DNA from: a virus | Reading direction: 5' to 3' (one strand) | IMG/VR virus record: IMGVR_UViG_3300042691_044686 | Span: 1 to 38,853 of that record | Length of the DNA stretch: 38,853 nt | Shown here: in pieces, positions 1 through 38,853 of the stretch | Numbering within the stretch: position 1 is the stretch's first letter | Layout: the number at the start of each line of letters is the position of its first letter | Position numbers and translations under genes: made by a program | The notes under the pieces: generated by a model | Seen by the model: only the letters and a program-made list of their open reading frames with translations | What the model was told of the DNA's origin: nothing | Databases searched by the model: none

Positions 1-262
1 TTTCATAAACCTCAAAATTTTCATTCGGTAAGTCTTCTGGTTTATGCTCCTCATAATTAAAGAATTTTTTAAATGGCCTCGCAACTATTTCTCCTTTTGA
101 ATTGGTTACTAATCCACGACACTGTATGGTGACATCATCCCATAGTTTACCATATTGAACCATTGGTGAATAGTTCCATATAGTTAGGTCGTGGGATGGG
201 TGGGTTTGCTTTAAAAGCAAACCATTTTGATAATATTTTTCTAATGTATTTAAGAAATCCAA
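1..262 (-). CDS. RNA ligase, T4 Rnl1-like, N-terminal part (runs off the window)
   Basis: Partial gene of 87 codons, cut by the left window edge. The translation contains QTHPSHDLTIWNYSP, then CRGLVTNSKGEIVARPFKKF followed by FNYEE. This is the conserved N-terminal block of phage ATP-dependent RNA ligases related to T4 Rnl1 (compare CRGIM...ARPMEKFFN in T4). The nucleotidyl-accepting lysine motif would lie just beyond the window, so catalysis cannot be confirmed. The frame is closed upstream by a TAA and has no ATG before the conserved part. The best start is TTG at 262 with AAAAGGG seven bases upstream. An ATG at 323 is in another frame and stops early. The kinase-like gene upstream suggests an RNA-repair pair, as with PseT and RnlA in T4. 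That role is inferred from context. Confidence 0.85.
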   Translation of the reverse strand, partial: MDFLNTLEKYYQNGLLLKQTHPSHDLTIWNYSPMVQYGKLWDDVTIQCRGLVTNSKGEIVARPFKKFFNYEEHKPEDLPNENFEVYE

Positions 263-322
263 TGCGTTTCCCTTTTACTTTGTTGATGTTTGTTCTAGTG
301 TAAGATGGAATGAATTTACTCA

Positions 323-745
323 TTATAAATTAATTTCAAACCGATCTTTCATTTGTTTTACTTTATCTTCTGGTACTTCATGAATATTTGAATTACCATG
401 TCTATTTTCAACAATAACGGAATGAATTCTATAATTATATCTCTCCGCCATTTCAAAATATGGTTTCATTTCCCATTCTTGAGTAAACGTGTTTGCAACA
501 ACAATTTTATATGACCCATTTTTCATAGCCTCAGCGCATGTCTGCTGACACATATTATGAGCTTGTTTTAATTTTGTTGCATCAAAATTATAGTTACCGT
601 TATTATCCATAAAAAAATCATCAGCAGATAATACCAGATTATTTGTTGATTGTGGTGACTTTAAAATTGCTTCTCCTAAAGTGGTTTTACCTGAACCTGG
701 TACACCTCTCAATAGAATTAAGTCTCCAGTATACTCTTTTTCCAT
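323..745 (-). CDS. P-loop polynucleotide kinase-like protein (AAA_33 type)
   Basis: 140 aa. Walker A is GVPGSGKT at residues 14-21, followed by SADDFF near 40-45, then ANTFTQEWEM and a C-terminal HEVPEDKVKQMKDRFE. This arrangement is typical of small P-loop kinases of the AAA_33/N4BP2L1-like group, related to the kinase half of T4 polynucleotide kinase. No phosphatase domain is present, so at most it is a 5'-kinase. The ATG shares its A with the stop of the preceding small membrane-protein gene (TAATG), implying translational coupling. The RNA ligase gene follows 60 bases downstream on the same strand. A job in end-healing of cleaved RNA before ligation is plausible, but substrate specificity cannot be read from the sequence. 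Confidence 0.8.
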   Translation of the reverse strand: MEKEYTGDLILLRGVPGSGKTTLGEAILKSPQSTNNLVLSADDFFMDNNGNYNFDATKLKQAHNMCQQTCAEAMKNGSYKIVVANTFTQEWEMKPYFEMAERYNYRIHSVIVENRHGNSNIHEVPEDKVKQMKDRFEINL

Positions 746-894
746 TATTTTTCTTTTATTAGAATTTCTAATTTTTTTACTCTTTGGTCTAGTTTTTTGA
801 CCTCACCTTTATAATGCTTAGCGATTAAAAAAACGAGTGATAACATTATTATTGTAACCACCATTAGTGACGCCGCGTATGTGTTTTTTTTCAT
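745..894 (-). CDS. Small single-pass membrane protein with a short coiled-coil tail
   Basis: 49 aa. After MKKNTYAASL comes a hydrophobic segment, residues about 9-24 (VVTIIMLSLVFLIA), then a charged heptad-like tail (KGEVKKLDQRVKKLEILIKE). The N-terminus is basic, so an N-in/C-out topology with a periplasmic tail is likely. Its stop overlaps the ATG of the kinase-like gene (TAATG). A lipoprotein gene lies just upstream on the same strand, separated by a terminator hairpin. In T4 the spanin genes pseT.2 and pseT.3 sit beside pseT, so this could be a reduced inner-membrane spanin. The roughly 22-residue tail is, however, far too short for a classical i-spanin. Function unassigned. Confidence 0.6.
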   Translation of the reverse strand: MKKNTYAASLMVVTIIMLSLVFLIAKHYKGEVKKLDQRVKKLEILIKEK

Positions 895-936
895 TTTTTA
901 AAAGGTAATAGTTAAAGATATACTTTTTTTTTGAAA

Positions 937-969
937 AAACAAAAAAAAGGGAGAATTGCTCCTCCCTTT
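937..969 (-). terminator. Rho-independent terminator after the lipoprotein gene
   Basis: An 8-bp stem pairs AAAGGGAG (946-953) with CTCCCTTT (962-969) around an 8-base loop. Read on the minus strand the hairpin is followed by a run of eight T. It lies 22 bases past the lipoprotein stop codon and before the start of the small membrane-protein gene. Confidence 0.8.
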
Positions 970-991
970 AATTTATTTTTGTCCAGTAGAA

Positions 992-1171
992 TTATTTAAC
1001 TTCTGCTGGAGTTTCAACTACACTTGTTGTATCAACTGCGTTTGTGGTAGCAGTATCTACTTCAACTTCTGTAGCAGTAGAATCTGTTGTTTCATTTGTG
1101 GTAGATCCAGAACCACACGCCGTCAATGCTAAGATTGCACTAATAGCCAAAATAAAGGTATATTTTTTCAT
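992..1171 (-). CDS. Small lipoprotein
   Basis: 59 aa. MKKYTFILAISAILALTACG is a textbook lipoprotein signal: two lysines, a hydrophobic core, and the lipobox LTAC with the acylated cysteine at residue 20. The mature part is about 40 residues, rich in Thr, Ser, Val and Glu, with no cysteine and no recognised domain. It would be anchored in the cell envelope by signal peptidase II processing. It is monocistronic, with its own terminator at 937-969. Small phage lipoproteins known elsewhere act in superinfection exclusion or as outer-membrane spanins. Either is possible here, and the sequence alone does not decide. Confidence 0.75.
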   Translation of the reverse strand: MKKYTFILAISAILALTACGSGSTTNETTDSTATEVEVDTATTNAVDTTSVVETPAEVK

Positions 1172-1215
1172 ACAAATGTAAATATACGAAAAAATACCGA
1201 AATAAAAAAATTTAT

Positions 1216-1245
1216 AAAAAAAACCCCAACAGGATGTCGGGGTTT
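1216..1245 (-). terminator. Rho-independent terminator downstream of the clp gene
   Basis: The stem pairs AAACCCC (1221-1227) with GGGGTTT (1239-1245) around an 11-base loop. On the minus strand it runs straight into a T-rich tract. It lies about 120 bases past the clp stop codon and before the lipoprotein gene. Confidence 0.75.
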
Positions 1246-1320
1246 AAGGTCTTTCGGCGGGTTCAACCCCGCTTACTTATTAAAACGAAAAGGTATTCGG
1301 CAAAGATAACCTTCAGGTAT
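1246..1320. other. Tandem hairpins in the gap between clp and the lipoprotein gene
   Basis: Two further hairpins follow the terminator. GCGGG (1257-1261) pairs with CCCGC (1268-1272) over a TTCAAC loop. AAGGT (1290-1294) pairs with ACCTT (1309-1313). Each is marked by a similar sequence on the plus strand, AAGGTCTTTCGGC near 1247 and AAGGTATTCGGC near 1290. On the minus strand this is the 3' untranslated part of the clp transcript. No open reading frame was found in 1172-1367. A structured non-coding RNA or an mRNA 3' element is possible. Confidence 0.35.
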
Positions 1321-1367
1321 ATAAATATATGTAACTTTTAAAAAAAGTCAATTATTTAGGATAAAAA

Positions 1368-3389
1368 CTAAATAATTTTTGTTTTTATCTGTAATGTTTC
1401 TTTAAAAGTTAGTTTAATTGAGACCTCTGCAAGAATATTCCCTTTCAAAATTTCATCACTAATAAAATCTTCACATAAAGATTGAATTATTCTTTTTATT
1501 GGTCTGGCGCCATATGAATTATCGGTGTTCCTACTTAGAACTTCGTTAGTAACTGTTTGGTCAAACGAGATTATATATTTCTTCTCTTTTAGCCTTTTAA
1601 CTAATTTATCCAATTCTAATTTTATAATTTTTTTCAAAGATTCTTGCTCAAGTGCATCAAATAATATTACATCGTCAATTCGATTAAGAAATTCTGGATT
1701 AAATTGTTGTTTTAAGGATTTTTGAATCATGGTTCTTTTCACATCTTCTTTTTGAGCTTCGCTTGTACTGGTTGAGAACCCTACTCCGGAACCAAATTCA
1801 GAAACCTTTTTTGCGCCAACATTTGATGTCATGATGATTAATGTATTCGCGAAATTTACTTTTCTACCAAAAGAATCTGTCAAATGTCCTTCATCAAGAA
1901 TCTGCAATAGTATATTGAACACATCTTTATGGGCCTTTTCAATTTCATCAAATAAAATAACAGAAAATGGATTATTTTTTATTTTTTCTGTGAGTTGACC
2001 ACCTTCATCATAACCAACATATCCTGGAGGAGATCCAATTAGTCTAGATACTGAGTGTTTTTCCATAAACTCACTCATATCAACACGCACAACTTTATCT
2101 TTTGAACCAAAAATTTGTTCTGCTAATGTTTTTGCTAAGTGTGTTTTACCAACGCCTGTAGACCCAAGAAAAATAAATGAACCGATTGGTTTAGATCCAT
2201 CTTTAATACCAACCCTGTTTCTACGAATGGCTTTAGAAATAGTTGATATTGCCTTATCCTGACCAATGACTCTTTCAGATAAATTTGTTTCAAGGTTTAG
2301 TAAATTATTTGTTTCCTTGTTGTCTATTTTAAAAATTGGTATACCGGTAATTGATGAGATAATGGTATATACATCTTCAATGGTTACTGGAATTAAGTTA
2401 TTCTTTAACTTATCTAACCATTTGCTCTTTTCATCATTTAATTTCTTTTCTAATTTTTTTTCCTCGTCCCTTAGATTTGCGGCAACCTCATAATCTTGTT
2501 TTCTAACAACCTCAATTTTTCTTTGTCTCAATGAGTCGATTTCATTATTTAATTTTTCAATTGATTCAGGAATCTTAGTTGTTACCCTTTTTTCAGAACC
2601 AAGTTCATCTAAAACGTCAATAGCTTTATCTGGAAACTGTCTGTCTGTGATATATCTAGCACATAGTCTGACAATGGTTTCAATAACTTCCGCTTGATAT
2701 TCTACTTTATGATAGTTTTGATAAGATTCTTTTAAATTATCTAATATCTCAATTGTTTCTTCTTCTGTTGGTTCGTCTAAAATTATTTTTTGAAATCTTC
2801 TAACTAACGCGCCATCTTTTTCAATATGTTTTTTGTATTCATCAAAAGTTGTTGCACCAATGCATTGAATCTCTCCTCTGGCTAATGCTGGTTTTAAAAT
2901 ATTTGCTGCGTCCATTGAACCACTAGCATTTCCGGCACCAACCATTGTATGTAATTCATCAATAAAAACAATAATATCTTTATTTTCCTGTAATTCAGCT
3001 AATATTGCCTTTATTCTCTCTTCAAATTGACCACGGTATTTTGTGCCAGCAACAAGTGATGTCAAATCTAAAGAAACAATTCTTTTATCAATTAAACTTG
3101 TTGGGCAATCTCCATTTGATATTAGTAATGCCAGCTTTTCAACTAATGCCGATTTACCAACACCAGCCTCACCAACAATAATGGCGTTATTTTTTTTCTT
3201 TCTGGATAATATCTGCGCAATCCTTTTGACTTCCTTATCTCTACCGACTATCGGGTCAATACTCCCATCTTTCGCTAACCTATTTAGATCTCTTGAAAAA
3301 TTGTCCAGTACTGGTGTGTTGGATGTGTTTTTTCTAGGCTTTGTGTTTGGTTTTTGGTTTTCTTCGTAACCGAAATCTACTCCTGACAT
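1368..3389 (-). CDS. ClpC-type AAA+ unfoldase lacking the N-domain
   Basis: 673 aa with two AAA+ modules. D1 has Walker A GEAGVGKS (73-80) and Walker B VFIDE (141-145). D2 has Walker A GSTGVGKT (409-416), Walker B ILFDE (478-482), arginine-finger region FLNR (567-570) and sensor-2 GARPIKR (627-633). Pore loops are GTKYRG near 115 and GYVGY near 456. The linker at about 290-320 resembles a UVR motif and is far shorter than the ClpB M-domain. A VGF tripeptide (536-538) sits where ClpC and ClpA carry their ClpP-docking loop. The roughly 140-residue N-terminal adaptor domain of normal ClpC is missing; only about 30 low-complexity residues precede D1. No clpP occurs in the window, so it may partner with host ClpP. 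Divergent from hsp20. Confidence 0.92.
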   Translation of the reverse strand: MSGVDFGYEENQKPNTKPRKNTSNTPVLDNFSRDLNRLAKDGSIDPIVGRDKEVKRIAQILSRKKKNNAIIVGEAGVGKSALVEKLALLISNGDCPTSLIDKRIVSLDLTSLVAGTKYRGQFEERIKAILAELQENKDIIVFIDELHTMVGAGNASGSMDAANILKPALARGEIQCIGATTFDEYKKHIEKDGALVRRFQKIILDEPTEEETIEILDNLKESYQNYHKVEYQAEVIETIVRLCARYITDRQFPDKAIDVLDELGSEKRVTTKIPESIEKLNNEIDSLRQRKIEVVRKQDYEVAANLRDEEKKLEKKLNDEKSKWLDKLKNNLIPVTIEDVYTIISSITGIPIFKIDNKETNNLLNLETNLSERVIGQDKAISTISKAIRRNRVGIKDGSKPIGSFIFLGSTGVGKTHLAKTLAEQIFGSKDKVVRVDMSEFMEKHSVSRLIGSPPGYVGYDEGGQLTEKIKNNPFSVILFDEIEKAHKDVFNILLQILDEGHLTDSFGRKVNFANTLIIMTSNVGAKKVSEFGSGVGFSTSTSEAQKEDVKRTMIQKSLKQQFNPEFLNRIDDVILFDALEQESLKKIIKLELDKLVKRLKEKKYIISFDQTVTNEVLSRNTDNSYGARPIKRIIQSLCEDFISDEILKGNILAEVSIKLTFKETLQIKTKII

Positions 3390-3547
3390 ATCTTTTCTAA
3401 TTGTTTAGACAAACATAATGAAAAAAATTCACAAAAAAAACTAAAACTGTTGACAAAATGTCTGATAAAATATCTCAGCAATGTCTAAATGTCAGTTTTA
3501 TGTATTTGGTAACAAATTTGTAAAATATGTTTAAAAAAATATAATTT
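3390..3547. promoter_or_regulatory. Divergent clp/hsp20 control region with inverted repeat
   Basis: The 158 bases separate two divergently read proteostasis genes. TAAAACTG (3442-3449) is mirrored exactly by CAGTTTTA (3493-3500). Just inside lie TGACA (3451-3455) and TGTCA (3490-3494). A smaller palindrome, GACA-AAA-TGTC, is at 3452-3462, and AATGTCTAAATGTCA follows at 3480-3494. The layout suits a dimeric regulator or a cruciform. A weak host-like promoter for hsp20 is TTTG (3505-3508) with TATGTTTA (3526-3533). The repeat does not match the CIRCE element. Confidence 0.45.
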
Positions 3548-3916
3548 ATGGTAACATTATTTAAAGATCCGTTTTTTGATGTTATGGACAAAGTGTTCGA
3601 AACATCTCGTGCTACATTTAGCCCACAGACAAGAATTCGCAAAAACGAAAGCGAATATAAACTTTTGATTTCCGTACCAGGTTTAACAAAAGATGATTTA
3701 AAGATTTCAACTAAAGATGGAATTTTAAAAATAACTTTTGAGAATAAACCTGAGGAGGGTGAATTAAACTTTGTTGGTTCTTTTACGAAGGTTTACACCA
3801 TCCCGGATGATGTTAAAGATAAGGACATTTTAGGTAGGGTTGAAAATGGTGTCCTAGAATTAACATTACCAATAGATAAGAAAAAATCTATTGAAAGGTT
3901 AATATCGTTAAATTAA
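3548..3916 (+). CDS. Small heat-shock protein (Hsp20 / alpha-crystallin family)
   Basis: 122 aa. The alpha-crystallin domain spans about 30-115. Seen are YKLLISVPGLTKDDLKIST (38-56), GILKITFE (58-65) and the hallmark GVLELTLP (101-108). The N-terminal arm is only about 30 residues, short for the family. sHsps are ATP-independent holdases that keep unfolded proteins soluble for refolding or degradation. Hsp20 genes are known in many T4-like phages, where they are thought to help virion protein folding. It is divergent from the clp gene, so the two probably share regulation. A strong terminator follows. Function is confident; the phage-specific client is unknown. Confidence 0.93.
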   Translation: MVTLFKDPFFDVMDKVFETSRATFSPQTRIRKNESEYKLLISVPGLTKDDLKISTKDGILKITFENKPEEGELNFVGSFTKVYTIPDDVKDKDILGRVENGVLELTLPIDKKKSIERLISLN

Positions 3917-3936
3917 ATGATTCTTGTTTTTTTATT

Positions 3937-3967
3937 AGGGGCCCCGATTGGGGCCTTTATTTTTTTA
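3937..3967 (+). terminator. Terminator after hsp20
   Basis: The stem pairs GGCCCC (3940-3945) with GGGGCC (3950-3955) over a GATT loop, followed by TTTATTTTTTT. It ends the hsp20 transcript just before the KTSC gene. Confidence 0.85.
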
Positions 3968-3974
3968 ATTAAAT

Positions 3975-3982
3975 TATTTATA
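3975..3982 (+). promoter_or_regulatory. Late-promoter-like box TATTTATA before the KTSC gene
   Basis: Exact TATTTATA on the sense strand, 16 bases before the ATG and directly after the hsp20 terminator, which is where a new promoter is needed. Confidence 0.45.
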
Positions 3983-3998
3983 TTAAATAAAAAACTAT

Positions 3999-4244
3999 AT
4001 GGCAATTATATCTGAAAGAATTGAAGGTAAAAAGATTCTCGTTGAAATTAAATCTAGTAACATAAAATCAGCATTATATGATACCGAAACAGAGGAGTTG
4101 TTGGTAACATTCAATAATGGTAATATTTATGGATATGATAAAGTTCCTTGGGAAGTCTTCACCAAATTTAGATTAGCGGAATCTCAGGGAGCATATCTTA
4201 ATTCAACAATAAAAAAGAATTACCAATATAAAAAAATAGTATAG
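3999..4244 (+). CDS. KTSC domain protein
   Basis: 81 aa. SSNIKSALYDTETEELLVTF (19-38), GNIYGYDKVP (41-50) and ESQGAYLNSTIK (61-72) follow the layout of the KTSC domain, a small beta-rich fold common in phages and bacteria. Its biochemical role is not established. It is sometimes fused to RNA-modifying or RNA-binding domains. The stop codon shares its last base with the GTG start of the nucleotidyltransferase gene (TAGTG), so the two are probably made together. Family assignment is good; function is open. Confidence 0.8.
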   Translation: MAIISERIEGKKILVEIKSSNIKSALYDTETEELLVTFNNGNIYGYDKVPWEVFTKFRLAESQGAYLNSTIKKNYQYKKIV

Positions 4245-5020
4245 TGCAAAATTTAATAGATGAACTTTTAGAATTATCTGACCCAGAGGTTGATAATAAG
4301 ATTATAAAATCTTTTAAACTAAAGGATCATCTTTGTCCATTAATTTTTGATGGAAATGAAAGTGATGGTTATACCATAAAAAATGATATCCGAACTAAAT
4401 TGGTTGAGATTTCAGATCAATTTATTGATTTCTGGGGTGTTGAGTTTTTTATTCACGACATAATTTTAACGGGTTCATTAGCAAACTATAACTGGTCAGA
4501 ATATTCTGATGTTGACTTACACATCTTAGTTGATGTTACGGAGCTTGGTGAAAGTAAGGTATTGATTGATATTGTTAAAGAATTTTTTGACGCCAAGAAA
4601 AATGTGTGGAACGAAAAGCATAATGTGAAGATTAAGGGATTTGATGTTGAGCTTTATGTTCAAGATATAAATGAACCACACGTATCGTCGGGGGTTTATT
4701 CGGTATTAAACAATGAATGGGTTGTTGAACCGTCTATGCAAAAGGAATCGATTGATACGCAAAAGATTTTAGACAAGGGTGAATATTTTGCTAAACAAAT
4801 AGATAAGCTAATCAATGATTATAGACAAAATAAGGATATTTCAAACGAAGAAGAGACCTTAAGAGATAAACTAAAAAAGTTTAGGAAGAGTGGTTTAGAG
4901 GGTGGTGGGGAATACTCTTATGAAAATTTAACATTCAAATTACTTAGAAGAAATGGGTACATCGAAAAATTAATGAATCTTAGAAACGATGTGATCGATA
5001 AAAAATTATCCGTATCGTAA
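4244..5020 (+). CDS. Nucleotidyltransferase-fold protein
   Basis: 258 aa, GTG start overlapping the KTSC stop codon. The Pol-beta-type nucleotidyltransferase signature GS-x10-DVD is clear: TGSLANYNWSEYSDVDLHIL (76-95), giving G77-S78 and the metal-binding pair D89/D91. A likely third carboxylate is D134 in GFDVELYV. The C-terminal 90 residues are helical and charged. This family includes nucleic-acid, protein and antibiotic nucleotidyltransferases. The substrate cannot be told here. It is not full-length CCA-adding enzyme, and no HEPN partner is nearby, so a MNT/HEPN toxin-antitoxin reading is not supported. Confidence 0.75.
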   Translation: MQNLIDELLELSDPEVDNKIIKSFKLKDHLCPLIFDGNESDGYTIKNDIRTKLVEISDQFIDFWGVEFFIHDIILTGSLANYNWSEYSDVDLHILVDVTELGESKVLIDIVKEFFDAKKNVWNEKHNVKIKGFDVELYVQDINEPHVSSGVYSVLNNEWVVEPSMQKESIDTQKILDKGEYFAKQIDKLINDYRQNKDISNEEETLRDKLKKFRKSGLEGGGEYSYENLTFKLLRRNGYIEKLMNLRNDVIDKKLSVS

Positions 5021-5051
5021 TTAATACCCCTATTTTTTTCTATTTCTATAG

Positions 5052-5059
5052 TATTTATA
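5052..5059 (+). promoter_or_regulatory. Late-promoter-like box TATTTATA before the 360-aa protein
   Basis: Exact TATTTATA in the 73-base gap after the nucleotidyltransferase gene, 34 bases before the ATG. Confidence 0.45.
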
Positions 5060-5093
5060 CAATAAGAATAATCTTATTTTTAATTTAAAAACA

Positions 5094-6176
5094 ATGGGAG
5101 ATTTAAAACCACTTGGTAGTGAGAAGTTAAACGGGGACGAGAAATTAAAGAGAATCCTACAATTAACCTACTACAAGCAAAATCCAATAACCGAGAACAC
5201 CGGTTCTAAGAAAGCGGAATTAATAAAAGAAAGCGCTAATGGTGTTTATGGTATCGTAAGAGAAAAAGACGGATACTATGTGAAAAAAGGTTTAAATGAA
5301 AATACCTTAGATTACATTGGTGGTCTTTTTATGAAAAATAAAAACAAATTTTCTTCATATGCAGAAGCATTAAAAAGACTTGAGTTACTTAAATCTCAGG
5401 AATTAAATGAAGATGTTACAAGATATGTTTTAAAACAAAATAAGCCAGCACAAGAGGCTCCGGTTCCAGCACCTTCAATAGATGCGGCGCCAGCTCCAAT
5501 GGATGAACCTGTTGGTGAATTACCTCCTCCGGCTCCAGAAATGGGTGACGAAACCGCGGCACCTGAAGAACCAGCCATGGATAGCGATCCAATGGCTTCT
5601 TCCGAAGAGGGAAAACGTTCAGACTATATGGCTGAAGTTCAGAAATTTGCTGGTAAGTTAGGTCAAGAATTGAGAGATCAGCAACCAAAAATGGAAAGTG
5701 ATGATATTAAATATGTTTTAAACATGATCATTTCCGCCGTTGATTTGGATAAATTGGAGGATGATGATATTGAAGATATTGGTAAGAAATTTGAGAGAGA
5801 TGAGGAGGCTATGTCTGAGCCAGAAATGGGTGAACCAGCTCCTGAAGAAGAAATGCCGTCTGATGAAGAGGTACCATCTGCACCAGAAGACGATTTAGCA
5901 GAAAGAATTTCAAAGTTAGAGGAATTGATTAACACAAAATTTTATTCTGAAGAAGAGAAAGATTTAACAGAATATGATGATTACTTCCCAGATGTTGATT
6001 CAGCTTATGAAGATAAGACACATTTAGATTACGACCCAACAGATGATTATCAAATAGATAACAGACCGTCTCGCATGTATGATGATGAGGAGGATGAAAT
6101 CGAACTCGACATCACCCCTGAATTAGATAAAATAAACGAAAGTATTAACACGACTTTAAGCAAATACTTTGAATAA
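5094..6176 (+). CDS. Acidic, proline-rich protein, probably virion-associated
   Basis: 360 aa, not recognised. Residues 1-110 look folded (GVYGIVREKDGYYVKKGLN; a SYAEALKRLELLKSQE helix). Residues about 120-195 and 240-275 are low-complexity Pro/Ala/Glu/Met stretches. A helical segment with KYVLNMIISAVDLDKLEDDD lies between them. The C-terminus is strongly acidic and ends in a possible helix, LDKINESINTTLSKY. It opens a four-gene run leading to the terminase. Composition resembles phage core or scaffold-like proteins, but no homology is claimed. The stop is followed immediately by the next ATG. Confidence 0.7.
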   Translation: MGDLKPLGSEKLNGDEKLKRILQLTYYKQNPITENTGSKKAELIKESANGVYGIVREKDGYYVKKGLNENTLDYIGGLFMKNKNKFSSYAEALKRLELLKSQELNEDVTRYVLKQNKPAQEAPVPAPSIDAAPAPMDEPVGELPPPAPEMGDETAAPEEPAMDSDPMASSEEGKRSDYMAEVQKFAGKLGQELRDQQPKMESDDIKYVLNMIISAVDLDKLEDDDIEDIGKKFERDEEAMSEPEMGEPAPEEEMPSDEEVPSAPEDDLAERISKLEELINTKFYSEEEKDLTEYDDYFPDVDSAYEDKTHLDYDPTDDYQIDNRPSRMYDDEEDEIELDITPELDKINESINTTLSKYFE

Positions 6177-6578
6177 ATGTATCTTCTTTATATCAATGAA
6201 TTAGGTCAAGATTATAAAGGCCAGAGACAATATGAATTTATCTTTGGTAGTGATCCAGACACATTGGTTGAAGAATGGTTCATAATCCCATCCGCAGGAA
6301 GAGCGATACCACCGGAAATTGAAGATATAGACCTTGTTGGTTTATTAAAAAATTCAGACTTAAAACTTGAGTTAGTTCAAAATTCGGATTATTTTGGTGT
6401 CATTGATGCTGTAGATGGGATTGTTGCTTTAGGTTGGGAATCGTTTGATATTAATGCGGAAGAGAGACCAGTAAGAGTCTCTTTTCATTTTGGTGAGGAA
6501 TTAGATAGTGTAACTGAAAAGTTGTCTACTAAAGGTTTGAGACTAATTAATGAAGAAATAAAATTTAAATTAAAATGA
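6177..6578 (+). CDS. Conserved-looking hypothetical protein
   Basis: 133 aa, not recognised. It begins MYLLYINELGQDYKGQRQYE and reads as a compact alpha/beta protein without low-complexity segments, signal or membrane span. It starts at the base after the preceding stop codon and overlaps the next gene by ATGA, so it is translationally coupled on both sides. Its fixed place in the cluster before the terminase suggests a structural or assembly role, which is inference only. Confidence 0.7.
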   Translation: MYLLYINELGQDYKGQRQYEFIFGSDPDTLVEEWFIIPSAGRAIPPEIEDIDLVGLLKNSDLKLELVQNSDYFGVIDAVDGIVALGWESFDINAEERPVRVSFHFGEELDSVTEKLSTKGLRLINEEIKFKLK

Positions 6579-7246
6579 CAAGAGCACAGATAATCAAAAA
6601 ATTAATATCGGAAGGTTTTTCAGAGAAGACTTTAGTTAATTTTAGTGATAAACAATTAGATAAACTTTCAACAAAGTTATTAGGCGAAGGTTTAAAAGTC
6701 AAAGCGGATGATTTAAAATCAGATCCTGCTCTGGCCGACAAGCTAAAGGATAAGGATGTTACCGTGGTACCCGAGGAAGAGGCTGAGGAACCAAAAAAGA
6801 AAAAAATCACTAAAAAAGAGGTAAAAGAAACCTCTAATAAAAATGGTATAAAATCTCTAAACCTTAAGAAATTAAATGAATTTGTTGAGGGTGTTGTTGA
6901 TAAACAATACCATAGTCTAACAACTAAAGGAGAAATTTCTGAGTTAATTAAAGAAAAATTTAGTAACTTGTCAGAAAAAGAATCTATGAGTAAGTTACCA
7001 GAATTTATTGGTGAATTTGAAATGGCTGAACCAGCTGTTAAACCAGATGTTAAACCGGCTCCAGCTAAACCAGATACAGATAGACCTAGAAGAGAAAAGC
7101 CAAGACATCCAGGCCAAAGACCTGTAGATCCAAACAAAGAACCATTACCAAATCCAGTACCAAAAGCTGGGAAAAAAGAAATTAGTGGTGATGAGGCAAA
7201 GTCTAAAGTAATTAAAATGATTAATAAAATTTTTACAGATAATTAA
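6575..7246 (+). CDS. Charged hypothetical protein with Pro-rich C-terminal region
   Basis: 223 aa, not recognised. The N-terminus TRAQIIKKLISEGFSEKTL followed by VNFSDKQLDKLSTKLLGEG resembles a small helical, SAP-like module. A Lys/Glu-rich linker (about 60-95) and a second helical segment (KLNEFVEGVVDKQYHSL, about 98-115) follow. A Pro/Ala/Lys-rich stretch around 150-195 leads to a terminal helix, SKVIKMINKIFTDN. It overlaps its neighbours by ATGA upstream and one base downstream. It is possibly an internal or core protein of the head, judged only from composition and position. Confidence 0.7.
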   Translation: MTRAQIIKKLISEGFSEKTLVNFSDKQLDKLSTKLLGEGLKVKADDLKSDPALADKLKDKDVTVVPEEEAEEPKKKKITKKEVKETSNKNGIKSLNLKKLNEFVEGVVDKQYHSLTTKGEISELIKEKFSNLSEKESMSKLPEFIGEFEMAEPAVKPDVKPAPAKPDTDRPRREKPRHPGQRPVDPNKEPLPNPVPKAGKKEISGDEAKSKVIKMINKIFTDN

Positions 7247-8547
7247 TGAAAAGTAAAAAAATCAAAGAGGCCATTGATTATGGTAACTATCCAGAAAGGA
7301 TGGGTAGTAATTTAGAAAGGATGGCTGGTAGTGCGGATAGTTTGTATGGTTCAAATCCAGCAATGGGTAAGGGTCCTGAAGATGTCGAACGTTTAATTGG
7401 TGAGAGATTCAAAAAAATTGTTGATCACTTAAGAAGAGTAACAAACATTCAAGACCTAAGTTCTAGACAAGTGCAAGATATGTTATTCAATGAAATGATG
7501 AGGGGATTTTCTCAAATCGTTCAAATTGAAAATAGAAATATCCCGGCTTTAAAAGAGTTAGCCCTTGAAGCGTGTATTGAGGAAACTGAGATTAATCCTG
7601 ATTGGTTTCAATTTGAAATTAGTTTAAATGCTAATGATATTGACACATCTAAGTTTAGATATTCGCCAGAAGAAGAGGGTGATGATGAGGAAGAAGAAGC
7701 CAATCAAACTGGTGTAGAAATACCTTCTTTTGATATTGAGGATTTAACACCTCAAGAACAACTTGAGTTAGAAAAACACAAGAGAAATATCATCAATGCA
7801 ATTGTACAAGGTGCAGCAAAAAAAGCACATCACATCTACGAAAAACCAGAATTAAAAGCAAAGTTAGATGCTATTGATCCAGCGTTATATCCACTTTACA
7901 GAAGAGTAATGTCTATTACAGATTTTATGTATTTCACAATGGATGAGATGATTGATAGAATGAGTCAAACTGGTAGTGGTGTTATTGGTCAAAATTTCTT
8001 GGATGAGCCCGATGGAGGTGAAGGTGGTGGTGATGATGAAAATGACTCTTCAGTAGACACAAAAATCGTTGCTAAAGCAACAATGTTCCCGGTGTTATGT
8101 CATGAGCTAATTAAAGGAATAAAGGAAGCGATGGCCAGACACAGTTTACCAAAAGAACCAGGAATGGCTCAAAAAGTAATGGGTCAAACCGATATTTTAA
8201 GTAATGAACCAATTCAATTAAGATTGGGACCAGAATTATATGAAAAATTACGTATGTTATTACCAGACGAAATGTTTTCAGATGAAAATAAAGGTTTAAT
8301 TGGTTGGTTTGAACAAGTTTTATATGAAATACCTGCAAAAGAATTTTTAAAAATTATATCTAATGTGATTAGTACTGATCAATCAAAAAATAGATTGGCG
8401 GAAGCAAAATTTATTGAGATCATGAGAGAAGCAATGACCTTAAAAGACGAATATGATAATTACGAATCAGATGAGGACGATGGTAATAATGATCCAGATG
8501 ATGAGATTGATCCGGATGATATCGACATAAGTGATGTGTTTAAATAA
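7246..8547 (+). CDS. Acidic hypothetical protein preceding the terminase
   Basis: 433 aa, not recognised. It is mostly helical, with two acidic breaks: DDEEEEANQ near 145-155 and DEPDGGEGGGDDEND near 245-260. The tail from about 405 is almost all Asp/Glu/Asn/Pro. The middle (EKHKRNIINAIVQGAAKKAH) and the part around LRLGPELYEKLRMLLPDEMF look ordered. It is large and abundant-looking, ends the leftward cluster at a strong terminator, and abuts terminase. A virion or packaging-associated role is likely. It does not resemble a small terminase subunit. Confidence 0.7.
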   Translation: MKSKKIKEAIDYGNYPERMGSNLERMAGSADSLYGSNPAMGKGPEDVERLIGERFKKIVDHLRRVTNIQDLSSRQVQDMLFNEMMRGFSQIVQIENRNIPALKELALEACIEETEINPDWFQFEISLNANDIDTSKFRYSPEEEGDDEEEEANQTGVEIPSFDIEDLTPQEQLELEKHKRNIINAIVQGAAKKAHHIYEKPELKAKLDAIDPALYPLYRRVMSITDFMYFTMDEMIDRMSQTGSGVIGQNFLDEPDGGEGGGDDENDSSVDTKIVAKATMFPVLCHELIKGIKEAMARHSLPKEPGMAQKVMGQTDILSNEPIQLRLGPELYEKLRMLLPDEMFSDENKGLIGWFEQVLYEIPAKEFLKIISNVISTDQSKNRLAEAKFIEIMREAMTLKDEYDNYESDEDDGNNDPDDEIDPDDIDISDVFK

Positions 8548-8562
8548 CATCATTTGATTTCT

Positions 8563-8588
8563 AAAAGTGGTCCAAAAGACCACTTTTT
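8563..8588 (+). terminator. Terminator between the 433-aa gene and terminase
   Basis: A perfect 10-bp stem pairs AAAAGTGGTC (8563-8572) with GACCACTTTT (8578-8587) over a CAAAA loop, followed by T. Terminase starts 13 bases later, so it needs its own promoter or read-through. Confidence 0.85.
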
Positions 8589-8589
8589 A

Positions 8590-8597
8590 TATTTATA
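8590..8597 (+). promoter_or_regulatory. Late-promoter-like box TATTTATA at the terminase start
   Basis: Exact TATTTATA squeezed between the terminator and the ATG, ending 3 bases before it. If used as a -10 box the transcript would be essentially leaderless. Confidence 0.4.
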
Positions 8598-8600
8598 TAT

Positions 8601-10385
8601 ATGAACAACAAAATTGAACAATTAAAGGAATATGCACGTATCATTAAAGATACCCCATATGCATTGAAGACATATCTTCAAACATATGATAACACTCAAA
8701 AAAAATATGTTCCATTAGAATTATTTCCGGACCAGATTCAGCTACTCAGGGACTATGAGCAGTATAATGAAAATATTACTAGAAAATATAGACAGGCTGG
8801 GGTTACCACGGTTACTGCAGCATGGATTTCAAAGAGGTTGCAATTAGCAAAACCAGAAAATCCGGAGAGGGTTCTAATTATTGCCAACAAGAGGGATACA
8901 GCAATTGAAATGGCTAATAAAGTCCGAAATTTTTTAGATCAGTGGCCAGATTGGATTAATGTTGGTTTCTCGGTAGATAAAAACTCTGAAAGTAGGTATC
9001 GTTTGAATAATGGGTGTGAAGTTAAGGCGGTTGCGACTTCTGCGGATGCGTTACGTGGTTATACCCCAACTATACTTGTATTTGATGAGGCGGCATATAT
9101 TGAGGCTGGAGAGGATTTCTGGGCGGCGTCCATGGCATCCCTATCAACCGGAGGTAAAATTATTCTTATCTCAACTCCGAATGGTTATGACCCAATTTAT
9201 TATGGGGTATATGAACAAGCAATTAGAGGTATAAACGACTTCCATATAACTGATTTAAGATGGTTTAAAGATCCAAGATATACTAAGGATTTAAAATGGT
9301 TAAAAGTACCTGACATTGTTCATTATATGTTAAATAGAGAACAATACAGCGATACGGAAATAACTTTAGATGTACCTGATTATGATTTGATGAAATATCA
9401 GGAATATATGGATCAGGGATACCAACCGTATTCAAGTTGGTTTGAATCCATGTCCAAAAAATTCAAGTATGATAAGAGAAAAATTGCACAAGAACTTGAA
9501 TGTGATTTCTTAGGATCTGGTGATAGTGTTATTCCTTCAGAAACTATGGAAAGGATTGCTAAAACAATGATTAAACCAGCTAAAGAGAAGTATATGCAAG
9601 GGACTCTTTGGCAATGGGAAGAACCAAAAGAAGGTCATCGATATATTATGGGTGTTGACGTTTCTCGTGGTGATAGCGACGACTTTTCTTCGATAAACAT
9701 AATTGATTTTGATGATAGAGAACAAGTATTAGAATATGTTGGTAAAATTCCACCAGATGATTTAGCTTCGATCGCCTATAAATGGGGAATTCTTTATAAC
9801 TGTTTCATTGTAATTGATATTACCGGTGGTATGGGTGTTGCAACATCTAGAAAATTACAAGAGATGGGTTATAAGGATTTATTTGTTGATGGATTTAATA
9901 CTAAAAACGTGTGGGAGTACAACCAGAAAGCATTAGAAAAAATACCAGGCATAAATTTTAATAATAAAAGAACTCAGATAGTTGCGACTTTTGAAGAACA
10001 GTTAAGACATGGGTTTATTGTTAGATCTAATAGATTGTTAAATGAATTAAACACATTTGTTTATATTAATGGTAGACCTAATCACATGAAAGGTTCGCAT
10101 GATGACTCTATCATGAGTATTGCTATTGCGATGTATGCTGGTGACATATCTTTCACACAATTAAAAAGAAATGAAGAGCAGAATAAAGCTATGTTGGAAT
10201 CATGGGTTCTAAGTGAAAGAACATATGAAGCAGAAACATCTCATTATTCATATGGAGGATCTTTAGATCAGATTGGGGCGATGTCTATAGATGGATCTGC
10301 AAGTAGTATGACTGCAGGTTCTCCAACAAAAAACCAATATCAACAATATTCTTGGCTATTTGGTACAAATAAAAAGGGTTTATAA
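8601..10385 (+). CDS. Terminase large subunit (T4 gp17-like)
   Basis: 594 aa DNA-packaging motor. In the N-terminal ATPase, RKYRQAGVTT (61-70) stands in the Walker A position and ILVFDE (158-163) is Walker B. STPNG (191-195) is the coupling motif. IAQELECDFLGSGDSVI (296-312) matches the T4-family linker. The C-terminal RNase H-like nuclease has MGVDVSRGDSDDFSS (about 351-365), FIVIDITGG (about 403-411) and HDDSIMS (about 501-507), supplying the acidic residues. The Walker lysine usually found in GKTT is valine (GVTT). Nearby R61, K62 or R64 could substitute, as in deviant Walker motifs of other terminases. Length and order match gp17. It feeds DNA through the portal encoded next. Confidence 0.97.
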   Translation: MNNKIEQLKEYARIIKDTPYALKTYLQTYDNTQKKYVPLELFPDQIQLLRDYEQYNENITRKYRQAGVTTVTAAWISKRLQLAKPENPERVLIIANKRDTAIEMANKVRNFLDQWPDWINVGFSVDKNSESRYRLNNGCEVKAVATSADALRGYTPTILVFDEAAYIEAGEDFWAASMASLSTGGKIILISTPNGYDPIYYGVYEQAIRGINDFHITDLRWFKDPRYTKDLKWLKVPDIVHYMLNREQYSDTEITLDVPDYDLMKYQEYMDQGYQPYSSWFESMSKKFKYDKRKIAQELECDFLGSGDSVIPSETMERIAKTMIKPAKEKYMQGTLWQWEEPKEGHRYIMGVDVSRGDSDDFSSINIIDFDDREQVLEYVGKIPPDDLASIAYKWGILYNCFIVIDITGGMGVATSRKLQEMGYKDLFVDGFNTKNVWEYNQKALEKIPGINFNNKRTQIVATFEEQLRHGFIVRSNRLLNELNTFVYINGRPNHMKGSHDDSIMSIAIAMYAGDISFTQLKRNEEQNKAMLESWVLSERTYEAETSHYSYGGSLDQIGAMSIDGSASSMTAGSPTKNQYQQYSWLFGTNKKGL

Positions 10386-10418
10386 TGTGCTATTTTTTAT
10401 TTAGATTAAAAGAATTAG

Positions 10419-10426
10419 TATTTATA
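10419..10426 (+). promoter_or_regulatory. Late-promoter-like box TATTTATA before portal
   Basis: Exact TATTTATA ending 4 bases before the portal ATG, inside a 45-base gap after terminase. Confidence 0.42.
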
Positions 10427-10430
10427 TAAT

Positions 10431-12233
10431 ATGGCAAATAACGATTTAACAATATTTCAAAGGTTAACCAAAATTTTTGGATTTGATAATAGTCCAGTAA
10501 ATAACCAACCTTCGTTTAATTTTTCTAAAGAAGAGTTGTTGAAAACTGGTGATCCGGTTGAGTTTGAAAAAGCAAAATTACAAGGACAACAATCTCAATA
10601 TCTGTTTGATAAATGGGCTAAGTTAGATAATTCATTATACAATCAATCAGTATATTATGAACCAAATAGGTTAGCGGCTTATTATGATTATGAATCAATG
10701 GAATTTACTCCAGAGATTTCTGCTGCGTTAGACATATATGCTGAAGAGTCAACTACGGTTTCCGAAAAGGGGCATATTTTAACAATATATTCGGAATCAG
10801 AAAGGGTTAAAAATGTTTTAATTGATTTATTTGAAAATAAATTAGACATAAACACCAATTTACAAATGTGGTCAAGAAACCTTTGTAAATATGGTGACAA
10901 CTTTGTCTACTTAAAGAGCGATCCTGAAAGAGGCATTATTGGGTGCCAACAATTACCGAATATAGAAATGGAAAGATGGGAGGGCGCTCAATCTAGAACT
11001 CCTAATCAGGGTGACATAAAAACACCTATTCGCGAATTACGTTTCAGTTGGAAGAATAAGGATTTGGAATTTCAATCTTGGGAGATTGCTCATTTTAGAT
11101 TACTTGGTGATGATAGAAAGTTACCATATGGTACTTCTATGCTAGACAAGATTAGAAGAATATGGAAGCAGCTCTTACTTGCCGAAGATGCAATGTTGAT
11201 TTATAGAACATCTAGAGCCCCGGAAAGACGTGTGTTTAAAGTGTTTGTTGGTAATATGGATGATAAAGATATTGAACCATATGTACAACGTGTTGCTAGT
11301 AAGTTTAAAAGAGATACTGTTGTTGACCAAAGAAATGGTAACGTGGATATGCGATACAACCAGATGGCGATTGACCAAGATTTTTTTATACCTGTTAGAG
11401 ATCCTGCCGCGCCAAGTCCAATTGAAACGTTGGCTGGGGCGCAAAACTTAGGTGAAATTGCGGATATTGAATATATTCAGAAAAAATTATTAGCCGCGTT
11501 GAGAATACCTAAAGCGTTTTTAGGATTTGAGGAAGTTGTTGGTGACGGTAAGAGTTTAGCGTTAATGGATATTCGTTTTGCTAGAACCATCAATAGAATC
11601 CAAAAATCAATGGTTCAGGAATTAAATAAAATCGCTTTGATTCATTTATACCTTTTGGGGTTAGAAGATGAGTTGGAGAATTTTACTTTAGGTTTAACAA
11701 ACCCATCCGCGCAATCCGATTTATTAAGAATTGAACAGTGGAAAGAAAAAATTACTTTGTATAAAGATGCCACATCAGATCAATCACAAGTGGGTATTCT
11801 ACCAGTTTCACATACTTGGGCTAAGAAAAATATTCTTGGTATGAGTGATAACGAAGTATTACTTGACTTACAACAACAACGCCTAGAAAGAGCTATGGGA
11901 TTTGAATTAACCAATACCCAAACCGTTATCAAGCGTTCTGGTGTTTTTGATGAGGTTGATAGTAAATATGGAATACCTGAAGACGAAAGACAAAAACTAG
12001 AGGCTCAACCAGCGGGAGAGGGTGATGATATGGGAGGCGGAATGTCTACACCTCCGTCACCACCATCGGGAGGTGCAGATGGCGGCTCTGAGCCATTAAG
12101 TGAAAATAAGTTTAGTAAAATGAAATCTTTCTTAGGTGAAAGTGAAAATATTCAAGATCTTTTTAATTTAGAAAAGGCTCAAAAGAATATTTATGAAATA
12201 GAAAATAAATTGAGAGACATATTAAATGATTAA
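10431..12233 (+). CDS. Portal vertex protein (T4 gp20-like)
   Basis: 600 aa. The dodecameric portal forms the DNA entry and exit vertex and nucleates prohead assembly. Hallmarks of the gp20 family are seen: EFTPEISAALDIYAEEST near 90-107, the wing and stem region RELRFSWKNKDLEF, GTSMLDKIRRIWKQLLLAEDAMLIYR near 225-250, and YIQKKLLAALRIPKAFLGFE near 345-365. The last 80 residues are a Gly/Pro/Ser-rich linker (about 525-550) and a helical tail. Directly follows terminase and is followed after two bases by the putative core gene, in T4-like order. Confidence 0.96.
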   Translation: MANNDLTIFQRLTKIFGFDNSPVNNQPSFNFSKEELLKTGDPVEFEKAKLQGQQSQYLFDKWAKLDNSLYNQSVYYEPNRLAAYYDYESMEFTPEISAALDIYAEESTTVSEKGHILTIYSESERVKNVLIDLFENKLDINTNLQMWSRNLCKYGDNFVYLKSDPERGIIGCQQLPNIEMERWEGAQSRTPNQGDIKTPIRELRFSWKNKDLEFQSWEIAHFRLLGDDRKLPYGTSMLDKIRRIWKQLLLAEDAMLIYRTSRAPERRVFKVFVGNMDDKDIEPYVQRVASKFKRDTVVDQRNGNVDMRYNQMAIDQDFFIPVRDPAAPSPIETLAGAQNLGEIADIEYIQKKLLAALRIPKAFLGFEEVVGDGKSLALMDIRFARTINRIQKSMVQELNKIALIHLYLLGLEDELENFTLGLTNPSAQSDLLRIEQWKEKITLYKDATSDQSQVGILPVSHTWAKKNILGMSDNEVLLDLQQQRLERAMGFELTNTQTVIKRSGVFDEVDSKYGIPEDERQKLEAQPAGEGDDMGGGMSTPPSPPSGGADGGSEPLSENKFSKMKSFLGESENIQDLFNLEKAQKNIYEIENKLRDILND

Positions 12234-12235
12234 AA

Positions 12236-12973
12236 ATGAATAAGATTGGGGTTGTTAAAAGCAAAATTTTAAAGAAATTAACCGAATCGTTTGGTTCTGG
12301 TGAAAAATCTGAAATGAAACAAATTTTATCTAAAGTTGTTACAAATAAAGATTTTAAAGAAATGTATTTGTTTTATGAAGATATTGAAAACAAATATTTT
12401 GATAATTCTGAGGTTGCAAAATTATATGTTGAAGAACTTAATTCTGTATTGAAGAGTAAATCTAAAGTACTATCAACGTTTTGTAAAGAATTAAACGAAA
12501 CCCTTGGTGACATTGAATTTGAAACTAATGAACTTTATTCTTATCTGGATCAATTAACTGAAGATGATAGCTTAAGTAATTTAGACAAAAAAATTATTGC
12601 AAAAAAGAAATTGATTGAGCATTTAACAACGTCTAAAAATGTTGGTACGGAAGACAAACCAACATACACAACTAATGAAAATTTATTATACTCTGTTTTA
12701 GCTAATAACTTCAATACTCTTTATTCTGATAGATTAAATGAGAATCAAAAAGAAGAATTGAAAAATATTTTGTCTTTGAGTGATGAAGATTTAAATAAAA
12801 CCGTTCCAGAATTAAAAGAAGATATTTTATCTAAGGTAAATCTAATGCTTAACGAATCAAGCGATACCGAATTAAATGGTAAATTATCATCAGTGATATC
12901 TGAAGTTAATTCTATGAATGTCACCAAATACAATTATTTTAGATTAAAGCAATTGAAGGATGGTCTTAATTAA
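12236..12973 (+). CDS. Putative prohead core protein
   Basis: 245 aa, no firm homology recognised. The protein is almost wholly helical and rich in Lys, Glu, Asn and Leu, with no low-complexity linker. It lies two bases after portal, where T4 has the small core genes 67 and 68, before the protease. LNE tripeptides fit the (L/I)xE cleavage rule of gp21-type proteases (for example KELNET near 85 and RLNENQ near 165). Its last codons, KDGLN-stop, lie in a perfect palindrome shared with the convergent bS21 gene. The core assignment is from position and composition. Confidence 0.65.
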   Translation: MNKIGVVKSKILKKLTESFGSGEKSEMKQILSKVVTNKDFKEMYLFYEDIENKYFDNSEVAKLYVEELNSVLKSKSKVLSTFCKELNETLGDIEFETNELYSYLDQLTEDDSLSNLDKKIIAKKKLIEHLTTSKNVGTEDKPTYTTNENLLYSVLANNFNTLYSDRLNENQKEELKNILSLSDEDLNKTVPELKEDILSKVNLMLNESSDTELNGKLSSVISEVNSMNVTKYNYFRLKQLKDGLN

Positions 12974-12980
12974 GACCATC
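12959..12980. terminator. Perfect 22-base palindrome, convergent gene ends and terminator
   Basis: GATGGTCTTAA is followed directly by its exact reverse complement. One more G-T pair and two A-T pairs extend the stem. On the plus strand TTTTAATTTTT follows, so it looks like a terminator for the head operon. The minus-strand side has no clear T tract. The palindrome also encodes the end of both convergent genes. Confidence 0.8.
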
Positions 12981-13151
12981 TTTTAATTTTTGGATATATT
13001 TCGCTTTAATTATTTGATCTCTTTTTTTAACTGAGGGTTTTACAAATTCTTGTCGACTTCTCAACTCTTGGATTTGTTTTACTTTGTGCACTTTATTTTT
13101 GTATTGTTTTAGTGCGATCTCAATACCCTTTTTAACTTCAATTATTAACAT
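12966..13151 (-). CDS. rpsU: Ribosomal protein bS21, phage-encoded
   Basis: 61 aa. MLIIEVKKGIEIALKQYKNK, then QELRSRQEFVKPSVKKR and AKYIQKLKDG match the bacterial S21 fold, closest in style to Bacteroidota bS21 (start MLII, RSRQ-F-KPS, AYIQKL). It is about two residues shorter in the first loop. bS21 binds the 30S platform next to the 3' end of 16S rRNA. In Flavobacterium bS21, bS18 and bS6 hide the anti-Shine-Dalgarno. Tyr52 probably corresponds to the conserved tyrosine near position 54 used there. The gene is antisense inside the head cassette. The 27 bases before its ATG are only A or T, so it has no Shine-Dalgarno sequence. Family confidence is high; effect on translation is inferred. 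Confidence 0.9.
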   Translation of the reverse strand: MLIIEVKKGIEIALKQYKNKVHKVKQIQELRSRQEFVKPSVKKRDQIIKAKYIQKLKDGLN

Positions 13152-13245
13152 ATTTTAAAAATTTTTTTATTTTATTTTGTGATTTGCATAAAAAACCGTA
13201 TATTATATATACACCATAATATATGTAAAATTATGTAAAAAATTA

Positions 13246-13674
13246 ATGAAAATTGGAAAATTTATTCCTTTGGGTGATTATAAGGAAATTAAACTAGGAT
13301 ATGGCACAGTTGATCACAGAAATTTAAAAACGATTTATATCAAATTAAACTCCTGGGTTAAACCAGATTCAGATAATACAGATTTTGATAAAATTATTTC
13401 ATTATCTAGGAGAGAAGTAAAGGAATTAATTAGAAACAAAGATTTAGAGGGGCTTTTTAAAAAAGAATCTATTGTTGATCTTGATATAAGAACTAAGGGT
13501 ATAAAGCTTGATAAACGTTCTTTTATGAATTTAGAGATTACTCTTTTTGTTGAAAATCATTTTGATGTTAAATCTTCTCAAGTTAAAAACTTGGTCAAAA
13601 ATTTAGTTCACGAAGTAATTGACGTTTGTTTAACCAACAAGTGTTTATTTAATTTTAATAAAACTAAGGAATGA
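13246..13674 (+). CDS. Hypothetical protein between bS21 and protease
   Basis: 142 aa, not recognised. Compact, basic, without linker or membrane segment. It opens MKIGKFIPLGDYKEIKLGYG and has LDKRSFMNLEITLFVENHFD near 88-107. It is preceded by a 94-base AT-rich gap rich in TATATA and followed by a 42-base gap holding a promoter-like box. Position between portal and core genes and the protease suggests a head assembly role, but nothing in the sequence proves it. Confidence 0.65.
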   Translation: MKIGKFIPLGDYKEIKLGYGTVDHRNLKTIYIKLNSWVKPDSDNTDFDKIISLSRREVKELIRNKDLEGLFKKESIVDLDIRTKGIKLDKRSFMNLEITLFVENHFDVKSSQVKNLVKNLVHEVIDVCLTNKCLFNFNKTKE

Positions 13675-13689
13675 TTTGAATTTTAGATG

Positions 13690-13697
13690 TATTTATA
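13690..13697 (+). promoter_or_regulatory. Late-promoter-like box TATTTATA before prohead protease
   Basis: Exact TATTTATA, 19 bases before the ATG. Confidence 0.48.
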
Positions 13698-13716
13698 CAT
13701 ATATTAATATATCTAA

Positions 13717-14406
13717 ATGAAAGTATTAGGACCTAATGAAACCGGAAAGGGAATTTTAATTGAATATGATGCTGGTCACATTTCACCGGATGAGATAAAG
13801 AATAAAAATGTTATAACAGAAATGCAGAATAAGGATACCGATCAGGACTTTATTCTGTATGCTGTTTTACAAAAATTTGATACTCCCAACAAGAATGGTA
13901 GGATATATCCAGAACCACTATTAAAAAGGGAGAATACTAAGTATCAAGAAATAATTAAGAAAGGTTCGGCACTAAACGAACTAAACCACCCATCTTCTTC
14001 ATTGATCGATTTAGATCGTGTCTCACACACTATTTTAGAGACTTGGTGGGAGGATAAGACCCTAATGGGTAAAATCAAACTTTTGTTGTCACCCGGATTT
14101 AAAAAAATGGGTATAGTTAGTTGCAAGGGAGACCAAGCAGCAATGCTACTTTTAAATGGTGTTACCTTAGGTATTTCATCAAGAGGTGTTGGCTCATTAA
14201 AACAAGTTAAAGGTCAAAATATAGTACAAGATGATTTTGAATTAGTTTGTTTTGATTTAGTGTCATCACCATCAACACCTGGTGCATATGTTTTTCAAGA
14301 TATTAATGACAAGGAAAAATTCAACGAAACTATTGAGGAAAAACCTGTTGTTGATGATAGAATGAAAAAATTAATGGGTAAACTAGATAGTTTTTTATCA
14401 AAATAA
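13717..14406 (+). CDS. Prohead core protease (T4 gp21-like)
   Basis: 229 aa serine protease that matures the T4-type prohead by cutting scaffold, core and capsid proteins after (L/I)xE. Seen are NGRIYPEPLL (60-69), the histidine motif ALNELNHPSS (85-94, H91), and the serine motif GVTLGISSRGVGS (148-160, S154/S155). LVSSPSTPGAYV closes the fold near 181-192. All are diagnostic of the U9/S80-type prohead protease family. Length is close to T4 gp21 (212 aa). It sits just before scaffold and capsid, its expected substrates. Confidence 0.95.
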   Translation: MKVLGPNETGKGILIEYDAGHISPDEIKNKNVITEMQNKDTDQDFILYAVLQKFDTPNKNGRIYPEPLLKRENTKYQEIIKKGSALNELNHPSSSLIDLDRVSHTILETWWEDKTLMGKIKLLLSPGFKKMGIVSCKGDQAAMLLLNGVTLGISSRGVGSLKQVKGQNIVQDDFELVCFDLVSSPSTPGAYVFQDINDKEKFNETIEEKPVVDDRMKKLMGKLDSFLSK

Positions 14407-14470
14407 GTAATAAAACATAAAAAAGTCTGTATTTAATATGTTGTATGTAAGATTTTTTTAAATACGTACA

Positions 14471-14478
14471 TATTTATA
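14471..14478 (+). promoter_or_regulatory. Late-promoter-like box TATTTATA before scaffold
   Basis: Exact TATTTATA, 20 bases before the scaffold ATG, in a 92-base gap. The flanks also carry GTATTTAA and TTAAATAC as an inverted repeat (about 14430 and 14456). Confidence 0.48.
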
Positions 14479-14498
14479 TAGTAAAATAAACAATCAAA

Positions 14499-15662
14499 AT
14501 GACTGAAAAATCCATTTTAGAACAAGCGTTACTTCAAGTTAATACACTTGAGGAAGCAGTAAAGCAAAATGCAAAAGGTATACTTTCTTCAGTAATGAAA
14601 AAAGAACTAAACGAATTGCTTAAAGAATCAGAGGAAGTGGAAGAAGAGGACGACGTTGTCGAGCCTAAAGAAGAGGAATCAGAAGATATGTCAGAACAGC
14701 CTGCAGATGATGAGGCTGATGATGATAATGAAGAAATGCCCTCGATAAATGATGAACCATCAAAAGACATTGACGGTGATGACATGGCTCCAGAAATGGG
14801 CGATGACGTTCCGGGTATGGATGATGAAATGGAACCAGAGATGGATGACATGCCAGATTTTGGTGATTCGGATTCTGATGACGATATGCTTGATATGACC
14901 GGTGCTTCTGACGAAGAAGTATTAAAAGTATTCAAAGCTATGTCTGATGAGGATGGAATCATTGTAAAAAAAGATGGTGAAAACATCGAATTACAAGATG
15001 GTGACGATGAGTATATCATTAAGTTAGACGAATCTGAGGAGGAAGAAGTATCCGAAGATTGGAATGAGGAAGAAATGGCTGGGGAAGATGAAACTGTTTA
15101 TGAAATCGAATTAGGCGATGACGACATGTCTGACGAAGAAATGTCCGAAGAGGAGTCTGAGGAAGAAGCTCACGAAGAAGAAGTTGGTGAGTCTGCTCGT
15201 TCAAAGGCTTTTGGTCAAAAAGGTGGATTAGAATCTAAGAAAATTTTCGCAGCTGGCCGCAGAAATGAATCAATCAACGAAGAGTTACAAACTTTGAAAA
15301 AACAAAATGATGAGTATAAGAAAGCTCTAGTGTTGTTTAAAGATAAGTTAAACGAAGTTGCTGTATTCAATGCGAATCTTGCTCATGCAACAAGATTATT
15401 TACAGAACACACAACAACAAAACAGGAGAAAATGGATATTTTGAAAAGATTTGATACCGTTTCTACTATAAATGAATCTAAAAATCTTTTCACATCAATC
15501 AGAACAGAATTGACTTCTAAAAAGCCAGTTACTGAATCTGTAGCACAAAAAATCTCATCAACGCCTTCTAGCTCATCTTCACAAGAGATGTTATCTGAGT
15601 CAAAAGCATATGAAGCACCTCAGTTTAGAAGAATGAGAGATTTAATGAGCAAATTAAAATAA
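14499..15662 (+). CDS. Prohead core scaffold protein (T4 gp22-like)
   Basis: 387 aa. A short helical N-terminus is followed by a very acidic stretch of about 180 residues (roughly 45-230). There Asp, Glu, Met, Pro and Ser dominate. A helical C-terminal third follows, containing NEELQTLKKQNDEYKKALVL (coiled coil, about 260-285) and a Ser-rich stretch before RRMRDLMSKLK. This composition and the place between protease and capsid are those of T4 gp22, the core that shapes the prohead and is then digested. Several (L/I)xE sites (for example INE, LSE) are present. The acidic part is longer than in T4 gp22 (269 aa). Confidence 0.85.
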   Translation: MTEKSILEQALLQVNTLEEAVKQNAKGILSSVMKKELNELLKESEEVEEEDDVVEPKEEESEDMSEQPADDEADDDNEEMPSINDEPSKDIDGDDMAPEMGDDVPGMDDEMEPEMDDMPDFGDSDSDDDMLDMTGASDEEVLKVFKAMSDEDGIIVKKDGENIELQDGDDEYIIKLDESEEEEVSEDWNEEEMAGEDETVYEIELGDDDMSDEEMSEEESEEEAHEEEVGESARSKAFGQKGGLESKKIFAAGRRNESINEELQTLKKQNDEYKKALVLFKDKLNEVAVFNANLAHATRLFTEHTTTKQEKMDILKRFDTVSTINESKNLFTSIRTELTSKKPVTESVAQKISSTPSSSSSQEMLSESKAYEAPQFRRMRDLMSKLK

Positions 15663-15697
15663 TAATAAAAAAAAATAAAAACAAAAAAACAAATAAA

Positions 15698-17431
15698 ATG
15701 GGAGCATTATTAGAATCAGGTATGGTTGGTAACATCGGTCTTAAGCACCTTCGTGTTATCAAAGAAGATACCATTAAAAAATGGGATGATTTAGGATTCC
15801 TAGACGGTCTTGACGGCCATCAAAAAGATAATATCGCGCAGTTGTATGAAAACCAAGCGTCTTATTTGATCAACGAAGCAGCAGTTTCTGACGCTTCTGG
15901 ATCATTCGAGACAGTGGTATTCCCTATCATCCGTCGTGTATTCTCTAAGTTGTTAGCAAACGACATCGTATCAGTACAAGCAATGAACTTACCAATTGGT
16001 AAATTGTTCTACTTTGTACCTAAAATTCAGGATAGAAATGCTGGTGCACACTATCAGCCATTCGGTATGCCAGGTAACTCTGACGCAGCTACTGCTGGTT
16101 ATGGTGACAGCGCAAAGAACCTTTATGATCGTTTTTATGAGTCTTCTGACGCAAATGATCAAGGTTTATTTGATTATTCAAAGGGTGCTTTCACGACAGT
16201 TGAGGCTAACCCACACGGATTTGTTACATTCTCAAACGGTGTAGCAAGTGAAACTACTGCAGCTCAAAGTGGCTCAAGTGTTTCTAGTTTGATCGTTGTT
16301 CTTACTGGTTTCAGTAAGGATGGTCAAGGTAAGATGATCGGTGCTAATGGTAACCTTATGGATACTGAAGAATTCTTAGCATCTCTTCAAGTTGAAGTTA
16401 CTGGTAACACTACTGCAAACAACGGTGTTAAAAATTTCAACGTTGTAACTCAGAAATATGGTAAAGGTATTGTTGAGTATGGCGCAAAGAGTGGATCTGG
16501 TCTTAGCAGATATCATGACATTTGTGATGAAGAAGGTAAAATCTACTTAAATGTTGATTTGGAAAGCTATAGCAACACAACAGGTTTTGCTGCTGCTGAC
16601 TTTAGTTCTAACGACTTAGCTTTAGCTAACTTCAAAGTAACTTACAGAACATATGAGACTTTGGAATTTGAAGACAACATCGGTGAAGTATCATTTGATC
16701 TTGCTTCAGTTACAGTTTCTGTTACTGAAAGAAAATTAAGAGCTAGCTGGTCTCCAGAACTTGCTCAGGACGTATCTGCGTTCCACAACATCGATGCTGA
16801 AGCTGAATTAACAGCTTTATTATCTGAGCAAATCGCTGCTGAGGTTGACCGTGAAATTTTACGTGACCTTAGAAAAGGTGCTGCTTGGACAGCTAAGTGG
16901 GATTATAATGAGTGGAAGTATGGTGCAACTGGAAACACCCCATATGTAGGATACACTCAAAAAGACTGGAACCAAACATTGATCACTAAGATCAACCAGG
17001 TTTCTGCTCAGATTCATAAATCTACTTTGAGAGGTGGTGCAAACTGGATCGTTGTTTCTTCAGAAGTTTCTGCGGTATTCGATGATTTGGAATATTTCCA
17101 CGTATCAAACGCTCATCCAGAGCAAGATCAATACAACATGGGTATCGAAAAGATCGGTACACTTGCTGGACGTTATCAAGTATTCCGTGATCCATACTTA
17201 CCAGCTGGTAAGATCCTTATTGGTCACAAAGGTAAGTCATTATTGGATGCTGGTTACATCTACGCACCATATGTACCTTTACAGTTAACTCCAACAATGT
17301 ACAATCCATTCAACATGACACCAATCAAAGGTATCATGACAAGATACGCGAAGAAAATGGTTAACAACCGTTACTTCGGTCTGATCAACGTAAGTGGATT
17401 GCAAACATTTGATCTTAACACTTTAAGATAA
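15698..17431 (+). CDS. Major capsid protein (T4 gp23-like)
   Basis: 577 aa. The N-terminus through residue 60 (SYLINE) looks like the cleaved propeptide of gp23: INE at 58-60 fits the (L/I)xE rule, giving a mature start at A61 (T4 cleaves after residue 65). The body has FETVVFPIIRRVFSKL (70-85), the insertion-type middle, and the strongly conserved C-terminal part with HKSTLRGGANWIVVSSEVS and RYFGLINVSGLQTFDL. The leader is purine/A-rich with A at -3 and -6 and no Shine-Dalgarno, as in highly expressed flavobacterial genes. Codon choice is distinct from neighbours (more GGT, GCT, AAC, ATC), consistent with very high expression. Confidence 0.97.
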   Translation: MGALLESGMVGNIGLKHLRVIKEDTIKKWDDLGFLDGLDGHQKDNIAQLYENQASYLINEAAVSDASGSFETVVFPIIRRVFSKLLANDIVSVQAMNLPIGKLFYFVPKIQDRNAGAHYQPFGMPGNSDAATAGYGDSAKNLYDRFYESSDANDQGLFDYSKGAFTTVEANPHGFVTFSNGVASETTAAQSGSSVSSLIVVLTGFSKDGQGKMIGANGNLMDTEEFLASLQVEVTGNTTANNGVKNFNVVTQKYGKGIVEYGAKSGSGLSRYHDICDEEGKIYLNVDLESYSNTTGFAAADFSSNDLALANFKVTYRTYETLEFEDNIGEVSFDLASVTVSVTERKLRASWSPELAQDVSAFHNIDAEAELTALLSEQIAAEVDREILRDLRKGAAWTAKWDYNEWKYGATGNTPYVGYTQKDWNQTLITKINQVSAQIHKSTLRGGANWIVVSSEVSAVFDDLEYFHVSNAHPEQDQYNMGIEKIGTLAGRYQVFRDPYLPAGKILIGHKGKSLLDAGYIYAPYVPLQLTPTMYNPFNMTPIKGIMTRYAKKMVNNRYFGLINVSGLQTFDLNTLR

Positions 17432-17455
17432 TCTTAAGTTAGGTTAATATAAAAA

Positions 17456-17481
17456 GCCCTCGAGAAATCGGGGGTTTTTTT
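17456..17481 (+). terminator. Terminator after the capsid gene
   Basis: CCCTCGA (17457-17463) pairs with TCGGGGG (17468-17474), with one T-G wobble and a GAAA tetraloop, followed by seven T. It closes the head operon. Confidence 0.9.
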
Positions 17482-17497
17482 ATTTTTATATGTCACC

Positions 17498-17518
17498 AAA
17501 ATTTTTTATATTTGTATT
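17498..17518 (+). promoter_or_regulatory. Possible host-type promoter before the SAP-like gene
   Basis: TATATTTG, ending 6 bases before the ATG, fits the Bacteroidota -7 consensus TAnnTTTG. No convincing TTTG -33 box was found at the right distance, and transcripts would be nearly leaderless. Confidence 0.3.
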
Positions 17519-17833
17519 ATGTCTGAGATGGATTATAGTAAGTTAAGATTAGATGTCCTTGAAAAGTTAATACATTCTAGAGGTATTGAATGTAAGATGA
17601 AAAAGGATGAAATGATTAAAATGCTAAAATTATATGACGAGGGTAAGTATATTGAACCCATGAGGGAAACCATACAAACTAAAGATGATGGTGGATTTTC
17701 AATTGGTGTTGATATGAGGAATCGAGAACATTTACTTCAGATAAGTAAACTGCTTGAAAAAAAAGATGCTAAATCGTTAAATAGGTTCTCAGAAGATAGA
17801 GTTTGGTATTGGGCCCCGCAAAAATTAATTTAA
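17519..17833 (+). CDS. SAP-like domain small protein
   Basis: 104 aa. Residues 4-45 (DYSKLRLDVLEKLIHSRGI, then KMKKDEMIKMLKLYDEG) match the helix-turn-helix layout of the SAP motif, which binds DNA or occurs in phage transcription and repair factors. The remaining 60 residues are unassigned. It follows the capsid terminator and stands alone, meeting the minus-strand block tail to tail with a two-base gap. A DNA-binding role is suggested by fold similarity only. Confidence 0.6.
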   Translation: MSEMDYSKLRLDVLEKLIHSRGIECKMKKDEMIKMLKLYDEGKYIEPMRETIQTKDDGGFSIGVDMRNREHLLQISKLLEKKDAKSLNRFSEDRVWYWAPQKLI

Positions 17834-17835
17834 TA

Positions 17836-18111
17836 CTAATTACGAATTTTTTTAATCTTAACAATTAGGTCACCATCACCTTTTAAAATTCTGTGGTATG
17901 TTCCTTCTGGAATAAAAATAGATTTATTTTTTTCTATTTTAATTGGTAATTCATTATCCATTTGGAATAACCAATTGGTGTCATGTTCACAAAAAACAAT
18001 ACGATCTTCTTCATCAAAATGCCACTTTAATTCAGATTCATTAACATTTTGAGAAAAAGTTCTTTCATATAACTCACTTGTCTTTATTTCTGAAAATGGT
18101 AAATGATTCAT
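17836..18111 (-). CDS. Cupin-fold protein
   Basis: 91 aa. ELKWHFDEEDRIVFCEHDTN (about 27-46) and IFIPEGTYHRILKGDGDL (about 66-83) give the two beta-strand motifs of a small cupin. The type is common in T4-like cyanophages, where it is annotated as a hypothetical cupin. H31 with the downstream H73 could bind metal. No substrate can be suggested. It begins one base after the stop codon of the preceding gene (TAATATG) and is the last gene of the long minus-strand block. Confidence 0.7.
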   Translation of the reverse strand: MNHLPFSEIKTSELYERTFSQNVNESELKWHFDEEDRIVFCEHDTNWLFQMDNELPIKIEKNKSIFIPEGTYHRILKGDGDLIVKIKKIRN

Positions 18112-18112
18112 A

Positions 18113-18586
18113 TTACTTTCTTTGATGAAGGGATTCTTTAATTAGATCCCAAAAATGTTCGTAAACCAATTTTTTATTCTCTTTGGTTATTTTTAATACA
18201 CGATTCTCCACATTACCTTCAGCAAACGCAACAACATCTTCAGTGTATCCAACATGTTTAACTTGGTCTTGTGTGAATAAGGCGATACTTTCGTCAGTTG
18301 TCTCTGCGCTATCTTCATTAAATTCTAGATAAGAATAGTAACCATCTTCGTCACCATCTTCCTCAGGAGTATGATATCCTTGTTGATATGCTATATCTAT
18401 ATCGTCAAAATATATTATATAATGAATATTCGTCTCAAGGTCTTTTACTAATGCATATACATCATATGTTGCAATATTTCTAAAATGTATTTTTACTTTA
18501 TCTAAATCACTATCCCTAAAACCATATTCTTCGTCGCCATAATCTGGGGCATCGTCCCATCCTTCAACTATATCTAATAATTTCAT
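18113..18586 (-). CDS. Acidic hypothetical protein
   Basis: 157 aa from the ATG at 18586, giving MKLLDIVEGWDDAPDYGDEE. A longer frame to 18685 exists but overlaps the upstream gene by almost 100 bases and uses no better start. The ATG at 18586 sits one base after that gene's stop (TAAAATG), the spacing used throughout this block. The protein is acidic and rich in Asp, Glu and Tyr, without recognised domain. The region around VKIHFRNIATYDVYALVKDL looks like an ordered beta-rich fold. No function assigned. Confidence 0.65.
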   Translation of the reverse strand: MKLLDIVEGWDDAPDYGDEEYGFRDSDLDKVKIHFRNIATYDVYALVKDLETNIHYIIYFDDIDIAYQQGYHTPEEDGDEDGYYSYLEFNEDSAETTDESIALFTQDQVKHVGYTEDVVAFAEGNVENRVLKITKENKKLVYEHFWDLIKESLHQRK

Positions 18587-18587
18587 T

Positions 18588-19580
18588 TTACCAAGGATTT
18601 GAGGATTTAATACCAAGAGCTTTGCGGTATCTAGAGATATTACAACTCCAATATCCTGCCGTTGTTCTATCTTTTTTCTGATCACATCTGTGTCTTGCTC
18701 TAAATGATTTAGCAGCTTTTTTATTTGAGCTTCTAATCTTTAGATTTGGATCACCAAACGTAACTTTTTTAATATTCCCCCCTGGAGTTTTTACATACAC
18801 CGCGAATTTCTTAGGTCCACCCGGAGTTCTAAATGGTTTATTTAATTTTACGTTACGACCTCTATGTTTCGCCTCAACTAAATAATTTTCCTCACCATCA
18901 ATAAAGGGAATATCTAAATAAACTTCTTCTCCTTCGTAGATACCGGTTTTACCAATATCTGTTGACAGTAATTCTAAATCGTCACCGAAAAATTCTACAG
19001 CACCGCTTTCTTTTAAAATTCTGGATTCATTATATATTTTAAAAAATTTTTCAGAATAAACTCTATAAACATTTTCACATATTGGTAAATTGTTTTCAAT
19101 ATGATATGTTATTGATTCAGAGATCTTTACCCTACTTTCATTTAATTTTAATTTGGGCCCAGAATTGGTGTTTTTTAATTCATTTATTACATTTAATGCA
19201 ATTGACGCAATTTGATCTTGATTAAAATTTATTGTACTTTCATCAAATCTTGCAAACGTGGGCTTATTACCCTTACCGGATTTAGGTTCTTTTTTTTCAG
19301 CGCGTCTTTTTTGGGACGTCATTGCTTTTTTTTCTTTCTTATCATAAGAAGAAGCAACTTTGGGTGTTTCTTTTGAAACTTTTTTAGATGGCCTACATTT
19401 TGGATATGACTTACCATCGGCGCTTTTTCTACCGCATGGTGGGTGTTTACCACCAACTTTTTTAGAAACATCTACCCATTTTTCTTTAAACCATCTCCTG
19501 AGATCTTCTTTCAAAACATCACCTGTCATGATAGATTCTTCAATATATTTTAAATCCTCTTCGTTTACAAGTATTTTCAT
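18588..19580 (-). CDS. Two-domain Cys-containing protein (DUF5872-like N-terminus)
   Basis: 330 aa from the ATG at 19580. The longer frame to 19760 overlaps the upstream gene and is rejected. The N-terminal part, DLRRWFKEKWVDVSKKVGGK, then HPPCGRKSADGKSYPKCRPS and SQKRRAEKK, resembles the DUF5872-type basic module (C49 and C62, strongly positive to about residue 105). The C-terminal 40 residues, KSFRARHRCDQKKDRTTAGY followed by WSC (C299, C313), match a motif that recurs in T4-like phage proteins. Both ends could bind metal or nucleic acid. Family recognition is from memory of the motif. No enzymatic role is claimed. Confidence 0.65.
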   Translation of the reverse strand: MKILVNEEDLKYIEESIMTGDVLKEDLRRWFKEKWVDVSKKVGGKHPPCGRKSADGKSYPKCRPSKKVSKETPKVASSYDKKEKKAMTSQKRRAEKKEPKSGKGNKPTFARFDESTINFNQDQIASIALNVINELKNTNSGPKLKLNESRVKISESITYHIENNLPICENVYRVYSEKFFKIYNESRILKESGAVEFFGDDLELLSTDIGKTGIYEGEEVYLDIPFIDGEENYLVEAKHRGRNVKLNKPFRTPGGPKKFAVYVKTPGGNIKKVTFGDPNLKIRSSNKKAAKSFRARHRCDQKKDRTTAGYWSCNISRYRKALGIKSSNPW

Positions 19581-19584
19581 TGAA

Positions 19585-20040
19585 CTATTTTTTACATTTT
19601 TTCCATTTACCGCCTTTTGATTTGTAGTTTTTTGCGGCCCAGCCATTTGCATATGCTGATGGGTAAACTTTAAATTTTGATTTAGCAGCTGCTTTAGATG
19701 CCGCCCATTTTGCAGGATCGGTAGGGCAATTTTTACTTTCGTCAATTTCCTCCATTTCATTTAGTTGCTCGTCACTACCACAACGAGAGGTTATAAACCC
19801 AGCAACTTCTTCAACATCGTCTTTTGATGTGGCAATATGGTCACCAGCCCAAGCGTGTTCACCAGTAACACATTTTGGAAAATCTGGGTGATTTTTCATA
19901 CTTAATATTTTTTCAATATTTTCTTTCATTAGAACTAGGTTTTGTAAAACCATATAAGTTCCTTTTTCATGGATGTAATCTTCTTGCTTGTTCTCGGTTA
20001 AAGTACGAAGATGTTTTTTTATCACGGCTTCTAGTTGCAT
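19585..20040 (-). CDS. Hypothetical protein with conserved Lys/Ala-rich C-terminal motif
   Basis: 151 aa. The first half is helical (MQLEAVIKKHLRTLTENKQE; ENIEKILSMKNHP). The middle HAWAGDHIATSKDDVEEVAG near 63-82 looks folded, with Cys57 and Cys87. The C-terminal 45 residues, CPTDPAKWAASKAAAKSKFK then YANGWAAKNYKSKGGKWKK, are a motif I have seen in proteins of T4-like and other large phages and some Bacteroidota. Its role is unknown. The basic character suggests nucleic-acid contact. It lies directly upstream of the DUF5872-like gene, and both carry short Cys/basic modules. Confidence 0.65.
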   Translation of the reverse strand: MQLEAVIKKHLRTLTENKQEDYIHEKGTYMVLQNLVLMKENIEKILSMKNHPDFPKCVTGEHAWAGDHIATSKDDVEEVAGFITSRCGSDEQLNEMEEIDESKNCPTDPAKWAASKAAAKSKFKVYPSAYANGWAAKNYKSKGGKWKKCKK

Positions 20041-20044
20041 AATA

Positions 20045-20052
20045 TATAAATG
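20045..20052 (-). promoter_or_regulatory. Late-promoter-like box variant CATTTATA
   Basis: One mismatch to TATTTATA, ending 4 bases before the ATG of the 151-aa gene. Confidence 0.3.
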
Positions 20053-20054
20053 TT

Positions 20055-21425
20055 TTATTTTTCTGAGACAATCTCAAACTTTATTTCGTTATTATAATAA
20101 ATGAACTCGTTGTGAGTCTTACCTTTAATCTCTAAGAAATATTCCCTAGGTATAAATATCGACGTGTCTAGCATAAACGAATTTTCGTTTGTAACGTCTA
20201 ATTGTGTCCAGTCAAAAATATTTACATTGGTTTTACCTTCTTTAATATAAATTCTGTAATAAACCTCCTCGAATAACTCACTTTTAGGAACATCAATTGA
20301 TCTAAAATTGATGGTTATTTTTCTAAGTTCACCCCTTTTAATTTTTTCATTTAACCTAATACCGAAAAATTGAACAGAATATCTCTCCAACTCCTTTTGA
20401 TTTTCACCAACGCTAAATTTGGAAGAATATGGTTTTGGAACGAATTTTTGTGTAGCGTTACTAATTGATACATCATCCAAGCTAATCCCTTTCCATACAT
20501 CATAATAGAATCTCTTACCATCACATAACACCCCATCTAAGCCAAAAGTTATCTTGTATACACCTTTCCTAACCTTAATTGATTGGAGGTCTCCTAGGCC
20601 CGTTATAACGTTACCAGAAGCGTCTTTTATGTCTACTGTTGGTAAAGTATCCAAATCATAAAAATTAGTTCCTTTTGTGACGTATAGATATAAATTTTGA
20701 TCCATTTTTTCGATAAAATTTTGTCTATTATCATCAATTCTGTCTTCAAAAACACTCTCGACGAATGGTTCAAAGAATGTTTGCGTGTATTTTGTAAAAA
20801 ATGCTACTGATTGGTCAACCTCGCTTTCAATATCTTGATAAAGTACTGCGAAAGCTAAACCTAAACCATGGTTAGTATTACCGGATATAATACCATTAAC
20901 ATAACTTGTTATATCTGCAACCAAATCTTCATTTCCATTATCAAAATGAACAGTCGTAATGATATCTGGAGAAGTGCTATAAACCCCTTCGGACGTCCAC
21001 TCATTTAACGTGGTCCTGTTAAACCAGTTGGATGGTCGTTCATCAAACGTATCATTTCCACTAGTGAAATCAAAGACTGAGTCTTCATAATCAAAACCAA
21101 CCCCCTCGTCCCAGAATTCATTGATTTTAAAAACAATCAAATCAAAGGATGTTGTTCTATCTCTACCTCTACCATTTTTTTGTCTAAGTAAAGATTCGTC
21201 ACCAAATATGGTGTTTGTCATTTTTAAATAGTGTCTAGTGTTACCATCTAAAACGTAATCACCATTATCTATTTTTGAAATTAAATCGGTGAAATCCACC
21301 TTAAAAAGAAATTTTGAGAAGGTAGAGCCGTATATAAGTTCGGTATTAGGATTTTTAGCGGTATTAACCTGAGAATCCTTTAAAATAGTGTTATTTTTTT
21401 CAAAATAAGAACGAAAATATGACAT
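20055..21425 (-). CDS. Virion structural protein, possibly with a DNRLRE-like domain
   Basis: 456 aa. Beta-rich, starting MSYFRSYFEKNNTILKDSQV. The segment with TSFDLIVFKINEFWDEG, then WTSEGVYSTSPD and VADITSYVNGIISG (about 90-190), resembles the DNRLRE-type beta-sandwich found in phage and bacterial surface proteins. The second half is again beta-rich, ending in a FIPREYFLEIKGKTHNEF-like strand set. No Cys pairs apart from one, no signal. Its place next to the OB-fold hub gene suggests a tail or baseplate part. The specific T4 counterpart is unknown. Confidence 0.65.
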   Translation of the reverse strand: MSYFRSYFEKNNTILKDSQVNTAKNPNTELIYGSTFSKFLFKVDFTDLISKIDNGDYVLDGNTRHYLKMTNTIFGDESLLRQKNGRGRDRTTSFDLIVFKINEFWDEGVGFDYEDSVFDFTSGNDTFDERPSNWFNRTTLNEWTSEGVYSTSPDIITTVHFDNGNEDLVADITSYVNGIISGNTNHGLGLAFAVLYQDIESEVDQSVAFFTKYTQTFFEPFVESVFEDRIDDNRQNFIEKMDQNLYLYVTKGTNFYDLDTLPTVDIKDASGNVITGLGDLQSIKVRKGVYKITFGLDGVLCDGKRFYYDVWKGISLDDVSISNATQKFVPKPYSSKFSVGENQKELERYSVQFFGIRLNEKIKRGELRKITINFRSIDVPKSELFEEVYYRIYIKEGKTNVNIFDWTQLDVTNENSFMLDTSIFIPREYFLEIKGKTHNEFIYYNNEIKFEIVSEK

Positions 21426-21435
21426 CTTTTTATTT

Positions 21436-21443
21436 AATAAATA
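21436..21443 (-). promoter_or_regulatory. Late-promoter-like box TATTTATT
   Basis: Sense-strand TATTTATT, 10 bases before the ATG of the 456-aa structural gene. Confidence 0.4.
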
Positions 21444-21448
21444 TCAAA

Positions 21449-22948
21449 TTAATTTATTCTTATCGAATTATTTAACATATCTTGTTTGGCTCTTTCTATT
21501 AATTTTTTTAAGGTGTCTATTGAAGACTCGAAGTATTTGGGTGGGGTCAATATCCCATGCTTATGGTTTAAAAGAATTAAGGTTATTAATTCCAGAATTT
21601 CCACTAATTTTTCCCCTCTAACGGTTGCAAAAGTGTTTGGTAGAATTCTTAACAAATAGTCTTCTTGAGTATATTCATACTTATTTAAAGCAGAGAAATC
21701 AACCTTTTTACCATCAACACCCGGATTTGTTTGGGCTAGATAAAATATGTTATCTGCTGTTATCGCACCAAATGTTTGATCAACATCACTAATCGTCTTT
21801 AAATATGGTACTTTTTTAGTTATTGGGGTTTGAGGGACATTTAATGATGTCGGGCTAAAAACTAATCCGTATGTAATTCTACTATAATAGAAAACTTTTT
21901 CTAGGAATGTTGACGAATTTGCTGTTAGTCTAAACGATTTTCGTGGCCTAAAATAAAATGGATGGGCGTATTGATCTCCTAATGAAAGATCAATTACATT
22001 TAACTTTTCTCTATCCATTTTAGAAATAAAATCTCTAACTAAGATATATGCTTCTTGTAATTTATCCGTGGATTCTAACGTAATTGTTTTGTTGTATATT
22101 AACAAACTCGTATTGTTATCAATTTCACTATCTACACCAAAAATATCTGTTTTATATTTTTCACCAAAACTTTGTTTAATCAGATAGATGTAATATGTTA
22201 AAGTTGTTGGTGATGTTGGATTATCCAGTTCATATTCAAATAGGTGTTTAATATCTGTTCTAGGCACACTATTGTCAATAATTTCTTTAGTGTCAAGTGC
22301 AACTGTTTCTGGAAATTTTTTAAGTGATAATTTTGCGTGTTTTTTTGAGAAGTAGGGATAATTTAGAAGTTCTTCTTTTTTATCTTCCTTTGCGGTATTT
22401 TTATCTATTAATGTGCCTGCTCTCAATTGAACTCCGTGTTCAGTTAAAATTATATCTGAACCATAGTTACTACTTAATGCAATATCCTCTATTTTAGGAA
22501 TCGCACCAACTGATTCAGCTCTTCTAAAACCATCTTCACTGAAAGTTTTTTTAAACGCAATACTCCTACTATCTGTCACAAATGATTTAATATCAGGAGT
22601 CTTTTCACTTCTTTGACCGAATGTTGTTTCAGTTATCTGTTGGTCCATTACTTGGCCACCATAATTATGTGGGGTTGTAAATGGCCCGGCAATGTATTCC
22701 TGATTTTGTAAATCTTTTTCACTATCATACCTAATGATTTTAATTGCTTGACCTTCTTTAGGTATAATATTGATGTGGTTTGGCAAGAACGGGGTATAGA
22801 CAAATGGATCGTCTTTAGACCACTGTTTAAAATTGGGGACTGAGTTAGCTCTTGTACTATCTAACTCGTCAATATTTGTGGCTCTGATTCTACCGAAACC
22901 TCTAGGGTCTCGATTGTCAATACATTTACCAATTTCAATTATTTTCAT
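21449..22948 (-). CDS. Baseplate hub protein with gp5-like OB-fold domain
   Basis: 499 aa. The opening EIGKCIDNRDPRGFGRIRAT, then PFVYTPFLPNHINIIPKEGQ and AIKIIRYDSE (about 5-75), is the OB-fold of T4 gp5/VgrG-like spike proteins. These form the central baseplate hub and the tail spike base. The C-terminal 400 residues do not show a lysozyme active site or the triple-stranded beta-helix repeats of T4 gp5. An enzymatic lysozyme domain is therefore not evident. ATG overlaps the previous stop codon by ATGA. The domain call is good; the exact T4 equivalence is less certain. Confidence 0.75.
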   Translation of the reverse strand: MKIIEIGKCIDNRDPRGFGRIRATNIDELDSTRANSVPNFKQWSKDDPFVYTPFLPNHINIIPKEGQAIKIIRYDSEKDLQNQEYIAGPFTTPHNYGGQVMDQQITETTFGQRSEKTPDIKSFVTDSRSIAFKKTFSEDGFRRAESVGAIPKIEDIALSSNYGSDIILTEHGVQLRAGTLIDKNTAKEDKKEELLNYPYFSKKHAKLSLKKFPETVALDTKEIIDNSVPRTDIKHLFEYELDNPTSPTTLTYYIYLIKQSFGEKYKTDIFGVDSEIDNNTSLLIYNKTITLESTDKLQEAYILVRDFISKMDREKLNVIDLSLGDQYAHPFYFRPRKSFRLTANSSTFLEKVFYYSRITYGLVFSPTSLNVPQTPITKKVPYLKTISDVDQTFGAITADNIFYLAQTNPGVDGKKVDFSALNKYEYTQEDYLLRILPNTFATVRGEKLVEILELITLILLNHKHGILTPPKYFESSIDTLKKLIERAKQDMLNNSIRIN

Positions 22949-23142
22949 TTTGTTCTTTTATCCAATTCTTTATTAATCTTATCATATAAGACTTCAACAG
23001 ATTCTAGGTGCCTGGTTAGATCAATAATTATTGTTTTTGTTTGTTCAAATTCTTCAATTAAAAAATCCCTACTTTCAACAAGTAATTTATTGGGAACATT
23101 TTCGCAATCATTTGCAATTTCTACAATTTTATTTTTATCCAT
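22945..23142 (-). CDS. Small coiled-coil protein
   Basis: 65 aa from the ATG at 23142 (MDKNKIVEIAN). A longer frame to 23184 overlaps the upstream gene. This ATG follows that gene's stop by one base (TAATATG). The sequence FLIEEFEQTKTIIIDLTRHL then EVLYDKINKELDK has heptad-like hydrophobic spacing throughout. It is wedged between two virion genes, so a structural or chaperone role is likely. No family recognised. Confidence 0.6.
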   Translation of the reverse strand: MDKNKIVEIANDCENVPNKLLVESRDFLIEEFEQTKTIIIDLTRHLESVEVLYDKINKELDKRTK

Positions 23143-23143
23143 A

Positions 23144-25027
23144 TTACGTAACTTTTCCATGCGCTTTAAGTAAACCGGGAACAATTACCGCGGCACCACC
23201 TAATGGTGCAACTGGTATGCTACCACCATCTAAACTAACTTGAACAAACGAATTTTGATCCATCTCTTGTTGGTGACCCTTTACTATTGAGGATACAAAT
23301 GGTATGATGTTATTTTCTTGACCAAATATGTCTCCGGTTTGAATACCATTGGCCTCAAGAAATTCGCCGATATTCATTATCGCCCTATTTTCGCTATATC
23401 CTGGTAATCTTTTTGATAATTGTAACAATAGACCAGGTATTTTCTGGCTCACACCAACTCTTAAAGAATTCAATAAAGATAATATTGCGTCATAAAATTC
23501 TGAACACGATTTTATACCAACAAAAGGCAATAGTGCGGTTAATATATCTATTAAGGCTTTAACAATAATTAAATAACGCTTTTTAGAATTTTTTAAAATT
23601 TTAACTGCCAAATCCTTTAATATCCTTGCCAATTCTGGTTTAATCCTCACCCAGAAAACTGTTAAGAATTTATTGAAAATATCTTTTATTACATTAAATA
23701 AAAATTTACCAATATTTTTTATAAGTGTTACAACAGAAATAAATAAACTTGAACTAACAGCCTTAATAACCTTCCATAAAACTGCTATTGGGAAGAATAT
23801 TTTTGGTGAAAATATGCTGGATATCAATGCTTTTGGTAAATCTTTCATTGATTGAAAGTCTAGACTTGCTAAAAACTGGGGGAAAGGAATTGATTGATTG
23901 TTGTTGTACGCATCCTTAGCCACTTTAGCTAATGCATCATTATATTCCCTAGTAATGTCGTTTCTAGTGCTGGCAAAAAAAGCAAATTCCTCAACAATAG
24001 TTTGGTTTACTGGTAAACTATAATTATTACAATCAACAAATCTAAGAACTTTCTCATATCTAGAATTTTCGTCGTCTAAGTCAATTCCTTCGACATCATC
24101 GAAATCAAAAAATGCGCTTAGATCAAGTTCACCTTCATTAAATTGGTCTGCGGGATTTTGTTTTAAGTCGTCATTAGATGGTGGTGGGCACACCGCGCAT
24201 ATTTTATTTATGACTCTCATTAATTTATTTAAATTGATGTCGTAATTTGAATTTGTACTATTAATTCCACCAGCAGGTACCAACATTGACATACTATTTT
24301 TTAATATGTCTGAGATATCAGGAAATTCTATTGTTTCATAGTATTTGCTAACAAATTCATCAATACTTGCCCCAGTTGAGCCTGTTAATCCACTTAAATT
24401 AAAAACTTGATTTGCACCATCCCATTGCATAGTGAATAAATCTGTTTCGTCTGTTGATGTAAACGTATATGGTGAACCATCAAAGTATTCAAAAAAAACT
24501 TTATTCATTTTAACCTTGTCACCAGTTTTAGGACCTTCATAAATAATCTTACCAAGGCCAGATTGTGGATCGGTTTGTAATATATCTAAATAATCAAATT
24601 CTTTTGGTGAAAGGGTTATTGAATTGGTGTCTATTGCAGTGTTTGTTCCGCAACTAAGGTCGCTATCACTAGAAAAAAATAGTTTTCTTACGTTATCTAA
24701 AAATATTGGTTTTACTGAATTCGATGTCTCCTTAATTGATTCTCTGGTGATTCTTTTTATCATGCTTTCACCATTTTGAAGTCTTTTAGGTAATATCTTG
24801 TCAAAATCTCTAGTTATTTTATCAAATATATTATCTGTATTTGGTAACTTTTTTTTTAGATCTGACGAATATGCGGTAAGAGTTGATGATATTTGGTTTT
24901 GGAAATTTTCAATTGAGTCGTCGGCGTTATCTAATATATTCTCAATACCAACTTTAGTATCATTGGCTTGTTGTATTGCTTTAAATTTTGACCTTACCTC
25001 TTTTTGTTTACTTTTTAAATCAACCAT
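23144..25027 (-). CDS. Large virion/baseplate protein with hydrophobic helical region
   Basis: 627 aa, not recognised. Residues 1-110 are helical and coiled-coil-like. Residues 140-260 are beta-rich, with FFEYFDGSPYTFTSTDETD and Gly/Ser motifs. About 395-510 is an amphipathic to hydrophobic stretch (SIFSPKIFFPIAVLWKVIKA, ISVVTLIKNIGKFLFNVIKD). It is not a simple signal and could insert in membrane or pack helically. The C-terminus ends in a Gly-rich IPVAPLGGAAVIVPG segment. Four-gene order with the hub and sigma genes suggests a baseplate or tail-tip part. A role in penetrating the membrane is only a possibility. Confidence 0.65.
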   Translation of the reverse strand: MVDLKSKQKEVRSKFKAIQQANDTKVGIENILDNADDSIENFQNQISSTLTAYSSDLKKKLPNTDNIFDKITRDFDKILPKRLQNGESMIKRITRESIKETSNSVKPIFLDNVRKLFFSSDSDLSCGTNTAIDTNSITLSPKEFDYLDILQTDPQSGLGKIIYEGPKTGDKVKMNKVFFEYFDGSPYTFTSTDETDLFTMQWDGANQVFNLSGLTGSTGASIDEFVSKYYETIEFPDISDILKNSMSMLVPAGGINSTNSNYDINLNKLMRVINKICAVCPPPSNDDLKQNPADQFNEGELDLSAFFDFDDVEGIDLDDENSRYEKVLRFVDCNNYSLPVNQTIVEEFAFFASTRNDITREYNDALAKVAKDAYNNNQSIPFPQFLASLDFQSMKDLPKALISSIFSPKIFFPIAVLWKVIKAVSSSLFISVVTLIKNIGKFLFNVIKDIFNKFLTVFWVRIKPELARILKDLAVKILKNSKKRYLIIVKALIDILTALLPFVGIKSCSEFYDAILSLLNSLRVGVSQKIPGLLLQLSKRLPGYSENRAIMNIGEFLEANGIQTGDIFGQENNIIPFVSSIVKGHQQEMDQNSFVQVSLDGGSIPVAPLGGAAVIVPGLLKAHGKVT

Positions 25028-25407
25028 TATAATGTGTATGTTTTACCTTCAGGTTCTTGTTTATCATCACCACCCATTAATTTCTCCAATAGATCTCTGT
25101 CCTCATCTGTTAATGACATTTTACCTGGTGCAAATTTACCATCAGAACCAGCACCTTTTTGTATTAAGGTATTTTGTATTTTTACTAAAGATATTTTCTT
25201 TTCAGTACACTCATTAAGAATTTTTTGCTGTTCTTTAATTACTGGGCCAATAACCGACATGTCCTCAGATTCTTTCATGAACGAAAGCATTTTTTTCATG
25301 ATCAATGTTGCGGTGTTTTTTTGTTCAACAATGTCATTATAAATCTCTTGCATTAAGGCTAATGCCGAATCTGTGTCTAAACTTAAATTTTTTCTAGATG
25401 TCCTCAT
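25027..25407 (-). CDS. Hypothetical helical protein
   Basis: 126 aa, not recognised. Mostly helical (SALALMQEIYNDIVEQKNTA, then KKMLSFMKESEDM and IKEQQKILNECTEKKIS). The acidic C-terminal tail has LTDEDRDLLEKLMGGDDKQE. It lies between the sigma factor gene and the large virion protein and overlaps that gene's start by one base. A small late-gene regulator, such as a sliding-clamp or sigma partner, is imaginable from position, but nothing in the sequence demonstrates it. Confidence 0.6.
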   Translation of the reverse strand: MRTSRKNLSLDTDSALALMQEIYNDIVEQKNTATLIMKKMLSFMKESEDMSVIGPVIKEQQKILNECTEKKISLVKIQNTLIQKGAGSDGKFAPGKMSLTDEDRDLLEKLMGGDDKQEPEGKTYTL

Positions 25408-25410
25408 ATT

Positions 25411-25418
25411 AATAAATA
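25411..25418 (-). promoter_or_regulatory. Late-promoter-like box TATTTATT before the 126-aa gene
   Basis: Sense-strand TATTTATT in the 14-base gap after the sigma gene, ending 3 bases before the ATG. Confidence 0.38.
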
Positions 25419-25421
25419 TTT

Positions 25422-26120
25422 TTAATCTAAAAATCTACCCAAAACACCGTCATATAAGTTTTTATACTTTTTGAGTGATATTCGTATCTCCTTTGTTGAC
25501 AAAGATGTCATTTCTCTAAGAGATAGTAAAATAAGATTCTTATTGAATTTGTTACCATCACCAATTTGGAATATTTTTTCAAAATTGCTAAAAATCTCAA
25601 GTAGAGCATAACCTAATTTTTTTTCATTTTCAGTGAGCTCTTCCTGCTCAATAAAATCCTCTAATTTTTGAGATAGTTGTGTGATTACGTCGCCATAATC
25701 AATAAAACTCGCATCAATTGTGTAAGAAAAATCAACTCTAGATTCAATATCTTCGGAAATATCTTCATATGAGATACTTCGATTAGTTTCTTTACTATCT
25801 TTTTGTATGGCCCCCATTAAGTAATTCTTACATATGGTACCAAAATAAGAATATGCTTTATGGTTTTTTGTGTGATCAAATTTATTGATCTTGGTTATTA
25901 AAAAAGACATGGTGTCGGTATGAATTTCTTCAAATTCCATGTCTTTTCTATATAATTTGTAACGTCGAATTATTGATTCGACCATTATTACTAGGGGTTC
26001 TCTTAAATATTCATTGAATATCTTATTTCTTTCTGCTTCATCACTACTTTCTAGGTAATTGACTACCGCCTTTTCTTGATCCTCCCCAAAATAAACTTTT
26101 TGGGTTCGTTTTCTAGGCAT
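25422..26120 (-). CDS. Late-transcription sigma factor (T4 gp55-like)
   Basis: 232 aa. The region INKFDHTKNHKAYSYFGTIC, then KNYLMGAIQKDSKE (78-111), is the -10-recognition core (region 2.2-2.4) of a sigma-70-type protein. An upstream helix (NEYLREPLVIMVESIIRRYK, 36-55) serves as region 1.2/2.1. There is no region 4, as expected for T4 gp55, which depends on a co-activator and reads only a -10 box. It overlaps the next gene's start (shared base 26120). The promoter-like TATTTATA boxes before virion genes are candidate targets. The sigma call is well supported; targets are inferred. Confidence 0.8.
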   Translation of the reverse strand: MPRKRTQKVYFGEDQEKAVVNYLESSDEAERNKIFNEYLREPLVIMVESIIRRYKLYRKDMEFEEIHTDTMSFLITKINKFDHTKNHKAYSYFGTICKNYLMGAIQKDSKETNRSISYEDISEDIESRVDFSYTIDASFIDYGDVITQLSQKLEDFIEQEELTENEKKLGYALLEIFSNFEKIFQIGDGNKFNKNLILLSLREMTSLSTKEIRISLKKYKNLYDGVLGRFLD

Positions 26121-26905
26121 TAAACATCATTGTATTTTACATCTCGTTTATTATTGAAAAAAAATTCTTTTTTAGCTGTTTCTACCCAGAATTTCGCTTC
26201 GTTTTCTTTTAATTTATTTGTTTCATCATTTTTATATAACCAGAAAAGAGAATCTTCTCTTAAATTAACGTGTCTATATCCGATCTTAGGGACGATGACA
26301 ATTTTTACACCGTTGTGTGTTAATCTCAATAACAATTCGTAACCAAATGTTAGTTTTATATTGTCTTTTAGACCTCCATTATCTAAGAATGTTTTAGTTT
26401 TATATAAACCACCACTGATTTGATAATTTTGATACTCCATCAAAACTTCGTTATCTAAAATACCTTGTGTTTCCGAGAAACCATACGCCCAAACAGATTC
26501 ATTTGTGTAATTGGTGAACGTACCCTCCACATTAACATCTTTTACAATAGGTAATATAACCTCAGCATCCGGATGTTCTGTCATGTATTGATTAACAACT
26601 TTCAACCATGTTTTTTGATATTCGTCATCAACTTCTAGAATTGAGAACCATTGAGTGTCACAAGCTTGTGCACCAAGATTAATTTGATTGCAGAAATTTG
26701 AATCTGAATTATGAAAATGGTGAGTAATTTCTAACTTTTGTCCTAAATCAATTTTTAATAAATCTTTCTTAATTTTTTCTGGAGCAACAATTAATAATTT
26801 TACATCATTATAAAACTCCTTTGCTGACTCAACTGCAGCTAATAACATTTGTTTATAATCTTCGTTGACCCTATGGATCGGTAATATGATTGTTATATTT
26901 TTCAT
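26120..26905 (-). CDS. Glycosyltransferase family 2
   Basis: 261 aa. N-terminal ITIILPIHRVNEDYKQ (4-19) is the nucleotide-sugar-binding start of a GT-A fold. FSILEVDDEYQ (87-97) holds the metal-binding DD pair (D93/D94), and QISGGLYKT with LTFGYELLLRL is in the acceptor region. It would transfer a sugar from a nucleotide-sugar donor. It forms a tight pair with the following GT-B enzyme (ATGA overlap with its upstream neighbour). Target may be virion protein, phage DNA or host surface glycan; the sequence does not say which. Confidence 0.85.
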   Translation of the reverse strand: MKNITIILPIHRVNEDYKQMLLAAVESAKEFYNDVKLLIVAPEKIKKDLLKIDLGQKLEITHHFHNSDSNFCNQINLGAQACDTQWFSILEVDDEYQKTWLKVVNQYMTEHPDAEVILPIVKDVNVEGTFTNYTNESVWAYGFSETQGILDNEVLMEYQNYQISGGLYKTKTFLDNGGLKDNIKLTFGYELLLRLTHNGVKIVIVPKIGYRHVNLREDSLFWLYKNDETNKLKENEAKFWVETAKKEFFFNNKRDVKYNDV

Positions 26906-27969
26906 ACAGTTTCTTCTGTTTTTAATTTTTCTAAACCTTTAGTTATAACCTCTTTTCTTTTTGAATTAAATGATTCGAAAATATTTAAGACATTATTTTT
27001 AGTTATTTCTTTATCATATGGTAAAAGGGTTTCTTTCATTTTAGTTTTTACTTCATCATTTAATTCAACACCTTCTAACCATGCAACACAATATGTACCA
27101 AGTAATTCAATCAATTTACTTTCGTCATATGTCCAGAAACCATTTTCAGACAACCAATCTGGCTCGGTCATTGGGATCTTACCAATAACTGGAACACCAC
27201 ACTTCATAGATTCTAACGGGAATGTCCCAAATGTACTATCATCATCAACCCAAACAGAAACAAAACATTCTTTAAGACCATTTGCGAATTCTTCATTTGT
27301 CATTTGAACCATATCTCTAAACGTTACCCATCTTAGTTGAGGGTATTTTAAATAAAATTCAGAAATTAATTTTCGATGAGTAATTCTATCTCTACAACTA
27401 ATTGCAATGTATGGTTTTGCTGTAGTTTCTGATTTTACAAAATAATCCTCAATGATGGGTGGAACAACAAATATTAGTGCTTCTGGAAAATATTCTTGTA
27501 GATATTTTTTTGTTGCAGTGGTGGTTGTAATAATTTTATCAAAACCATAATCAGAGAATTTACTACCGATTGGTAGCGTTTCATACATATATTCTTTTTG
27601 CTGTACTAACATAATTTTCGTACATCTAACGTTTGCCAGTTGCTGTAACACATTGGCATATTGTTCTGGTACAACTAATACATCATCAATTTTCATTTCA
27701 ACACGATCGTCCTTAATTGACACAACCGGTATTGAATCGTACTTATCACCTAACCATGTTTTAACACCTTGATAGCTTTTATCTTCGGAAAGAATTTTGG
27801 CATCATAACCAGATTCTCTTAGGATTAATGCCATATCATATATGTGTTTTACGGCGGCTCTTGCGTTACCTTTAGTATCATAACATAAAAAATAAATTCC
27901 ATTCTCTTTGGAATCTATTCTACCTAAAGCATCTTGTAACTTTTCAATGTTTTTTATTTTTTCACTCAT
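26902..27969 (-). CDS. Glycosyltransferase, GT-B fold (GT4-like)
   Basis: 355 aa. N-terminal Rossmann half (GIYFLCYDTKGNARAAV, near 24-40). C-terminal donor half with ISCRDRITHRKLISEFYLKY near 193-212 and DDSTFGTFPLESMKCGVPVI near 242-261. This is the E-x7-E-like region of GT4 enzymes, with G-P-E/PLES variation. It overlaps the GT2 gene by four bases. Expected to act on a sugar nucleotide with retention of configuration. Substrate and target unknown. Confidence 0.75.
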   Translation of the reverse strand: MSEKIKNIEKLQDALGRIDSKENGIYFLCYDTKGNARAAVKHIYDMALILRESGYDAKILSEDKSYQGVKTWLGDKYDSIPVVSIKDDRVEMKIDDVLVVPEQYANVLQQLANVRCTKIMLVQQKEYMYETLPIGSKFSDYGFDKIITTTTATKKYLQEYFPEALIFVVPPIIEDYFVKSETTAKPYIAISCRDRITHRKLISEFYLKYPQLRWVTFRDMVQMTNEEFANGLKECFVSVWVDDDSTFGTFPLESMKCGVPVIGKIPMTEPDWLSENGFWTYDESKLIELLGTYCVAWLEGVELNDEVKTKMKETLLPYDKEITKNNVLNIFESFNSKRKEVITKGLEKLKTEETV

Positions 27970-27970
27970 A

Positions 27971-28258
27971 TTAATCGTTTTCTTCTTTTATTATTCCGTA
28001 GCGATAAAGGGTATTAAATGCGAGGTTAAAAGACAATGAACCACTCTTCCCTTTTAATGATGATAATACATCATCTTCCGCCTCATCTTCAAATTCATCT
28101 AAGATTCTATCAACCATCATTTTTATTATTTCATATTTGAAGATGTTAATCTCATTAACTTCTTTACCATCTTCATCCTCAACCGTGCTACCGGTCCTAC
28201 ATTTATCTATAATACCGTCAATATCAAGATAGTAGCTATTGTTTACAAAATTAGGCAT
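27971..28258 (-). CDS. Acidic hypothetical protein
   Basis: 95 aa, not recognised. Short hydrophobic patches and an acidic EFEDEAEDDVLSSLKGKSGS stretch (about 56-75) are seen, without domain signature. It begins 8 bases inside the end of the HAD-like gene and ends one base before the GT-B gene (TAATATG), so it belongs to the same transcription unit. No function assigned. Confidence 0.55.
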   Translation of the reverse strand: MPNFVNNSYYLDIDGIIDKCRTGSTVEDEDGKEVNEINIFKYEIIKMMVDRILDEFEDEAEDDVLSSLKGKSGSLSFNLAFNTLYRYGIIKEEND

Positions 28259-28874
28259 CTAATAATTTTTGGGTTTCTTCGTTTATTACTATAATATCAT
28301 TTTCGATATTAATATCACTTAATTTATGTATTATTTTCTCATAAGTAAAGTGCTGATTATAATTGGTTGCAAATAATATAAATTCCTTATTTTCTGGTTT
28401 ATGTTGTAATACTTTTTCAGAATCACTTATCCATAAATCAGCTTCCAACCATTCTTTTTCGATTTCATCACTTCTAATAAACTTAACATTATTAACCATG
28501 AAACCATTTCTAGACAAGAAAAAAAATGTTGATGGCCTAGCTTTACCTAACTCATCCAAACCAACTAAACAAATCTCATGATCTTTGTGATGGTGAACTA
28601 ATCTATTTAAATCATTATTTACATTGTTATAACTTACTGGGGCATGGCCATACAGTTCCATTGGATATTCGATATATTGAAAATAATCCTCCTGTTCTTT
28701 GGATTGAAATAGGAAATGGTTAGTTAGATTTTTATTCGTTATTGGCTCGGTTACCTTATATTCAAAAGTATCACCATTATCTTCGTCCACATTTATAAAC
28801 GCATTTTCATAATGATAATGGTAACGATTTATAAAATTACGCAAAACCCCATCTATTGATATGTATACTTTCAT
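28251..28874 (-). CDS. HAD-like fold protein lacking the nucleophile aspartate
   Basis: 207 aa from the ATG at 28874 (an in-frame TTG six bases earlier is less likely). The start MKVYISIDGVLRNF mimics the HAD motif I DxDGV/T, but the first Asp is Ser (S6-I7-D8). Downstream, DHEICLVGLDELGKARPSTF near 105-124 and DLWISDSEKVLQHKPENKEF near 157-176 match the later HAD pattern. The phosphatase nucleophile is therefore absent. It is likely a pseudo-enzyme or binding protein, if the fold call is right. It lies between PhoH and the glycosyltransferases. Confidence 0.55.
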   Translation of the reverse strand: MKVYISIDGVLRNFINRYHYHYENAFINVDEDNGDTFEYKVTEPITNKNLTNHFLFQSKEQEDYFQYIEYPMELYGHAPVSYNNVNNDLNRLVHHHKDHEICLVGLDELGKARPSTFFFLSRNGFMVNNVKFIRSDEIEKEWLEADLWISDSEKVLQHKPENKEFILFATNYNQHFTYEKIIHKLSDINIENDIIVINEETQKLLDA

Positions 28875-28916
28875 AATCAAAAGATAGGGTTTTTAAAAAA
28901 TAAAGTAAATAGATGT

Positions 28917-29630
28917 TTATTCGTATCTATTTAGAATTTCACTAATAATTGGGTTTCTAACAATATCTTGGTTACCAAATTCAAATACACCAATTCCTTT
29001 CACACCATCTAACCTTTTTTTGGCGTCGTATAAACCAGATTTGGTTTTATCTTTAAATTTATCAGATTGTTCTAAGTCACCAGATAGGAAGAATTTAGAA
29101 TTAAATCCAATTCTTGTTAGTAGTAATTTTATTTGTGCTGGTGTTGCGTTTTGTGCTTCCTCAAATACCAAAATTGTGTTATCAACATTCCATCCTCTCA
29201 TATATGCTAAAGCAGCAACCTCAATGAATCCCTCATCTTTTAGCTTTTCTCTAGCATCTTTGCCAATAATTTTATTTAATAAGTAGTATGATGGGTAAAT
29301 GTATGGATCAAGCTTTTCTTCCAATCCACCAGGCAGTGATCCAAGTTTTTCTTCGGCTTCTACAGCTGGTCTAACAATAATAATTTTTTCATATTTATTA
29401 TCTTCCTCCCACAATAAATCTATAGCCCTTTTCATTGCTATATATGACTTACCAACACCCGCTGGGCCAAAGCATAAGGTAATTTGGTTGTCCCCAAGTA
29501 TTTTCCAATACTCTTCTTGTGATTGTGTTAAAAATTTTTCTTTTGGTTTTTTTATTAATTCTCGAATTCTCTCTTTATGTGGTGTCTTTCTTACTTCAAC
29601 TGTCGCGGATTTACCTCTAGATTTTATCAA
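28917..29630 (-). CDS. PhoH-like ATPase
   Basis: 237 aa. Walker A is GPAGVGKS (55-62), followed by VRPAVEAEEKLGSLPG (86-101). Walker B is ILVFEEAQN (153-161). SGDLEQSD (183-190) is the diagnostic third motif of the PhoH family. PhoH proteins are P-loop ATPases with an RNA or DNA helicase/nuclease context, widespread in T4-like phages. Start choice is uncertain: the frame is open upstream to a TAA, and the TTG at 29630 is the first usable codon. It follows dUTPase with a promoter-like box between. Confidence 0.95.
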   Translation of the reverse strand: MIKSRGKSATVEVRKTPHKERIRELIKKPKEKFLTQSQEEYWKILGDNQITLCFGPAGVGKSYIAMKRAIDLLWEEDNKYEKIIIVRPAVEAEEKLGSLPGGLEEKLDPYIYPSYYLLNKIIGKDAREKLKDEGFIEVAALAYMRGWNVDNTILVFEEAQNATPAQIKLLLTRIGFNSKFFLSGDLEQSDKFKDKTKSGLYDAKKRLDGVKGIGVFEFGNQDIVRNPIISEILNRYE

Positions 29631-29661
29631 GTCTTTAATTTTTAATTTTAGTTTATTTCCT

Positions 29662-29669
29662 TATAAATA
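29662..29669 (-). promoter_or_regulatory. Late-promoter-like box TATTTATA before phoH
   Basis: Exact TATTTATA on the minus (sense) strand, beginning right after the dUTPase stop codon and 31 bases before the PhoH start. Confidence 0.42.
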
Positions 29670-30284
29670 TCATTTAATTCCACTAGAATTAAACCCACCA
29701 TCCCCTCTTGATGTTTCATTTATGTTATCAGTTTTAAGTAATACTACCTTACCCTCACCGTATACTGGTGCAATAACCGCTTGTGCAATTCTATCACCTT
29801 TAACAATTTTAAATGGCTCTTGCCCTAAATTAATTAATGGAATCTTGACTTCACCGCGGTAATGGCTATCGACAGTGCCTGGACTATTTAAAACTGTTAT
29901 TCCGTGTTTTATAGACAAACCACTTCTTGGCCTAACTTGTATTTCCAGCCCTTTTACTAATTCAAAATATAGACCGGTTGGTACCAGGAATCTTTCACCA
30001 GGTTTTAATATTAAATCCTCGTCAATATCTGCTCGTAAATCAAACCCGCTATCTCCATCATACGCAAATTTAGGATCTTCGTTTGTTGATTTATTTATAA
30101 ATTTCACAGAAATTTTAGACATTTCTTCTTGTTGTGCTAACCTTATTTCCTGGTCTAATTCTTCTAATGTTAAATTAATTTCGCCAGCTAGGTTTTCATC
30201 AATACTATCACCATCTTCTCCAGATAATAATAGTCCCTCGTATTCTTTTAATTTTTTTAAAATTTCATTAAGATTGTTTTCCAT
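29670..30284 (-). CDS. dut: dUTPase with an N-terminal helical extension
   Basis: 204 aa from the ATG at 30284 (a TTG 12 bases earlier is possible). The trimeric dUTPase core starts near M55. All five motifs are present: I DSGFDLRA (78-85), II RPRSGLS (118-124), III NSPGTVDSHYRGE (133-145), IV GDRIAQ (163-168), V RGDGGFNSSG (193-202). It hydrolyses dUTP to dUMP and pyrophosphate, keeping uracil out of phage DNA. The 54-residue acidic, helical extension is not part of the usual enzyme and may mediate oligomer or partner contact. Its start lies inside the HD-like gene, 17 bases overlap. Confidence 0.95.
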   Translation of the reverse strand: MENNLNEILKKLKEYEGLLLSGEDGDSIDENLAGEINLTLEELDQEIRLAQQEEMSKISVKFINKSTNEDPKFAYDGDSGFDLRADIDEDLILKPGERFLVPTGLYFELVKGLEIQVRPRSGLSIKHGITVLNSPGTVDSHYRGEVKIPLINLGQEPFKIVKGDRIAQAVIAPVYGEGKVVLLKTDNINETSRGDGGFNSSGIK

Positions 30285-30840
30285 ATTTTTCTTCAATTAA
30301 TGCTAGTTCAAACCCCTGTTTTAGAATTTGACTTATTATCGATGAATGCCATTTAGCCATCTTATCATCACCATCTTTATCTGTATTTAAAATAGCTTGA
30401 TATTCATCTTCAGCGAGATTTACCCCATATTTTATTGCGTAATAAACACTTCTTTCACCAATTCTCATGGCCACACCATTAATATCACTATACACATATA
30501 GTTTACCTTGGTTTAATCTATGCCATTCGCTAGGATTCTCTTTGTATAAAAATACCTTACCTATTTGAGATAGGAAAGAGGTTTTAATTAATTTTTCTTT
30601 AGGGATTTTTATTTTTTCCGGTATCAGATCGTTTAAAAGCAAACAATATTTACATACTTTGATTAAATGGTCTAGTAGACCTCCGGGGTAACAGCCGTAT
30701 AAATCGGTGCTAGGTGAAGCAGGGGAGATATAGAAATTCTCCCCCAAAAATGCTTCTAATTCGCTAGAGAAGATGTTATATTCTTCATTAACTTCTTTAA
30801 ATTTTTTTTTATTTTTCTCTAGCTTGTCTAATGAAATCAT
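30268..30840 (-). CDS. HD-like protein with degenerate active site
   Basis: 190 aa. CYPGGLLDHLIKVCKYC (50-66, H58) followed by FLSQIGKVFLYK (89-100) and a helical tail with the RSVYYAIKYGV layout resembles HD-domain phosphohydrolases. The catalytic HD pair that should read HDIGK is SQIGK (91-95). Metal binding would therefore be lost unless other residues replace it. It is expected to be a nucleotide-binding or regulatory relative, not an active hydrolase. Next to dUTPase, suggesting nucleotide metabolism context. Confidence 0.6.
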   Translation of the reverse strand: MISLDKLEKNKKKFKEVNEEYNIFSSELEAFLGENFYISPASPSTDLYGCYPGGLLDHLIKVCKYCLLLNDLIPEKIKIPKEKLIKTSFLSQIGKVFLYKENPSEWHRLNQGKLYVYSDINGVAMRIGERSVYYAIKYGVNLAEDEYQAILNTDKDGDDKMAKWHSSIISQILKQGFELALIEEKYGKQS

Positions 30841-30842
30841 TG

Positions 30843-31073
30843 TTACTTATAATATTCCGGAGTATTTTTTCTATCAATAATACATTCAATAGGCATTTTA
30901 GAGATAGAGATACTTTCGCTCGATCGAACGTCTCCCGCACGATATTTTGATGCAACAATAGTTGCTTCCTCAACGGAATCCGCTTCAAGGATGTACTTCA
31001 TTTTTTGGAGTCTTGGGTTACCATTTCGATCCATTTGTTCGGTTTCATAACCGATTGTTACTAGGTAGTGCAT
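30843..31073 (-). CDS. Small protein, DUF4494-like
   Basis: 76 aa. MHYLVTIGYETEQMDRNGNP, then YILEADSVEEATIVASKYRA is reminiscent of DUF4494 proteins common in Bacteroidota (…EADSVEEAE…). The alternating beta-strand/helix pattern fits. The function of that family is unknown. It is the first gene of a four-gene unit leading into the HD-like protein, dUTPase and PhoH, two bases upstream of the HD-like gene. Confidence 0.5.
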   Translation of the reverse strand: MHYLVTIGYETEQMDRNGNPRLQKMKYILEADSVEEATIVASKYRAGDVRSSESISISKMPIECIIDRKNTPEYYK

Positions 31074-31116
31074 AATTTTATTTTTTAAATGTTTATACTA
31101 ATATATGGAAATAAAA

Positions 31117-32358
31117 TTAAAAAACCAAAACCGATTGATTAATTAATGTTTTTAAAAACTCTACCCTATTTTTAGAAACGTTTTTTAGTGAATATTTGTC
31201 TTTTACGGTTTCATACAACCTGTTACCAAGGTCTTCAATCATATTAGGGCTTTCAATCAATCTTTTCATGTGTTTTCCCCATTCTTTGTGATTTTTTCTT
31301 GGTAGAACTAATAATGAATTACCATTATTGTTATACTTTCCCTCATCTACCGCGGATACCAAAATATCGCTGTATGGTTTAACATCGCTCGCGATAATTG
31401 CTTTTTTGTGAAATCCAGATTCTATCACCTTTAATTCTGATTTACATGAATTAAAAAAACTTTCAACAAGTGGTGCTAAAGAAACATCAAAATGGTTATA
31501 ATTAAATGCATATTTGTTTATTTCTTGTGTCCACCTCCTCACATATGTAGTGTCAGTATTTGGGTAATCTAACTGTGTATAACCTAATAAATAATTTTTA
31601 TGATCATCACCAACATATTTGTAATTTGATGTGAAAATTTCTTCATATCTAGCCCAAACAGTTTCTTTTGGTTGTATGGGTCTTTTTCTAATTTGACCTG
31701 TCTGTCTGTCGATTTCATTGATTGTTCCTCTGGTATCAAAACCACACAACACAAATTGAGATTTATCTTTGTGTGTATTAAGTGTGGTATCAATCCCGGG
31801 TTTTAAAAGTTCAATATCATATAGGTGACTAGATCCACCTAACCAACCAAATCGAACCCTATTTGATTCTAATTTGTTTGGTTTGAATTGTGGTTCGTTC
31901 TCATCAATGGCATTTGGAAAAACTATAATATTTTTTAAGTTTAACTTAGTTCGTATTTCCTTTGCAAATAACTCTGTTGTACATGTGATATAATCAACAG
32001 ATTTTAATAATTTAACCTTCGACTCTGGTAGCTTACTATTTTTTAATTGATTAAACATCGGGTGTCTTTGGTCGACATTCCAATAATCATCAATATCCAT
32101 AACCACCTTCACACCTTTATTTCTTAGCCAAGCAATTCTCTCTAAATTTCTTTCTACGGGTAATTTGTGTATGAAACTATGAAATACAACTACATCATAG
32201 TCGTTAAAAATTTCATCTCTATCGTCAACATTAAATACGATGTCCACGTGAACATCTTCTGAAAAATTATTACCAATAAATTTATATGGATCTAGAATTC
32301 TATATTTTCCTACACCATGGTTATCAGATGGTATGGCTAAAACTTTTACTTTTGACAT
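31117..32358 (-). CDS. Glycosyltransferase (GT4-like), third of the window
   Basis: 413 aa. N-terminal VLAIPSDNHGVGKYRILDPY (6-25) is a Rossmann start with the Gly-rich acceptor loop. VVMDIDDYW and DYITCTTELFAKEIR (about 94-150) follow. The donor half shows FGWLGGSSHLYDI near 180-192 and KVIESGFHKKAIIASDVKPY near 325-344. This is a GT-B glycosyltransferase of the type found in several T4-like phages. It is separate from the GT2/GT-B pair. Target unknown. Confidence 0.8.
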   Translation of the reverse strand: MSKVKVLAIPSDNHGVGKYRILDPYKFIGNNFSEDVHVDIVFNVDDRDEIFNDYDVVVFHSFIHKLPVERNLERIAWLRNKGVKVVMDIDDYWNVDQRHPMFNQLKNSKLPESKVKLLKSVDYITCTTELFAKEIRTKLNLKNIIVFPNAIDENEPQFKPNKLESNRVRFGWLGGSSHLYDIELLKPGIDTTLNTHKDKSQFVLCGFDTRGTINEIDRQTGQIRKRPIQPKETVWARYEEIFTSNYKYVGDDHKNYLLGYTQLDYPNTDTTYVRRWTQEINKYAFNYNHFDVSLAPLVESFFNSCKSELKVIESGFHKKAIIASDVKPYSDILVSAVDEGKYNNNGNSLLVLPRKNHKEWGKHMKRLIESPNMIEDLGNRLYETVKDKYSLKNVSKNRVEFLKTLINQSVLVF

Positions 32359-32408
32359 AATTTTTATATTATATCAAATGATAAGGAAAAAAAAATTAAA
32401 TGAGAAGT

Positions 32409-32972
32409 CTATTTGGCTTTATTTACGCCGGTTATCTTTCCTTTAAAAATAGAATCACCAACTTTTAACACTAGATTCTCATTAATACTTGCTGTTTGTT
32501 GAGCCGAAAGAATTTGATTTAATTTTTCATCCATTACTTTCCTAACGGTATTCTCAATTAATACAGCAATTGCATTCATATCAAGCGATTGTGTTGATGT
32601 TGTTTGTTGTGATGGTCTTTGTTGGGGTTGTTGTTTTGGTTTAGACAAACCTTCTTGTTCCATTAATCTTTTAGCCCCCTTCATAAAATCCATGTCTAAC
32701 GATTCACTTAAAGATATTTGTGGGATTGGGTTATCGATCATAGCTTTTTTTATTGCATCTGGTAGTTTAGAGTTTTGTATCTTATCTACTGGAACAGGTC
32801 TTGCAGGTTGTTCTCTATATGGAATGTCTTGATCTGGTGCTGAAAATGCTGCCTCACTTACGTTACCCCTTTCAAAGTTACCAGAATCAACTTTATTCAT
32901 AACTTTTTTGGCCTGTGCTAATTTTTGCATTAAATCGTTGGAACTAATTGGTCCGCTTACTAATTGTGACAT
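32409..32972 (-). CDS. Virion-associated hypothetical protein
   Basis: 187 aa, not recognised. N-terminal helix (SSNDLMQKLAQAKKVMNKVD), an ordered middle PDAIKKAMIDNPIPQISLSE (about 70-90), a Gln/Ser/Pro-rich linker near 108-125, then a C-terminal unit ENLVLKVGDSIFKGKITGVN (164-183) that looks like a small beta barrel. The C-terminal part resembles an SH3-like fold. It is likely a virion or head-tail connector type component, judged from neighbours only. Confidence 0.6.
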   Translation of the reverse strand: MSQLVSGPISSNDLMQKLAQAKKVMNKVDSGNFERGNVSEAAFSAPDQDIPYREQPARPVPVDKIQNSKLPDAIKKAMIDNPIPQISLSESLDMDFMKGAKRLMEQEGLSKPKQQPQQRPSQQTTSTQSLDMNAIAVLIENTVRKVMDEKLNQILSAQQTASINENLVLKVGDSIFKGKITGVNKAK

Positions 32973-32975
32973 ATT

Positions 32976-32983
32976 GATAAATA
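32976..32983 (-). promoter_or_regulatory. Late-promoter-like box TATTTATC
   Basis: Sense-strand TATTTATC, ending 3 bases before the ATG of the 187-aa gene. Confidence 0.33.
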
Positions 32984-32985
32984 TA

Positions 32986-33966
32986 TTAATTGTATATTAT
33001 AAGCTTTTTAACTCTATTAATAAACCCTTCATTTAGATTATATCTATCAGAATCTTTTTCTGGTTTTTCTTTAGGTTTAACTTTTGGTAACTCTTCAGAA
33101 GATTCTGGTTCATCTGGTTTACCAGGAGTCTTTGTTGGCTTTTTAGTTGGTGTCGGGACAATTATATCTAAGTCTTTTTTCTTTGTTGAAACTCTACTAG
33201 TAAATTTATTTATTTTTGATTTGTCTTCTGGATTAACATCTTTACCAATGTCACCAATTGTATCTGCAATTTTCGTTAGTAAATCGTCTTTCTTTTTATT
33301 TAAAGATTTTAATTGATCAACGTATTTTATTTCTTCTGGAGTATTTTTTGTTCTTTTATAATCTTCTAGGCTCTTTTGAATGTCTTTTTCCACTTGTTCT
33401 AAGTCAGAGTCGAAAGATTTTAATTGAGAATCAATATCTCTAGTTTGTTTTGTTATTGTTGGTGGCTTTGTTGGTTCAGCCGGTGCTGGTTTAGCCTTTT
33501 TTGTATCCCCAATCTTTGGCTTTGGTGGAGTTTGTGAAAAATCGGTGCTTACGTACGTAACACCCATAGACTTATCATCCCCACCGCCGTTATATTTTTC
33601 TCTAATTGTATTGAATGTTTCATTTTTCAATACTTGAACATTAGACATTCTTGATGCTAAAAAAGTTCTCCAACCATAATTAGATTTTTCATTTCCTACT
33701 TTAGTTGGGGTACCTCTTTTAGAAGCAGATGGATCATCAATATATGCCCTAACAAGTAAATTACCAGTATTTTTATGTGAACCTAGGGCAACCGCTTCAG
33801 CTTTAACTCTGTAACCAGCTTTAACACTTTTTTTCTTCGGTTTTCTTGGGCCACTATAATAAAAGGTGATCGGATGTCTATTAACAATAGCATCAACTAA
33901 TACCTTATTTCTACTGACTTTTAAAATAGGGTAATCCTGTTCTTCAAGTATTTCTTCTAATTTCAT
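32986..33966 (-). CDS. WYL-like domain protein with Lys/Pro-rich tail
   Basis: 326 aa from the ATG at 33966, one base after the preceding stop (TAAAATG). The frame to 34032 overlaps that gene and is not used. The N-terminal 110 residues, with RHPITFYYSGPRK, KAGYRVKAEAVALGSHKNTG and WRTFLASRMSNVQVL, follow the WYL/Sm-like beta-barrel layout, which binds nucleic acid or small ligands in bacterial regulators. A helical, Lys/Glu-rich middle (about 180-260) and a Pro/Lys/Thr low-complexity stretch (about 270-310) follow, then a helix RVKKLIIYN. A DNA- or ligand-binding virion part is a guess. Confidence 0.6.
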   Translation of the reverse strand: MKLEEILEEQDYPILKVSRNKVLVDAIVNRHPITFYYSGPRKPKKKSVKAGYRVKAEAVALGSHKNTGNLLVRAYIDDPSASKRGTPTKVGNEKSNYGWRTFLASRMSNVQVLKNETFNTIREKYNGGGDDKSMGVTYVSTDFSQTPPKPKIGDTKKAKPAPAEPTKPPTITKQTRDIDSQLKSFDSDLEQVEKDIQKSLEDYKRTKNTPEEIKYVDQLKSLNKKKDDLLTKIADTIGDIGKDVNPEDKSKINKFTSRVSTKKKDLDIIVPTPTKKPTKTPGKPDEPESSEELPKVKPKEKPEKDSDRYNLNEGFINRVKKLIIYN

Positions 33967-33967
33967 T

Positions 33968-34624
33968 TTAAAAATCTGGGTATCTTTTAGCTTCTCCGTA
34001 TTTGTTTCTTGAAACGGATTCTGTTCTAACATTGATATCTACAGAAGAACCGACTAGATTATTATTTTCCCCTTTACCCTTTTCATCACCATCAGATAAC
34101 GCATTTGGGTGTATACTAGAATATCCTTTGTTTGCATTATATTGATTTCTGGCCATGCTTTCGGTTCTAACATTTATATCCGTTAATGATCCAATTTTAC
34201 CATCTTTTTCTCCCTTACCCTTTTCATCACCATCTGACAACGCATTTAGGTTTTGAGAATTATATTGTTTTGCTGAACCATAGATATTTCTAGATAATAA
34301 TTCAGTTCTAGTATTGATGTCAGTTTGTGAACCAATAGTCGTGGTTAAACCTTTACCCTTTTCATCACCGTCAGATAATGCATTAGGATTATTTGAATTA
34401 TATTGATTATTTGTTGAATACGTATTTTTAACAGTATTACTAATTCTAGCTTGAATATCTTCAGAGGAGCCAATGTTACCATTATTCTCTCCCTTACCTT
34501 TTTCATCACCATCAGACAATGCGTTCGGATTGTTAACACCATAACCAGAATCAGAAACGTATGCATTTCTTGATAAGTGTGCTTGTCTTTGTTGTTCTGC
34601 GATTAGCTCTAGTTGTGTCGCCAT
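33968..34624 (-). CDS. Protein built of tandem 46-47-residue repeats
   Basis: 218 aa. Four full copies and a partial fifth of a unit. Each carries NALSDGDEKGKG, a Gly/Ser break (IGS or VGS), DIN-RTE and an SRN-Y tract. The shared DNA core (TTTTCATCACC) recurs at 34080, 34221, 34359 and 34500, spacing 141, 138 and 141 bases. DGDEKGKG resembles calcium-binding DxDxxxG loops, but the full EF-hand is absent. Copies have diverged at synonymous and other positions, so protein selection, not recent duplication, keeps the motif. No family recognised. Probably a virion surface or internal protein. Confidence 0.7.
   Translation of the reverse strand: MATQLELIAEQQRQAHLSRNAYVSDSGYGVNNPNALSDGDEKGKGENNGNIGSSEDIQARISNTVKNTYSTNNQYNSNNPNALSDGDEKGKGLTTTIGSQTDINTRTELLSRNIYGSAKQYNSQNLNALSDGDEKGKGEKDGKIGSLTDINVRTESMARNQYNANKGYSSIHPNALSDGDEKGKGENNNLVGSSVDINVRTESVSRNKYGEAKRYPDF
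34080..34511 (-). repeat. Tandem coding repeat, period 138-141 bases
   Basis: Four copies of the NALSDGDEKGKG coding core. Copy-to-copy distance is 141, 138 and 141 bases (47, 46 and 47 codons). All copies remain in frame. No CRISPR-like spacer organisation. Confidence 0.85.
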
Positions 34625-34625
34625 A

Positions 34626-35123
34626 TTAATAGTTTATGATTTTTTTTATTCTTTCAACTTCCTCAAAAATACCAACGGATGATATTGGTGAAACAGATGT
34701 TTTATCTGAATTACTTTTTAGTGGATTAACAGGAATTTTTGTTGTTTGTCTTTTTTCGTGTTTTTTTAAAAAAGGATTTTTTCTCATCCCATTCATCCCC
34801 GTATTATTGTTTATGTTATGGCTAACCATTTTTTTATCTTTAACCATTTTTCTTTCACCATTTAAAAATGTGTTGGCCCATTTTTCCATTAATTCTCCAC
34901 CACACAAATCATATTTTGTCCTATCATTAACTTTGTCAATTTCTTTTAAGTCGTGTATAATTCTTTTTAATTGGCCGTAGCTAACTCTTTTGGTGGATAA
35001 TAGATTTTCAGCTCTTTGCCTACCATCTACCCAGCTAGAACCAACTTTACCTAGAGTTTCGTTAATTTTATTAATAACGTCTTCAGGTATATTATAAAAA
35101 TTATTACTTAACTCTTTATTCAC
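34626..35123 (-). CDS. Hypothetical helical protein
   Basis: 165 aa, not recognised, GTG start overlapping the end of the preceding gene by 8 bases. The first 90 residues are helical, with NIPEDVINKINETLGKVGSS, LLSTKRVSYGQLKRIIHDLK and YDLCGGELMEKWANTFLNGE. The rest is basic, Asn/Lys-rich and unstructured, ending in a helix with EEVERIKKIINY. It lies one base before the repeat-protein gene and so shares its transcript. No function assigned. Confidence 0.6.
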   Translation of the reverse strand: MNKELSNNFYNIPEDVINKINETLGKVGSSWVDGRQRAENLLSTKRVSYGQLKRIIHDLKEIDKVNDRTKYDLCGGELMEKWANTFLNGERKMVKDKKMVSHNINNNTGMNGMRKNPFLKKHEKRQTTKIPVNPLKSNSDKTSVSPISSVGIFEEVERIKKIINY

Positions 35124-35871
35124 CTTTTAAATGATTTATAATTTTTTCAACCGGAATATTATTTTTACTTAAACTCTTTTTTAATGATTCTAATTGTTTT
35201 AAAACAAGTGGGTTTATTTCAATATCTTTATTATCCATGATTTCAAGATCGTTAGATTTATTTACTAAAACGCTCTCTAAATAATCTTTAATAAATTCTT
35301 TAGGATTTTCAACTAATCTAACTAGTTCTTCTTCATCTGGGATATACCCCATCGCTTTTAATCTTTCTTTAGCTTCATCTTCCGGTAGCCCTAAGGTTTC
35401 TGTAAAATGTTTTAACGCTTCTTTATAAGATGCGTCTGACCCCATGGTATCTTCATAACCTAATGCAGAATCCATCTCAATTTCCTTAACTTCTTGACTT
35501 TCTGCCCAATATTTCAATGTTGTGTGGGTACCATGTACACCATGAACACCCATAGAACCAGCACCAGTTTTTACAACTTTATCGGTTCTGTTTTTAGATG
35601 TTGTACTAGTTTTTGACTTTCCAATAGGAATATTACCTCTTTTTATATTACCCTTTTGGTCAACAATCTCATCAACCTCAGATTCTACCTTATCCGGTAT
35701 TTTATCAAAATCGGTGTTTTTTGAGAATTCTTTAGCCAATTTAGACCAATTAGTTCCCTTTTTCCCTTTTTTACCATCTTTTTTTTCTTCCGCTGCTTTA
35801 GCAAAGAATAGTCTTTGTTGGGCTTTTGAGGCAAATTTTTCCTCTATTATATGTTTAATAAAATTATTCAT
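35116..35871 (-). CDS. Hypothetical virion-type protein with SKAQQR motif
   Basis: 251 aa. The opening IIEEKFASKAQQRLFFAKAAE carries the SKAQQR(L/F)FFAK motif seen at the start of many phage virion-associated proteins. A basic Lys/Gly stretch (about 30-40) follows, then VHGVHGTHTTLKYW near 108-121, and a helical C-terminus with TLGLPEDEAKERLKAMGYIP. It is the first gene of the long minus-strand block, preceded by a promoter-like box. The role is unknown. Confidence 0.65.
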   Translation of the reverse strand: MNNFIKHIIEEKFASKAQQRLFFAKAAEEKKDGKKGKKGTNWSKLAKEFSKNTDFDKIPDKVESEVDEIVDQKGNIKRGNIPIGKSKTSTTSKNRTDKVVKTGAGSMGVHGVHGTHTTLKYWAESQEVKEIEMDSALGYEDTMGSDASYKEALKHFTETLGLPEDEAKERLKAMGYIPDEEELVRLVENPKEFIKDYLESVLVNKSNDLEIMDNKDIEINPLVLKQLESLKKSLSKNNIPVEKIINHLKGE

Positions 35872-35887
35872 TTAAAACGTATTTTAA

Positions 35888-35895
35888 TATAAATA
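35888..35895 (-). promoter_or_regulatory. Late-promoter-like box TATTTATA for the minus-strand block
   Basis: Exact TATTTATA on the minus strand, 16 bases before the first ATG of the block. It faces a second, oppositely oriented box 17 bases away. Confidence 0.5.
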
Positions 35896-35912
35896 TCAAA
35901 CAGAAGGAAAGA

Positions 35913-35920
35913 TATTTATA
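35913..35920 (+). promoter_or_regulatory. Late-promoter-like box TATTTATA for the 481-aa gene
   Basis: Exact TATTTATA ending 5 bases before the plus-strand ATG at 35926, divergent from the box at 35888-35895. Confidence 0.48.
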
Positions 35921-35925
35921 GAAAT

Positions 35926-37371
35926 ATGAATACGCAGAATATTTTAAAGTATTATGGGACCAAACTAGATGTTAGGTTGGATTCCTCTGAATTTTATGAT
36001 TATGAAATATCTAAAGTTCAGGATGATCATGATACCGATGTTTTAGATTTAACAACCCCTATTTCTTATACCACCCTCAAAATAAACACATCTTTAGAGG
36101 GGTTTTCCTGTCAAAGAAATACAATTACTTTGACGGAATTCAATAATACGGTTAACGATTCTGACTACATATATTCCGGATTAACCGCAACGATTGATTA
36201 TGACGATTTTGTAAACACAATTTCAACAGGATTTACACATACAATTTTAAATAGTAATGTTTTTTCATATACGGGATTAACTGACGAAACCCATTATTTT
36301 TCAATCGGGGGATATAATAACTCATTAAATTATGATAACGAATTTAATGTTAATGACGAATCAGAATTAATTAGTGGGTTCACAACAAATGTTTTAAAAT
36401 GTGACGAAAGACTAGAAAATCAGAATAATTGTTGTCCTATGCCATTAAAATTATCAAATAAACCATGGGCATATCAGTTTATGGAACCATTTTTAACCGG
36501 TTGTACAAAACATATTGAAAGACGGGTTGAAAAAGGTTGGACTTTAGATTTCATCTTTAATCGAGAAGAGTTACCATGGTCAAGTGGAGGCGTTTTTTAC
36601 TACTTTGGTGCCAGAGGGTCGAATACGCAATCTGATTATGCGGATAACAACCTATCATTTCAATTTACGTCAGACAGAAGAATAAAATGGGTTGCACATC
36701 ATTATTCTGGATATTGCCAAACTGATGTTGGTTATACCGAAACATATTATATTGCATCGGGACAAACGCCACAGTTATGTACAACTGGTGATACAAAAGA
36801 TTTTAATATAACAATCGTTTTTGATAGATATAAAAGATTTGAAAATTGTGACCTAGAAAATAGTGGTGGATGGAATGATCAACTAGGTTGGCTTATTAGT
36901 GATTATAGTGACACTGAGGTAACCGCGGTCACATCAAATCAATTGGCAACATATGAATCTACGTATGAATTTTTAAATAAAAAGTGGGCGGATGAGCGAA
37001 GTCGCAGATTGGGGGCACTTAAAATATATTTAAATGGTAGGCCAATATATAAATTAGAGAATTGGGAAGAAATTGTCCCCTCAAACAGAGGTACACAACC
37101 ATTTATTCAATCATGGGGTGGCGGTACTGGTTTAATGAATAATATTCATAATGGTGTTTCTTGTTTTAATATAAAATCAATTAAATATTATGAAGAACCG
37201 TTAGATTTTATTCATGTTAGACACAATTTTTTAACTAGATTAAATCAGTATGACTTTTTTATATGTGGTGAAGATTGTGTGGATGAATTAATTGGTTACT
37301 ATTCTGACGGGCTTTTGATTGAAGATGGTGAATACACATTAACAGAAGACAATAATGTAATTATTTATTAA
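35926..37371 (+). CDS. Large beta-rich structural protein, possible lectin-like fold
   Basis: 481 aa. Beta-strand-rich and aromatic, with WTLDFIFNREELPWSSGGVF near 205-224, NLSFQFTSDRRIKWVAHHYS near 243-262, DFNITIVFDRYKRF near 292-305 and LKIYLNGRPIYKLENWEE near 366-383. This strand spacing resembles concanavalin-A-like jelly-roll sugar-binding domains in tail fibres and adhesins. Cys residues cluster (CCPM, C near 192, CGEDC). It opens the plus-strand segment and is followed after 14 bases by a fibre-like gene, so a tail or host-recognition part is likely. The fold call is a visual inference. Confidence 0.65.
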   Translation: MNTQNILKYYGTKLDVRLDSSEFYDYEISKVQDDHDTDVLDLTTPISYTTLKINTSLEGFSCQRNTITLTEFNNTVNDSDYIYSGLTATIDYDDFVNTISTGFTHTILNSNVFSYTGLTDETHYFSIGGYNNSLNYDNEFNVNDESELISGFTTNVLKCDERLENQNNCCPMPLKLSNKPWAYQFMEPFLTGCTKHIERRVEKGWTLDFIFNREELPWSSGGVFYYFGARGSNTQSDYADNNLSFQFTSDRRIKWVAHHYSGYCQTDVGYTETYYIASGQTPQLCTTGDTKDFNITIVFDRYKRFENCDLENSGGWNDQLGWLISDYSDTEVTAVTSNQLATYESTYEFLNKKWADERSRRLGALKIYLNGRPIYKLENWEEIVPSNRGTQPFIQSWGGGTGLMNNIHNGVSCFNIKSIKYYEEPLDFIHVRHNFLTRLNQYDFFICGEDCVDELIGYYSDGLLIEDGEYTLTEDNNVIIY

Positions 37372-37374
37372 AAA

Positions 37375-37382
37375 TATTTATT
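37375..37382 (+). promoter_or_regulatory. Late-promoter-like box TATTTATT before the fibre gene
   Basis: TATTTATT, ending 3 bases before the ATG at 37386. Confidence 0.35.
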
Positions 37383-37385
37383 TAA

Positions 37386-38853
37386 ATGGCAGGAAAAAAA
37401 ATATCACAATTACCAAGCGGATCGTTATCAAATTTACCTTTAAATGGATTGACGGCCGTAGTTCACTCAGGAATAACATACCAACACAGTTTATCAGATT
37501 TAAGACAGCTACTTGTTGACAGTGGCTCACACGTGTTTACTGGTAGCCAGGTTATTAACGGCAATTTAACCGTTAGTGGTTCTTTAACCGCACACCAATA
37601 TATTCTTAGTTCATCAATTACGAATATAGTAGTACAAAACGTTAGTGGATCTTCAGTATTTGGTAACGATTCAAGCGATAAGCACAGATTTACTGGTTCA
37701 TTATCAGTTACTGGCAGTTTAGATGCCACAATTATTAATGCAAAAGAATTTCTATTTGTTTCAGGATTTGCTGTTATTGGTGATCCAATACATCATTTTG
37801 GAGATAATCCTGAAGCATTACATGTGGGAACCACCGATAGCTATAATATTGCCCATTTTAAAGGGGACAATGATTATTATTCACAAGTTTATGTCACAAA
37901 CTATAATTCAGGTTCAAATGCTAGTACTGACATAGTTGTTGTGGCGGATAATGGAACTGAAAATGTTCACTTCGTTAACCTTGGTATTAACTCATCAACT
38001 TATACTGGTGGACTTGTTGGTAGAGAAAATGACGCATATTTGTTAAATGTTGGAAAGGATCTTTATATTGGCACTGTTGGTGGGGTAAATCATCCGGCCA
38101 AACTATATCTTTTTGCTGAAGATAGTTGGGAGAATCCACAAATTACAATTCACACAGGTAGCCAAGTAACATTTAATACCAGTGGGTACACTGATGGGTT
38201 TTTATATGAATTTAGTGGTAGTGTAAAATTACAAGATGAATTAAAAGTCGATGGTTCGGTTACAGCATCATACTTTATTGGTGATGGTAGTCAGTTAACA
38301 AATTTACCAGTTCAAACAACAGATGTTTCGATGTTTTTATCATCAAGCACATATAATTCATTTACATCTTCATACAACAATACAAGTTCATCATTTGATT
38401 CTAGAATTATTGCTGCAACGAATGAACAAAATTTATCACATTTAGCAACAACAGGCTCAAATATTTTTGTTGGTAATCAAATAATCACTGGAAGTAATTA
38501 TTTAGCGGTAGGAACAATACAAAATCTTAGCGGTAGTTTAAATTTAATAACAGGTGGTGATACTGTACAAATTTTAGGAAGTAACTTAAACGTACCAAAT
38601 GGTGGTATCATAACAAGTTTTAATGTTTCAGCATCTGCGTTTACAGGTTCTTTGGATTGGTTATATCTAATTAACGTCCCATCATTAGTTTCCGGTTCAT
38701 CACAAATTTCATATAGTGGATTAACAGGAATACCTTCAGGAATCATTTCAGGTAGTTCTCAACTACCATCTGGTTTGATATCTGGTAGTTCACAAATAAA
38801 TGATTTAGGTTATGCTATAACAGGTTCAAATACATTTATTGGTGACCAAACAA
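37386..38853 (+). CDS. Repetitive tail-fibre-like protein, N-terminal part (runs off the window)
   Basis: Open from the ATG at 37386 to the right edge, 489 codons and still open. It begins MAGKKISQLPSGSLSNLPLN, the N-terminal attachment style of many large-phage fibres. Ser, Thr, Gly and Asn dominate. Recurrent phrases are seen: GSxxFTGSQVINGNLTVSGS, TGSNIFVGNQIITGS, TGSNTFIGDQ, ASYFIGDGSQLTNLP, and near the end SGSSQI, SGSSQL and SGSSQI in quick succession. These are signs of beta-rich tandem repeats in long fibres or appendages. No chaperone or receptor-binding tip is visible yet, as that would be in the missing C-terminus. Confidence 0.8.
   Translation, partial: MAGKKISQLPSGSLSNLPLNGLTAVVHSGITYQHSLSDLRQLLVDSGSHVFTGSQVINGNLTVSGSLTAHQYILSSSITNIVVQNVSGSSVFGNDSSDKHRFTGSLSVTGSLDATIINAKEFLFVSGFAVIGDPIHHFGDNPEALHVGTTDSYNIAHFKGDNDYYSQVYVTNYNSGSNASTDIVVVADNGTENVHFVNLGINSSTYTGGLVGRENDAYLLNVGKDLYIGTVGGVNHPAKLYLFAEDSWENPQITIHTGSQVTFNTSGYTDGFLYEFSGSVKLQDELKVDGSVTASYFIGDGSQLTNLPVQTTDVSMFLSSSTYNSFTSSYNNTSSSFDSRIIAATNEQNLSHLATTGSNIFVGNQIITGSNYLAVGTIQNLSGSLNLITGGDTVQILGSNLNVPNGGIITSFNVSASAFTGSLDWLYLINVPSLVSGSSQISYSGLTGIPSGIISGSSQLPSGLISGSSQINDLGYAITGSNTFIGDQT

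Follow-up and report, generated by a model that had tools for sequence, protein, structure and literature searches.

In Staphylococcus aureus, the N-domain represses the unfoldase ClpC: its deletion raises ATPase activity and gives planar hexamers, and the truncated (ΔN) protein no longer needs MecA to bind ClpP, which it does in rods made of rings paired head to head (PMC12583610). With an intact M-domain, however, ΔN ClpC does not degrade FITC-casein or GFP-SsrA, and does so only when Phe436 is also mutated; this double mutant is more toxic than the single F436A, and activating mutations that free ClpC from N-domain control are toxic to cells (PMC12583610). In Mycobacterium tuberculosis, ClpC1 lacking the N-terminal domain still binds ClpS via its M-domain (PMC6274998). 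Phage intervention in ClpCP proteolysis has been described for SPO1, whose Gp53 is an adaptor-like protein that binds host ClpC and is not itself a ClpC (PMC6873191). Phage Clp ATPases and phage ClpP are also known already, and Clp genes of jumbo phages have been reported (PMC7824862, PMC6102473).

We analyzed a viral sequence of 38,853 bp (hereafter the window), a fragment from IMG/VR, in which the original prediction had placed a ClpC-like unfoldase at 1368-3389 without naming a strand. The plus strand is riddled with stops over this interval, and the real open reading frame lies on the minus strand. The gene and its parts are as follows:

1368..3389, minus strand: clpC-like gene, 673 aa, encoding an N-domain-less double-ring AAA+ unfoldase (Pfam, phmmer, AlphaFold)
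3324..3389, minus strand: disordered N-terminal tail, residues 1-22 (pLDDT < 50; alignment of starts)
2580..3323, minus strand: first AAA+ module (D1), about residues 23-270 (Pfam, alignment)
2400..2567, minus strand: M-domain coiled coil with UVR motif, about residues 275-330 (Pfam, alignment, model)
1425..2318, minus strand: second AAA+ module (D2), about residues 358-655 (Pfam, alignment)
1776..1784, minus strand: VGF tripeptide (536-538) of the ClpP-docking loop (alignment; unstructured in the model)
1221..1245, minus strand: intrinsic-terminator-like hairpin just 3' of clpC (consensus match only)
3390..3547, no strand: intergenic DNA separating clpC from the divergent hsp20, encoding no N-domain

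Pfam recognized AAA, AAA_lid_9, UVR motif, AAA_2 and ClpB_D2-small matches in the 673-aa protein, and no Clp_N. The two AAA+ modules that had been called intact are so at the level of Walker, finger and pore residues, with Walker A K79, Walker B D144/E145, R197/R198 and the pore loop KYR (117-119) in D1, and K415, D481/E482, the pore loop GYVG (456-459), R570 and R629 in D2. The UVR motif (PF02151) covers residues 282-316, the coiled coil residues 275-330 of an AlphaFold model (mean pLDDT 78), and the M-domain residues Y300, R307 and D308 align with S. aureus F436, R443 and D444. V536-G537-F538 falls at the aligned ClpP-loop position, exactly as predicted; burial of this loop, which would have spoken against docking, is not what the model displays, since residues 534-541 are unstructured (pLDDT < 50). 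The best structural matches of the model were ClpC chains from ClpCP complexes, and in a phmmer search against the PDB the first hit was S. aureus ClpC, whose residues 149-788 aligned with query 13-654.

With intact Walker A/B motifs and arginine fingers in both modules, the protein belongs to Hsp100 class I, where its short UVR M-domain is that of ClpC and neither the long M-domain of ClpB nor the M-less arrangement of ClpA. D2 carries the [VIL]G[FL] ClpP-docking loop, and in the tree phage ClpC groups with ClpC, separately from ClpB. One ClpC hallmark, the double Clp_N N-terminus, is missing from the window protein and from 87 homologues. A ClpB disaggregase was rejected, as the long M-domain is absent, the ClpP loop (missing from the ClpB sequences compared) is present, and the NCBIfam ClpB score was 807 against a cut-off of 1232. 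ClpA was rejected as well (TIGR02639 score 716 against a cut-off of 993; M-domain present).

The absence of an N-domain was confirmed. Residues 1-22 stand in place of the ~150-aa N-domain and align with the pre-D1 linker of Bacteroidota ClpC, and upstream of clpC no N-domain is encoded, the frames being broken by stops and the DNA being common to the divergent Hsp20 gene. A hidden, frameshifted or split N-domain was discarded on these grounds, together with the lack of Clp_N within the gene or as a stand-alone domain in 11 long related contigs. None of the 87 viral homologues examined has an N-domain, and each retains a [VILM]GF loop. Phage ClpC proteins extend at most 23 aa beyond the start of the window protein, whereas each ClpC compared from Bacteroidota (35) and from other bacteria (61) has an extension of more than 85 aa. 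The [VILM]GF loop and residues Y300/R307/D308 are each kept in 88/88 phage sequences, G537 and F538 likewise (and in 35/35 Bacteroidota ClpC), and the Walker A/B, arginine-finger and pore-loop residues vary little or not at all across the 88. These sequences correspond to 63 distinct alignment rows and many contigs are close kin, so that the counts are not independent events. Values of dN/dS between 0.04 and 0.12, with dS near saturation, indicate that clpC is under purifying selection, and the observation is not due to chance.

We compared the phage protein with its nearest described counterparts. It shares with bacterial ClpC (S. aureus 6EM8/9RAI, B. subtilis, Bacteroidota) the two AAA+ modules, the UVR M-domain, the head-to-head contact residues, the [VILM]GF loop and ~50-55% identity, but bacterial ClpC has the N-domain, whereas the phage form lacks it and is phage-encoded. 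The engineered S. aureus ΔN ClpC has the same D1-M-D2 content and an aromatic residue at 436, but it is a laboratory truncation, whereas the phage form is natural and clade-wide, has Tyr for Phe and is linked to a ClpP (PMC12583610). The isolated jumbo phages RaK2, GAP32, PA5oct, Atu_ph07 and qdvp001 also combine a double-ring Hsp100 with a ClpP-family match in the genome; unlike the window protein, their Clp ATPases keep an N-terminal extension of 119-160 aa (34-38% identity). Closer are the ClpC proteins of two uncultured huge phages of 642 and 635 kb (LR756502, LR745206), which are N-domain-less, have a VGF loop and a ClpP in the genome, and are 53% identical.

The original prediction further held that there is no phage ClpP and that the unfoldase relies on the host's. 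No ClpP is encoded within the 38,853-bp window, so the first statement stands for the record; it does not stand for the lineage, whose sufficiently long contigs all have ClpP. When 21 longer related contigs were examined, ClpP (PF00574, E 1e-56 to 1e-60) was found in six, that is, in every ClpC contig with enough DNA, always on the strand opposite clpC and 103.6-121.8 kb upstream of it (in L053 the distance, 120 kb, is counted round a circle). The 15 contigs without ClpP have at most ~101 kb of upstream DNA, where positions were computed. A converse search found N-less clpC at 104-127 kb in 7/7 ClpP contigs with at least 121 kb of 5' DNA and in 0/10 with less (one of these, at 108 kb, being a borderline case). 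On the upstream (right) side of clpC the window holds only ~35.5 kb, while the nearest relative (L001, 85% identity) has ClpP at 103.6 kb. The apparent lack of a phage ClpP is thus explained by the record being a 39-kb fragment, and, going by its relatives, the window's own phage is expected to encode ClpP ~104-127 kb upstream of clpC, past the window's right end. Being more than 100 kb apart, clpC and clpP form no operon; neither a second Hsp100 nor ClpX was found in the long contigs.

The phage ClpP has an intact catalytic triad (Ser97/His122/Asp171, E. coli numbering) in 86/86 sequences, which comprise 53 distinct alignment rows. At Tyr62 (E. coli numbering) all 86 have His, whereas 29 of 30 host ClpP have Tyr, and the docking pocket also has Met for Leu48. 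In S. aureus ClpP, Ala at the Tyr62 position makes the protease constitutively active (PMC9035409, PMC6853987). As a group, pocket substitutions are not enriched among the ClpP changes specific to the phages (3/10 pocket against 27/183 other positions, p = 0.19), and Tyr62-to-His was therefore kept as the sole lead. For the list of pocket residues and the E. coli ClpP sequence used here, the catalytic-triad numbering served as the only check. His at Tyr62 and Met at Leu48 could make docking weaker. Separately, the phage clpP loci L081-L086 and L168-L247 have Asp at E. coli Asn64, a nearly invariant Asn in host ClpP. An AlphaFold model of phage ClpP was discarded (pLDDT 34).

Phage ClpC forms one clade (100/100), next to Bacteroidota ClpC (98/97), and the phage ClpP clade nests within Bacteroidota ClpP. 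The ClpC of LR756502 and LR745206 is placed inside Bacteroidota ClpC, and its N-domain loss is possibly separate from that of the window clade, judging by the tree. Several independent losses were not adopted: the tree hints at them, but a single N-less clade survives the AU test (p = 0.26; 0.59 with a quick tree). For the huge phages, an N-domain concealed by an alternative genetic code was also discarded, since stops fill the upstream frames. Two further huge phages (L318, L320) have N-less ClpC of uncertain tree place. INPHARED matches in small Listeria, Enterococcus and Staphylococcus phage records and in fecal records were left out as probable bacterial DNA; several "phage" records, among them OR848744, OR846612 and MT836804, appear to hold bacterial ClpC/ClpB genes, which suggests host contamination of the collection.

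The fragment carries a T4-type terminase, prohead protease, PhoH, dUTPase and bS21, and belongs to a bS21-type myophage of ~0.3 Mb. The host is taken to be a bacterium of the Bacteroidota, and phage ClpC and ClpP both show affinity to Bacteroidota sequences. The neighboring genes that bear on lineage and function are:

3548..3916, plus strand: Hsp20 small heat-shock protein, divergent neighbor of clpC (Pfam PF00011)
8601..10385, plus strand: T4-type large terminase (homologue in 76/80 related loci)
12966..13151, minus strand: bS21 gene, embedded among the structural genes but read from the other strand, a lineage marker of bS21-encoding Bacteroidetes myophages (PF01165; PMC9723584)

In the accessible part of their description, phages of 293-331 kb predicted to infect Bacteroidetes have the same gene arrangement with a reverse-strand bS21, and that part describes neither N-domain loss nor a ClpC-ClpP pairing (PMC9723584). 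The loci of our relatives end about where bS21 would start, and bS21 is unseen there. The "moraphage" lineage has a ClpA-annotated core gene (PMC12619734). Elsewhere in the window, 323-745 (minus strand), near the fragment end, encodes a small AAA_33/zeta-toxin-like P-loop kinase, and 4244-5020 (plus strand), near hsp20, an NTP_transf_2 nucleotidyltransferase-domain protein. A weak Sigma70_r2 match below the cut-off at 25422-26120 (minus strand) is possibly a late sigma factor. At 33968-34624 (minus strand), a 218-aa protein has four ~47-aa repeats, each with NALSDGDEKGKG, and its gene has 81-nt direct repeats at 138-141-nt spacing.

As for host adaptors, MecA, which had been proposed as relevant, is absent from 80/80 Bacteroidota genomes, while ClpS is present in 77/80; the relevant host adaptor is therefore probably ClpS. 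The proposed loss of host adaptor control is likely, and is made less than certain by the binding of ClpS to ΔNTD ClpC1. The suggestion that the phage supplies its own adaptor found no match: no such protein was found, and ClpS is missing from six long phage contigs.

Together, these observations make it probable that clpC supplies the unfoldase of a phage-encoded, N-domain-less ClpCP protease of Bacteroidota origin. In keeping with this, nine of the ten giant phages compared outside this lineage whose genomes have a Clp ATPase also have a ClpP-family match, although some weak ones may be other ClpP-fold peptidases. Its domain content, the clade-wide loss of the N-domain, the conserved loop and catalytic residues, the linkage to a clpP with an intact triad, the Bacteroidota affinity and the purifying selection are all read from the sequences; from these we infer a ClpP in this particular phage, assembly of the complex, proteolysis, its targets and release from host control. 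Six ClpC subunits would assemble into a ring that docks on phage ClpP through its VGF loops, and substrates would pass the intact pore loops and then be degraded. Without the N-domain there would be no N-domain-stabilized resting spiral and no usual control by those host adaptors that act on the N-domain, which in Bacteroidota means ClpS. Substrates would then have to be recognized by the pore itself, through the M-domain or with the help of a phage adaptor. By analogy with S. aureus ΔN ClpC, the retained contacts Y300/R307/D308 predict head-to-head ring pairs; as that protein is inactive on its test substrates, activity of the phage ClpC is not guaranteed, and it may depend on a further phage factor or be tuned differently by the Tyr.

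Docking on host ClpP to redirect or block host proteolysis, as the original prediction had it, could draw on a docking tripeptide that resembles that of host ClpC, on the presence of ClpP in 80/80 Bacteroidota genomes (with Tyr62 in 29 of the 30 examined) and on the adaptor-free binding of ClpP by S. aureus ΔN ClpC. Since the lineage has its own ClpP wherever a contig reaches far enough, such a hijack is not the best reading and we consider it unlikely; docking on both ClpPs is possible, and host docking may be an extra activity. The gene neighborhood suggests another role: Hsp20 is divergent from and adjacent to clpC in the window and in 44/80 related loci, clpC adjoins packaging genes, and virion assembly has been put forward as a function of jumbo-phage ClpA/ClpX (PMC7824862). 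A ClpP-independent chaperone or disaggregase working with Hsp20, for example in virion assembly, with Hsp20 holding aggregates and the Hsp100 extracting them, nevertheless seems improbable, because Hsp20 goes undetected in 36/80 loci, which also led us to reject an obligate Hsp20-Clp pair, yet the ClpP loop is invariant, a loop that the compared ClpB sequences lack, and the linked clpP has a fixed location.

The invariance of Y300/R307/D308, which match the S. aureus head-to-head contacts, would also suit a regulatory partner, in which N-less phage subunits mix with host ClpC or pair with it through the M-domain and derail its resting state. We regard this as very improbable, since every ATPase residue is kept, beyond what a dominant-negative subunit needs, and clpP co-occurs. 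A further reading, bolder and rather unlikely, extends the phage ClpCP protease to a private, adaptor-independent machine with a docking interface that has drifted away from that of the host (the invariant His at Tyr62), in which N-domain loss is a recurrent giant-phage adaptation and head-to-head ring pairs or ClpC-ClpP rods, arising in the course of infection, clear host proteins; the loss would then free ClpC from autoinhibition by the N-domain as well as from host ClpS.

Clade-wide N-domain loss and a linked ClpP with an invariant His at Tyr62 appear unreported in the literature searched. A widespread clade of aquatic Bacteroidota phages appears to have deleted the repressive N-domain of ClpC while keeping the unfolding and ClpP-docking parts and its own ClpP. 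If true, this would provide a natural experiment on the roles of the N-domain and of the ClpP gatekeeper pocket, and the use that phages make of their own Clp proteases would become directly testable.

Follow-up and report, generated by a model that had tools for sequence, protein, structure and literature searches.

Examination of a 38,853-base virus record, analysed over its whole length (hereafter the window) and probably a fragment of a larger T4-like phage, revealed a gene coding for a Bacteroidota-type ribosomal protein bS21 whose leader carries no Shine-Dalgarno (SD) sequence. This absence is general among phages of the kind: a strong SD, defined as pairing with the 16S rRNA tail at or below -13 kcal/mol, was found in 0 of 134 distinct phage bS21 leaders versus 65 of 77 leaders from the nearest bacterial loci. 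The model we favour, at somewhat less than an even chance, is that a functional phage bS21 made outside the host regulatory loop enters the 30S subunit, lowers the expression of a host rpsU bearing a strong SD and takes over the bS21 pool.

Identity of the phage bS21 protein

The phage rpsU gene (12966..13151, reverse strand) starts with ATG and codes for a 61-amino acid protein. Its original assignment to the Bacteroidota form of bS21 was borne out by a match to Pfam PF01165 (E 1.1e-9, above cut-off) and by the closest solved protein, Flavobacterium johnsoniae bS21 (7jil, E 1.5e-13); the NCBIfam TIGR00030 match (E 1.6e-6, 27.9 bits) falls slightly below its cut-off of 28.95. An AlphaFold2 model (pLDDT 85) consists entirely of helix, with three predicted helices, and the best solved folds against it are all ribosomal small-subunit proteins, none of them significant (best E 0.65), so that the model contributes little to the case.

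Alignment with F. johnsoniae bS21 places codon 52 (Tyr52; 12996-12998, reverse strand) opposite Tyr54, the residue that contacts the 16S 3' tail, as had been predicted for a residue holding the anti-SD. This position is aromatic in 129/129 aligned proteins (128 viral and that of the window; Y119 F7 H3). The C-terminus, AKYIQKLKD, fits the pattern A-x-Y-[IV]-Q...[LM][KR]D. The A-x-Y-[IV]-Q part is present in 61 of the 66 nearest bacterial proteins and in 28/28 from Flavobacterium, versus 0/27 from Saprospiraceae. Judged by these residues, the C-terminus appears to be of the Flavobacteriales type, which favours a host with a strong SD on rpsU without proving one.

The N-terminal part is the basis of a different explanation. 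Chen et al. (2022; PMC9723584) reported that N-terminal positions of phage bS21 diverge from those of the host, and under their hypothesis an altered N-terminal helix makes ribosomes prefer phage mRNAs, the leader being incidental. In keeping with it, positions 21, 23 and 28 (F. johnsoniae numbering), among those at which Chen et al. found divergence, depart from the host residue in most phage proteins of our alignment, and the stretch before ALK is two residues shorter in the window protein than in that of F. johnsoniae. However, phage and host mRNAs are both without SDs, and the recognition element that this explanation calls for, common to phage mRNAs and absent from host mRNAs, is hypothetical. 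We regard the explanation as rather unlikely, and keep the takeover of the bS21 pool by a feedback-free copy as the preferred reading.

The head cassette and known bS21 phages

The gene lies within a T4-type cassette whose other members are all on the forward strand. Profile matches identify TerL (8601-10385), a T4-type portal (10431-12233), a prohead protease (13717-14406) and a Gp23-type major capsid protein (15698-17431). Between portal and protease stand an uncharacterised convergent gene of 245 codons (12236..12973; no Pfam or PHROGs match), the reversed bS21 gene and an uncharacterised divergent gene of 142 codons (MKIGKFIP...; 13246..13674) that is kept beside bS21 in relatives. An acidic protein encoded between protease and capsid (14499-15662) is possibly the scaffold. 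The bS21 gene had been described as antisense in the head cassette; it does lie on the strand opposite to its neighbours, but it overlaps another gene by just 8 bases, at its 3' end (12966-12973, shared with the convergent gene).

The placement itself cannot be claimed as new. Chen et al. (2022) described 47 genomes of freshwater Bacteroidetes phages, and every one of them has a reverse-strand bS21 gene at this place in the cassette. Those phages, divided into clades a-e by TerL, have complete genomes of 293-331 kb with a G+C content of 31.0-33.7%, an aromatic residue at position 54 and late transcription of bS21, and their authors put forward the idea of preferential phage translation (PMC9723584). 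The window phage resembles them in having a bS21 homologue on the reverse strand within the TerL/portal/protease/capsid order, two conserved uncharacterised flanking genes, the aromatic Tyr54-equivalent, a G+C content of 32.1%, and PhoH, dUTPase, Clp and chaperone genes; judged by the described features, no difference in kind was found. The kind of phage is thus already known, and the leader comparison is the addition made here. Chen et al. do not mention feedback, autoregulation or ribosome-binding sites in their main text (PMC9723584), and no comparison of phage with host rpsU leaders was found in a literature search that covered few subscription journals.

A nucleotide search with the cassette gave no match among named phage records. 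The six such records that carry a related bS21 have no annotation, and the top named phage among the TerL matches listed was Flavobacterium phage immuto, at 27.6% identity. Neither a tRNA nor an Rfam family at gathering threshold was detected in the window. The same fragment encodes an AAA+ ATPase of the Clp type that contains a UVR motif (1368-3389, reverse strand) and an Hsp20 chaperone (3548-3916, forward strand). A gene at 25422-26120 (reverse strand) shows a weak match (E 0.00029) to phrog_234, a family of late sigma factors.

Leaders of phage and bacterial rpsU genes

The 27 bases that precede the ATG (13152..13178, reverse strand) are only A or T, as first noted, and include an A at -3, -12 and -13. 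Their predicted pairing with the anti-SD amounts to +1.6 kcal/mol, and no fold is predicted for the start region. For comparison, 274 viral loci were collected from five scans and from named phage records and reduced to 134 distinct bS21 protein-leader pairs, while the bacterial sample comprised the 80 nearest loci by similarity, of which 77 were readable; start codons were assigned by rule, and the viral loci are metagenomic fragments. Median predicted pairing was +0.7 kcal/mol for phage bS21 and -17.0 kcal/mol for the nearest bacterial rpsU, and only 6/134 phage leaders were at or below -8 kcal/mol. The contrast is unchanged with other canonical anti-SD tails; its Fisher probability (1.6e-42) is rough, as related rows overstate independence.

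McNutt et al. (2023; PMC9976891) established that F. johnsoniae rpsU is autoregulated through an extended SD: ribosomes lacking bS21 translate the strong-SD rpsU mRNA better and SD-less mRNAs worse. All 29 Flavobacterium leaders in our sample pair at or below -16 kcal/mol (about -17). The phage gene belongs to the same protein family and keeps the Tyr54 contact residue, but the exceptionally strong SD, the defining regulatory signal of the Flavobacterium gene, is absent from it. The comparison of rpsU leaders called for at the outset sets 29 of 29 strong leaders in Flavobacterium against 0 of 134 in the phages.

Bacterial leaders are not uniform. A strong SD was found in 6/28 mixed Bacteroidia rpsU leaders and in 0/27 of a family sample whose Saprospiraceae label rests on one relative, L063, and seven of the nearest bacterial relatives are SD-less (L063, L078, L088, L098, L111, L118 and L128). 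Several genomes of the Saprospiraceae family have two to four bS21 genes, one of them (G028) with three within 1.5 kb of a single contig. Because Saprospiraceae rpsU is also without a strong SD, the proposed escape of the phage copy from feedback depends on the host: it would apply in a Flavobacterium-like host and would have no meaning in a Saprospiraceae-like one. The least probable of the alternatives is that the host rpsU is itself SD-less, the host being Saprospiraceae-like or a streamlined marine relative, so that the phage copy merely resembles the host gene and has no feedback to escape; the SD-less relatives just listed speak for it, and the Flavobacteriales kind of C-terminus, the uniformly strong Flavobacterium leaders and the Flavobacterium CRISPR spacer that targets one related phage (PMC9723584) speak against it.

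The idea that the lack of an SD is peculiar to bS21 was rejected. Across the 41 tabulated genes of the window, pairing with the anti-SD has a median of -0.5 kcal/mol and none reaches -8 kcal/mol. Because none of these genes has a strong SD, its absence is the default of this phage and need not have been selected at bS21. The missing feedback signal that had been proposed is real, and general across the phage leaders, but not specific to this gene.

Phage lineages with an SD on bS21

In some phage lineages bS21 carries AAAGGAGGA, almost alone among their own genes. Three such groups were recognised: L203 together with L255, L256 and L261, with leaders containing AAAAGGAGGA (-12.2 kcal/mol); L226, a 735-kb phage, together with L329 (-12.1 kcal/mol); and L176 (-9.7 kcal/mol). 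The other called genes near bS21 pair weakly in the L203 group, and one neighbour reaches -9.8 kcal/mol in L226. Overall, 5/134 bS21 leaders are at or below -10 kcal/mol versus 2/669 for the other genes in the phage loci of relatives (median -1.0 kcal/mol). When a tree is built from the prohead protease, SD-less phages surround the L203 and L255 groups, so that two or three changes are required; the bootstrap of this tree was unsettled. From this nesting, an SD was probably gained, or a module exchanged, inside an SD-less group.

These lineages bear on an explanation in which the absence of an SD is nothing special: the host makes no use of SDs, all phage genes lack them, and bS21 simply tops up ribosomes for late protein synthesis. 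The figures for the window and for the 669 other phage genes are what it would predict; the presence of AAAGGAGGA on bS21 almost alone, in lineages nested among SD-less phages, is not. We consider it rather unlikely, and less probable than the preferred model of a copy freed from host feedback.

Proposed mechanism

Under that model the phage bS21 would probably join host 30S subunits. A precedent for incorporation is the bS21 of pelagiphage HTVC008M, which enters E. coli ribosomes (Mizuno et al. 2019, PMC6375957); it is likewise phage-encoded, but of the alphaproteobacterial type. That it lowered the activity of these ribosomes to about 5% (PMC6375957) speaks against the model. With the Tyr54-equivalent retained, the anti-SD would stay sequestered. 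Because its own mRNA has no SD, translation of the phage copy should be insensitive to the number of ribosomes lacking bS21, while the bS21 that it supplies would lower translation of the SD-dependent host rpsU. The bS21 pool would then be taken over by a copy with an N-terminal helix unlike that of the host, possibly to the benefit of the phage.

The original prediction went further and had phage mRNAs favoured over SD-dependent host mRNAs. This does not follow for Flavobacteriales, where mRNAs other than rpsU are without a strong SD (PMC9976891). Because strong SDs are nearly confined to rpsU in this order, rpsU itself is the only host mRNA that should suffer.

A more speculative extension, which we think doubtful, divides phage bS21 genes into two classes. 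The great majority, SD-less and deaf to feedback, would silence host rpsU through its own autoregulation and monopolise the bS21 site of the ribosome; the genes of a few lineages, with a strong SD and in one case apparently gained in an SD-less clade, would remain linked to the feedback. The Clp ATPase encoded at 1368-3389 might help to remove host bS21. McNutt et al. had already speculated on phage bS21 and on removal of the host protein by a phage protease (PMC9976891).

The leader contrast turns the puzzle of bS21 in aquatic phages into a concrete test, with a host gene autoregulated through its SD and a usual phage copy without this signal, and the SD-bearing phage lineages offer natural controls. 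If the phage copy does shut off host rpsU through the host loop, this would be a simple and directly testable route to altered ribosome composition.

Hairpin at the convergent 3' ends

An inverted repeat of 38 nt (12951..12988) runs across the region where the convergent gene and bS21 overlap at their 3' ends, and in the forward transcript folds with a 17-bp stem and a 4-nt loop. Folding energies are -20.1 kcal/mol on the forward strand (z -6.6) and -12.5 kcal/mol on the reverse strand (z -4.3), and z is below -2 on both strands in 47/134 loci. When 20 relatives were aligned, 89.6% of the hairpin cells paired, and sliding destroyed this pairing. Eight cells were changed on both sides, versus a mean of 2.5 in shuffled alignments, and none of 500 shuffles was as high. 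At L016 bS21 and the convergent gene are 30 bases apart, with a separate hairpin between them.

Both proteins end in KDGLN in the window, and pure coincidence of the two ends was weighed. Host bS21 already ends in KDSL or KDGL, and the neighbour has a similar end also at loci without an overlap; similar end codons thus produce part of a palindrome by themselves. Even so, the paired changes speak in favour of selection on the hairpin. It is likely a terminator, perhaps serving both strands, and its T-rich tail is clear in the window on the forward strand only. Such a hairpin would give a second possible reason for the conserved C-termini of phage bS21, besides the ribosome binding proposed by Chen et al.

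Elements upstream of bS21

The divergent intergenic region contains the conserved element TTATGGTG (13212..13219, reverse strand). Across the clade of the window its position relative to the start of bS21 ranges from -67 to -81. It is almost always the sole sense copy in the locus and lies about 20-27 bases before the divergent gene. Both a short upstream reading frame and part of a promoter were considered for it, and a sigma70-like match, TTTACA-16-TATAAT, has the element within its spacer.

Another short motif, TATTTAT, has 25 copies in the window (for example at 8590, 10419, 13690, 14471 and 35913, forward strand). Read in the coding direction, it occurs at most 60 bases upstream of the start for 14 called genes; in reverse, it does so for 2. 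In relatives its position peaks at 11-12, 20-22 and 27-28 bases before the ATG, peaks that are inflated by orthologues, and it is possibly a phage promoter element.
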